From assembly GCF_000004825.1 (NCBI RefSeq), contig NW_008805063.1:868857-932856 (forward strand): a stretch of DNA of 64,000 nt, written 5' to 3'. The translations under genes were made by a program, and so were the position numbers. Within the stretch, counting starts at the first letter, position 1, and every line of letters starts with the position of its first letter. This DNA comes from Heterostelium album PN500 (Eukaryota > Evosea > Eumycetozoa > Acytosteliales > Acytosteliaceae). Shown here piece after piece: positions 1 to 64,000 of the stretch. Under the pieces are notes generated by a model, which made no database searches, had not been told where the DNA came from, and saw nothing but the letters and a program-made list of their open reading frames with translations.

Positions 1-3000
1 CACAGATACCTACCTAAGTTTATTCAGATTTATTTTTCACTTGGCTATTTTACTTTTGTGGACTGGTATCCAGAGTGATATTGGCTCAAACTCTTTACGC
101 TTTGTTATTGTTTTGGGATGCTAATTATAATATTATTTTTTGTTTGTTTGTTTTTAGAAAAATAAACAACTTGGTAAGATTTTTTTTTTTTGATTGCAAG
201 ATTGTATTCGAGTACAATAATTTTTTTGGTTATATAAGTATACAGTTATTATTGTAGTGGTGCGTTGAATAATTAATTTGGATAGAAATGATACTGAATG
301 TAATAATAAAATGAAATTTTGGTCCTTTGATTAAAATGTTATTTAATTATATAAATAATAAAAGTTAATGTTAATGATGGCAATAACTCTTATGGTATGG
401 AAAATAACAAAGTTAGGAATCTTAATTTAAACATATATAAATATTGTTAAAGGTATGACCATGTGGAATAATGTTAGAAAATAAAATAATACAAAAACAA
501 CTTAATTTTTATCTAGAAAAGGGGAATTGCTCTATTTCAACAATTCTGTAGTGTCAGTCTATTAATTTTATTGGACAATCAGTAAAACTAATTGTTCTGA
601 TTAAAATAAAAAACTTTTGTTTTTTTTTGGTTAATGTAGTTGGTAGTTCGCAGATTTCAAATGAATTGAAGTTTAACTGCGCTGCAAAGAGATTCTAAGA
701 ACTCTAAATGATAAAAAGAACTGAACTATAGGTGAATTGTACAGAAATAAAGAATGATAGATAATTGTAATAACACAGAAAGGAACAGTTGATTGACAAA
801 GTGTTAATTAATTGTAGTTGTTGAATAAAAATGGAACAAAAAAAATAAATATATTTGCTTAAATGGAATATATTAAATTACAATAAAACAAAAATTTGTC
901 CGATTCAATTATAAATAATCCATTTATTTTTTTGTAAAGGTTTTTACTTTTTAAAAAAAAAAAAAAAAAACTCTTTTGTATCTGTTATGGTTGATGAGGA
1001 TTGAGATAGAGACATATGAAGTGAATACTATTATTTTATTGTCTGAACACCCCTTCTGCTATCACACTAGGTGTAGTAATCCAGCTAAAATGTGGTGTGT
1101 TGATTTTAGAGTTTATAATAATGAAATCAATTGGATTTTTGAAATATGACAAAATTTCTATGTTTGTCTTTTGACAAAATAGGAAAAAAAAAAACAATTT
1201 GGTCAACTGACGAATTGACCTACAGCAGCTTCCTTGTACGCCAGACATTTGATGAGTGGTTGGACAATTTCGAGAAAAAACAATAAAACAATTTTGTTTT
1301 TAAAAATATTAATTTACGAGTGGGAACAACCTCAAAAGGCAATCGGTCCATTCCAAAATAAAACAAACAAACAAACAAACTAACAATGAGTAAAATAATA
1401 ACTTTCACCAGAGACAACAACAACAATCGTAGTTTCAGTGGAAAGTGTGAAGTGTGGGTTGTTTTAAAATAATATATAGAATCTGCTTTACCACCAACTC
1501 ATTGCCTCGGCTTGATTGAGAATTCTCCATTGTGTTGTGTTGTTGCGTTGTGTTATTCTATTGTAGTTTGTTAAATGTGGAGTGGTGAGGGTGGGGATCA
1601 TGTGGTATTGCTATTTTTCATATTCGTTATTCTTTTATTGATGATGAGCAAGCCAAGATGATGTTTAATTTGAAACCGTTATTAATAATTTATCTTGTTC
1701 TTTGGGTGATGAATAGTGATATCATCGTGTCAAACATGTATGATCATCATATGCAAGATAATGTGGTCAAAGAAGGGATTGATATCAATCTTTTAAAAAA
1801 ACAAAAAAAATAAATAAAAAAAGAAAAAACACTTTTTTTTGGAAAAACCAAATAAAATCTTTGTTTTGTTTTTTTTTAATATGAATAATCAGTTTTTTTA
1901 ATTTAAAATTTTTTGGTAAATTGAAAATTTACCGTTTTTTTTTATGTTGTTTCAGCTTCGTTTTAAAAATACCACCACTCTTTTGGAGGACTCGCATCCA
2001 TGCAAAGCAAAAATTCTCTGATTGATTAATTTTTTTTGCTCACAACAACAAAATTAATAAATACTTTATTTGACATTATTTCCTTATTAATGCATGAACC
2101 AAGATAATGGTGACCATCACAAAAATGATATTAATTGAACACATGACCCACAACAACTAATTATAAAAATTCAAGTAAATCAAATTATCAACAAAGGCTA
2201 GAAAGGCATTGATTATATTGAATAACCTAATATTATTTTTTAAACTGATGGTTTTTTTGACACATACCACCTAAAAGAGATTTTGACCACAATTTGCAAG
2301 ACATACATCTGAGTGCAAGAAGAATTTTCTCTTCAGATATTGGTAAGGTCTGAGTCTATCCGCTGTTTGTTGGAATCAAAAAAAAATATCATAATTATGA
2401 AATCTTTGAAATGATTGATTAACAATGAGATAAATTATTTTGTTTACTTGAATATAAGAGACTAACATTAAACCAACGTTGTATTGTTTTATCAAACAAT
2501 AGATCTTTAAGAGTTGAATAAAAATTGATAAAAGTTAAAGAATAAATGAAAGTAATACTTTCTATTTTTAACACCCACCACCTCACACAAAACTAAAAAT
2601 TTTATTATCATAAAAATATTCATTGTATTGCATTGCCTCTTAATTTGTACATCACTACACTTTGAACCGATTCAAAAAAAATAATAATAATAAACCAACT
2701 CTACCTCCACAGCACATATAATGAGTAAATTATTTTAACCGATTCATTATCATAGATATATTTATCAATTGATTTATTAATTAGAAAACGGTTGGTTGGT
2801 TGGTTTAATTAATTAATTAACTATTACTAAAAACAATAAAATAAAATAAATAAAAAAAGATTGTTTTTATATGAAATTTGATATTTATCTTTATATATAA
2901 ATATATATGCAGTTGATTTGTATCTATTGGGTCATATTGAATAATAATTGAATCGTCATATTCCTCAAAAGTAAATCTATTGTTTCGTTGGCTGCATTCG

Positions 3001-3150
3001 TTATCTTGACATCCTCACTGTTGACTTGATCGTAGTTTTTGAATGAATCGATGGAGAGACAGATCACCTATCTCTTTTTATTTTAAATTCTATATTTTTT
3101 TGCTTTTTTTTTCTTTATTGTTTTGTAATAATTCAATTGATTTGTTTTGT
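1..3150. other. AT-rich region without a supported gene
   Basis: More than 3 kb of A/T runs, short ORFs without ATG starts, and simple repeats. On the minus strand around 1040-1430 there are short protein-like stretches (for example a frame containing GMDRLPFEVVPT), but they do not assemble into a spliced gene with proper acceptors. I see no tRNA or other recognisable RNA. It is probably the flank of SmD1 plus spacer, possibly holding a decayed gene. Confidence 0.5.
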
Positions 3151-3625
3151 TTATCCTCTACCTCCACGCATGCCTCCTCTTCCTCCACGCATTCCTCCTC
3201 TTCCACGCATACCACCTCTTCCACCACCACCGCCACCACGTGATGATGATGATGATGAAGCTGCTGGTTTATCTATATTGTTTGTTTGATTAATTGAATG
3301 AATGAGAATGAATGTTAGTTAACCTATTTATAATTGTAGAGAGCAATGCATAATGATAATTACCTGTTGGTGCCTTCTTCTTTGGTTTCTTTGGTGCATC
3401 GTCTACCAAAAGAGTTCCAAGATTCAAAGATTCTGGTAATATAAAATATCTGATATTGTTTCCTCTGATACTCAGAGAATCTAAATTGATTGGGTTCTTT
3501 CCTTTAAGCGTCAGCTTTACTGTCTTTAAATGAGTGTTCATGCTAACATCTACACCTGAAATAGTACCGTGAATGATTGTTCCATTCTTTAATTCGATTG
3601 TAACTGTTTCATTATGTAACTTCAT
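3151..3625 (-). CDS. snrpd1: Small nuclear ribonucleoprotein SmD1
   Basis: Core Sm protein of the spliceosomal snRNPs; with the other Sm proteins it forms the seven-member ring on the U1, U2, U4 and U5 Sm sites. Two exons, 3625-3364 and 3272-3151, split by a 91-bp intron, give 127 aa. Residues 1-80 hold the Sm fold: Sm1 is in the segment [20 protein letters not shown] and Sm2 contains [15 protein letters not shown], which is the SmD1 form. After the intron the protein continues with a serine run and then a Gly-Arg-rich tail (RGGMRG-type repeats), the segment that is dimethylated on arginine in other SmD1 proteins. Length and order of parts match the family. The intron falls just before the low-complexity tail. 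Confidence 0.95.
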
Positions 3626-4339
3626 TAAAAATCTATTAATATATATATATTTAAGAACTTGTTAGTAACCTATATTACTTTATTATCAACTAACATTGAC
3701 CATCATCATCAATTATTATTATCATTATTATAAGATATCATAACAATTGATGATTTTGTCGATTTTTAATATGAAGTATCATATTAAAAAAATAAAGATC
3801 ACTATATTACCTTACTAACTTCATTTTTTACTATATTTTAATACTATATGTACAGATTGATATATACAATTGATGGATACTAATATTTGAAAAGGATATC
3901 ACCTATATTGTTTGGTGATAGAGATAATGAGATATCAGATACACACTTTTTTGAACCTCATAAAAACTAAAGTCGCAAAACTGTTAAAATTGGACCATTG
4001 AAAAATTTTCATGAAGACCATCATATCAAACATAGAGTATGATAATATGTTAATCATAACATTCTAATATGATAATAATACATGTCATTTTCATTTAAAT
4101 AAACAACAATATATAATCTATTTATTGTGTATATATAACAATTTTTATATTTTTTTTTTTTCGACAAAAAACAAAATTAACCTTATAAAGTTAATTTGAT
4201 TTCTGTGATTATTGTTATAATTATTTTATTTTTTTTAAACTAAAGTTACATTATAATTTATATTCTTGTATTAATGTTGTTACAATTGATTGATTGAGAT
4301 GTTAAATATTGGTGGTATGTTGTTGTTATTATTGTTTGT
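3626..4339. other. Intergenic, two minus-strand genes
   Basis: About 0.7 kb of AT-rich DNA between the SmD1 start and the end of the headpiece gene. It should contain the SmD1 promoter. I see no coding or RNA signal in it. Confidence 0.5.
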
Positions 4340-5222
4340 TTAATATAATCCAACTTCTTTCTTCTTGGAATCTTGTTTCCATTTTGGTAGTTTGTTAAAT
4401 TCAGCTTTGGATTGTGAGAGAACAACCAAGAAATCTGCTTCATCTAAATATTGTTCGAGTTTGGCTGGGTCCAAAGTCTTGTCTTTCTTTGCTCTCTCTT
4501 TAACTGCATCGACGACTACCTTGATCTGTGGGTTTGGTCCTTGAAGAACGGCACCTGGCTTTGGTACTGGTGTTGCAGAGGCAACTGGCTTTGATGGTGA
4601 AGCAACAGCTGCAGCTGTTACTGGTTTTGGTGCTGGAGTTGCAGCAACTGGTGCTGGAGTTGGTTTTGGTGCAGCAGCGACTGGAGCTGGTGTTGGCTTT
4701 GGTGCAGCAGCAACTGGAGTTGGAATTGGTTTTGGTGCAGCAGCGACTGGAGCTGGTGTTGGTTTTGATGCTGGTGTAGCTGTTGAAACAACTGGAGCTG
4801 GAGTTGGCTTTGGTGCAACTGCGGCTGGAGTGGCTGTAGGTGTTGGTGCAGCTTTCTTTTGTGCCAATTGTTCACTAATCTTTTGTGCTTCTTTTCTAAT
4901 CTCATCCAACTCCTTCTTGATTGCAATGGTTTCCTTTGTCAAATTTGCTAAATTTAAAATTGTTGCCATTTCCTAATTATTATATTTATAATATTTTGAA
5001 AATTAATATTAAATTTAAAAAATAAGTATATATCTAAAAAATAAGTATTATTGTTTAAATGAATGTATTTAATAAAAAAAGGAGGATGAAAAGATGAAAA
5101 AAAAAGAGAAGGGAAAGAGATGGAGAGAGAGTAACAGTATGTTGTTGAGTAGGATCGGTCTTAGTTTTGTTTGGGTTGACAATTACTTGCTTGATGTTTG
5201 CTATTTCAGTTTGAGCATCCAT
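4340..5222 (-). CDS. Small villin-headpiece protein with coiled-coil N-terminus
   Basis: Two exons: a tiny first exon 5222-5187 (12 codons, [12 protein letters not shown]) and exon 4972-4340, joined in phase 0 across a 214-bp intron; total 222 aa. The short exon extends the heptad-like helix that continues as [31 protein letters not shown], which supports the join. Residues about 55-150 are Ala-Pro-Thr-Lys repeats ([10 protein letters not shown] type), probably an extended linker. The last ~60 residues are a villin headpiece: [18 protein letters not shown], then [19 protein letters not shown], with the conserved aromatic/Leu core and the C-terminal KKE(x)GL(F/Y) actin-binding segment. Known headpieces bind F-actin. 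There is no gelsolin-type domain. The likely role is an oligomeric actin-filament binder or cross-linker, which is inferred from the parts. Confidence 0.85.
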
Positions 5223-5597
5223 TTTGTTTTTGTTCTGTTGTTTTATCAAAGTATATACTGAGTTTTTATTATAATAGATTTGATTTTGGTATTGATGATT
5301 TGTTTGTTGTGTGTGTGTGGTTATTTAATATACAGATATTTAAAAGTGTGTTATCGATTCAATCTTTAAAGGAAGATGGTAAATTTTTTAAAAAAGCCAT
5401 TAATATTTTTGGTTTTGGTTTTTTGTTTTGTTGGAAAAAAATAATTTTGAACGAACTTCGATTTATTGACAAAATGAAAAAAATAATCGATCATTCATTT
5501 TTCATTCTCGTGTTTTTTGATTGATTGATCATTTTTAGCTGTATAATATAACTATAGTTTGTTAGTTCTATATTGATTCACTATCACCAAGTAAAAT
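5223..5597. other. Divergent promoter region
   Basis: About 375 bp between the divergently transcribed headpiece gene and bL33m. It is AT-rich with long T runs. It must hold both promoters, but I can name no defined element. Confidence 0.5.
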
Positions 5598-5888
5598 ATG
5601 GCACCAGCACCAACAAAGATCAGCACAGTCATCATCAAGATGGTCAGTTTGGCCAACACTGGTTTCTACTATACAACAACCAAGAGCGCAAAGTTGAGCA
5701 CCAGAAAGTTATTACTCAGAAAATATGATCCAGTAGTTCAACAACACGTTTTATTCAAGGTACAACTCGATTTAGCTTTTGAATCACTCTAATATATAGA
5801 ATGATTTAGTAATATCAAAAATTATACTTACAATTCAATTTTAAACAAAAAACAATAGGAAGAGAAGATCAGCAGAAAGAAGAAGTAA
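5598..5888 (+). CDS. mrpl33: Mitochondrial ribosomal protein bL33m
   Basis: Large-subunit protein of the mitochondrial ribosome. Exon 1 is 5598-5759; exon 2 is 5859-5888 and supplies only the last 9 residues; the product is 63 aa. The core, [23 protein letters not shown] followed by [18 protein letters not shown], matches the family (human MRPL33 has a very similar TGFCFNTK...YDPVVKQRVLF arrangement). As in animal bL33m, the zinc-binding cysteines of bacterial L33 are absent. Without splicing the reading frame would run through the intron and lose the basic [10 protein letters not shown] tail, so the intron is well supported. Confidence 0.93.
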
Positions 5889-6344
5889 ATTAATTATTAA
5901 TACATAAATATAATATATAAATAAGATAGATAGATAGATAGATAGACAGACGGCAGCAGCATCATACATTCACACATACAGTTAAATTTATAGTTCATCA
6001 AAGTGACAGTAAAAAAAAAAACACAAAAGTCAAGCATTCGATTATAATATGGAATAGATCAATGAAGGTTAAGCCTATCATTCATTCATTCATTCAATAT
6101 CATACAACATACAACATACAACCATCAATAACACTTATCAACAAATTCACATATAATCGAAAATATAGAAATCAATTTATTAGATTTTGCAAACACAACA
6201 ACAAAAAAAAAAAAAAAAAAACAATATTAAAATAATAATATGTACATATTATATAACAAATATCTAAACATATATTTATGACTTAACATTTATATATGTT
6301 TAATCTTTTTATTATTTATTTATTTATTAAAAATATTTAATGAG
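5889..6344. other. AT-rich spacer
   Basis: 3' flank of bL33m with short repeats (GATA runs, CATTCATT runs, ACATACA runs) and an A-tract. There is no coding or RNA signal until the DUSE-like box downstream. Confidence 0.5.
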
Positions 6345-6353
6345 ATCCCATAA
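6345..6353 (+). promoter_or_regulatory. DUSE-like upstream element
   Basis: ATCCCATAA matches the Dictyostelium upstream sequence element (consensus TTCCCAYAA) at 8 of 9 positions. The DUSE is known from spliceosomal RNA, SRP RNA and other small-RNA genes, about 60-65 bp before the transcription start. Here it lies just upstream of the GC-rich hairpin island. A single short motif in AT-rich DNA is weak evidence alone. Confidence 0.4.
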
Positions 6354-6384
6354 AAAATAAGATATTTGCATTTTATAGAAAATC

Positions 6385-6622
6385 GGGTCGGTAGACCAAG
6401 TTTCTTCGTCTTGACTTGAAGAGTAAGGGATATTCGTCGAACCAGCTGACCCTGTGTTTGCAAGTCGCTTAATCCAGTTGGTAGCATGCCATTGCAAGAT
6501 GCCATGCTCTCCACTGATGATTCCAAACATAATTTATGAGGGTACCAAAGATTGTCAGCACTGATGAACCCTCTCTACTTTTGAGGGAATAGTCACTGAT
6601 TGATCTCCGATGGTCTCACACC
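6385..6622 (+). ncRNA. Candidate structured non-coding RNA, family unknown
   Basis: This block is clearly richer in G+C than the surrounding AT-rich spacer and has several complementary segments: GGTC/GACC closing a tetraloop at 6386-6397; AGCATG (6483-6488) with CATGCT (6503-6508), extended inside by CAT/ATG; AGAT plus TCAG (6549-6558) with CTGA plus ATCT (6596-6606); and inside that CCCTC (6569-6573) with GAGGG (6583-6587). The plus strand is favoured by the DUSE-like box upstream. If the start is ~65 bp after that box, the transcript would be about 6410-6622. I found no motif typical of U1-U6, U3, SRP or RNase P RNA. The short minus-strand reading frames across it look incidental. Confidence 0.45.
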
Positions 6623-6833
6623 AACCAACCAACAACCAAACCAACCAACCATATACAATTGAAATGAAATTCACTATACTTGAGTGTTTCAACTTGTTTC
6701 ATTCAATTCGTACTTGTAGATTCACCAACACCACTGAGTATGGTGTAAAATTTAATAAAAATAAAAAACATTTTAATAATATTCTATTTATTTGTACAGG
6801 TGACGAGATAGTGTCAATACTATCCATCGGTTA

Positions 6834-8930
6834 CTATCCACTGTATAGGTAGTTTGAAATAATTTGTTCCATTTCTTTCTCTCCAGTAGAGATTGCCTTA
6901 TCTCTCATCTTTAACAATTCTGTTCTATGAGAAGATTTATTAGAGTCGAAACCATTTTCTCTAAATTCTTGCCACTGCACGAGTTTAAAATAAATAAGTT
7001 AGTATGATGATCGAAACTAAATCAATAGCGAGTGAATATATATATATAAATAACTTACACTTATTGTAAAAAGTTTTTCGGCAATTTCTTGCCATCTTGT
7101 TTTTTGAGATTTATCGATTTGTTTCTTTCTCTCTTCATTGTGTAAACTAAAGTCTTTGAGGTACTCCTTCAAAGTTGGGTATATTGAGGATTTCTGGTGT
7201 CTGTTTTCGTAGGCGGCGTCGTCACAACCCAGATATTTCTTCATTAGCTCTGGCATTTCCTTGTCGAGATCGGTAAAGAATCTCGGGACAAATGGCTGAT
7301 TATTGAGTTGCCCGTTGTGTGAATTGTTTGTGTCGGTCTGTTGTGAAGGCGAGTGATTGTGATGAGATGATGGCGAATAGTGGTGGTAGTGGTGTTGTTT
7401 GTCGTAGTAGCCATTTGCGTTGCTCGATCGTTTGGTGGAGTTGTTGCTCTCGCTGGAAGATCGCTTACGAGGCACACGTTGCTGATTATAGACGAGTGGT
7501 TGCGTGATGTACATTGGTTGCGGCTGCAGAGTTGCCGTTGTTGTGATGACACTACCCGAGGACATCATATTGTTCTGGTTCATATCAACTACTGTATCGA
7601 GAGCGCCGTTTGGATAGGTGTTCTGATAGGGATAATGACTATGACTATATGATCTGTTCTTGTTCTCTAATGATAGTAATAATAATAATAATATTTTTGT
7701 TATTTATTGTTAAAAATGAATATAGTGGATATTTAACAAATTAATTACTTTATAATAACTGACAACCAACAACAAACAACTACAGCATCAACAAATGATA
7801 TAAAAGAATAATAAATTAAGAAGAAAAAAAAATTAAAAAAACAAAAACAAAAAAAATAGAAAAATGAAAAAAAATAATATTTTTAATTATGTATGATTAC
7901 CACACACCTCAATATTAAAATCAAACACACACAACAGAATTTACCAAAAAAAAAAAAAGACAGGATGAAATTTGATAAATGTTGAAAGAATAACGAGGTG
8001 TTGAAATTTTGGGAGAATTTTTTAGATTTATGAGTAATTCCATTAATGTGATAGTTGATTACCGATAATATTTATAAATTGATTCAACTATTTAAATTGA
8101 TAAAAATAATATCATGTGTGATGGTGGTAGTGGTAGTGGGGTGGTAGTGTTGTTGTTGTTGTTGGGTGTGTTGTGTGATGAGTATATATGCTGAGTTTGA
8201 AAGGTAACAATAGATTATATGATTTTTCTTTCAAATGAAGTATTTTATTTCTTTGATGATTTAAATTGAATGAAGAGGTGTCTGTGAAAAAACGTACAAA
8301 ACCAATATTATTCATTTTTACTATTATTGTTTTTGTTGTTGTGTTGAATGAATATGTTATAACGAATTGGAGTAAGAATGGGGTAAAGGGTGTTTAGTTT
8401 TGATAGTAAAAGATAAAACAGAGTATTAACAACAACAATCGTTGTATTAATTAAAAAAACATTGATTGATTAATTGATAATATATACACACACCAACCAT
8501 TAAACTTTCTTTTAATTCAACTAAACACAACCACCCACAACAACAACAACATATCACTTTAGAGTATTGTTGTGATATAATATTATTATATATTGGAAAT
8601 GTGATATTTTAAGCTAAATGCGATTCGAAATATTTTTAAATAAAATTTATATATAAACATATTGTGTTGAAGTTTTAATCAACATATGTGAATGAATGTT
8701 ATGATGTGCTGTGTTGAGTTGCGTGAATGGTATGATATTGGCAATAGCAATAAATAGAAATAATAAGGTAATTATTTTTATGAGAATTAGATTGAACTTT
8801 GAAACTTACGTCTTTGATGTTTTTGAGCCTGTGGAACATATGGATAGGCTGGCATATGTGTTGGAACATAGCCAGGTGCACCAAAGTACATCATTGGGGG
8901 CATTTGTACACCCATATTTATACTTTCCAT
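6834..8930 (-). CDS. Unrecognised 289-aa protein
   Basis: I do not recognise this protein. Three exons (8930-8810, 7666-7059, 6974-6834) keep phase across a long 1143-bp first intron and an 84-bp second intron. The N-terminal ~45 residues are Met/Pro/Tyr-rich (YVPTHMPAYPYVPQAQ), followed by a Tyr/His/Asn/Ser-rich low-complexity stretch with a basic RKRSSSESN patch. The conserved-looking part is the last ~130 residues: FVPRFFTDLDKEMPELMKKYLGC, then a charged helical region (LKEYLKDFSLHNEERKKQIDK), then KTRWQEIAEKLFTISWQEFRENGFDS. No zinc ligands, membrane segment or signal peptide are visible. The C-terminal part looks like a helical domain; its role is unknown. The long first intron is unusual for this window and I see nothing coding inside it. 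Confidence 0.75.
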
Positions 8931-10186
8931 TGTAATATTATTGTTTATCGTTTTTAAAAACTTGAATTGGATTTTACAGTATTTCTATAGTCTATAATGA
9001 TTGATATATGATAGTTATCATACAAGATAGGATGATATGATATGATATGATATTAATATACGGACATTCATTCTTGATATCTAATTCCACAAAACTCCAA
9101 CCTACCTTTCTCATAAATATATTGATATTTATTATTATTATTATTATTGTTACTAATAATAATAATTTTAAATTTACAGATTAACAACAACTAACTACAA
9201 CGATATATACTATTATTATTATTACTGTTAAAACTTTATCGATTTGAACAAACTGTATGTTCCGTCTGCTTTACTTGTATTGGATTGGGTTGAATAGTGG
9301 TGGTTGGTGATGATATACCAAAAAAAAAACAGTAGATTTACAAATAAATATTTTTATCGTGATACTACTTCTACTACTGAATGAATCAACTAACTTTTTC
9401 TTATTTTTTTTGAATTTATAAATAAATAAATAAAAGATTAAATTTAAGATTGTTTGTTTTAAATAAACTAAAATAATAAAAAACCAAAACAAAACAATAC
9501 AAACAACTTAGCGTGACAAACTAACTAACTAACTTAGGAGTGTGTTGTTGTTGTTGTTATTTATTTATTTATTGTTGTTGTCAATCTAATATTAATAAAA
9601 ACTATCAAACAAACAAACACCAACAACAGAAAAAAACAATACAATATGTATGTACACCGGAAAGACAGTGTGTTGTGCTAAACCAAATAATTGTTGCTTC
9701 TTCTTTGCTGTGTGTTTCTGTTTTTTTTTGTTTTTGGTTTGATAATATATTTTAAATTTAAAAGCGACTGTAGGAAATGGAAACTAATACAAAAATGTAT
9801 GGCCAATTAAAAAAATTTATAGCTATAAATTGTCTTGTCTATTTTTATTAGTACAAAAAATTTTACAACAAAAAAAAAAAAATTAAAAAATTAAAAAAAA
9901 TATATATTTTTTAAAATATTAATATCAAGTGTGTGGTGTGAGTGTGTTTTTTTGCGAAGTCATTTTTTTGAAAAAAAACTAAAAGAAAAAATGTTTGCAA
10001 ATCCTGTGTAATTACCCAGACAAAAAAATCCCAAAATAGGCATTTTATAAATTAAATAATAAAAAATAATATCAAAAAAAAAAAAAAAACATTATTATTT
10101 AAAATTAAAATTTTGGTCGTTGGAATTAGAATTTTAATGATTGATTTTTTTAATTGTTAACTTTTGTTTTTTTTTGATTCGTTTTA
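8931..10186. other. Intergenic, promoter side of the 289-aa gene
   Basis: About 1.25 kb of AT-rich sequence with GATA-like runs near 9020-9050, TTATTA repeats and long A runs. It holds the start region of the 289-aa gene and the 3' flank of the ELMO gene. No coding signal. Confidence 0.5.
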
Positions 10187-13100
10187 TCAAGACTTGTTAA
10201 AGGCGATAAAGCTATTATTCGGTGATGATAAGCTATCTTTTGATAAAAAAGCAAAGTCAGGTGGTGGGGGTGGAACTTTCGGGGCTGATTTTGGCAGTTC
10301 AACACCCTCTAAATCGAGAAGTTTGAGTTTCATACTGAGGTTAACAAGAATTTTATACTCCTGAAGAAAAAAAAAACAAAAAAAAAAAAAAAGATATTAA
10401 TTTTTTGGATTCACACAAATTAAATAATTAATTTAAAAATAAAAAATATGAATACATACTTCTATTGTCTCGGGACAATCGATTTGTTTGTTATTGAGTA
10501 ATCTGATGGCGTCTACAAAGTTGGAGTGATCTTCTCTGGTGCTTGCAATGAGTTCGACAATCTCACGACCAAGATTTACGGTGAAAAAGTGTTGTTGTTG
10601 TTGTTGCTGTGTGTTCTTGGTGTCGGGTTTACGACGTTGTTGCGCGTCGGACTGCGCCGGGAAGTGAATATCGTTGATCTTTACGCTGGAGAACGACATG
10701 GCTGCGCGAGGGTCATTCGATGATGACAGACCACCACCACCAACACCACCCGATGCACTGCTGCCGCCGGACGAGTTGGGGTTGTTGATGCTGCCGCTGC
10801 CGGTGAGTGTTGGCGAAGATGGCATCGCTGGATTCGATGAGCTGTTGGCGCCCATCGACGTCTTGTCTAGGAGTCCACCACTACCAGTTAGCTCACCTCT
10901 GGCGCCACTGCCACCGCCTGGCGACATTGGTGGTTGGAGCGACAGTTGTTGTAGCTGTGAGGCGGCTGAGGAAGCCGGTGGTGAAAGCGAGCTGGATGGC
11001 TCAGTGCATTGCGCGTAGAGTAGCTCGCCATTTACCTGTGAGACGGCAGTCTGGCACACATACAAATGAGTGTGAGTCACAGTCTTTGCCTTCACTGGTT
11101 TCTGAAGCTTAAAGTAGATACCGTCGGCCAGTATATTCAGTTTCTGTGTCTTTAGTACCTCCATTATATCGGTTTTTATTATATTCTTTAGCTTTTTGAT
11201 ATCCTCACTCTCCAAACTTTCATCTTCATTCTGGAAAGTATTTGATTTCTTTGATGCGCCAGCTGCCCAATTAAACTATAGTTAAAATTTCATATTGGTA
11301 AGTAGTCTAATAATAAATTATGAGTAACAATTATCAATAATAACATACAGCTTCTAAAGTAGTTGGTTTAGTTTCTAGAGCGGTAACAATAGATTGCTTA
11401 ACAGTTGCAATGACCTTTGGGAATTCCATATAACTAGCATTCATTGTGTCCCATGTAATACTTTTAAAGAAAGAGTATTATTATTAGTTACATTTCTCCA
11501 GTTTATAATTTTCAAATATTAAAAATAACTTACTCTAAAAGTTGGAATGCAATACAATATACCTCTTCAAATGCATTCTTGTGTGAAAATAGAATTGGAA
11601 ATATTGGAAACTCTGGATTATCTATAGTTATGATAAATTCATTGGTTAGTTAGTTATTTAGTTGATTTAAAATAGTAAATAAATTAATAATTAATTACTC
11701 TCTTCAGTGACTTTAAATAATTCAAAAAACATTTGAGTCAAATTGATACCGGCAACAGCAACTGGATAATCTCTTTCTTTTCTATCGATTTGACTTGATA
11801 TGAGTTTTCTAAACTGATCGGTATGATTCTCTGCAATATAAAGTAGATTTTCAAGACCAAAAATACCCATTCCTCTGAAATCTGTTGCTGGATCGGTACC
11901 TTGAAATCCAAGTAACTTCCATTGTTCACTGACACGTGTTTCCAATTTAACATCTGGATAGGTTGTAGTCCACAATTTCAAAAGTAATGTTTCATGCTCT
12001 TCCAATTCCTTATTGTATGCAATATTCTTTCTCTTTTTCAATAATGATAATTTGTGTTTCTATTTTCATAAAATAGTTGTTTTGTTTTGTTAATAAAAAT
12101 GGTAACCATTGCTATTATTATTCTTCCATTTCCTCCTACTTACTTGATAATAATACAATTGTTTTTTTAATTCTTGTGATACATTTGATTCAAATAGTTT
12201 CTTTAGTTTAATGTTGATATCATATTCATCGAGTTTGTTAATGAGTGATTGAAGTTCATTGTTGGATTTCGAGAGCATGATGTTGAGTAGCGTCAGTGCG
12301 TTCAGTTGGATGTCGACGGTCGACGACGACAAGAGTGCTACGATGTTGGCGAGAAGTGAGGGATGCTGACTGGCAAGCGCTGCTTTGCCGTATTGGTTGT
12401 TGAGTTGGGTGGCTGCCAGTGGTATGGTTTGACAGTACTGTGAGAGGATGGAGAGTCCGGTTTTCGTAATCGATGGGATTGCCGTTGAGTCTGCAATCAT
12501 CGCTAGAATACGATGAATCAATGTGCTCGGTAGTGCATGCACACCAATCTCGTAGGAGCATGCAGCCTGTATGGCAATCAGTGCATACGCCAGAGTGTTG
12601 CCACTCAGCTCTGTCATTTGATCTTCGATGGCACGAATTCCATCCTTCTCAATGAAGCGCTTCACATTGCTCTCGTCTTTGAGCAGATCTTTCAAGTCAA
12701 ACAATGCCTTCTTTTTCAATGACAAATCGTGGAGTGCACTGAAAATCGAGTCAATAGTAGTGGGTGTTGGTAGTTGAGATTGTGATTGTGAATGTGTCAG
12801 ACTTGGTGTTGTAGAAGCGGAAGCAGAAGCAGAAGAAGAGGAATTGATCATGCTGGAAGATGGTGAAGCTCCATTGGCAATGCTTGTTGTCGGTTGGACC
12901 ATATTCGTTGATGCAGCAGTCACGTTGGTTGAAGATGAGGAGGGAGAAGATGATGGAGATGAACTTGAAATCAATGGAGATGCCAATATTATTGGACTGT
13001 GAGTTTGAGTGTGAGTCGATTGCGATTGTTGTTGTTGTTGTTGTTGTCCACTTGTTGTTGTTGTCGATGGTGTTGATGATGTTGCTGCTGCTGGTGATGT

Positions 13101-13858
13101 GTTATTATTACTACTGTTACTACTTGTTAAAAAGTTGTGTTGTTGTTGTTGGTGTTGTTGGTTAGGAGATGAATGGTTTGTTAAAAATGAATTTTGAACG
13201 GCGGACCTGTTACTGCGATCTGCTCTGATGAAGGAGGCTGAGGGTGCCGAAACAAATCTCGATCCACTTCCACCTATAAACTTTAACATCAACTCACAGC
13301 CATCTGTGATAAAGTGTAAATTTGTTTTCTATTGTTGTTTTGTTGATGATGTTTGTTTGGGTTTTCGAGGTTTGCATTAATAAATCTAATCAAAGATATT
13401 TTATTATTGTTTTTTTTTTTTTTTGATCAAAACACGCTTATTGGGCTTTTTTAAAGTTGATCTAATTTTTTATAAAAAAAAATAATTTTTTTTTAATTAT
13501 TATGATATCTGGATAAGATCTTATCACAAATCAATGAATCGAATTGATCTTTATTTTTGATCAAAGTGTATCATCATGATTTGATTAAAACCAACTGTTA
13601 AATACATAACAGTTACCAAACATATAACATTTAAAAAAAACACATCTCTTTTCTTTTGTTATTGTTACTATTATATTATTTACTTACATCTATAATTGTA
13701 CCATTTGGAATGGTGGCTAACACATAGTCGGAGAAAGCAGTGATTGAAAAGAATATACAAACTTTCTGTGTCAACTCTTTCAGTTCGATCTGTGTAGAGC
13801 TGCTTCCATCAACACTAATAGTTTTTGTTTTATCATTATAATGTACAATAACCTTCAT
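10187..13858 (-). CDS. ELMO/CED-12 family protein (armadillo-like, ELMO, PH, PxxP)
   Basis: Partner of DOCK-type Rac GEFs, linking receptors to actin assembly. Seven exons (13858-13688, 13328-12144, 12059-11699, 11621-11534, 11460-11349, 11275-10460, 10360-10187) join in phase to 968 aa. Order: a ubiquitin-like N-terminal segment (ATIPNGTIID...HFITDGCELML); a long Ser/Thr/Gln-rich insertion; an armadillo-like helical region around 270-450 (GNTLAYALIAIQAACSYEIG); the ELMO domain around 480-640, with the diagnostic WKLLGFQGTDPATDFRGMG and GLENLLYIAE; then a PH-like region interrupted by a Ser/Gly-rich loop; and a C-terminal tail with VPPPPPDF, the proline motif that ELMO proteins offer to DOCK SH3 domains. 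This is the full-length ELMO1-like layout rather than a short ELMOD form. The nearest D. discoideum counterpart is probably ElmoE (inference). The first intron is 359 bp. Confidence 0.92.
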
Positions 13859-14425
13859 TTACTAAGAATTGTTGTTTGCTGTGTGTTGTGTTGTAAAATA
13901 CAATATCGAATCAATCTTATAAGTATCTTCTTTAACTATCTCTAACTATCTTTATTATATTTCTATTTTACTATTATCGATATTTATTATCTTGATAAGT
14001 ATGTATCTTTATTATATATATCTTGTTAAATGAAGCGACTTGTCTGTTTGCTGTAGAGACGTTTGACTGATTTTATTATTTTTGATTAGACTATTGGTGT
14101 GTTGTGTGTGAATTCAATGATTATTGTTTTAAAAGAATCAAATATATTACTATTGAGCAAAAAAAGATCCACTAATTTATTATAATGACAATGGGGGTAG
14201 TCAAAAAACAAAAAAAAAAAAATCAAACCCAAAAAAAAATCTTTAAAAATAAAAATATAACTTTTTTTGCTGATTTTTCAAAATTGAACATAAAAATTTT
14301 ATTAAGCAAACTACTCTCATGGAGTCAGTTTTTACCTTTTAAGGTACAAATAAAATTTAAATCCCTCATTATTTTTTGATAAACAGAGTACCAGTTAGAA
14401 CAAACAATTAGAAAATTATATGATA
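13859..14425. other. Spacer between ELMO start and COG6 end
   Basis: About 570 bp, AT-rich, containing the ELMO promoter and COG6 3' flank. A short plus-strand ORF here is Lys/Asn/Phe-rich and looks random. Confidence 0.5.
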
Positions 14426-16560
14426 TTAATGTAACATTCTTTTAATTTGATTTGGATTATATTGGAATATGGTGTTGGGATCATCATATTGGTTGGCAGG
14501 CTCGAGTACAGAGGTATAGAGTGATGAATAGGCAGAGATGATGAGGTTGGTGACACTCTGCTTTGAAAGATTCTTTAGTTTGGTGTTGGAGATCTTCTCG
14601 CACGATGGCATTGCCAGTGATCCGAGACTGGATTCCAGTGAGGTGTCAAACTGGCGGAGTGATTGCGTGAGTGACATGCGATCCATGCCAGGCAGCTGGG
14701 ACAGTGGAGTACGCTCGGTACCGGCGGCGTCGGAATTATCATGATACTGAAGAATACTGAGTTTATTGGAGAGTCCAAGCTGGTTCAAAAGATCGGCGGT
14801 CTGCTCCTCGACGAGTGTGTCCATGTGCGCGTCGATCTGGCCAATCAGAATCTCGAGACGCGCCTTAGTGAATGAGTAGAGTGAGAGCACCGATTGCAAT
14901 ACACTCAGACAGTTGATGATGAAAACAGCCATGCTTGGCAGCGGCAGCTTCGAGGTGGTTGCGCATATCGTGCAGAGATTCACTATCGGGTCGACCATGG
15001 CGGTCAAGACCGGTTTGAACTCGTCTTCCTTCTCGTCGTCGGGCACCAGCGAACTGCTGTAGGTGGTGAGCAACTCTTTCAGCTTGTTGATCGACTCTTT
15101 GATTTCGATGGTCGGTGACAAGTCAATCGAGGGAGCACTCGGTGATTTATGTATCTTTTCAAAGTGATCTTTGATCTGCGTGTAGAACTGATTCAAACAA
15201 AACAGCTTGGCATCATTTAGGATCTTTGATAGTCCCGACTGCTTATTGTTAATGATAATAGTAGATGCTATTCGCGCGTAGAAATCCAAAAGTGAGATCA
15301 TCTTGTAGATAACAATGATGCCGGGTTTCGCCTGAAGAATCTGCTCCACCCTAATCGTCAGTGGACGAGAAACCCCCTCAAAACATAGATCCAAAACTTT
15401 TTGAATTGGTTTAACATTTTGTTGTTGAACACTACCGCCTGGAGTATTATTATTATTATCACCACCACCACTGGTATTAGTAGTAGAATCAATTGAAGTC
15501 GATTGATCACTGAAATCAATGATATCGTCACGCGATGCAGAACTTCTTATTTGTGATTTGATGGGTATGGTTATTTTGATTTTAGCGAGAAGCGTAGAGA
15601 GTAGTTCGTGTTCAGATGCTAGCGCCTGGTGTATCCACGCCAGCATGTCACCGAGGAAACGAAGCGGATCGTGTGCGTTGATTTCTATGGGTCGCGGTGT
15701 GCCGTTTGGTCCGCCCAGTGTGAGCGCGGTGATGAATGCAGTGGTGATCGACTTGCAGCGATACTCGCCAATGTCCGAGAGACAATAGAGTAGAAGTCGC
15801 GGACGTTCCTGCAGTGCGCTCAACGACAACTCTAGAATTCTCGAGGATTCCGGTGTGTCGAGCTGCAGCGACTTTGACTCCTCCTTGATGAAGCTGTATA
15901 GCTTACGATAGGCTTTCTCTTGGTGTTGTGCAATCATCTCCATGATCTCGTAGGTCGGTCGTTGGTAAGTGTTTGAGAGTATCGACTTGCACTCACGGTG
16001 TATGTCAGAGAGTCGCGCGAGAGTAGCAAAGAACGACATATCTATATCTTTTCTCTGTAAAGACAGTTCCTCCTCTTCCGTCAATCTAAACCTCGATATG
16101 AATGTATCTAAAAACTTTTCTTTCTCCTCTGTCTCTTTCAGATCGTCAAACATCCTCTTTGCATCTACCAAAATCGAAGAGTAAGACTGATTGGTCTGAT
16201 CGAAATGTGAACAAACATCGTTGCAACTCTTTTCTATTTCTTTATAATTATCAACTAATTCTTCAACACACTGTATAAATTTAATAGAAAATAATGATGA
16301 TTAATAATCTATAATATATATTCATTATTATACACATCATTCATTCTTACATTATATAATAAAGTAAATTGATCCAAGAATTGATTATTTATTTCAAGAT
16401 ATCTTCTTTCGATATCATTTCTAAGATTTCTTCTTGCAGCAATTGAATTTAACTGATAGAATGAAGATAACTCATCTAATGATCCTATTAACTCTTCACT
16501 TGATTGATCTAATTTTATTTCTAATACTTTTTGTATCTTTCTAGAGAGTGTATTATTCAT
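14426..16560 (-). CDS. cog6: Conserved oligomeric Golgi complex subunit 6
   Basis: Subunit of the COG tethering complex (lobe B), which acts in retrograde transport within the Golgi. Exons 16560-16351 and 16270-14426 join in phase 0 to 684 aa, the usual COG6 length. The N-terminal part is helical and coiled-coil (LSRKIQKVLEIKLDQ, LRNDIERRYLEINNQFLDQF). The middle carries the family core: RFRLTEEEELSL near residue 135, AYRKLYSFIKEESKSL, RPRLLLYCLSDIGEYR, and HDPLRFLGDMLAWIHQALASEHELL. A short Asn/Gly-rich insertion near residue 345 is typical of dictyostelid proteins. The C-terminus (ISAYSSLYTSVLEPANQYDDPNTIFQY) also fits COG6. No membrane segment, as expected for a peripheral complex. Confidence 0.94.
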
Positions 16561-16800
16561 TTTTGTTTGTTATTAAAGATTTAACTAAAATACATATATA
16601 ATCTTTTGTTTATTATTTTTTCTTCTTTATGATTCAAAACAATCTTTACAACAGAAAAAATGAAATTTTTAATACATTCAAAAGTTTGTTTGGCTTTATA
16701 AATAAATTAAAATGGTTTTATTATTACAACTAAAATTAGTTTGGTTGTTTAGTTAAGTTTTGGTTTTGTTTTGTTTTGTTTTGATTTTGTTTTGTTTTGA

Positions 16801-19330
16801 CTATTTATGTTTTGATGGTGAAGTTGCTAATAAACTTGGTGATGTTGATGATGGTGATGTATTGTTGTTGTTGTTGTTGGATGTTGATGATGTTAAAGAT
16901 GGTGATGTTGAAGTTGTGGTGGTGGTGGTGGTGGTTGATATCAGTGTTGGTGTGGATGTGGTTGCACCCAGTGGTATTCTAGCGATGACTTGGTTGATTG
17001 CATCGATCCACTCCTCCTGTTCCTTCTTTGACTCGGCCATCAGTAGATAGTCACGAACCATGTTCTTTTCGTTGATACCCGATAGCAGTACGATTCCAAA
17101 GGGCTTGCCAGAGTGTGTTTCCGTTCTGGCTTGGCTCAGCTTTACAATGCCCTTTGGCTTGGAGTCTTTGCGCTTTTTATAGTAGGAGAGTGTGTCTGCC
17201 TTCAGACGGAACCATCTGGTGGTCCAGTTACGACGACCACCTTCGCCACCACCCTTCTTCTTCAGTATGCCTTCCTTGATGATATTGTCATTGAGCGAAG
17301 TCACCTTCATGCTGAACATAGTGATTTGTTCACCACCGACATTTGTTCCTGCAACACCACTGCCCGTGTTTTGATTTTGTGCAGAGCCGCTGCTTGCACT
17401 TCCACTGACAAGATTACTTTGACTACTATTCAAATTGTTATTGCTATTGTTATTGCTATTATTATTGTTGTTTTTATCGGTTGTTATGTTGTTGTTTAGA
17501 TTGTTTTTTGAGGGTGATGGACTGTGTTTGGATGAGGATGACGATGAGGTGTTTGAATCTTCGCCACCCCGCAGCGAGTTGGCAGAGGAATTGGAACCGA
17601 GACCGATCACTGGAATGGTCGATGGTACATCTGGCAACGAAGAAACATCAATAAAATCGATGGGTAACAATCGTGGTGATGTCTTGTTCATCGATGTATT
17701 GGTGTCAGTGTCACCGGCCAATAATTTCTCTACAATCTCTTGATTACTATCTTTTACCAAGTTCTCTACTTCCTCTTCAGAATCTTCTTCTTCCTCGGAA
17801 TCCTCTTCAGAATCTTCTTCGTTATTATTATTCTTATTATTATTATTATTATTATTATTACTAATATTAATAGTTTGTTCTTGTTTTATTAATAGTTGTG
17901 ATGATGATGATGACTGTTGATCAACAAAAACAACGGTTTGATCATTTAATGATTGTGGTGGTGGCCGTGCATTATTATTATTATTGTTGTTGTTGTTACA
18001 TTCATCTTTTTCTTTTTCTCTTTCCTCTTCCTTGTTATCTTGAGTAGTGGTATTATTGGCTCCACCTGATATTAATTGTCTGAGTTCCTCTTCATCAGCA
18101 GCAATAAATGTGAAATCCATTTGCTTTGCATCTTTGTTATGATTTTCAATGTTGGAAGTGGGTGTTGCTGTGGGTTGTTCAACTTTATCCAAAAAAACAT
18201 CCAAATTTTTGGATTTTTCTGTTTTTTGTTGATCAACCCCACCACCACACTTTGCGAGAGTCTCTGTTGCAGTGCCATTTGAGATCCCATCGAATGAATT
18301 ATTGATATTTTTGTCTTCCAATTTTGACCCATCACCACAAACATTGTTGTTGTTATCATTACTATTATCATTATTATTTACATTATTATTATTGGCGTCG
18401 GAGTTATCATTATTCAGATTGTTGTTTGCATCTTGAATATGATCACCACCATCCTTATTAATTTCATTGGTTGTATTATTATTATTTTGGATGTTGTTGT
18501 TTGACGAATTTAATTGCATTGCAGATATATCCAACAAAATATTTTTAATTGAAGAGAATTTCTGTTCGAATGTTTCCACCTTGCTTTGGAGCAGGCGTTG
18601 TGTGTCTGCGAGGAGGGTTGCATCGATAGAGTTGTTGGCTGTCGTTGTCGGTGATGATTGGGTCGTTGTGCATTCACTGCTCGACAGAGCTGATGATGGC
18701 TCACCATTGCTTTGCTTGGAAAGTACATCTTTTAGCTGCAAAACTTGCTCTTCAAATTTCGACATCGTCTCTTCAATCTCTTTGTGATTCACTTCAATAT
18801 TTAAAGTTTGTTGTTGATTATTATTACTATTATTACAATTATTAATATCATTATCATTATCATTATTCTCTAACTTATAATTATTATTACTATTATTGTT
18901 TATGTATGTAGATTGATGATAACTATCTTGTGAATCTTTACTAAATGTATTTTCAGCATCACTACTACTTCCACTACTCTCACTGCTCTTTCTCTTGGAG
19001 AGATGTGATGAAAGTGAAGATGTTGAAGAGTAAAGATTCTGGGTGGAGGGTGATCGTTTTGCTGTGGATTTCTGCATGTCCTCTAAACGCTTCTTTAAAG
19101 CCTCATTCTCCTTGGCCACCTGTATTTGTTTTAATCTTTCCTCCTCCAATCTTTGGTTCAACTCTTTTATTTTTAATTCCAAATCATCTAAATCATCATT
19201 ATTTATTTTTGTAAGTTTGCTAATTAATAACCGGATTAATCTAACAAAGTATTTAAAAAAAAAATAATTTACCATTACTTGTGTTGTGATAGATATTATT
19301 TCCAACAATCATATCTACTTCCTGTGACAT
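16801..19330 (-). CDS. PH-domain coiled-coil protein with long Asn/Glu-rich centre
   Basis: Exon 1, 19330-19273 (MSQEVDMIVGNNIYHNTSN), joins in phase to exon 2, 19187-16801, giving 814 aa. Several acceptors lie close together; 19188/19187 is the one that keeps frame. Residues ~20-60 form a coiled coil (DLELKIKELNQRLEEERLKQ). The middle ~550 residues are low complexity: poly-Asn, acidic EEDSEEDSEEEE and Ser-rich runs. A PH domain lies at about 645-752 (IIKEGILKKKGG, NWTTRWFRLKADTLSYYKK, then EQEEWIDAINQVIAR with the conserved helix Trp). The KKK...R pattern in the first strands resembles phosphoinositide-binding PH domains, so recruitment to membrane lipid is plausible (inference). The tail is Ser/Thr/Asn-rich. 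I cannot assign a named orthologue. Confidence 0.88.
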
Positions 19331-20987
19331 TGTTGTTTATTTTATTTTATTTTTTTCAAAAAAAAATAAAATTATCTATCTAATTCTATCTTGTTTCAAT
19401 TTAACTATACAAATATTTGCTAAAAAACTAATAAAATATTAGTTATTGATTCAAATGGTATTAAAATTATAAATGATATAAATATATTTAGTTGTGATAT
19501 CAATCAGCTGGAAAAACAGACAGACATTTCAAAATTGGATTAGCTGGTTTCCAAGCTTGACGATTTTGTTTTTTTTTATTTGTTATGTGGCAATAACCAA
19601 AAATTATTATTATAATTATATTTATATTATTAATCTTTTAATATCATCATCATTCAAACAAAACTAAAAAATACTAAAAATATTTTAAAATTTTGATTGA
19701 TTGATCATGACAATAGTGTGGCAGTGCTTGTTTACTTGATATTTGATTGTTTGTTTGGTATTGTGATAATGTAACTATATTATTTATTAATAAGATTGTG
19801 GTGTGTGTGATAATGTGTTAGGTTATATGTTGAATTGATTTGGTGTGGTGATCGAATGAATGATGATGAAGAAAACATATATATATATATTGTTTAAAAA
19901 AAAAAACACAGAATAATATTATTTTTATTCAATTTTACTTACATTATTCACAAATTTGACACTCCTATCTATTTATTTTTGGTGAAAATGATTCAAATTG
20001 AATGTGGTGAATACCTGATGCTTATTTAAAATAAAAAGAGATGTCGATTATCGATTATCGATTGCGATGGTGATGTTGATGTTGATGTTTTGTTGAATTT
20101 AAACAAGATCCGAATGACCTTTTCCTGTATTTTTATTTCTAATATATTATTTGTTGTTTGTTTAAAAGGTGGGTATGGTTGGTATCTAACCAATTAAATA
20201 CAATGTTGAAAGTAGCTTGTTGTTAGAGTTTTAACTATACACTTCTTTCCTCTATTATTAAAATTTTGAAAACCAAATGCTAAGATAAGTTATTTAAACA
20301 AACTAAATAAATATCTCTTAACAATCACAACTTTCACATTTAAAGTTGAACAAAGCCCTTTGATTGATGTATCTAAATAAAATAAAAAATCAAAAAAAAA
20401 ATAAAATCAAAAAAAAAACAAAATAATACTAAAGAAAGATGTTTGTGTGTGGGTGATCGATCAAAAGTGGGTACTTTCTCATCAATCTTATCAAAATGAA
20501 AAAAACCGATTTTATCAAAAAAAAAAAATCAGTGTAGGAGGGAAGATTTTTCAGCGAAAAGATTGATTTTTTAGAACAAAAAATTACAAGTATTTATTTT
20601 TGAAGTTCATTTGTAAATTATCTGTTAATAGTAAAAGATATTTGGTTGTTATAAAACAAACTAACAAAGAAGATTTAATTTAAAATGATTGAAAATATTT
20701 AAATAAAAATAAAAAAATAAAAAATTTAAGAAACAGGATTTTACATCACATTCACATAAGAATTTAATTCCTAAATTTCCTTAAAAATACATATAAATTA
20801 TATTGTTTCAAACTGTTTATCTCTCTTTAAAAAAAGAGAAATAATTTTGCAAACACATAATTATTTCGATTTGTTTTTTTCATTTTTTTTTTTTTCATTT
20901 TTTTTTTTTTTGTTTTTTCATTTTCACATCTGTCAATGAACTCGTTTTAAATGATAAAAAATAAAAGAAAACAAGAAATAATAAACA
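19331..20987. other. Large divergent intergenic region
   Basis: About 1.65 kb between the divergent PH-domain gene and SDHAF4. Very AT-rich, with a TCGATTA tandem (around 20045-20065), GATGTT repeats and long A/T runs. It must hold two promoters. No coding or structured RNA signal seen. Confidence 0.5.
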
Positions 20988-21275
20988 ATGATTAGTAGAT
21001 GTTTTAGAGCAAATTTGTTGGCATACAATGCCAAACAGCTTCAAATTGCAAGATTCTATGTACAGAACAACAACAGTGGAAACACCAGTCAGCAAGATCT
21101 AGAGGAGAGCATGAGCGAAGAAAAGAGACGTCTTATGGAGGAGCTCGAGGAATTGGAAGCTCAATACAGCAAAGAACACGTTAATGAGAAGACTGGTGAA
21201 ATCGGTGGACCAAAGGGTCCAGAGCCAACTCGTTTCGGAGACTGGGAAAGAAAAGGTAGAACCTCGGATTTTTAA
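20988..21275 (+). CDS. sdhaf4: Succinate dehydrogenase assembly factor 4 (DUF1674)
   Basis: Mitochondrial matrix chaperone that binds flavinated SDHA during complex II assembly. A single exon encodes 95 aa. The N-terminus ([24 protein letters not shown]) is basic with no acidic residue, as expected of a mitochondrial presequence. It is followed by a charged helix ([18 protein letters not shown]) and the family signature at the C-terminus, [30 protein letters not shown]-type, with the invariant [10 protein letters not shown](F/Y)GDWE and final DF. Length fits the family. Confidence 0.95.
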
Positions 21276-21636
21276 ATTTCATCCAACAAACATAACAAAA
21301 ACACAACAACAAATGACATATCGATTCACAATCTAAAAATTTTAGCTCATTCATCATCATCATCGTTTTAAGGTCATTTTTGTAAATGAGTGACACTTAT
21401 TAAATTATCTGTCACAATCAAATCAAATAAAATCAATCAAATAAATATATTTATGTAAATTAATAGATTCAATCATTATGTATGATGATTTTACAACAAT
21501 TCATTAAAAATTGAACAACATTTATTTTTTTTTTTTGAAGGTCTTTTTTTTTTTTTTGGACAGACTTTTTAATTTTTTGATCATATGATTTTACTTTTAG
21601 ATTATATTTTGATATCTAATAAATAGTTATAAAAAG
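21276..21636. other. Spacer upstream of MinD
   Basis: About 360 bp, AT-rich with T runs; SDHAF4 3' flank and MinD promoter. Nothing else visible. Confidence 0.5.
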
Positions 21637-22981
21637 ATGATTAGAGGATTCGTTGGTGTGATAAATCATTCACAATCAAGTCAGAGATTCATTTTCAGTC
21701 AGGCTACATTAAATAGCCCAAGATTCTTTTGTTCTGTTGCATCCACAGGTATTTATCGAAATATTGTTTCATTCATTGTTGTAATTCATTATTTTTAACA
21801 TACACTATCTATTGTTACAGTACCAAGAGATCAAAAGATTATTGTAGTTACCTCTGGTAAAGGTGGAACTGGAAAGGTAAGTTAAAATCTATCACACTAA
21901 ATAGTCATGATCACAACAATACTTATCACTTTGTCTATAAATATACAGACAACTAGTAGTTCATCATTTTCATATGGTTTGGCAGAGAAAGGTTATAAAG
22001 TTTGTACAATCGATTTTGGTATGTTATTGCAACACCGAATAATGTCATACAACCTCGAAAATAATAATTTAACTCTAAAACATGTTTTCTAGATATTGGT
22101 TTAAGAAATTTAGATATTCATTTTGGTATGGAAAGAAGAGTTGTATTTGATTTCATTAATGTGTTGAATGGAGATTGTACATTGAGACAGGCATTGATCA
22201 AAGACAGAAAGAATCCAAATCTATATTTATTGGCTGCATCGCAAACCAAAGACAAGACAGCCTTGAAGATGGAGGCGGTCGAGAAGGTTTTAGACGAGTT
22301 GAGAGAGAATTTCGATTATATTGTTTGTGATTCGCCAGCAGGTATTGAGAGTGGAGCACACCATGCTATGTACTGGTCTGATAGTGGTAAATATTATACT
22401 AATTCACAACATTCAAAAATAAACTAATATCTAATCCATTAAAAAAAAAAAAATTATTTACAGCTATCATTTGTACAAACCCAGAGCTTTCTTCAGTACG
22501 TGATTCCGACAAGATGTTGGGTATTTTAGCTAGTAAATCAAAGCGTGCCCTCGAGGGTAAAGACCCAATCAAATTGAATCTCTTAATCACTCGTTATTCA
22601 CCAGAGCGTGCTGAATCTGGTGGTATGCTTTCTGTAAAAGTAAGTTTTTTTTATCTTGCATGTTCAAATGATGATGATGATGATTGTTTATTTCTAGAAA
22701 TAATATTGATGATTAATATTTTAAAATCAAAAATAAATATATAACAACAGGATATTCAAGAGAATTTAGGAATCAAATTACTTGGAGTAGTTCCAGAAAG
22801 CCAAGATATCTTATCTTGCACCAATCTTGGTAGACCTGTTATAACTTTGGACAAAAACTCTGATCCAGCCGAGGCATACCGTGATGTTGTCGATAGATTT
22901 TTAGGAGAGAACAAACCAATGCGTTTCACTGAACCAAAACCAACTGGACTTTTCTCCAAGATGTCAAAACTCTTTGGTTAA
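21637..22981 (+). CDS. minD: Mitochondrial MinD, division-site ATPase
   Basis: Homologue of the bacterial septum-placement ATPase MinD. Six exons (21637-21748, 21821-21876, 21949-22018, 22093-22386, 22464-22639, 22751-22981) join in phase to 312 aa. Residues 1-37 are basic, Ser-rich and acid-free, like a mitochondrial targeting peptide. Then IIVVTSGKGGTGKTT carries the deviant Walker A with its signature Lys51; DFDIGLRNLDIHFGMERRVVFD and DYIVCDSPAGIESGA are classical MinD blocks; and AIICTNPELSSVRDSDKMLGIL corresponds to the bacterial TNPEVSSVRDSDR segment. The C-terminus GLFSKMSKLFG resembles the amphipathic membrane-targeting helix of bacterial MinD. Five spliceosomal introns show it is a long-resident nuclear gene, not contamination. 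Mitochondrial Min proteins are known from some protists; MinC or MinE is not in this window. Confidence 0.95.
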
Positions 22982-23835
22982 GTCATATAATTTAAGAGGA
23001 TTTGATCATTAAAGCGTGCAATTCAACAAACCACTTATTCAAAATCAATGATCTTCATCCGCACAGTGTAATAAAAAAAGTATATCAAAAATAATAATAA
23101 TAATCAAAGTTATAGAATTCTATAAATATCCAAATGATTATTTATAAATATTTTATTTGCAAAAAATATCTTCTTTAATGTCACATATAACCCTTCAAGA
23201 ACATTGTAACCCTTGACTTTATTTGCAGGGGTACCAAATTTGGCTTTACTATTTTAATCAAATTTGTGGGTCCACACTTTTTTTTTACTAGTTTTTGTAA
23301 AGTCAAATTTTTCATTGTTTAATTTTGTTGTTCTTGAGTTTCAAAGATGAATGAAAAAACACTCTCAGTTTATAAAGATTGGTTTAATTGGATTTATAAT
23401 TATAGGTTTTGATGGATGATTTTGATTAATGTGTAATACTGAAAATCTGTTGAGATTAAATTATTGCAATAATTTTTAAATTCCTGGAGAATAGAGTATT
23501 TTAAAGTTGTTTATACTAAATGTTTCTTAGGGATGAAGGTGTTAATGCCATATGAAATTATGATGTCGGAGTAGAGCAATTTAATTAATTCTATCTATAA
23601 TTGATCTCAAAGTTCAAATTAACCGCTTAGATTTAAAAAAGTTTGAAATTTAAACAATTCCGAAGTAAATTCTCTTATTCAAAAATAAATATTTAAACCT
23701 TTTTGGAATCTTTAAATATATGGATTTTAAAATAATAATATATATGGATAACAAATAAAATAAATTTAAAATAGTAAAATAATAATAACATTTTAAAATT
23801 TATACAAATAAATATTTTTTAAAAAAAACTTTAAA
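22982..23835. other. Intergenic, MinD to MFS gene
   Basis: About 850 bp. AT-rich with a slightly less biased stretch at 23190-23280 that has no open frame of note. Holds the MFS gene promoter. Confidence 0.5.
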
Positions 23836-25416
23836 ATGGTTTTAAATAATAAATTTGAAGATGATGATCTTGAGTATTATCAAAAAGAGTCGGATATTAA
23901 TAAAAATAATGATAACAGTAGTATTATAAATCACAATTCAATAATTAATATTGACATAGATAAAGAAGATCATTCACCAGAAATCTGTGATAAAAAAGAA
24001 AATCCAACTTTTGGATCGATTTTCGATCGCAGTTCTCCTTTATTCATTGACAAAGTATTAATTATTATGTTTACTTTAATTTTCAATATGGATTCCATTA
24101 TGACATTTCCATTTGAACCACTGTTGTACACAAGATACGTTGAACATCATCATCCAGATTATACAAACACTCAGGTTGATAGTTTGGCCAGTAATCTAAA
24201 GTCGGTGGGTGATGCTCTACCCTTTGTTTGTGCTTTCTTTTCAGGACCCATCATTGGAACCATCTCCGACAGAATTGGAAGAAAACTAGTTTTGTATGCA
24301 ATGATCTTCTTTGTTCTGATCGACCAGCTTTCCATGATTCTCTGTTACCAGGTATATTTGGTGTGGCCAATGTGGGTTACACACTTTTTCACTGGATTCT
24401 CCAATAATATCACTCCAATTATGTTTGCAGTTGCTGCTGATGTCACCTCGAAGGAGGAACGTTCCAAGTATCTTGCACTGGTAGGCATCACAATGGGTCT
24501 ATCTTTGGCAATTTCACCATTGATAGGTGTCGCTCTCATTAGCTGGCATGTTATCTCAGTGGTGATTGTCGCCTTCTGTACAAACGTAGTAGGTCTATTT
24601 ACCATTGTTTTCATGAAGGAAACCATTCACTATAGTGACTCGATTCCCATCACCAAAGAGCAAAGACAAGAAATGTCAGGAGCAACCAAGAAATCAAAGA
24701 ATCCTTTCAAAGCCATTTACTACCTATTTAAATCAAGCCTCTATATTGGATTCTATGCCATTATATTCTTTTTGTTTTCTTTCACCGTGCAAGACTCGCA
24801 GAACACTGCATTTTTGTACAGCAATGTCAGATATGGCTGGGGTCCAACACAAGCCGGAATCATAACGTCAACGTTTGGCATTGGAGTCATGGTGTTCAGT
24901 GGTATCTGCAATGGCTTGTTGAAATACGTTAGCGACAGAGTTTTGGTTTGTTCCACCTTTATTGTCTCGGCGGTTCTACATGTCTTGTATGCATTCTCAT
25001 TCAACCAATATATGTTTGGCGTCACACTGACTCTTGGATCGTCCAGTTTGATGCCTCTAACTCTGTTGCAGTCGATCGTGTCAAAGGCATCGCCATCGGA
25101 TATGCAAGGTTTCATCTTGTCCGCTGTCAATTCGCTATGTTCCGTTGCTAGTTTCGTTGGTGCATTGACATCAGAGAATATCTTTGCATATTTCATCTCG
25201 AGTAAAGCACCATTTTACTTCCCAGGTATGCATTTCTGCATTAATGCCGGTATTATCCTTGTGACCTTCTTATTTTCGCTCTATGTAATGAAGAGATTCC
25301 CAGTTGGATGTCCTGACGAGAATTGTTCACAAGAAATACTATCCAATGTCGACGTCTCTAAAGTTGAGGACAGTGACACCGATCCATTATTGCCAAAAGA
25401 TGTAATAATCAACTAA
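23836..25416 (+). CDS. Major facilitator superfamily transporter
   Basis: Single exon, 526 aa, with about 12 predicted membrane helices after a ~70-residue acidic, Asn-rich cytoplasmic N-terminus. The MFS motif A is clear in GPIIGTISDRIGRKLVLYA (loop 2-3), preceded by SNLKSVGDALPFVCAFFSGP. The first helix region reads VLIIMFTLIFNMDSIMTFPFEPLLY. A large hydrophilic loop follows helix 6 (SIPITKEQRQEMSGATKKSKNPFKA), the usual divide between the two six-helix halves. The layout recalls the drug/solute carrier branch that includes SLC46-like and TetA-like proteins. The substrate cannot be told from sequence. The C-terminal DSDTDPLLPKD contains a dileucine-type motif (DPLLP), which often directs proteins to endosomes or lysosomes. 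Confidence 0.9.
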   Translation: MVLNNKFEDDDLEYYQKESDINKNNDNSSIINHNSIINIDIDKEDHSPEICDKKENPTFGSIFDRSSPLFIDKVLIIMFTLIFNMDSIMTFPFEPLLYTRYVEHHHPDYTNTQVDSLASNLKSVGDALPFVCAFFSGPIIGTISDRIGRKLVLYAMIFFVLIDQLSMILCYQVYLVWPMWVTHFFTGFSNNITPIMFAVAADVTSKEERSKYLALVGITMGLSLAISPLIGVALISWHVISVVIVAFCTNVVGLFTIVFMKETIHYSDSIPITKEQRQEMSGATKKSKNPFKAIYYLFKSSLYIGFYAIIFFLFSFTVQDSQNTAFLYSNVRYGWGPTQAGIITSTFGIGVMVFSGICNGLLKYVSDRVLVCSTFIVSAVLHVLYAFSFNQYMFGVTLTLGSSSLMPLTLLQSIVSKASPSDMQGFILSAVNSLCSVASFVGALTSENIFAYFISSKAPFYFPGMHFCINAGIILVTFLFSLYVMKRFPVGCPDENCSQEILSNVDVSKVEDSDTDPLLPKDVIIN

Positions 25417-25622
25417 TAATAAAACTATTTATTTCAATAAAATTAATTTTTTTTCATTAATTAAATAGATTGATTGATCATCAAATGATGTTGTTTTGAC
25501 TTTGACACTAATATAGATAAAAATTTTAAAAAATTCTTTAATTTACTTTTTTTTCTTTTTACTATCTTAATATTTATTCTTTTATTTTGTTTTATAGTTA
25601 ATTGTTAAGGTTTATATATAGG

Positions 25623-26853
25623 ATGACAAAGAATAAGTATCAAAATGATACAAATAGTTTGAGTTTAGTTGTAGAGAATGAAGATAATCCAAAGATAAAA
25701 GCGAGTAAGTAAAGAGATTCTAAATTGAAGTCTGTTATAGACGATCTCTCTTACATACTCAATTATATTTAGTTTATGACTGTTATACTCAATTATATAA
25801 TGAATATAATCAACCAAGGAATGGTATAAACAATCCTTCATTGCCATTCTTGAATGAAATTCAAAAGTCAGTGTCATACAAGTTAGCAAAACAATATCGA
25901 ACAGAGTATACAAAGAGTAACTTTATACAGTCATATACAAAGAAAGGAAAAAGACAACATGATACAGATGAAGAGGAAGAAGAGGAAGAAGAAGAAGATG
26001 ATCATGATGATGAAGAATATGAAATATATGAAGAAGAAGAAGAAGAGGAGGAGGAAGAGGAAGATGAAGATATAGCTAAACAAAAGAAACGTTCAAGTAG
26101 AAGTACAGGTAGTAATAAAAAGGAAGTTGATGGTATTGGTTTCAATGACAAAGGCAGTGCTGGTGATACTAAAGGTGAAGATCAAGATAGTCCTACTCGA
26201 AAGAAACAAAAGATAAACAATTCACTGATAGAAAATGAAGACAAGTTTGATTCATCAGTGGATGATAGTGAAGAGGAAGAAGATGAAGAGGAAGAAGATG
26301 AAGATGAAGATGACTATAGCTATGACGAAGAGGAGGATGAGTTCAATGAAGAACAATACGATGAAGAAAATGATTACAGTGGAAGCGAAGCATCTGATGA
26401 TTCATTTATAAATGACAGCAATTACGATCCTCCACCAAATAAAAACAATTTTGTATTTCTAAAATCAAAGACATCGCTGGTACCGAGCGTAGAGCAAGCA
26501 ATAGAAGAGAGTAGATATTGTAGACATCCACTGAGTACGATAAACATGGCAGAGATTAATGTATCTTCAAAGTGTGGCCCTGAAGTTTTATTAGCAATTG
26601 GTATGATCAATCACTTAATCATTCAATTCATTCAATTCATTCAATCACTTAATCATTCAATTCATTAATCAATATTTATTTATTTACATATAACTTTTGT
26701 TTAAACTTATTAATTAATGAAATTTGTTTTTTTTTTTATTTCCATTATTTTAATTTAGGTGTTATATATCAACAGTACCTCATTGATATTATTTCGAAAG
26801 TTGGAAAAAGTAACAACAACAATAATAATAACATCAACGACAGCTCTAAATAA
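25623..26853 (+). CDS. Acidic Glu/Asp-rich protein, possible histone-fold tail
   Basis: Not recognised with certainty. Three exons (25623-25704, 25773-26600, 26759-26853) join in phase to 334 aa. The N-terminus (SLPFLNEIQKSVSYKLAKQYRTEYTKSNF) looks like a short folded or helical segment. Two long acidic stretches follow (runs of Glu with Asp, Tyr), separated by a basic patch (KKRSSRSTGSNKK, RKKQK) that could serve as a nuclear localisation signal. After the acidic part comes HPLSTINMAEINVSSKCGPEVLLAIGVIYQQYLIDIISKVGK, where the last ~24 residues resemble the long central helix of histone-fold proteins. The predicted layout would suit a nuclear chromatin or transcription factor, but this is inference from composition. 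The end is poly-Asn. Confidence 0.75.
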
Positions 26854-28085
26854 TAGTTTTATATTTATTTAGTAGTTGCAAATATTATAAATAGATGAAT
26901 AATTTATATTATTTAGATAATCTTTGCAAATTTGTGGTGTTGGAACTAATAGTTTTTTGTTTTTAATTTGGAAAACTCAAAGGTGTGGAGTGTGTTACTG
27001 CAAATATGTTAATATTATTAAGAACGATGTTCTAATATTTACATCTATAATAACTATCTTTAGCATATTTACTCACTTTTTTTAAACGAAATACGCAAAA
27101 ATATAAATATTTAAATCACATCGCCCAACACACAACACATTTCCACCAGTAACCACAAAATATAGAATTCAATAAATAAATGGTTGATGAATCTAATAAA
27201 TAAAGCATTGAAATAATCCACACACATGTGTTCTTGGAATTTCACTTTTTTTAATATTACAGTATCAATTAACCAGCTATGGTAAGCACTACTATTTTTT
27301 TAAAATATCATTAAAATAAGTAATATTAATCTGTGGTGGGTAATTTATCACTCTCTATCTATGAATCTTTCCTTTCATAAAGCACCAACAACCACATTAC
27401 TACCACGATTGAATACATTCAACAGCGACAACAGGATGACATCAAACACCCACACACCTTTTCAATCCATCTGTATTTATATTCACACTATTGCCAGTGA
27501 CCATATCCAATGCCAAATGATTAAAATAGTTTGTTTGATTCAGTACCACAAATCGAAAAAGGACATAGAGTAATAGTAATGATATCTATTACTCTTTAAA
27601 GAATCAAGTTTGTTTTTCCTTCTATGTTCATCCTTCCTCTATTTATAAAAAGATTACAAAGTTTATTTTATTTTATTTTATTTTATTCTATTTCTATTTT
27701 GTTTATTGTTATTTATCACTTTCAATATTATTATTATTATTTATTCTATTTCTATTTTGTTAAATACTTTTTTTATATAATTATTATTTAATAGTTTGAT
27801 ATCATTTTTTTTTAATTTAAAAGTTATTGGATTAGTTATTATATCTTTTTTTATATTATTGAATAATAAAGAACAAAGAAAGTTTGCAGGAGTTCTTTGT
27901 TTTTTATTTTTCTGATTTTTATATTTATATTTATTTTTATAATAATATTTATTTTCATTTCTATTCATAATTATATTGATATTCATGTACAGTTATAGTT
28001 ATTTACAATATTAATATATATATACTATTTATTATTTATTATTATTTATTATTTTGTCAAGTGGAAATTTGACTTTTTAATCATT
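26854..28085. other. Intergenic with an isolated ATG|GTAAGC site
   Basis: About 1.2 kb. At 27262-27290 a TTTAATATTACAG acceptor-like site is closely followed by ATG and GTAAGC, the layout of a one-codon coding exon that some dictyostelid ribosomal genes use. I could not find a following exon that encodes a recognisable protein. A 70-codon plus-strand frame at 27361-27573 is Thr/His-rich and looks random. The rest is AT-rich repeats. Confidence 0.4.
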
Positions 28086-31000
28086 ATGAGTACACCAAAT
28101 AAATCAATACAATCTTTGCCATTTGGCGGTAATAGAACCTCTCCATCTAAACTTACATCAAGCTATAAGCCACCTATTTCCAATGAAGAATCTCAGAATA
28201 AATATATGCATGGATATAAGACTTTAGAATGTAACACTGTTGCAAAGAAACAAGAATGTATTAAAGACAGAGATTGGTAAATATTTTATTATAAAAATCT
28301 TTGATTAAATAATATCTTAAAATAAATATTAATATTTATTTTTATTGTTTTTTTATAGCTTCTATTATCATAAGAATGAGGAAAAGAGAAGATGTCCCTA
28401 TGATCAAAATAATAATATTGTTTACTCTCATTTGATTTGTCCAGAAAAATGTGGAAAACCAAATGTAAATATAAAATTACAATAACTTTGTTTAAATTAT
28501 TTTTATTAATAACCTTTTTATTTATTTTAGTGTAAAAATTCACATAATGATGTGGAAGTTATGTACCATCCAGCTATTTATAAGACAAAGTTGTGTAATG
28601 ACCATGCTAACAATAAGACTTGCAAGAAAGGAAGATGGTGTGCTTTTGCCCATGGCGAGTCGGATCTCAGAGTCGGAGTATCAGACAAATATAAATTCCA
28701 AGAGAATTCAAAGACTCCTGTCAAAGCCAAGAGTTCACCGACCTACAGTAATACTTCATCCTATTCAAAAGATAGTCTCGGCAGTGTCATCGATTTGAAT
28801 TGGTTGTCCAACGGTCTTTCCAATGGCAACAGTAACGGTAGTTTTCATTCTCACTTTCTGTATTCGCCAAACAACAAACTGAATGAGCCACACATTGGTC
28901 ACGGTGCCAACTCTATGTTTGGATACCAAGCCCCAACGGACCTTGTATCGATCAGTACTTTGAAATACTATCCAGAGCACTATGATCCAACTACTTTAAA
29001 CAATTGTAATTTGGAGGTAAGTTCAACTAATATTTAATTTATATTTAATTAATGAAATATTAATATTTTTTTCTTTCTAATTTTTTAGAAAACTCTTCGT
29101 TTTGGAGTTTTGCGTGTTGATAAAACAAATCCATTGAATGCTTATCTTGATACTTCCAATATTCCCCAGGATCTACAATCATCTATCAGTATCGATCTAA
29201 CACTAAATTCGTCGGACAGAATTGCTATCTTTGGTCTATACAACCGAAATCGTGCTTTAGATGGTGACTTTGTAGCTATCAGTAATATCATGCCTTCAAA
29301 GTTGGAGAGCTCTGGAGATTCCTACGAACATAATCTAGATAAGGAGATGGAGCAATTCCTGCCCATCACAGCGTCAATCAATGGTTGTAGCCAAGCACCT
29401 TCGCCTGCTCCTCACTCACTTACAGGAAGAGTAGTTTCAATTCTGAGCTCCAGTCATAAGCAATCGTACTGCTGTTTCTTCAAGAAACAAAAGGGTGACG
29501 TCACTTACTTCTCTACCTATGACAAGAAGATGGTTGGCATCATAGTCAAAGGAATCATTCGGGTGCCATCACCAAAGACTCTTTTTGAGATTCAGCTACA
29601 GCAGTGGCCAACTAACTATCCGCTTCCAATCGGCGAGATTACCCAGACCATCTCAAACTATGATGATGTAACTCAAATGATTCAAGTAGGTTTTCAAATT
29701 GTTATTGTTCTTTAATTAACATTATACTAATATATCATAATTTCTCTCTAGCTTCTTAAAACAGAAAATAAAATCATTGATAGTTTCCCTGCTCAAATGA
29801 CTAATGAAGTTCAACTTTTGGGTTTAAAGTCACTCAATATCACCAATGCTCAAAAGAGAAAGGATTTAAGAAATTTGTTTTCTTTTTCAATTGGTGAAGC
29901 TATTCTTGATGAACAAACTGTTTTGTATTCATGTAACAAAGCTGCAAATGGAAATATCATAGTAAGTTTTTAATTATAAATTATAAAGATATATATATAT
30001 TAATTATTGACTTTTTATTTTTTATTTTAGTTTTCTGTACATGTATCTGATGTAGCATTTTATATTAAACAGAAGAGCGTCTCGGATACTGAGGCAGCTT
30101 CTAAAGGTTTCAGTATTAATATGGGTAGTTTCTCATCGAAACTATTTCCACCGGATCTTTGCCAACTGTTAAGATTTGAACCAAGAAAGGATAGGTAAAT
30201 TATTTTAAAATTACTTCAATTTATTATTATTTCAGTTACTAATCAATTGAATTGTTTATTATAGATGTGCGATTACGATTGAATGGGAATTTTCTTCAAA
30301 TTTTACCATTGTTGAAACCTACATATATCAATCGATTGTTAACTCCAACTGTCACTTATCATATCGAGATATTTCAAACATATTCAATAATTCAAACAAC
30401 GAATTATCTCAAGAATCGTCCCATTCAATCGAATTGGTTACTTCATTACGAGAGATGTTCAATGGTATTGAAAGTTTCTATGGAAAGTTCTCACAGCAGA
30501 CTTTTAAAATCTTTCATTCCTACAAAAAGAACCATCTTTCGACTGAAGAATTGAACTATCATATCTTGGTTGAGCAAATCAAACTGATTGCAAACTACAT
30601 CGCCAGCAACATCAAGGTGGATCAAGCTATCTACATGGCTTCGTGCAACCGAATACCTGAGCCTATGATCAATCAAATCAAGAAAGAAATAGAGAAATAT
30701 GAATCTATATTCCCGAGCAACATCAACTTGGATCTATTGACACTTGGCGATCTCCTATCGTATGTGTCCAACCTGAACACCCAGAAATACTTTGTCTCAG
30801 AGATTGAAAAATCTGGTCATTTGGTGCGTTTCACTGGTGAGAAGGATCAAATGTTTCTCCAATTCCCTTACATGTTTGAAATTACCAATCCTCTCGAGTC
30901 TTATGTCGATCTGTTCAACCAGAGACTGGTTCTACGAGTTTTGAATAGTGACAAGATAGACTCCATTGATGACCTGCTGCCAAGTCCATTCAAGTCGCAG

Positions 31001-34000
31001 TCCAATCTTATCAGTCACTTGCAATCGAGCTACCAGAAGAAAGTCAAGGTGGAGCAAAAGTTTAACCACATCGAATTCAATCATCTAATGAAGTCTAGAC
31101 CGTACGAAACTCAAGGTTTGTTGGTCAGTGTTGATTCTTCTGTCATTGGAATCTGGGTAGAGAAGCTCAATAAGACACTCTTCATAGATCTCAATCAAAT
31201 CAGTGGTTGTCGTCATACTTGGATGTACTCTACCAACTCACTTTGGATCGGGTGGAATACCAAATATCTGGGAATCGATTGCACAGACTGTGTAAGAAAA
31301 TCAATTTCCAATTCACAGGAATCTATTATTCCAGTGAATATTCATCAACAGGTGTCAAAGATAACATCATTCGGTCCGTCCAAACCAACTTCCATGCACT
31401 TGAAGCTCTTTGATCGTATTCAAATCCAAGTTGCAACCTTTGAATCTGCACCAACCAAGCAGGAGAACTATATTCAGTTCCTCTATGGTCTCAAGGATAC
31501 AATTCCTTCATGCTTTGAGCACCTGCAACATCGTGAAACCTTCTTACATAACAAATATCCCATGGAAACAATCTCAAGACCAATAGACTCTGATATTACC
31601 TATGTTAACTACTGGAATACATTGGTTGATCTAAACTCTGTTCATGTAAGTATCTAATCAGTCAATCTTAAAGTATATTATAAACAATATTCTTAACTAA
31701 TGATTAATTATTGTAGAAGAGTTTATCAAAGAGTTCATCGATTTTTGCATTCAATGTATCTATTTCATGGAGTAAGAAGAAAAAGAAGTATGTTGGTTCC
31801 TTCAGTATTCCACTCGACCACAACACCAGCAATGTTATGATAGCACGTGGTGATTTCCTATGCCTGAGATACACAAACGAAGAGAAGAGTAATTTATCGC
31901 TTCATACCCTCTTGACAAAGGCAAGCTATGATGAGAAGGCAGGAAAGATCTTGATCAAGTTCTCCATTAGATCTCCTAAGCTTACACAGAAATCATTTTC
32001 ACTGGTAAGATAAATTGTGATCTATTTTAATAAATTTATATTCTCTTAATTTTTTTTTTAACTTTAGGAAATTATTCTAAGAGATAGTTTTAATAGATCT
32101 CTTAGTGAAGGAGTTCAGAATTTCCCAAACATTGATGAGGTCTTACGTATTCTTATCTTGGACCAGTATCCACTCAAACTATGTGGTGTAGTTCCAGAGA
32201 ATCCAGTCGATCTCAACTCACTCGCGCTTCCTTTTACTCTTAGTGGTGAGCAATCCATAGCAATTCAAAATTGTATCCATAGTCCATTCACCATTATTGA
32301 AGGACCACCTGGCTCTTGGTAAGAAAATTACTTGTTATATTTTTTAATTATTTTTACTAATTTTTTTATTTTTAAAGTAAAACAACTATTGCATCTATAG
32401 TTTGTCAAGTTGCTATTGGTGATCAAGGAAACAATGGATTCATCTCTAAGATTTTACTTTGTGGTCCAAACGATTTTAGTGTAGATGAATCTCTGCGAAA
32501 CTTGAAACAGTTATTCCCAGCCATCAAGGCTTTGAGAGTTTATGGAAATGATTTTTTGGAAGACGATGAAAATGGGTATTTATTATGTAATTAATTAATT
32601 TTAACTATTTATCTAACAATTTTTTTTTACTTCAGATATGTCATTACAGAAGATATCAAGAAGCTTTCTTTACAATATATGATCGAGAATCAAAAGAATA
32701 GTTCTCCAAACATGGCTAGCAGAGATCTAGAGGGAATCAGTATGTATTATTTACTTTAATTATTTATAACAATTTATTAATTAAATTATTAGTTTTAAAT
32801 GAACATAAGGTTATATGTTGTACTTCAATTGTCTCAATTGAGAAGAGAATCTCTGATTTGAATATTCATTGGGTGGTCATTGATAATGCCAATGAAGAGT
32901 TTGAGCCTTCTACTCTGTGTGCTCTTAACAAAGCCAAACATGTTGTGTTGCTTGGTGATGTAATATCTGATTTTGAAAGTAAATTTCAGTTCATTAGATA
33001 AAAAAAAAAGTACATTTCTAACATTTCTTTGTTTTTATTTTTTATTTAAAGATACTCAAGTGTATATCAAGAATCCAACAATGAAGAAATGTTTTACTCG
33101 ACCTTTGGCACATAGACTCACCAACATTGAACCAATGAAGCTCAAGTCTTTGTATAATATTCCAAATGTATTCTTTGAGCTACTCAACTCAAAGGAATTA
33201 TCAAAGGTATTTTTTATTTATAATTATTTTTTTAACAATTCAAATTAATTAATATTTTATTTTTTCATTAGAATGATTATAAACCAATGCTTACTTTCTA
33301 CAATATTCCTAAATCAGAGGAGAAACTAGATATCAAATCTTTTGACACTATTGAAGACAACCTACACACAAAGTTCTTTAATATTACTGAAATAACATTT
33401 GTAAGCTATTGTTAATTTGCTATTATATTTTTTAAATAATATTAATGTTTTAATTATTTAGATCAAGTTCTTGGTTAAGTATTTAATTAACCAGAAGAAT
33501 ATCGATGCCAAATCTATTGTTATTGTTTCACCATACAGCACTCAACGTTGGCTACTCAAAAGACATTTCTCTTCAACAGGTGGATTCGAAATCAAAGTTA
33601 TGTCTCACCAAGAGGCTCAATACTCCAAGAAAGAATATGTCATAGTATCAATGGTTAGAACAAAAAAAATCGAAAATCTTGATATTTCGAATGAAGATCA
33701 ATTTGTATGTATTTAATTTATTGTTTTATTGTTTTATGTAATATACACTAACATTTTTTATTATTTAGTTGAGAAATCTTTTACTTTCAACAACCAAAGG
33801 TGTACTATTTATTGGAAGCATTCATAGCCTCAAAGTTAGTCAACAATGGAGCTCATTTGCCACCAAGATTGAAAGTCTAGATATGATTCAGAATGTGGAA
33901 AACATCAACTCTAACCTCATATGTACTACAAAAGATTATGAATCTTTTACCAAACTCACCGTATTTGAAACCGTGGAATGTCCAAGACTGGACCAAATGA

Positions 34001-34053
34001 ATAGTAATAAAGGTGAACTCTCAATCATTTCAGAGTTTTGGAAACAAAATTAA
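28086..34053 (+). CDS. CCCH zinc finger - RNB - SF1 helicase fusion, enzyme motifs degenerate
   Basis: Sixteen exons join in phase to 1657 aa (28086-28276, 28359-28464, 28531-29016, 29089-29685, 29752-29961, 30031-30194, 30265-31645, 31717-32004, 32068-32318, 32378-32575, 32636-32739, 32793-32978, 33052-33206, 33272-33400, 33462-33704, 33769-34053). Residues ~50-140 hold unkempt-like CCCH fingers, best seen in YKTKLC...C-x8-C-x5-C-x3-H at 121-140. About 260-720 matches the RNase II/DIS3 family: cold-shock-like GVLRVDKTNP...RNRALDGDF, then RKDLRNLFSF, FSVHVSDVAFYIK and CAITIEWEF. The active-site acidic cluster is changed (SIGEAILDEQTV where DIDDA is expected). About 1140-1600 is UPF1-like SF1 helicase: GPPGSCKTT for GPPGTGKT, VVIDNAN for the DEAA box, LLGDVISDFE for GDxxQLPP, and LLLSTTKG for the ALTRAK motif. 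The combination recalls HELZ2. An RNA-binding pseudoenzyme scaffold is inferred. Confidence 0.88.
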
Positions 34054-34368
34054 ATAAATTAATACAATTTTAAAATATAATAATTATTTGCACTTCAAAT
34101 AATCATCTGTTTAAAAATCAATCAAAGTCGGAAAATAAGCAAACCTGTGACATCACTTTCTTGTTTGGTTTTTTTTTTTCAGTTTTACAAAAAATCTCAA
34201 CACGTTTAGACTCGATAAAAATTCATACCAGGGATTGAAAGATCTTAAAATTTTCGAGCTACAGTTTTTCTTTTTATAATTTTATTCAATACCAAGATTT
34301 AAATATTTTTCAAACCAGTTATCTTTTATTTTATAAATTTGCAAAATATATTATTCAACACATATACA
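34054..34368. other. Spacer upstream of saposin-like gene
   Basis: About 315 bp, AT-rich; 3' flank of the helicase fusion and promoter of the saposin-like gene. Nothing else seen. Confidence 0.5.
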
Positions 34369-34728
34369 ATGAAAAAATTTGGATTATTTTTATTAGCCCT
34401 ATTGGTTTGCTCATTCCTGGTTGAATCGATTCAAGGAGACAAAGAAGCTGACAGAAAGAGAGAAGAAGAGGAAAGACGTATCAGATGTCAATGTTGTAGA
34501 GACACTGCAGTTGCCTTCAAGAAATTATCCAAGAAAAAGAATCTTCCTTGGGGAGAATCTCAAATTGCTCAAACTTTGGTTGCTGCCTACAGTCTGGAGA
34601 AGGACCCATTCACAAGAGACACATGTATCTACGTTACCAAAACCTTTGGTCACTACTTTGTGGTTGAATGCTTCCAAAAGGAGAAATTACCTGAAGAAGT
34701 TTGTGCTGGATTGGGATACTGTAAATAA
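34369..34728 (+). CDS. Secreted saposin-B-like protein
   Basis: Single exon, 119 aa. The first in-frame ATG gives a clear signal peptide, MKKFGLFLLALLVCSFLVESIQG, so the protein enters the secretory route to the lysosome or outside. After a highly charged spacer (KEADRKREEEERR) the cysteine pattern C-x-CC ... DTC ... VVEC ... EEVCAGLGYC fits a saposin-B fold with three disulfides: paired helices held by Cys, and the usual P-x-x-V-C-x-x-L-x-x-C ending. Saposin-like proteins bind or extract lipids, and some relatives in amoebae permeabilise bacterial membranes; nothing here decides between these roles. It is a single domain without a prosaposin-like array. It ends 156 bp from the convergent TPR gene. 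Confidence 0.8.
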   Translation: MKKFGLFLLALLVCSFLVESIQGDKEADRKREEEERRIRCQCCRDTAVAFKKLSKKKNLPWGESQIAQTLVAAYSLEKDPFTRDTCIYVTKTFGHYFVVECFQKEKLPEEVCAGLGYCK

Positions 34729-34884
34729 AATCGATCCAATCATCAATCGACTCGAAATACATATTAACATTTTGAAATAAAGAAAAAACCAAAATTTGTT
34801 AAACACCAAAATCGTAAAAATATGTTGTAATAAAATGTCAATCATTATTGCTATATTAAAGTATATAATATATATGTATTATAT

Positions 34885-37800
34885 TTATTGATTATTTACA
34901 ATGAAAGTAGGATTAAAAAGAGCAATGGGAATGTAAAACTCCTCTTTCAAACTTTGTACCGATGAGATAAAGAATTGGTATCTCTCTTTTCTGGTTGGTG
35001 GATTGGAATTCTTGATATTCTGCTTCAAATGAGCATCATATATCTTGAACAATCTACTCATAATTTCTTTTTGCTTCGAATAGGGTATAAATAATACATT
35101 ACAAATTGGTTTACTCCTATATTGATTTAAATGTTAAACAAAGAGTTAGTGATATAATAACATTTAGTAAAAAGTATGTTATTTGTGATTTTACCTTAAT
35201 ATAAATATTGGGAGTTGTGATAGATCGACAATATCATTGTAGGCAAAGATAAATACAGGGAAATGAATGGAGTCATCGAAACTCTCAAGGAAATGAACGA
35301 CACCCGATGTCTTATTGGTGGCCACATCGAAAAAGTCGAGATACTTGTATTTCTTCTTGGCGACCGCTGGTTTGACACCCAACTTTATCAATGGCGAGAG
35401 ATATGGTTGATTTTCATTTGATACTCTTGTTGTTGTTTTCTTTAAGATGTTTAATTAAATATTAATAAATGAATTGATATCGATTTGTAAAGAGAATTCA
35501 ATGAAAACTTACATTTATAGTTGTATACAAGTTATATAATATAGACTTAACTTGTTGATCTTTTTTCACTGGATCATTGTAGTGTGATTTGTCAATGACA
35601 GAGTTACAGCAACTGATAAAACATGGTATGATACCGTTCTCTTGATTCTCTGGGTCACTTATGTCTATGTAGTTGGTACGCATTAAATCGTAGAGTGTCA
35701 GGTATCTGACCATGAAGTCGGGTATGATCAATTCCCATGGGAACACTTGTAGACTCTTTGAACAAATAAAGATCAGTGGAGTGGTTGAGATATTGGTGGT
35801 CGGCATGGTGCTTGTAGTGGCATCTTTGTTGGAACCAAAGAATACAAATGTCTTGCTTTGTTTCTTAGAGGACGATGATGCCGATGGTTTAATGCTGTTG
35901 GAGTCTGGCTTCTCGGTTGGAAGAATCTCAAAGAGCGATGAGAATGTGGTGTGCTTGAGTTCGGTGATGATCTTCTTGCGGTCGACCTCCTCTTGTATCG
36001 AGTCTTTCGATGGAACAAGCGAAAGAAGTGGCAGGAACGATGAAAGTATCTCTGGTGTGAATGTGATGGCTTGGTCATTGGTTGGTGCCGACTTGCTGGT
36101 GGTTTGTTGATCCAAGTTGGTCTGTGACTTTTTCTCTTCACCGTTGTTGACAAACAGTGAGAGTTGCAATGGATTCTGCTCGGAACATTCACGCATCTCA
36201 CGGTGGGAGAACACCTTGCAGATCTGGTATGAGAGTTGGTCGAAAGATACATATGCTTTGGCATAGGCAGGATCATCACTTTTAATCATACGCTTGGTGA
36301 ACGAGATAAGTGAGAGTTGTTGATGAGAATATACCTTACGAGGAGTGGATGAACCGACGGACATGGAACGACCGTGGATGTCTTGATTGTGTTGCTGTTG
36401 GTTGGCATGGGTGATGTTGATGGTTGGTAGATTTGGTTGAGTGTTTATGTGTTGGTGATGAACAGCATGCTGGTGGTGATTGTTGATATGGATCGGTGGT
36501 GAAGTCGAGTGGAGAGTTGGGGTGTGAGGATGATGATGATGATCTTGTTTGTCGGCGGCACGTTCCTGAGGGGGCGAGTCTGAACCAGAGCTGTGGGTGT
36601 CTTCATCGGTACCTGGCACACCGATAGTGGAATTCAAGAAAGAGATCAACTCATTATGGAAGTTTGGTGTTTTTTCAATAAACTTTGGTGTGGATTTGAA
36701 CGAGTTGTTGGCAGCTCTGCTGAAGGATCCAAAGAAACTCTTCTTCTTGGAGTCGGAGCTATCCACTGCCCAGTATGGCTTGTTGCACAAGAACAGCAAG
36801 AGCTTCTCAAGAGTGATCAATGGACTGACAACAAATGAGACTTTTTCATTGGCGTTGGACAAGAGATAGATCTCGAGATACAACATGTTGGTGGGTGGTG
36901 GCATTGGAGTCAACTCCTCAAGTCCACCGATACGGTTGAATCTCTTGCGACCTGTATGTGGAACGTAGTGGATAAAGTAGTTGTCGACCTGCAGTGAATA
37001 AACCAACTTTTGAAGAGATGCATTGATTTTTGCTTGTGCTGCAGAGAAGGAGAGTTCCTCATATTTCGAAGAAAGATTACGAACTGTTCCCCAATTGTTG
37101 GCGTTACCACTGCTGCTGCCACTGTTGGCTCCAGCGTTTGAAGGAGTGCGTGTACGACCGGAATCTGTAGTGCTGCTAGTATTTCCATTGGCAATTGCAT
37201 TTAGATTCATCTTTGTTTGTGATCTAAAGAGTGATCCCAAACTGTTGGAACTCTGAAGTGGAACTGGATAGTTGGTTGGACTACCAGCATGCTGATTGGC
37301 CAAATGATTCTTGTAGGACAATTGAATCTTTAGTATCTGCTTAATGGTGACTTTACTACGAGTACACAACTCTTCCTGTGTAATCTTTCCAATTGAGTAT
37401 TTTCGAATTTCGTTGCTAATGGCATGTAGGGATCCCCAGATCTTCTCTCCTACTTCATCGCCAGTGTTTACTGACTTCTCCTCATCCTTTGTCTTCTCAT
37501 TGAATGTCAATGTCGATAGCTTGTTCTCTCCGTCGGCACCTGTGCTGTTGCTGCCGTTGTTGTGGTTGGGAGTTGGAATGTTATCCATTGACAGTGCGCC
37601 AGTCATCTCTGTCTTTCTCTTAAAGTTTCTTCCGAGAGTGTAGGATTTACCGAGATATGGCATGTAGATCTTTGAAATCTGTGGATTCGACTCATAGGAT
37701 AATGGTTTGTTCAACTCGATATTACGCTTCTTGGCTTGCGAGATATCGATCTCCAAAGAGAGATAACTATCGACCAACATGAGATTCTTATTAATGAAAT

Positions 37801-40800
37801 CTTGGTCAAATGCAAACAGGAAACGAATCATACGCTTGCAAGTGCTGAACAACTTTTTCAAGAAGAAGAGCGGTGCACTCTTTCCAATGAGGTGAGGTCC
37901 GTCACAAAACATGGTAAAGTAAAGATTACGACACTCTGTCCAATAGGAAATGGCAAGATCTCGATCACCCTGGAGATATCTGAGCTCTGCCATATTCATA
38001 TAGTTTCTAAGAAGTTGAATTACATTGCATGTATCGATATTGATATCCATAGCAAGAATAGCTGGATTCTCAATGATCTCAAAGGAGATGTAAAACTCTT
38101 TGAGTTCAACCATTGGTGGAGATCCAGGTGGTTTAGCTGGTTCTTCTTTCTTCTTGTTTCGCTTGTTCTTGTCGTCCTGATAGAGTTCACCGTCTTTCTG
38201 AATGAAACGAGACGGTGTGAAATGAGGAAGACGTGCAACATCGTCGAATTGATAGTGAAGCAAAGCAACCGGTCCAAACACACGATCCAAATAGGTCTCT
38301 GCAATACGACTGACTGTCTTTTGAATACGAACGTCGTCACCAATCGATTTGAAATAGTTGTAGGCACGTTTGAAACTTGCAATTCCTTCCTGCATGAGAT
38401 CGCCAGTGCAGGTGTAGGTGGTCGTTGGTTGATTGACATCGACAAACTCTTTCCACTCTTCAGAGGTTGGCTTCAAAGTGGTTGGGAATGTAATGAGTGT
38501 TGCATTGGAGAACGACACCAACTTTTGGAAGATCTTTCCACGCAAGTAGAAATATTGTCCACGAGCATTCAGTGAGCTTGCCGGACAGATCTCGATGGCA
38601 CACTCAATGCAAATCAATGCCTCTGAGAATTTGTTGGCATGCAAATAGTTGATACAGTTAAACTCCCAGTATTTCAGATTGCGTTCATTCTTGTTGTTTC
38701 CGCTGCCACCTGCTGAGCTGTGGAACGATGCCTTGGGTGTGGCCGAGGTTCTCAGAGGATTGTTTCTGTTGGCGGCGCCAGAGAGATTGGTGGTGCTTGT
38801 CGACTCTTCGTTCTCCAGTTGATTCAGCGCAGCAGTGCAGTGGTCGTACCACTCCAATTTGGTGTAAGCTTTAGCCAGCAGGAACAGCAGTGAGTTCAAC
38901 TTTCCATGTGGCAACTGGTGTTTACGCATGGTAGTCAAAAGCTCGAGTCCCTTCTCAAAGTGATAGCTCTCCAGATAGAGATTGGCAAGTTTCAAGTGCA
39001 GTTGGAAAAAGATTGGATTATCGAATTTCGGTGATTCTAACTTGTTGAGTGACAGTGCACTCTCGTGGATTGGCGAACTGGATTTCTGGAGAATGAGGAA
39101 GACAACCTTGAGATACTCCTCCGATTGTTTGTAGCATCCTTTCTCCCAGTAGAGTGTCGAGATTACATCGCAAATATATATGATTTCATTGGTTTTCGAT
39201 TGGGGGTCGTCTTCCAGGTAGTTGTTGAGAATCTGTTTGTAGTAGTAGATGGCCGAGTTGATATCGTCGTTCTCTCTCGCCAGCGCAGCAACTCTTCTCA
39301 GTAGAGTGTTGTATTCTTTCTTCTTACGAATGTTATAGACGAGCAAAGCATTGTCAAATGAAACGATTGCATATTGATATTTGTAGTTATCAAGTAGAAC
39401 ACCTGCATATCCAATCGAGGCATTCGCTGACAACTCTGACAGAACGAGTGGCAGTCCGACTACCGGTTGTTTACACTTATCGATAATATATAGACATTCA
39501 AAGAAGAATTTCTCTGCTAGAACTAAATCACCTGTATCCACTGCGTGCAAACCAAGTGCGTATGCTGCTTTTGCCTTGAGAAAAGTGGTCGGAATCTCAA
39601 GGTAGAGGTCGGTCAGGAGCTTCATACGATGATTGGCATCGAGAAGATCTGCCATCTGCGAATTTACATTGACATCCAAGTATGGCTCACCCAAACGTTT
39701 AGTTGTCAATGGTGAAATACCATTCAAATGGAAGTGAATATCAATCAATGCTCGAACCATTGCATTCTTTGTACCGATTTCCAGAAACTCTTTCGATGAT
39801 GTCGATGACTTGTTATTGTTACTGCTGCTGCTGTTGTTGTTGCTGTTGATGTTGAGAGTGTTTGCTTCTTGTTGTTGACGAATACGACATTGTTGATAGA
39901 TTCTAAGGAATACATTTAGTGGATTGATCTTCTCCTCTTCGTTTCCAGAGAATTCGTCGGGACGCGTACGCAACTCTGGTTCTTCGTCGGAATCAGTGTA
40001 GTCAGAGTTGGAGTCGTTGTCAGAATCGTCTCTGGACTTGTGGTGAAGATGATGCGAATAGGTCTCGGCAACCAATAGATCGACATGTGGCGAGTTTGTG
40101 ACGGATATGTTTCGCAGTCCGTGGAACATGTGCTTGAACGATGCATCTTCCTCGGGCTTCCACAGCTTGGCAGCCAGATACAACATCTGCAATGCATAGT
40201 GATAGGTTGCATCCTTCTCGTCGATCTCGATGGACAATCGATTCTTTCCACCGAGTGGCGATGAATGCTGGGTTCCAAGTTTGGCGCGCGACGACGACAT
40301 TGGCGACGCGGTTCCGCTGTCGCGCAGATCCAAAAAGAACGCCTGTATCGTCTCCCAACACTGTTCGTCGTGACCAAATATATGCATGGTATAACAGAAT
40401 TCCAAATTCAACTGTGCCCACTTCTTTGTGTTTTTCTTGTACTTTGAGGTTCCCAGTGCAAAGTCGTTGCGCAGCTCCTCGAGCGACGCCTTCTGGGGAA
40501 GCACGCGCAGTGCTCTGTCCTCGCCGTTGAGATGTTTGACGATCAGGCTTGACAGCCACTTGGAGAGTGCTTCTTCGTGTAGGAACAAATGTCCCTCGGG
40601 TGTAGTTAGAGAGTAGAGATACGATGGCTTCGGGTACTTTACAATTTCGAATGTCTGGTTGTTGATGCTCTCGATCAGTTTGTAGTGTGACGGCATACGA
40701 TCTTTGTTGGGCGCGACAGACGGCGACTGTCCGGCGAGCTGGAGAATCGGACGACTGTCTTCCTCGGCGTCCAAGCCAAGCTCTGCATCCCAGTCCTCTT

Positions 40801-42632
40801 CCTCCTCCGATTCGAAATCCTTGATTGTCGACGCGTCTTCGTTTGCCTTGTTAGTAGCCAGTGCAGTGGCGATGCTCTGGTTCTGGTTGGCAAACATCAG
40901 AAGCGCGCGATTGATATCCCCATACAATAATATACACTCATTCTCCAGCGATCGATCATTAATAGCGCCGCGCTTCAGTGAACTATATGCCTTTTTGATA
41001 AACTGCAGCGCCAGATCAAACTCATTCAGAATCTTTAGGGTCTTGCCCATCTGCAGACAAGCCGACGCCATCCCACTCCAGTCGCCAATCTTGGCAATGT
41101 CGACGCCACAATCCTTGGAGTGCTGGTGAGCGGCGGTGTTTGTGCACTGTGCAAAAAGTATAGACCGTAGAAGATTCTCAAAGAACTTGGTTGCGTAGAT
41201 CGGTGTCTCCGTGGTCTGGTAGCAGACACCGAGTTCCAAGTTGATCTTTTGGTAGATAGCAGTGAATCGCTTCAGATCGCTCTGACTGATGTCCAACGCT
41301 TTCTTTAGATACTCTGTCGTATTGAATATGTTTGCCATTGCCTTTGATGTTACACCCAACTGATACAACAGATTCAACTCGTGCTCATCGTTGTTCTCGT
41401 CGATCGGTGTATCGAAATCGTCTTTGTACTCTTGCAGTATCTTGTTTGCCGTTGTGAAGTGATTCGAAGCATTCAGTGTCTGTTGATTCTGCTGATAGAT
41501 CATACCCAACTCGTAATACTTTTTCGACAACTCCAACTTTGATTCCTTCAAACTTGCATTCTCTATCAATTGCAATTGATTGTCTATTTTCTTTTTCAAT
41601 TCAGATTCTATAGAAGATAATTAGTGATTAATAAACCTAAATAAATAATTAACGAAATCTATCTGCTCTTTCATACCTGAACATATCTTTAAACTATTGA
41701 TTGGTGGTGTTTTTGATTCTACAATTTGTTTATCACTTAAATCTACATCATTTCCAACTTGTTTTTTTTTTGTTTTTGATAACACAATAAAGTTAATAAT
41801 GTGTGTTAATAAACAATAAATATTGAACAACAAACATACAATTTAAAAGTTGGAATAACTCATGTATTGAATTTGAAAGTTTGGCATCGCTAACTAATAC
41901 GGATGGACCAGATCTTGCTCTTGTTAATATATTTCCTGCTGGTGTAAGTAATGATTTGTTGTTTGTTGATTCTGACTCTGAACTATCGTTGAAAAGAAAA
42001 TCGTCGTCCCACTCTGCTTTGGTAGTAGGATCCGCTCTAATACCTAAAATCTTCATTTGTGGAGCTCCACCACCACCACCACTTGTTGGACTTGCTGTTA
42101 AACTACTACTCATATTGCTACTATTATTGTTGTTGTTGTTATTGTTATTGTTGTTATTATTTCCATTTAATAAACCAGCTAATGGACCTACACCACCACC
42201 ACCTGCACCACTTGAAATACCGAAATCAGAATCCCAATCTTCATCTTCGTCTTCCTCTGCCTTACGATTTTCAAGGATCGATTTCGAGGGTGACGATGTT
42301 TTTGCCCAGTCGTCATCGTCGTCATCGTCGTCGAACCCACTGAAATCGCTATTACCACCGTTGAACATCGGTGGTGTATTGGCACCGCCGACACTAGGTG
42401 TGTTGCTGCTGTTATTATTATTATTATTGTTGTTGTTGTTGCCATTGTTATTGTTATTACTATTACTATTTAGTGAATTCGATGAGTTTGAAGGACTTCC
42501 TGCTACCAACTGGTGCGATGACTTCTTCTTTGAGAGATGTCCAATCGTCAGTTTTCTCTGTAATGAATTATTGATGTTTGGTTCGATTCCGAAATCGGAA
42601 TCCCAATCTTCATCATCATCTGCACCTGCCAT
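34885..42632 (-). CDS. Giant TPR-like protein with repeated DWDxDFG motifs (2481 aa)
   Basis: Five exons (42632-41840, 41757-41677, 41607-35513, 35439-35195, 35116-34885) join in phase. The N-terminal ~560 residues carry a repeated acidic Trp motif: EDWDSDFGI at residue ~8 and again at ~135, AEWDDDFLF near 210, and EEDWDAELGL near 560, set in poly-Asn and Asp-rich sequence. Such short acidic Trp/Phe motifs usually dock onto partner proteins. Most of the rest is TPR-like helical hairpins (ELGMIYQQNQQTLNASNHFTTANKIL; AYALGLHAVDTGDLVLAEKFFFECL; ANLYLESYHFEKGLELL; NCINYLHANKFSEALICIECAIEI) broken by Ser/Asn/His-rich inserts. Near residue 2240, IFICSKSLQVFPWELIIPDF resembles the Pro-Trp-Glu strand before the CHAT/separase-type protease core, but I do not see a convincing His-Cys pair. 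No membrane segment. Probably a large scaffold; no named orthologue recognised. Confidence 0.85.
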
Positions 42633-44795
42633 TCTATTCTATTCTATCTGTATTTGTATATTACTATCTATCCTATCTTATCTATCTAAATCTTTAAAAT
42701 TTATAATAATTTTATATTTTATTTTATTAGTTTAGATTTTAACAATAAGCAAGCAGTATGTGTATATTATTATTATTATTTTTATATTATTTTGTTTGTT
42801 TGTTTGTTTTGCTGTTGTTGTTATTGAAATGTAAATTATTATAATCAAACTATATTTGATTTTGTGGTGGTTATTATTTTGTGGAGTGAATGGAAGTTGA
42901 AATTTGAAAATATAAATAATAATAATAAATGGAATTTGTGTTTTTAATATATATATTGACTATTGATATAAAAATCAATTCATTTATTCATTTCATCAAT
43001 CAATACGATATTATTATTAATATTGTTATGGACTGACTGACTGACTGAAAATTAAATTTAAAATATGAGTTTGAGTTTGTTAAGAGAATGAAAGAGTGTG
43101 TCTAGTATTATTAATATGTTTACTTTCTATCTAATTATTTATCTAATTTTCAGTTGTTGTGTTGTTGTTATTGTGTGTGTGTGTGTGTGTGTTGAGTTGA
43201 TTGATTTGTTATGTATGTGTGACTTTGATTGACCAGAATAGACTGATTGAAATGAACAAACTAACATAAGAATTTGAAAAAAAAAATTAAAAATTAAAAA
43301 TTATAAAAAAAAAAACAAAAAAAAAAAAAATCACATAAACAATGTGAAACTTAAGTAGGGATAAGATGGCAGGATATAAATAATGATAATAATGGTGTGA
43401 TTTCTATTGTGTTGTGTGAGATATGTGTTGTGTTGTGTTGTTCTGTGTTATTTGTCGTGCATTCACCATCACCACTTAAGTTTTATTTGTATTATTTTTT
43501 TTTTGTGTTTTACTTCAAGATTATTGTGGGTGGGTGGGTTGTTTAATGGTTTGAAATCTATACTAAAGGGAATTTAAATATTAAACATGGATTATCTTGT
43601 TTAAATTTTTTAAAATTCAATTATTTTTTAAAACTGACGAAAGAATATTGAATATTAAGAGATAATTAATTATATAAGATTATTTCTCCTTTGAAAATTT
43701 GATCGAAATTATTATAAAACTACAATTATTACTGAACTAACTGATTCTCTTAACTAAATACTGATATTTGCTGTATCAGAGTAAATTGTATAAACATGAA
43801 CCTAAAAATAAAAACTTTTATTTGTTGGGGTTTTTTTTGGTCTAAAAAAAAAAAAAAAAAGAGATTTTTATTTGATGAAAACAACAATTAAGTTGAAACT
43901 AATTCTACAATACCTTAGATATCTATATTCTTCGATATAATTTATATTTTTATTACTAACTACTAAGAATTTGTTGATATTAAAATAAATAAATAAATAT
44001 ATATATGTTGTTGATGATGTTTTTTAAAGAATCTATATTATTATATTTTTACAAATCATATGTGTGTGTAATGAAAATAGTTTTTGAGAAAGAGAAAGAA
44101 AAGTAAGTAGTAAAGGTAATATAAATGAAAGAAGAGATATTATTTTTATATTATTTTAATTTTGAATTTGAATTAGCCAACGTTGTTGTTGTTGTTGTTT
44201 TTGCTGTTTGTTGTCTAACTATCTCTTTTATTTTCTTTACTTTTCTTTTCTTTTCTCTTTTTGCCTGTAATTGTTGATTTGAAATGGATTGAAATAATGG
44301 GAGGTTTTGTATGTCTTGTGGTGGAGTGGAGCCAAATTTTTTTAATTTTTAATGGTTTTGTTTTTTTTTGTTTTTTTTGGCAAAGCGAATCCAAAAATCT
44401 TGATTTGTGTGCGAAAATAATTTTCGTGGTTTACACACATCAGTGTCCTCTACTTAATACTAAAATTTTTTTTTGTAAATTCAAATTTTGTGTGGTTTTC
44501 TTACCGCCAACCTTAAAAATAAAATTTATAACAGAATTTAATTTTAAATTTATTTCATTGGTGAAATTTGTAAATAAGTTGATTGGATGAAGACAATTGT
44601 TAACAACCAAACAAAAAAAATAAATCAACCAAATTTGTTAATCATTTCTGATTGTTTGTTCATCAAAATTTTTTTTTTTTTGTTTGTTCACTGTCGTTGG
44701 GTTTTTTTTTTTTTTTTTTTTAGTTTTTTGCTTTGACTGATTTGGTCAAAAGTTGATGATCAGTGAACTAATTTAAAAAAATAAATAAAAGAAGA
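42633..44795. other. Large divergent intergenic region
   Basis: About 2.2 kb between the divergent TPR and Bud32 genes. AT-rich with TTATTA runs, GACT tandem (43026-43050), a (GT)n microsatellite near 43172-43190 and long A/T tracts. No coding or RNA signal. Confidence 0.5.
44686..44768. promoter_or_regulatory. Inverted repeat around T-tract upstream of Bud32
   Basis: GTTCACTG at 44686-44693 is the exact reverse complement of CAGTGAAC at 44761-44768. The arms enclose a ~22-base T tract and the start ATG follows 28 bp later. The 3' arm is preceded by TTGATGATCA, a string that also occurs in the palindrome upstream of the RidA gene. A promoter element or factor-binding site is possible. Confidence 0.35.
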
Positions 44796-45726
44796 ATGAC
44801 TGATATAGTAGTTGAGCCAACAGCTGTACCACCAACTGTGGCAGCTGCTAAAACAGTGGTTGATTTAACAAGTTTAGGTGCAATGCTGTTGTCACAAGGT
44901 GCAGAAGCGGTAGGTTATATTATAATATAGATTTAATAAAATCATAATAAGTGAATACTTTTCAAATTAAACTAATCATTCGATAATCTCTTTAAATTTC
45001 AAAAGAAAACATATAGATTTGCATTGAATGGATTAGATTGTATAGTTAAAGAGAGATTCTCTAAAAAGTATAGACATCAACAGTTGGATACAAAGATACA
45101 GGCGAAACGTCATCTCATGGAGATACGTAACATCAACAAATGTCGTAAACATCAAATACCGGTGCCTGCACTCTATTTCGTTGATAATATATCGAATAGA
45201 ATCTATATGGAGATGGTAGATGGTATCACTGTAAAATCATTCATTCAACAGCAACAACAATCAACTAATAGTAATAATAGTAATGAAATATTGATAAAAT
45301 TATGTCTTGAAATCGGTAGATTAATAGCGAAAATGCATGATAACGGTGTAATACATGGTGATTTAACAACTTCGAATATATTATTAAAGAATGATGACAT
45401 TGGTGGTAACAGTAAGATCGGTGAGCTGTTGGTATTCATCGATTTCGGATTGAGCTATGTTTCGGTGTTGGTGGAGGACAAGGCAGTCGATTTATATGTT
45501 TTGGAGCGTGCTTTCTTAAGTACTCATCCAGATTCAGAGCAAATGTTTGATCAGGTTATCAAGGGTTATGCTGACTACTCTGCATCAAAAACAAAAGCAA
45601 CTCTATCGAAATTAGATCAAGGTAACACTTTATTATCATTAATCATCACTACAATTATACTTACTTTCTTTACTTTATATATATATAGTACGATTACGTG
45701 GAAGAAAGAAGCTTGCATTTGGTTAA
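44796..45726 (+). CDS. bud32: KEOPS complex kinase Bud32 (PRPK/TP53RK)
   Basis: Atypical small kinase/ATPase of the KEOPS complex, needed for the t6A modification of tRNAs that read ANN codons. Three exons (44796-44909, 45006-45621, 45689-45726) join in phase to 255 aa. After a 25-residue Ala/Val/Thr-rich extension come SLGAMLLSQGAEAKTYRF (minimal nucleotide loop), CIVKERFSKKYRHQQLDTKI (ATP-binding Lys in the Bud32-specific K-x-R-x-x-K-x-Y-R-H-x-x-L-D motif), VIHGDLTTSNILL (catalytic HGDxTxxN) and LVFIDFGLS (DFG). The last exon supplies VRLRGRKKLAFG, the basic tail with the R-x-R-G-R-K pattern of Bud32. A Gln/Ser/Asn insertion near residue 120 is dictyostelid-specific. Length matches the family. 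Confidence 0.95.
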
Positions 45727-45778
45727 TAATTAAAATAAAATTCAATCAGATTTAGATTAACATATCAAAACTAACAAC

Positions 45779-45912
45779 TCAAACCATAAACTATCATTCT
45801 TTAATGAATTGAATCATTAATTAAATAGTAAACTGAATTGGTTTGACAAGTTCACATTATAGCAATCAAATCAATTCAAACAAATCTTAAACTCTTGTGT
45901 GATCTGTTCAAA
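45779..45912 (+). repeat. Dispersed repeat copy A (diverged)
   Basis: Most diverged copy of a ~120-bp unit. The core at 45846-45865, ACAAGTTCACATTATAGCAA, differs from copy B at three positions. It shares the upstream CTCAAACCATAA string with copy B. Confidence 0.6.
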
Positions 45913-45970
45913 ATGAGTTATTTTTAATTGTATGAAGAAAATTTTGAGAAAAAAAAAAAGAATAATTCTC

Positions 45971-46100
45971 ATTTTCAAACCATAAGTAATAATTGATGTC
46001 ATATCCAACCATTAATTACATATTAAATAGATTTGATTTGACAAGTTCTCATTGCAGCAATCCAACAAATTTCCCTTGAAAATTACCTTGAGAACTGTCC
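45971..46100 (+). repeat. Dispersed repeat copy B
   Basis: Begins ATTTTCAAACCATA (45971-45984), contains the core ACAAGTTCTCATTGCAGCAA (46041-46060) and ends GAGAACTGTCC (46090-46100). These three blocks recur in the same order, inverted, in copy C on the other side of the acetyltransferase gene. Inside the unit, AGTTCTC and GAGAACT are themselves inverted. Confidence 0.75.
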
Positions 46101-46518
46101 ATTCAATTACTTTTATTTTTTTTTTTCTCACTTAACTTAAATTTTCTCCGCTACCGGAACGTATATAAAAAACTGATGTCCTAAGAGCCCACGGGCAATA
46201 CATTGACACCAACTCGTGAGTAGGTGATAAAAACATCTCCTTATTGCAACGGACCTAAAAAAAAAATCGCACAAACAGATCCTAAAGAATTAAAACATTT
46301 TAAAAATAAAAGTCTTTTTATTCAATTTATAAATAGTTTACAAGTTTTATTTCTAGGATGACTATAAAATAATGTTCAATTGCAACGTCACATGACCACA
46401 TTGCCGGTAGACTATATTCTAATACAAAAGTCTTTTTCTATTCTAAATAAATAAAAAGATGATCTTCCTAAAACTATCTGTTATTCTATACTGATACTGT
46501 ATATTTATGAAAAACCTA

Positions 46519-46974
46519 TTAGGTGTGTGATTTGTATTTCAAATGTAAGAGAGGATATGGACGTCCATGATCATCTGTCTCCGAACGTCCAGTAACAATA
46601 AAACCCATCTTTTTATAAAATCTAACTGCATGAAGATTTTGCTCATTGACATCTGTCGTCAATTCTGGTGCAATCGATAAGGCGTGCCTCACAAGCAGAC
46701 TTCCAATACCAATACCTCGAAAATCAGGATCTACAAACAATGCATCCATATGTTTCTCTTCTTCTGAAAGCAGCATAAATCCCATTGGTTTGTTGTCCGA
46801 CAAAGTAACAGCAACCCATAGTGGAGCCTTTGGTAAAAACGATCGTACTTGCTTCTCAATCTCCACTCTATCTATCTCTGTAAGGAAGTCGTGTGTGGAA
46901 TCTACTGAGCGACACCAAATATCAATCATCACTTCACTTTCATCAAAGTGAGATCGACGAATTGAGATATTCAT
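46519..46974 (-). CDS. yjaB: GNAT acetyltransferase, YjaB-like, bacterial type
   Basis: Single exon, 151 aa, a GCN5-related N-acetyltransferase. It begins MNISIRRSHFDESEVMIDIWCRSVDSTHDFL and continues VRSFLPKAPLWVAV, HMDALFVDPDFRGIGIGSLLVRHAL, APELTTDVNEQN and FYKKMGFIVTGRSETDD. As I remember the E. coli YjaB protein, these blocks match it almost residue for residue, far closer than expected for an ancient eukaryotic paralogue. RGIGIGS is the acetyl-CoA phosphate-binding R/Q-x-x-G-x-G/A loop (motif A); the NEQN...FYKKMGF segment is motif B with the general Tyr. YjaB binds acetyl-CoA; its physiological substrate is not settled. There is no intron and no targeting signal. The gene lies between inverted repeat copies B and C, in line with recent acquisition from a bacterium. 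Confidence 0.93.
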   Translation of the reverse strand: MNISIRRSHFDESEVMIDIWCRSVDSTHDFLTEIDRVEIEKQVRSFLPKAPLWVAVTLSDNKPMGFMLLSEEEKHMDALFVDPDFRGIGIGSLLVRHALSIAPELTTDVNEQNLHAVRFYKKMGFIVTGRSETDDHGRPYPLLHLKYKSHT

Positions 46975-47100
46975 TGTTTTCTAGAATTATTTAATGGTGA
47001 ATAAAAATTAATAAAGAAAAAAGTTGTCTAGATCATTGTGCTTCCAATTTTGGGATTTTTGAAAGTTCGACAAAAACAGTAAAAAAAATAGCTACTTTGA

Positions 47101-47223
47101 GGACAGTTCTCAGGTTTTTCTGCGAAGTTTGTTTGCTGCAATGAGAACTTGTTAAATCAAATAGATTTAATGATTAATTAATCATTCAATTAAAAATCAA
47201 TAATTTATTTATGGTTTGAAAAT
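47101..47223 (-). repeat. Dispersed repeat copy C, inverted relative to B
   Basis: Reverse complement of copy B: GGACAGTTCTC at 47101-47111, the 20-mer core complement at 47133-47152 (identical to copy B over all 20 bases), and TATGGTTTGAAAAT at 47210-47223. Over the ~70 bp from core to end the copies are about 85% identical by eye with a few small gaps. It begins ~125 bp upstream of the YjaB-like start and ends ~50 bp from the SNAPC3 stop. Confidence 0.75.
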
Positions 47224-47275
47224 TATAATTCTTCTTTATTTCTAAAACATTGATATTTTAATAAAAAGCAGAATG

Positions 47276-48782
47276 TTATTCGTGATAATAAGGATACACT
47301 TTAAAATCTGAATAAATGAGTGCACCCTCTTTTGTATAGTGAAACATACGATAGCATTCCTCACAAAAGAAATAGGGTGTTTCATCGACAAGCTTATCGC
47401 CAATAGTAACAAATCTAGAATTAAATTTTGTGTTGTGGATTGGTTAGATTTGTTTGAATAAATAAATTTTTAAATTTATCATTGATTAATTATACATACT
47501 TTGATGGGTAGATTTCACAAATCTTACATTTCCTTCTTCTGACTTTGAGTTGATAGTTGACAAAGGGATAGTCCGATCTTTTTTGAGAGTCATTCACGGT
47601 TATCAATCGGATCTTCTTGGCAATGAGGAAATGCTCGCAGTTTCCTTGGTTGCAATAGAGATACTTCTCGCCGATGGAAAGAGATAGATTCAGGAATATC
47701 TCGTCTTGCATATTTTTTTCTTGATAGTATATATCTTTATTCTTTGGTCTCAGCCATTCAAGTATAGTTCTTTTTTAAATTAAATTAGTTTCTTAATACT
47801 TAATTACTTACTTTAAGAATAATAATAATAATAATAATATAATACTTACTCACTATATTTTATATTATTTGGGTCTCTAGTATCATTATAGAATATATTA
47901 TTTATAAAGAAATATGATGATTTTCTATTTTGACCATCTAGAATTCTATCTCTCTAATTAGAGTTTTGTTTAAATATTAATAATAGATTTTAAACTAATT
48001 TAATTTCATTGAATTGAATCTATATAGATAACAATATTGCTATTAAAACTTACAAGACAATATATTTTATCTTTAAGATCAGTCAACTTTTGTGAACCCA
48101 AAACTGATATTTCTTGTACTTTTAATGATTTGCAAGGGTGATACAATGCGAATGTTATAATAACTTCTGCATTTGTTAATATATCATCTTCATCTATATC
48201 TTCTACATTATTACTATTATTATTGTTATTATTTACATTATTGTTATTTGAAGTAGTGGTAGACGTTGTTGTCGTAGTGGTAGTAGTAGAAGTTGTAGAA
48301 GTATTGGATTGAGATGACATTATCGGTGAAGATGAATTTTCTAAAGTTAAAGGTGTAGATACATTTGGTGGTGTATTTGGTATATCTAAAATCTAAAAAT
48401 TAAATAGAGTTTGTTAGTTAGCTAGTTAGAATACAATTCTACTGAAATTGAGAGATATAAGATAGTTACTGCTTGTTTAATTGATTCCTCTACTCTTTCA
48501 TAATGTGTCTTAGGTCTAATATCATCTATACTAGTAGTATTATATCAATTTAATAATAGTAAATATGTTAACAACTTTCTTTCTTTCATTTTTAGTTATC
48601 ATTTAAACAAACCTAATATCTATTCTATTATACAGCTCATCTAGTTCTAAATCATCTTCTTTTTGTGATATAGATAGAAAGAAATCTAATTGAAACTGTC
48701 GCAAGTTGATGATTGAAGTGGTCGAACCACCCAGCGTTGGTACATCTTCGCCATCACTATCATAATCATCATATTGATTCAT
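47276..48782 (-). CDS. snapc3: snRNA-activating protein complex subunit 3 (SNAP50)
   Basis: DNA-binding subunit of SNAPc, which recognises the proximal element of snRNA gene promoters for both Pol II and Pol III. Six exons (48782-48613, 48530-48470, 48392-48054, 47953-47854, 47770-47500, 47414-47276) join in phase to 359 aa; the fourth exon uses the donor A|GTGAGT, the only one that keeps frame. The N-terminal half is acidic and Ser/Thr/Asn-rich. The conserved half reads EVIITFALYHP, SSYFFINNIFYNDTRDP, FEWLRPK, and then the SNAP50 zinc-binding core: YLYCNQGNCEHFLIAKKIRL, RRRKCKICEIYPSKFVTIGD, FFCEECYRMFHYTKEG and the terminal YPYY. The Cys/His set (CNQGNCEH, CKIC, CEEC...H) is intact. In dictyostelids its target would be the DUSE-type element (inference). 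Confidence 0.93.
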
Positions 48783-49029
48783 ATTTACAAACTATTTCAA
48801 TTAATAAATAAATAAATATATATATATACAAAGTTATACAGAAAGACTATGTTTCGTCTTGGCTACTACTCATTTCAAACAAATATTAGTCGACTGTAAT
48901 TTTTGAAAATTTTTTAAAATTAACAAGTTTAGTTTATTTAGTTTTAATGTTAGATAACATTATATGTATTAATTGATTGATTATTATATATATACTACAA
49001 AATTAATATGTATGTCTTTTTTTTTTTGT

Positions 49030-49467
49030 TTACTTTTGAATTGCATTTTGTGTTTGTGTATCTGCTCTCCAAATTCTGTAACGAACTTCAACGTCGGCAG
49101 GTGTGTATACAACGATTGGAAGTTTGCTGTTGTAACGTACAAGTTCATTGTTACTACGCATCTGTACGAATTGTTCGGTTTTTGGACCTGGGATGAACAT
49201 CAGTGTCGACATGGGACCGACGACGTTCTCCACTACATAGTAGGTGTAACCCCAACCTTGGAGAGTGACTTCCTCGAGCTTACCACCGAGCATATGACGA
49301 TTGCCATCGACCAACAGCGTCTTACCGATGACCAACTCAACCTTGGCGGCATACTCGTCCTCCAACGGTGGAAGATAGATGACACTTCGCTTCTGACCTT
49401 CCTTTGGCTCTGGATAGGGTGCTACCTTGGACAATGGTTGACTACAATCTAATCCTTCACTCGACAT
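49030..49467 (-). CDS. eco: Ecotin-like serine protease inhibitor, cytosolic form
   Basis: Single exon, 145 aa, homologous to bacterial ecotin, a dimeric inhibitor of chymotrypsin-fold serine proteases. Diagnostic blocks: QPLSKVAPYPEPKEGQKRSVI, KVELVIGKTLLVDGNRH, LGGKLEEVTLQGWGYTYYV, RYNSKLPIVVYTP and VRYRIWRA, each close to the E. coli sequence. The reactive-site loop is GPMSTLMFIPG; by alignment with S-T-M-M of E. coli ecotin the P1 residue would be Leu89 instead of Met. The two cysteines that lock this loop in E. coli are replaced (VDGN for VDCN; FIP for ACP), and there is no signal peptide: the protein starts MSSEGLDCSQ. This points to a cytosolic inhibitor working without the disulfide. 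Absence of introns fits horizontal origin. Ecotin-type inhibitors are known in a few protists such as trypanosomatids. Confidence 0.95.
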   Translation of the reverse strand: MSSEGLDCSQPLSKVAPYPEPKEGQKRSVIYLPPLEDEYAAKVELVIGKTLLVDGNRHMLGGKLEEVTLQGWGYTYYVVENVVGPMSTLMFIPGPKTEQFVQMRSNNELVRYNSKLPIVVYTPADVEVRYRIWRADTQTQNAIQK

Positions 49468-50222
49468 CTTATCTTCAACTGCTACAACAACACTTACAAA
49501 TACTAAACACGATAATAATAATAATAGATTGATTAACTTTATTTTTGAATATTATTTATTTTATTCTTTTTTGAATAAATATGAATAATCAAGTTTTGGA
49601 GATTTGATTTTTAATGAATGAATCATTGGATATATGACTCAGATTTTTTTTTACCGAAAATCAGTGGTATTAAAAAATAATTTAATAAAATTCAATTAAT
49701 AATAGATTCTAATAAGTAATATCAAAAAAAAATAATTTAAACTAAGATATATTTGATTATTATTACAATTTTATGTTTTATTAGATAATAACCAAAATCA
49801 TTACTATTTTTAAAGATTTGACAAGTTTCCTAAAAAGTATTAAAATTTTAATAAATTAATTCCTTAGGTTCTTTTTCCATTATCCATTTGAATATATATA
49901 TATAATTATTTTATTTATTTTATTTATTTTTTAAAAAATGGTCATTTATAACATTTTCCTGATTAGATCTCTTTGATTTTTTCCTGGGTTAACAACTCTT
50001 TTTGTAACATTCAGTATCAGCTGGTCTTCTCTTCCTTACGAATGGAACTTGGGTTACAGTGGTGACTTGTCAAATTCTATCTTGGAAGTTCTTGTTATTG
50101 TTGACTTAATAATGGTCTTTATGAGTAGGATTCTTCCGAATCATTTTAAAAAATAAATGTCATTATGAAATAATCTATATTTATAAAGTTTTTTTTTCCT
50201 ATTATTTATTTATATAGTAGAT
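49468..50222. other. Spacer with an unexplained coding-like stretch
   Basis: About 750 bp. Most is AT-rich, but 49975-50154 has balanced codon-like composition: a plus-strand frame without ATG reads SISWSSLPYEWNLGYSGDLS..., and the minus strand reads VTTVTQVPFVRKRRPADTEC... before a stop. Neither joins to a gene I can support. It may be a decayed gene or an exon of an unseen one. Confidence 0.4.
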
Positions 50223-53200
50223 TTATTGAGTTGATTGACGAGGTTCAACTTTTAATGATTGAGCATGAAGTTCTTTCTCATCGAGTAGTTTGTTTGTGAT
50301 GTTGATGAGATGTTTCTTAATTGGTTCGATCAGCTGGAATTTGAGATTCGATACTTGGTGGTAGAGTTGAAGTTCTTTGATGATACGATAGATCAATCTG
50401 AATTTTTCGACATTGATCATGCCGTTGGCAGTGAATGTGTCGTTGGCCTCTTCAATGGCAATCAAGTCCTTTGGATAGATGGCCAAGTAAGGTACAACAC
50501 GATTGGTAGAGGCTTTCAGTGCCTCTCTGTAGTTCTTGTAGTTCATCGACATGTCATAGAGAACCTCGAGTGACTTGTAATCACCAAGAGTCTTGGCAGA
50601 CAACTTATCCCAAGTGTTTTTCAATCTTGAGATAGAAGAGTGATTCAATCCACCGACAATAGCTGCTGCACAATTAAAATTACCAATTTCAACACAACAC
50701 TTAAAATAAAATAAATTAAATATTAATAAGATGAATAAGTCAATTATTAATATTTTGTTGTGAAATATATATATATACCTTTGCAACATCAATAAAGAAA
50801 CTGATTGCAGTTACTCTATCTTGTACTTTTTCTTTTGTAAGAATTTCTGTGGATGTCCATCTTGCCCATTGGTTGAAACGGTCAACCATTTGGTGGAACT
50901 CTGGTGAGTTCTCCACTTTGGTGAATGCCTTGTGGAGGAATTGAAGATGTGGAATCGATGTGAACAACTCCATATCGATGATGGTCATCTGCGATGCAAT
51001 GGTTTGCGCGCCAATTTGATAGATATCAATGTCGTTCTCATCCTTGATCTTTACTACAGAGATGTTGGAGAGTGGCTTCTTCACCTTGGAGTAGAAACTG
51101 TTGCCACGCTCATACAGTGTTTTGATCGGTGCCGACAACTGGAAGTACGACTTGAAGTAGTTGAAAAAGTTGGATGTTGGTGAACCTGCAGGTGGAGCAT
51201 GCAATTCAATGAACGATTTCAACTTGGAGAGGAACATCAAGTCGGTGGACAATTGCTTCTGGTGGAGTTTCATCCAGAACATTCCCACCGACAAAACAGT
51301 GAGTGCCAATTCGTTCTGCCATGCTTTTAGTGCTTTCGATTCATCGAGTGGAACGGTCTTCTTGAAGTAGTAGACCATCAACTCGAGGAAGTCGGTTGGC
51401 GACTTGAAGTAGTAGTCGTAGGTGTAGAAGATCGTGTAGTTGTAGTCGGTGTCACGATTGTTTAGGTCGATCAATCGTTCGAATAGCTTCTCAAACGATG
51501 CGCTCTTGACGTAGGAGATCTCCTTGATGATGAATTGGATATCTGGCTGACTGTCAAAGTGTCCGTCAAAGTCTTCGATTATGTGGACGAACGACAACAC
51601 CTCACGATCTTCGTTGGCGCTGGCATTACCGCTAGTTGCCAGCTTTTGATCGCAACGATAGAGAACCTTGGAAAAGGTTGCACACAATGAGTAGAGCGAT
51701 AGTTTTGACTTGGGTTTGATGACTTGCGAGCGTGTCAGTGGAGTGGACGGTTCCGACAAGTTGGCCGGTGAAGTTGAGATTGATCCACTGTCCTCAACCA
51801 TCGATACTGTAATGGGCGAGGAAGTGAGACTACTATTGTTTGTTGAAGAACTACCACCGTCATCCAAATTGAATTGAGGTGGATGTATTGGTGAGAGTGG
51901 TAGCGGAATTGAGGTATGTTGATTGGGGTGGAGCGGCGGTGTTGGTGTGCAATTGGTCACATCCTGGATGAACTGGATGATGACCTTGAGAATCGATCGA
52001 TGCGATGGTGGTTGTGATAGGAGAATGGAGCGTGTCAATGATCTTCGGAATGGATGATCATCTACGTACACGACGGACATCAACGAGTTAGCGGCTTTGC
52101 CAAGCAAGGCATCTGGCAGTGACTCAAAGAAGCAAAGTAGAGTGGCACCAACTAAATACGGATCACTCTTGCTAAAGTCAGATACAATCGATTGTTCTAT
52201 TGACTCTTTAAATGAGCGCACCGATGATTCATCCACCTTACGAGTAAACAAATCCTCTAGATTAACGTTGTTACTCAACAATTCGAAGCAATTCTCCAAG
52301 AATCTTATCAATCTATCCAAAGTATCTTCAGTTACATTAATACCAAATATTGATTCTACAACAACAAATATAAAGTAGCAATTAGTAAAACCAATCTATT
52401 CAACATTCAAAATCTGTTTGTCTAACACATACCAGCTTTCATAATTTTCTTTAAAACCAATTCATCTCTTGATGCACGTTGATTCAATCTCTCAGAGAGA
52501 ATCATAGATACTTTAAGTTTATCTCCATTCAATGTCTTTTCTTTCTTTCCAAACATTCTACCAATGGTTGATTGTTTTTTCTTATCTATAGTATTATTAT
52601 TATTATTAGAATCAATGAGTTATGATTTAGTTTTAAACTGTTGCTTGTTAATCTTACCTATTATACTTTCATTGTCTGTTTGGCTGGTTGATAATGAGTG
52701 AAGTGATGGAGATGATTGGTTACTGTTGGTCGATGAAATCTTTGTTGGTTGTGGTTGATTTCCACCTACCGATGCAGAGATATTTATCTTTGGTTGGAAA
52801 TTTTCGTCTTCTTCATCGTCGACGGAATCACGTGACAGTGATTTCGATCTCATACGCGTAAGCTTCTTATTTCTTAGTTCTTCTGCATTGCCTTCATAGT
52901 AATCTGTAAAGTATCCTTTGGTCAACTGTGATCTCTCAGCGGTGGTATTGGCACGCTCCAATCTCGTTGCCAACTCATTGTCCTCCTGTGACAATGCATC
53001 CATATTATCGGTGGTAGCAGCACCCGGAACATGAGCAGACATTCTCTTGCCAGCCCACTTTCTCAACGAAGTCGAGTAGTTGCCTGTACTCTTTGATTTT
53101 GGATGTCCAGATTGCTGTTGTTGTTGTTGTTGTTGTTCATTTCCATTTACATTGCTGCTGAATGCCACTGATTTTTTGGGTGATGGCATAACCGACAAAT

Positions 53201-55064
53201 CTGGAGTTGAAATAGAAGAGGTAGAAGATTGTGAATATTGATGTTGTTGTTGTTGTTGTTGATTGTTGAAATCTTGTGGAGGTGATATACGTTTGAGTGA
53301 TGATTTCAAACTGACTTCACTTGTGCATGTGTCAGTATCACTATCACTTAAATCATTGGCTGAGTAGTCGGTCATCTGTGAACGATCGGATCTTGTATCA
53401 CTCCAAAACTGACGTTTATACTCCTTCTCGCGGTCCTTCTTCTCTTTCTTGGCACTCTTTAGCTTCTCCTTTTCGCGCTCCTTTAAATCACGCTCTCGCT
53501 GCTCACGCTCCTTCTCTTTCTCCTTCTCGAGTTTCTTCAATGCTTTCTTTCGCTTCTCCGAGGTGAAGATCGTCTGTTCAAACTGGATGGTGCTCAGATT
53601 CTCGCTGATCTTCAAGTTGGAATCTTCCAAACCACGAATACGCTGCTCGAATGAATCGACACGATGATTCAATGTGTTGAAACGAGAGTCATCACGCGAT
53701 CCAACGGCGCGTTGAACCAACTCTGCCTCCTTGGCTTGTTGATCCAACTCTTGTTGTTGCTGTTGCTGTTGTTGTTGGGTAGGTGTCGAATCGGAACTAA
53801 CATTGAGCTCAGAGAATCGCTTCAGTCTTGCTTCCGATATCTTTAGTCTTGCTTCCAACTCGTTGCAATACGACTCCAACTCACGTCTACACATCACTTC
53901 GTTTGTCAATCGTTGAGCTAGATCTTCAACTATCTTATTTGTCTTTGATAATGACATCTCAAGATGCAATAGTCTTTCAGAATCTGAAATGGTTGTAATC
54001 TTTAACTTGTTGATTTGTTGATCAATAAGATGGTCAATTGTAATATCATTTGAATCGTTATTATTGTTATTGTTGTTAATATTGCTATTGGTTGTTAAAG
54101 TATTATTATTGGAATCGTTTATATATGTTCTGGGTGGAAGCGAAGGTGCAGGTTTCTTTGTTGATGTCAAAGCTGGTGATTGAGTATTTGGTGAAGAGTT
54201 TGATGGACTTGGTGATGAAGATGCTGAAGAATTTGTGGAATTTAAGTTGGAGGTTGTTGTTGTACTGTTGGAACCTAATTTCTTTGAGGTAACTTGTGAA
54301 GAAGATGATGTCGATGTTGATGTTGATGTTGTTGATGTCTTTGGTGTTGACTTTAAAGTTAAAGATGATTTTGAGCTTGGTTTAGTTGGCTTTCCTATAT
54401 TGGATGATGTTGATTTAGTATCTTTACTATGATTATCTTTGGCATTTTCTTGTGCTGTTGTTGTTGATGCTGTCTGTTGTTGAAGTTGTTGGAGTTGTTG
54501 TAGATCGTTGTTGGTCTCCTCATTTTCCTCTGGTTTCCCTGACCAAACCAATGAGAAAATACTCTTTATACTCTTTCTGCCCTCAGTTTTCATTCTCGAC
54601 GGCATCGTTTGTGAACCTGACGATACTGCGCTTCCTGCTGCAGTATTATTGTTGCTATGAGTATTATTAGTATGTTGATTTTGTGTGGTGGTTGAAGTGG
54701 TGTGAGGTGGTGTGGTGGTGCTGGTTGATTTCACTGGTGTTTTTGCAGATGCTGTCGGAGTTGATTTTGCCGATGTCAATACCGGTGAGGTTGTTGGCGG
54801 AGTTGTGACACTTCCGACTTTGCCAGTTTGTATGGATGATTGCGATTTCGATTTATTGATGGAACTGGGTGAGGTTGGCGATGATGGTGTTGTTCTGGCG
54901 GACAATGGAGGTGAGTTGGCTCCATCGGGTGCTCCACCACCAGGATATGAAATCTGTGACGATATATCCTTTTGTTTCCAATATTGGAATGATTCTTTTT
55001 TATTTAGGTCTTTGGTTGGCGAGCCAACCGAACCCAAATTTGGAGATGACTTTGAAGATGCCAT
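50223..55064 (-). CDS. RhoGAP-RasGEF fusion protein (1537 aa)
   Basis: Four exons (55064-52658, 52585-52433, 52355-50779, 50699-50223) join in phase, so the Ser/Thr-rich N-terminal frame and the GTPase-regulator frame are one gene. Residues 1-800 are low complexity (Ser, Thr, Asn, Gln) with a coiled-coil near 380-420 and a strongly charged helix of KEREQRERDLKEREKEKLK type near 515-550. About 830-985 is a RhoGAP-like domain: AESIFGINVTEDTLDRL, DLFTRKVDESSVRSFKESI, DPYLVGATLLCFFESLPDALLG. A RasGEF N-terminal motif follows at ~1140-1240 (YTIFYTYDYYFKSPTDFLELMV), then the catalytic CDC25 domain at ~1295-1530: IYQIGAQTIASQMTIIDMELF, FNCAAAIVGGLNHSSISRLKNTW and CAAAIVGGLN-type helix, ending with IIKELQLY. 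It should turn Rho/Rac signalling off and Ras on at one site. The sequence YLAIYPKDLIAIEEAND is the usual LGxYLxDLxxIEEGNP motif in degraded form. Confidence 0.9.
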
Positions 55065-56429
55065 CTTTTTTTTGTTTTATATTTTACAACAATTATCGAT
55101 TACTTTCTCGGTATTTATTTTTATATATAGATAAATTATAGTACAAATAATAATAACAACAAATATTTTTGGTGAAAAAAAACTTATTTTAACTTACTGT
55201 TTTTTTATATTAAAAAATTCTTATTTCTTTTTCTTTTTGATCAATGAGTGGTAGTTATTTCAGTGTGTTTATTATTTAATAGAAAGGAAAGGAAAGGAAT
55301 ATATAAATGGATATAAATATAATTATAAATACAATATTATTTGAATGTGGAGGTTAGTTATTGAACAATTTGAAAATGTGGTTCAAAAAAAAAAACAATA
55401 CAATACAAAAGTTGATTGAAATTGAAAATGGAGTGGAGTCTGTTGGTATTTGATGTTTGATGTATGTCAATCAGAGTTGTCACTTGTGCTAAGGATTGGC
55501 TGTGATCTGACTCTTAAAAGCAATAACCACACTGTAGTGAAACAATAAAAACAATTGGTCGTTTAAAAATTTTCACGATATAAAAAAATCAATCTTTTTC
55601 CAATTGATTTTAAATGAATAGAATGGAGGGGGAGTTACAAAGTTGAAACACAAGTAGTAAAGTATTATAATACAAAAAAGTTTGGTTGATTCTAGATTAG
55701 GTTTTATAAAAGGAAGTATATATGAAAATGATGATAGTTTTGTTTATTTTTTTATAATAATAATAATAATAAAAAAAAGAGTATAAAACTATTTTTATAA
55801 TATATTTGTTATTAAAGATCTATATTTTATATGATTATGAGTTATTTGATCAAATTATAAAAAAGAAATAAAGAATATCAATATAAAAAATACAGCTTGT
55901 AATATTAAGTATTTCTCTGAATTCTTTAGTTTAGTTGAGCTCTGAATATATATTTGTAGTTTTGGTGGATAAAGTATAAAATGATCAACATTTTTGAATC
56001 ATTTTTTTTGAATTTTTTTTTTTTTTTTTTTCAACAAAAAAACTCGCTTAACGGCTTTTTTTTTTTAATTTATAATAACCTGTTTGTTAAGATGTGACTT
56101 TTCACTATTCACCACCATCTCGATCTAATCTAAAAATATAAATGATCTCATCGTTTAAATTAAATAACTCGAATTTATTTATTTATTTAATCGTCTTTTA
56201 TTTTTAAGATTCTTATTCGAAATTGAATAATGGGAAAAGTAATTTTTGTTTTTCCATCATAGTAAACAAAGTATTACATTTTCAAGAAAAAAAATTGATT
56301 CGGAAATAATCAGAAAAAGGAAAGTAAAAATGAAAATAAGGAAATAATATTTAAAAATCCTTTGATACCATTTTATTTTTTTTTTTGTTTAAGATTTTAC
56401 CACATTTCATTTTGTTTTTTATTTTCAGG
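55065..56429. other. Large divergent intergenic region
   Basis: About 1.36 kb between the divergent RhoGAP-RasGEF and FNIP genes; AT-rich with GAAAG tandem near 55282-55295 and a long T tract at 56010-56030 followed by AACTCGCTTAACGGC. No coding or RNA signal. Confidence 0.5.
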
Positions 56430-58035
56430 ATGCACAGTTTATCTTATTTATTAATCAGATATATATTAGAGAACTTGGAGAATATTGATAAAGTTTGTTT
56501 CTCATTGACATGCAAACAATATTTTGAAAATAGAAATAAATACTTGAAATTTGACCACGTCACCAATCCAAAACCAAACGAAAATGCATTTCAGTTGTCT
56601 TCCTACAGGTCTCAATTGGAGAGCAGTAACAACTTGCAAAAAGAGAATTTCTTATTTGTACAGAGTCACATGAGGAGTATTATACATACATCTACCAGTT
56701 TATGTAAGTACATCATCGAAATCATTTCTCAATTATATCTTTCTTTTTTTTTTTTTTTTTTAGTCAATAATTAGTAGTTTATTAATAGTTAAATCTCAAG
56801 TGAATAGTTCAACTATAGATTTCAAACAAGGAGATACTATCACAATACCAAAGGAAACCGATTCTATTTTGTTTATTGATTATATACCATTGAAGGATGT
56901 AATCGGTTTAAAGGAATCAAATGTGAGATACATTCAATTTATTTGTGAATTCGATGGTTCAAAGTTTGAATCTCAATATCTTCCGAGTTCTATGGACAAA
57001 TTGAGATTGACCAGAGCATCCAATATTGAGGTGGGTTCGATTCCATCGACTGTCAGAATACTGGAGATCAATAAACACCATATCAAACCAGGAGTGTTAC
57101 CAGAGTCAATAAGAAACTTAATTCTCACTGGAGAAACGCAATTTTTTGCTGTACCAAACCCTGATATTGTGCCAGGTGTTGTTCCCTGTGGTACAGTTCA
57201 TCTGTGTCTCAATCAGAGAGTGATGCCTGATGGTTTGATTCCACCTAGTGTAAAGTCACTGGTTACCGTAAGCCTACAGAATTTGCCAGCAACCATTGAA
57301 TCAATCGTTCTTGTCAGAAGAGATCAAGTAATGAGAATCGAACCTGGACAACTGCCACCCGCTCTCACCAGTCTTGATGCATTGTCCATGAAATGCGAAC
57401 TGGTTGTTGGTTCCTTTCCAATTGGCTTGATCAAGTTAAAGGTAGACTCTGACCAACTACTTCCTGGAATCATTCCGAGCACAGTTACCAAGTTAACAAT
57501 CAAAACCTACAAACCATTGCTAGCCAATGTAATTCCAGATTCGGTTACCAATTTGACTTTGAACAACTATGGTGTATTCGAGCATCCACTTACTTCCGAT
57601 ATATTACCATCGAGCTTGAAGAAGTTCAAGCTTAAAGGACAGCAAAGAAATCACTTGTACGCGCTACCTAGATTACCATCAACACTGACACATCTTACTT
57701 TGACTCTGTCAATTCTCGGAGCACCTTTTACAGCTGAGAGTCTACCAGCGACTTGTCACACCCTGAAAACAAGCAAAGATAATTTCCTCCGCTTTTTCTC
57801 AGACATGTCTATCTTCCCAGAAACTCTTGGAGACATCACAATCATCAGTCCAAACAACAATTCTCTTGTAAGTGAAACACCCGAACAACTTAAGATACGT
57901 CGTATTTCAAAATCAGACTATCTTTTGATTGGTGACAAGCTTAGTTCTGGAATAGTTAATAATGATTCTCTTCTCAAATTATTATCGCGAGATAAACAAA
58001 CCTCGCAAAATGTACATCGTTCCTACTTGGAATAA
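56430..58035 (+). CDS. FNIP-repeat protein with F-box-like N-terminus
   Basis: Exons 56430-56703 and 56789-58035 give 506 aa; the acceptor at 56788 was chosen because it alone of the nearby AGs with a polypyrimidine lead keeps frame. The N-terminus (SYLLIRYILENLENIDKVCFSLTCKQYFENRN) has the leucine-rich F-box-like helix pair common at the start of dictyostelid FNIP proteins. The rest is a series of ~20-residue beta units of the form (I/V)xPxSV(T/K)xLxL: GSIPSTVRILEI, GVLPESIRNLIL, GLIPPSVKSLVT, GIIPSTVTKLTI, NVIPDSVTNLTL, DILPSSLKKFKL. These are FNIP/IP22 repeats, an LRR-like family greatly expanded in social amoebae. F-box members may choose ubiquitin-ligase substrates; the specific target is unknown. 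Confidence 0.85.
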
Positions 58036-58406
58036 AACTGTGAAAGACAAATCGCAATACATAAACTTAAATGATATGATTTAACATACAATCAAACTTT
58101 TTATCGATTTAAACATTCTTAAACATCAACAACCACAAATGTAACGATATATCGTACATTGTTACAAATAAATATAATGTATGACTCAACCATCTACCTC
58201 TTCAATCAACAAATTATAATTATACAAAAATAAACTTATCTATAAATATTTAAAATAAAAAAAATAAAAAATATATAATTAAAAAAAATTAACTTTTTTT
58301 GGTTTAGTGGTTTGATTGATGATCACTAAACCCTTTTTTTTTTTTGAAAATCATTTAATTAATTAATCCTTCATTCACACTAATAAAAAAAAAAAGAAAA
58401 CAAGTA
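58036..58406. other. Spacer upstream of RidA gene
   Basis: About 370 bp, AT-rich, containing the palindrome listed separately. Nothing else visible. Confidence 0.5.
58301..58332. promoter_or_regulatory. Perfect palindrome upstream of RidA
   Basis: GGTTTAGTG (58301-58309) and CACTAAACC (58324-58332) are exact reverse complements separated by 14 bp, followed at once by a ~14-base T tract. The start ATG is 75 bp further. A related arrangement (inverted arms, T tract, TTGATGATCA) precedes Bud32, so this may be a shared promoter element. Confidence 0.4.
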
Positions 58407-58865
58407 ATGTCAGTCTATGAGAAATTAAAGGAATTAAATATTGAATTGGGTAAGCCATCAACTAATGTCGCTGCCTACGTTATGGCTGCGCAAACCGGTA
58501 ACACTGTATTCTTGTCGGGTCACATTGCCAGACGTTCTGACGGTACTGTCTGGGTCGGTAAATGCGGTGCCAACATCAACACTGACGAAGGAAAGGATGC
58601 CGCTCGTTCGATCGCTGTAGACTTGATCACCACTCTACACTCACACACCGGAGATCTCAACAAGATCAAGCGTATCGTCAAGGTAATGGGATTGGTCAAC
58701 TCGACACTCGAGTTCACCGAGCATCATCTCGTCATGAACGGTTGCTCCGAACTCCTTAATCAAGTCTTTGGTGAAGTTGGACGTCACGCCCGTTCTGCAT
58801 TCGGTGTCGCTCAAATCCCATTGGGTGCATGCGTCGAAATCGAAATGATCGTAGAAGTCTGTTAA
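58407..58865 (+). CDS. RidA (YjgF/YER057c/UK114) family protein
   Basis: Single exon, 152 aa. RidA proteins hydrolyse reactive enamine/imine intermediates made by PLP enzymes; other subfamilies have unassigned roles. Blocks: AAYVMAAQTGNTVFLSGHIARRSDGTVWVGKCG, DEGKDAARSIAVDLITTLHSHTGDLNKIKRIVKVMGLVNS, and VFGEVGRHARSAFGVAQIPLGACVEIEMIVEV. The Arg in GRHARSAFGVAQIPLGA is the substrate-carboxylate Arg of RidA, and the terminal VEIE(M/A)IVEV strand is typical. The EVGRHARSA(F/V)GVA wording is that of the bacterial ~150-residue branch, not the ~130-residue classic RidA/UK114. Codon usage is richer in C/G at third positions than in neighbours, and there is no intron. Bacterial origin is possible. 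Confidence 0.92.
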   Translation: MSVYEKLKELNIELGKPSTNVAAYVMAAQTGNTVFLSGHIARRSDGTVWVGKCGANINTDEGKDAARSIAVDLITTLHSHTGDLNKIKRIVKVMGLVNSTLEFTEHHLVMNGCSELLNQVFGEVGRHARSAFGVAQIPLGACVEIEMIVEVC

Positions 58866-59333
58866 ATATATATTTAAACGTTCCAATCAATCAATCAATC
58901 AATCAAATCAAAATCAAAATCAACTCAACTTCGCATCTTATTATATTTTTAAATTAAATAATAAATAATATAATATAATATTCTATTTATACTTATAAAA
59001 AATATTCATCATCATATCTTTATATAAATTTAAATAAAATCTCAAAAACAAACAAAATAAAAACAACTAAAACTAACTACTTTGTTTCTTTCACAATAAC
59101 AATATTATAGGTTCAACCAGAGTCAAAACTATAATACAATATCGAATTAATAAAAATAAACAAATAATAAATTATAAATATCTTTTGTTTTTTTTTGTTG
59201 TCTTTGGAAAATAATTGTGAATTCGTGTTCACATAATTTTTCATAATCATATTCTTATTTGTATGATTTTTTTTTTTTTTTTTTTTGATTCAAGATCAAT
59301 CAATCAATCAATAATTAATTAACATATTAAATA
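58866..59333. other. Spacer between RidA and DDX42
   Basis: About 470 bp, AT-rich with AATC tandem repeats just after the RidA stop and again (ATCA tandem) next to the T tract before DDX42. No coding or RNA signal. Confidence 0.5.
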
Positions 59334-62034
59334 ATGAAGAGATTTAATAATGTATTTGATACTTCGGAAGATGATGATGTAGAAAAAGACAAATCGAAAC
59401 CATTGCTATCGTTTAAACCACCACCAACGTTTAAACCACCGACTACAGCTTTTTCAATGCCAAAACAACAATCACCTGTATTTCAATTGAATCAACAACA
59501 ACAACAACAACAACCTTTAAAGAAACATAAAGCGTTAGATGATTTCAATAGTAATATATCACCAACAAAGTCAAAAGTAGATGAAGATGAAGATGAAGTA
59601 GATCCTCTCGATGCATTTATGGAAAATGTACATAAACAAGTTCAAACAAATGCAGCAGCAGCAGCAGTAACCACTCAAAACCAGAGTACCAGAGCAACAA
59701 GAGACGATATCGAAGAAGAAGATGAAGAGGAAAAGTTCTTTAAGCTAAGAAAACAACAGATTGAAAATCAACCTACAAACAACAGCAGCAGCAACAACAG
59801 CAATTTAGAAGATGATGAAGATTACGATCCATTATTATTACAAGAGTAATATTTAATTAATTTTAAACTTTTAGTTATTCAACAACACTCACATTTAACA
59901 TCAAAATAATATAGCTCTGACGATGAAGATAATCCAAAGAGTGGTGGTGGTAATGGTGGTGGGGTTGGTGGTTATAAGAAAAAGACTATTATAGAACCAC
60001 TACCACCATTAGACCATTCAAAGATTCAGTATTTCGAGTTTGAAAAGTGTTTTTATGACGAGTGTTCGGACATTGCAAACTTGTCGACTGAGCGTGTGTT
60101 TGAGCTTCGAAAAGACTTGGACATTAGAATCAATGGAAAAGACTTGGTGAATCCAGTGACATCGTTTGGTCACTACGGCTTTGACAATCTCTTGATTCAA
60201 TCGATACAGAAGCAAGGCTATGAATCACCGACCTCCATCCAGAAGCAAGCGGTTCCCATTGCTCTGAGTGGGCGTGACTTGATCGCCATTGCCAAGACCG
60301 GCTCGGGAAAGACCGCTTCATTTATATGGCCTGCCATTCCGCATATAATGGACCAGCCATATCTTGAGAAGGGTGACGGTCCGATTGCACTGTTCGTTGC
60401 GCCAACACGTGAGCTCGCTCACCAGATCTATTTGGAGACACAAAAGTTTGCGAAACCCTACAAGATAAGAACGTCCGTCATCTATGGTGGTGTTACCAAG
60501 TTGCTGCAGTGCCGAGAGCTCAAGGCTGGCTGTGAGATTCTGGTGACTACGCCCGGACGTCTCATCGACATGATCAAGCTGAAAGCGACCAAGATGAACC
60601 GAGTCACCTACTTGGTACTAGATGAAGCCGATCGTATGTTTGACATGGGATTTGGTCCGCAAGTACAATCGATCGTCGGTCAAATTCGGCCTGACCGACA
60701 AACTCTATTATTCAGTGCGACATTCCCACCAAACATCGAAGAACTAGCGAGAAATATATTAATAGATCCAATTAGAATATCAATTGGAAATACTGGAAGT
60801 GTAAGAGAAATACATGTTGTTGTTGTTGATAAACAACAATAATATAATAACAACAACCGAATCAACTAATCAACTAATAATAATTTCTAGGCAAATCAAG
60901 ATATCACACAAAATGTTATTGTTTTGAGTTCGAATGGTGAAAAGTGGAATTGGTTAATTCAAAGACTACCATCATTAGTCAGTCAAGGCAATGTAATTAT
61001 ATTTGTAAGTACAAAGGTAGCTGTCGATGAGCTATCTATGAATTTAGTAAAGTTTGGATTCCCAAGTAAGTATTAAATTTAATATAATGATGTTGTTTGT
61101 ATTAACAATTGTTTTATTACTACCACTACTGATACTATTAGGTGAAGGACTACATGGAGATAAAGATCAGCAAGAGAGAACTATGATTATAAATAAGTTT
61201 AAGGATGGAAGTGTCCCGATATTAGTAGCAACCGATGTAGCTGGTAATGATTATATTTAATATTTGATTGATTATTAACTCATTTAGATCTAACGTGTTA
61301 CTCATCTCATCTTTATGATTATTATACTACTTTGTGTTTATCTATCTATTTCTTAATTGTTGTTTTATTTTTCTTTTTCTTTCTTTTTGTTACCACCAAT
61401 TAAATACGACTACCATTATTAATGAATAAATGTAGCACGTGGACTCGATATCAATTTAATTAGGAATGTCGTTAATTTCGATCCTTCTCGTGATATCGAT
61501 TCACACACTCACAGAATCGGTAGAACAGGTCGTGCAGGTACTCAAGGTATTGCATACACACTCATCACACCAAAAGACATCCACTTCTCTGCCGAGTTGG
61601 TAAAACACCTTGAAGAAGCCAACCAAATAGTACCACCTGAATTAATCTCAATTGCAATGAACGTATGTTAATTAATTTGATAACAATAACAATAACAATA
61701 ACAACAACAAATATTAACAAACTAATTGTTTAATTATATTATAATACAGAATAATCAATTTAGAAGAGAAAGATCAGGAGGTGATAATAATAGAAGAGGT
61801 AATAGGAGAGGTGGTGGTGGCGGTAGAGGTGGAAGAGGTGGTAGAGGTGGACGTGGCAGAGGTTCCGGTATTGGATATAGAAATAGTAGCAACCCCTATA
61901 TGGATAGTAGTAGTGGTGGTGGTGGTGGTAGTGGCGGATCAAACTCAAAGAAACCAACGTTTGTACGGGCAAGTGATAATTCAAATATATCAAATTTCGA
62001 TAAACAAGAAGAAGACGATCTTTATGACTATTAA
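59334..62034 (+). CDS. ddx42: DEAD-box RNA helicase DDX42
   Basis: ATP-dependent RNA helicase of the DDX42/SF3b125 group, linked to the U2 snRNP. Six exons (59334-59845, 59915-60800, 60891-61065, 61142-61243, 61436-61662, 61750-62034) join in phase to 728 aa. The N-terminal third is acidic, Pro/Gln-rich. Conserved motifs are all present: Q motif GYESPTSIQKQAVPIALSGRD, motif I AKTGSGKT, Ia PTRELAHQI, Ib TPGR, II DEADRMFDMGF, III SAT, IV IIFVSTK, V TDVAARGLDI, VI HRIGRTGRAG. DDX42-specific wording includes FIWPAIPHIMDQ, GDGPIA, KWNWLIQRL and LHGDKDQQERT. The last exon encodes an RGG box ([17 protein letters not shown] type), a common RNA-binding tail. It is convergent with LZIC, 180 bp away. 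Confidence 0.96.
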
Positions 62035-62214
62035 ATAATAATAATATTACCCAAACCAAATTAATTATAATTCCTAATCCAATACTTTTTTCATTCATTA
62101 TTTATTTATTCATTCTATTTTTATTTGTTGTTTTTTGATTTGTTTTGTTTTATACAATAATCCTTTTATAATTTAAATAAATTGATTTGAAGATGATGAA
62201 ATGATAAACTATGT

Positions 62215-63715
<1,501 letters not shown>

Positions 63716-64000
63716 ATGGATAGATTGAATATAATTTTAGTATTGGGTTTGTTGTTTGTAGCTGTTAATGGAGATATTTGGCAGCAATGTGAAGGAAATG
63801 TAAATCCTACATTCAGTATTACATCGTTAACACTTCAACCAGATCCACCAGTTATTGGCAAGAGTGTCGTCGTCAACGCCGTCGGAACACTTAGTGAACA
63901 GGTCACCTCTGGTAACTCTGTCTTTACGATTCAATTCTATATAGCAGGTGCATGGAGAAATCTTCCAACCTTCAAAAATGATGTTTGTAGTGTAGTCAAG
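63716..64000 (+). CDS. Secreted ML-domain protein (partial, cut by window end)
   Basis: The first 95 codons of a gene that continues beyond the window. MDRLNIILVLGLLFVAVNG is a clear signal peptide. The mature part, DIWQQCEGNVNPTFSITSLTLQPDPPVIGKSVVVNAVGTLSEQV, has the ML (MD-2-related lipid-recognition) layout: an early Cys, a beta-strand ending in LTLQPDPPxxGK, and then alternating strands up to NDVCSVVK with the next conserved Cys. Dictyostelids have several such phosphatidylinositol/phosphatidylglycerol-transfer and NPC2-like proteins in lysosomes or secreted. No intron in the visible part. Confidence 0.85.
   Translation, partial: MDRLNIILVLGLLFVAVNGDIWQQCEGNVNPTFSITSLTLQPDPPVIGKSVVVNAVGTLSEQVTSGNSVFTIQFYIAGAWRNLPTFKNDVCSVVK

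Follow-up and report, generated by a model that had tools for sequence, protein, structure and literature searches.

The 64,000-nt stretch of DNA analysed here (the window, to which all coordinates refer) covers positions 868,857-932,856 of the forward strand of contig NW_008805063.1 from Heterostelium album PN500 (RefSeq GCF_000004825.1). It contains a gene that begins with an ATG at 28086, ends with a stop codon at 34053 and encodes unkempt-like CCCH fingers, a DIS3-like RNB body and a UPF1-like helicase in one chain (Table 1). All 15 introns separating its 16 exons are of the GT-AG type and measure 53-82 nt each, and GC content is 0.365 in exons versus 0.128 in introns. Read in its two other forward frames, the spliced sequence runs into 68 and 159 stops, versus 1657 open codons in the coding frame. 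The intact spliced frame claimed in the preliminary description is thereby confirmed, as is the claimed CCCH, RNB and SF1-helicase fusion, for which Pfam and phmmer give matches in three regions of the protein (best matches among PDB sequences: UPF1, E 6.3e-22; DIS3/RRP44, E 1.9e-16; unkempt, E 7.4e-8). Three RNA-metabolism modules share one open frame with each homology still recognisable, while both catalytic centres are lost.

Table 1. Features of the fusion gene in window coordinates
Feature	Position	Strand	Basis and remarks
Whole gene	28086..34053	+	16 exons, 15 introns, 1657 aa; no internal stop on spliced translation
Unkempt-like CCCH cluster, aa 41-148	28206..28677	+	5elk alignment; PF25427; spans introns 1 and 2
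CSD1-like region, about aa 262-380	29089..29445	+	exon 4; no Pfam family matches the fragment
CSD2 (OB_Dis3-like), about aa 383-495	29452..29856	+	PF17849 20.1 bits, E 6.6e-4, cut-off of 22.8 not reached; spans intron 4
RNB domain, aa 496-812	29857..30946	+	PF00773 110 bits, cut-off 29.3, profile 1-325 of 326; spans introns 5 and 6
Former RNB metal site G508, E514, T516, V517 (four Asp replaced)	29893..29922	+	all four columns are D in 83/83 relatives
Former RNB arginine pair E796, S797	30896..30901	+	RR in 81/81 relatives covering the site
S1-like barrel, about aa 865-995	31103..31495	+	exon 7; weakly supported
UPF1 1B-like domain, aa 1058-1144	31753..32076	+	PF18141 20.9 bits, E 3.6e-4, profile 5-93 of 93, under cut-off of 28.5; spans intron 8
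UPF1-like RecA1 and RecA2 cores, about aa 1199-1600	32239..33879	+	exons 9-16; AAA_11, AAA_12, UPF1 alignment
Degenerate Walker A GPPGSCKT	32302..32384	+	Cys codon split by intron 9; only open in-frame GT-AG pair tested gives Cys
Degenerate motif II D1356 N1357	32882..32887	+	motif alignment
Degenerate motif III GDVISDF	32954..32974	+	motif alignment
Degenerate motif VI LRNLLLSTTKG	33769..33801	+	Arg replaced by S1570 and T1572; alignment to H. album UPF1

The N-terminal cluster consists of a C-x8-C-x5-C-x3-H finger, a shorter middle finger and another C-x8-C-x5-C-x3-H finger, which together (aa 41-142) align to unkempt 5elk with an E of 4e-8. Zinc ligands are intact in fingers 1 and 3. The score against PF25427 (UNK CCCH finger, cut-off 31.1) is 27.2 bits for the whole protein, 31.1 for the N-terminal fragment and 34.5 in a six-frame search of the genome. 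The junction between this cluster and the RNB part depends on a predicted intron, intron 3 (29017-29088), so one may ask whether the model joins two adjacent genes, one for the CCCH protein and one for the RNB-helicase. This is very improbable: the intron measures 72 nt, runs cleanly from GTAAGT to AG and is in phase 0, the intergenic space left would be small, and further downstream a single exon, exon 7, holds the end of RNB, the S1-like part and the beginning of the UPF1 homology.

The preliminary description had called the RNB core degenerate, and the losses prove larger than it stated. Active RNB exoribonucleases carry the signature Dx5DxDD and an arginine pair; here the corresponding residues are G, E, T and V for the aspartates and E and S for the pair, so that all four aspartates and both arginines are replaced. 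LDEQTV, proposed earlier as the acidic cluster, does overlap the metal site, but its D is not among the four metal-binding aspartates. The stretch between the anchors flanking the site is of the same length as in H. album DIS3, and Y618 and E688 are retained. Among RNB columns conserved in at least 95% of sequences, 23/60 are kept in the fusion protein and 37/60 lost, while three other H. album RNB proteins, themselves among the 83 sequences used to pick these columns, keep 51/59, 50/59 and 30/36. With all six catalytic columns lost (6/6, P 0.046), the losses are only mildly concentrated at the catalytic positions. The overall divergence of the domain and the only mild concentration of catalytic loss would also fit a general relaxation. 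There are at least six other RNB genes in H. album, and in 5/6 the acidic signature is kept, with the arginine pair seen in the same five; the closest to our RNB part by score is a DIS3-like gene on contig C24. On the flanks of the domain, the phmmer alignment to human DIS3 starts at aa 301, inside the CSD1-like region, and a structure model of exon 7 has low confidence scores (mean pLDDT 55.9, pTM 0.44), its fold match not being independent because the alignment for the model consisted of bacterial RNase R sequences.

The helicase part scores 80.5 bits with AAA_11 and 52.9 bits with AAA_12 (cut-offs 27). Its core is degenerate in the Walker A motif and in motifs II, III and VI, as had been proposed, and we add losses in the QYR motif and motif V. 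The Walker A Gly has become Cys1225, the motif II Glu Asn1357 and the motif VI Arg Ser1570/Thr1572; also lost are the motif III Gln, the Gln and Arg of QYR, and the Asp and Gly of motif V. The Walker A Lys, the Gly-Asp of motif III, the Gln-Arg of motif IV and one motif V Gln are retained, yet the active-helicase set of motifs I, II, III and VI is absent from the fusion protein. H. album has at least 13 other UPF1-like genes, and 13/13 of them keep the Gly of the P-loop, the Glu of motif II and the Arg of motif VI. Of the helicases compared in a tree, UPF1 is the nearest both by path and by identity (25% over 468 columns). The tree included 9/13 of these H. album genes, the other four being excluded since their cores are split over frames; with these nine genes it gives no supported clade for the window helicase, whose branch is very long (3.89 changes per column). 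A six-frame genome search with PF18141 (E up to 1) matched UPF1 itself only, the window gene not being among the matches. The CH domain (UPF1_Zn_bind), for which H. album UPF1 scores 233 bits, was not found in the fusion protein by Pfam at E up to 1.

Some features leave room for an atypical enzyme that still works, its metals supplied by E514 or other acids. E514 substitutes conservatively for one of the four aspartates, and Y618, E688, the Walker A Lys and the motif IV Gln-Arg are kept. We nevertheless regard activity as quite improbable, given that the remaining three aspartates are G, T and V, both arginines are gone, and the helicase likewise lacks the Glu of motif II and the Arg of motif VI.

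Different splicing could have restored the missing motifs, as the preliminary description pointed out, and neither catalytic site was restored when this was tested. Combining GT/GC donors at 32286-32360 with AG acceptors up to 32420 gave three combinations open in frame around the Walker A motif: the single GT-AG pair yields the Cys, and with either of the two GC-AG pairs the motif disappears. At the RNB site, GT donors at 29601-29990 paired with AG acceptors never produce Dx5[DE]xDD, and a motif VI of the type [ST]R[ASCP][RKV] is absent from all frames of 33601-34060.

Another reading is that the gene is decaying, constraint having gone and the frame being open merely through recency, with no present function. 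The degeneration of both cores, the long helicase branch and the 37 lost RNB columns would agree with it, as would a GC3 of 0.36, below the 0.42-0.52 of three compared genes. Against it stand 1657 codons and 15 clean GT-AG introns without a stop or frameshift, the introns being only 12.8% GC, and a codon usage that still correlates with that of the three genes at 0.69-0.85. The long branch together with the open frame also suggests constraint through most of the gene's history, and we consider decay unlikely. Indirect signs, namely the open frame and the difference in GC content between exons and introns, point to a gene that may be kept by selection. An earlier suggestion of a role in innate defence received no support from our analysis.

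No catalytic version of the fusion was seen in the H. album genome, where the other RNB genes (at least six) are either on different contigs from the other UPF1-like genes (at least 13) or separated from them by 149 kb or more. Searches of viral contigs with the whole protein and with the helicase alignment found no relatives.

Because both domains have lost their catalytic residues, the protein would not be expected to cut or unwind RNA and probably binds RNA or partners. We lean towards a double pseudoenzyme that acts as an RNA-binding scaffold or competitor, a role read from sequence. The CCCH cluster would pick RNA targets, while RNA- or protein-binding surfaces would be offered by two bodies, one built of cold-shock, RNB and S1 parts and the other UPF1-like. 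Bound transcripts might then be repressed, stored or marked through recruitment of other factors; alternatively, the protein may compete with DIS3 or UPF1, itself neither degrading nor unwinding RNA. The mRNA-binding RNB pseudonuclease Ssd1 of yeast could serve as one working model, and HELZ, which recruits CCR4-NOT, as another. More tentatively, one can imagine a lineage-specific 'dead degradosome', in which silenced DIS3-type and UPF1-type bodies were fused to an unkempt-type reader independently of HELZ2, and which as a dominant competitor or scaffold would time the genuine DIS3/UPF1 decay of selected mRNAs.

RNB pseudonucleases are already known in fungi, and RNB is coupled to helicases in animal HELZ2. 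A single chain with both RNB and helicase apparently dead was not found among the literature matches listed, judged chiefly by titles and abstract openings. If the fusion is conserved, it would set apart, in a group amenable to genetics, what DIS3-like and UPF1-like folds do by binding from what they do by catalysis, and it would extend the CCCH-RNB-helicase layout beyond animals.

HELZ2 carries CCCH fingers, and the human protein is active despite one catalytic substitution. It is described as having two helicases, one on each side of RNB, and its conserved Asp, Walker A Lys and Walker B Glu are present and served as mutation targets (PMC9839780). The likeness to HELZ2 noted earlier holds for the presence of CCCH fingers, RNB and a UPF1-like helicase in one chain, but only in part: the fusion protein has a single C-terminal helicase, nearest by score to UPF1, and both of its cores are degenerate. 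The order of RNB and C-terminal SF1 helicase matches the second half of HELZ2 as described in PMC9839780, which, with the fingers, would suit a HELZ2 orthologue in dictyostelids from which the first helicase and the enzymatic activities have gone. That origin seems rather doubtful, since no second helicase is among the genome-search matches listed on the same contig (C2), UPF1 is the best helicase match among solved structures and among the compared H. album genes, and a weak UPF1 1B match is present. Profile searches, proposed in the preliminary description, put RNB and AAA_11/AAA_12 above cut-off; the HELZ2 OB family PF25049 is unmatched in the whole protein (E up to 1) and in the CSD1 fragment (E up to 10), as is every CSD1 family in that fragment. 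H. album DIS3 (19.3 bits) and the C11 gene (21.6 bits) match PF25049 below cut-off, and the missing match in the fusion protein is therefore hardly informative. By helicase number and nearest helicase match, kinship of the fusion protein to HELZ2 is weak.

Other systems share single modules or traits. Unkempt has two CCCH clusters; the three-finger cluster is common to it and the fusion protein, which has one such cluster and in which no RING domain was found by Pfam at E up to 1. The helicase part finds its best match in UPF1, with similarity that starts ahead of 1B and continues across RecA1 and RecA2; unlike UPF1, the fusion protein has no detected CH domain and has lost the catalytic motifs. 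Fungal Ssd1/Sts5 pseudonucleases have, like our protein, an RNB domain with the metal site lost; Ssd1, as presented in the accounts cited, descended from Dis3L2 (PMC8097288), probably contacts RNA through its CSDs (PMC8934651), and is described without a CCCH cluster or helicase. HELZ resembles the fusion protein in its CCCH finger and UPF1-like helicase and works by recruiting decay factors, tethered mRNA decaying through CCR4-NOT when bound by it; it differs in its DEAA helicase and unstructured C-terminal half, and the account in PMC6769256 describes no RNB. Finally, Ballou et al. outline an amoebozoan RNII-like branch (aRNIIL) outside Dis3, Dis3L1, Dis3L2 and Dss1, and the window gene, likewise an amoebozoan RNase II relative, may be likened to it by that branch description.

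The fusion gene has an open frame and recognisable domain homology, and both of its catalytic centres are lost. From 28086 to 34053, 1657 codons remain open once 15 GT-AG introns (53–82 nt) are removed, in line with the stop-free spliced frame of the preliminary description, and the other two forward frames of the spliced sequence contain 68 and 159 stops. GC content is 0.365 in exons versus 0.128 in introns. A splicing artefact, with other junctions restoring the motifs, was also considered; alternatives enumerated at Walker A and the acidic cluster regained neither site.

The proposed joining of CCCH fingers, RNB and helicase holds (table). As read from the sequence, fingers 1 and 3 have the spacing C-x8-C-x5-C-x3-H and the middle finger is shorter. 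No Pfam family scored above cut-off in the fragment search of the CSD1-like and CSD2-like regions. RNB ends, the S1-like segment lies and the UPF1 homology starts within exon 7. The fold model covers this exon alone, with low confidence and guided by RNase R-type sequences.

Features of the fusion protein, neighbouring ORFs and related loci of the same genome (G000)
Feature	Position	Basis or remark
N-terminal CCCH cluster	aa 41-142	aligned with unkempt structure 5elk, E 4e-8
Ser/Asn-rich linker	between CCCH cluster and CSD1-like region	
CSD1-like and CSD2-like regions	between linker and RNB	DIS3 alignments
RNB domain, full-length	C-terminal to CSD-like regions	110 bits (Pfam)
S1-like segment	C-terminal to RNB	weak, from predicted model
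UPF1-like helicase	C-terminal part	RecA1 and RecA2, weak 1B match
Small Cys-rich ORF	window 34303-34728 (+), just downstream of fusion gene	secreted-looking; Pfam Saposin 14.6 bits, below cut-off
Single-exon ORF, 2040 aa	window 35498-41620 (-)	TPR-like and low-complexity stretches; C-terminal part without Pfam match above cut-off (first two query residues inexact)
C7 RNB gene	L025 2633-4651, G000:C7 about 309.6-311.7 kb	upstream ORF resembles mitochondrial N-terminus
C33 RNB gene	L030 (G000:C33)	signature DSKKTKDVDDA, unlike DIS3- and DIS3L2-like genes
UPF1-like helicase genes, closely similar, two tandem pairs	G000:C3:136000-145500 (L050); G000:C10:1990500-2000499 (L053)	

Loss of the RNB active site is clear. 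The distance from the DLR anchor to the VHxxDV motif is equal in the window protein and the DIS3 of the same genome, therefore the alignment is gap-free there. Among 83 relatives, made up of the 80 top-ranked bacterial loci and three own-genome proteins, the four Asp columns read D in 83/83, while the window protein has G508, E514, T516 and V517; the arginine pair, RR in all 81 relatives covering that site, is replaced by E796 and S797. The degraded acidic cluster of the first description is confirmed, and the losses are larger than stated there. Tyr618 (Y in 83/83) and Glu688 (E in 82/83) are kept. At columns at least 95% conserved the window protein keeps 23/60, versus 51/59, 50/59 and 30/36 for the three own-genome proteins, which belonged to the set defining these columns. 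All six catalytic columns are lost (P 0.046 versus random loss). Site loss is not sharply separate from general RNB divergence.

The helicase was compared with own UPF1 (pair alignment, 26% identity) and with columns conserved among nine own helicases, of which it keeps 22/37. Degeneracy of Walker A, Walker B, motif III and motif VI is confirmed: Cys1225 replaces the P-loop Gly, Asn1357 the motif II Glu, motif III Gln-Leu is gone, and Ser1570 and Thr1572 stand for the motif VI arginines in the own-UPF1 alignment. The QYR Gln and Arg and the motif V Asp and Gly are also missing; Walker A Lys-Thr, motif III Gly-Asp, motif IV Gln-Arg and one motif V Gln persist.

Searches of the same genome (32.93 Mb, 39 contigs, the window on C2) served as controls. 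The 16 helicase matches listed comprise the window, 13 other genes and two second pieces; the Gly before the P-loop Lys, the motif II Glu and the motif VI Arg are all present in 13/13 of those genes. Dx5DxDD occurs in five of the six other RNB genes listed. The sixth, on C7 and perhaps Dss1-like, reads IDSNNIVGAEDA, therefore an altered cluster is not exclusive to the fusion. The C33 gene could be a member of the amoebozoan RNII-like branch of Ballou et al., to which the window gene may or may not belong.

As to origin, the helicase matches UPF1 best by score; among solved structures E is 6.3e-22 for UPF1, 1.6e-15 for yeast NAM7, 0.0021 for SMUBP-2 and 0.82 for DNA2. Against own-genome genes UPF1 scores 64.3 bits and the next of nine compared 36.6; a second comparison gave 57.6 versus 35.8. 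Along the UPF1 1B family the window protein is matched below threshold, and the six-frame genome search with that family lists UPF1 alone. A tree with nine other own-genome genes did not settle the helicase's place. The RNB part scores best, among own genes, with the DIS3-like gene. The likeness to HELZ2 noted earlier stands for the parts list, but membership is not assigned: the helicase is nearest UPF1 by score, and the RNB of HELZ2 is flanked by two helicases (PMC9839780). The HELZ2 OB family was unrecognised in the window protein, as was every CSD1 family, so this test is weak. Judging from these similarities, the protein was more likely put together separately, out of a UPF1-like and a DIS3-like part, than derived as a HELZ2 member, though this is not proved.

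Among the titles and abstract openings listed by searches of an open-access library, none describes a CCCH-RNB-UPF1 fusion in dictyostelids. Human HELZ2 has been reported active despite one catalytic-centre substitution; the window protein has lost more catalytic residues. Its sequence suggests an RNA-binding protein without enzyme activity. Ssd1 and HELZ are precedents for such a role: fungal Ssd1, a pseudonuclease of the RNB type, likely binds mRNA via cold-shock domains (PMC8934651), the RNB site having been lost repeatedly in fungi (PMC8097288), and HELZ works through CCR4-NOT (PMC6769256).
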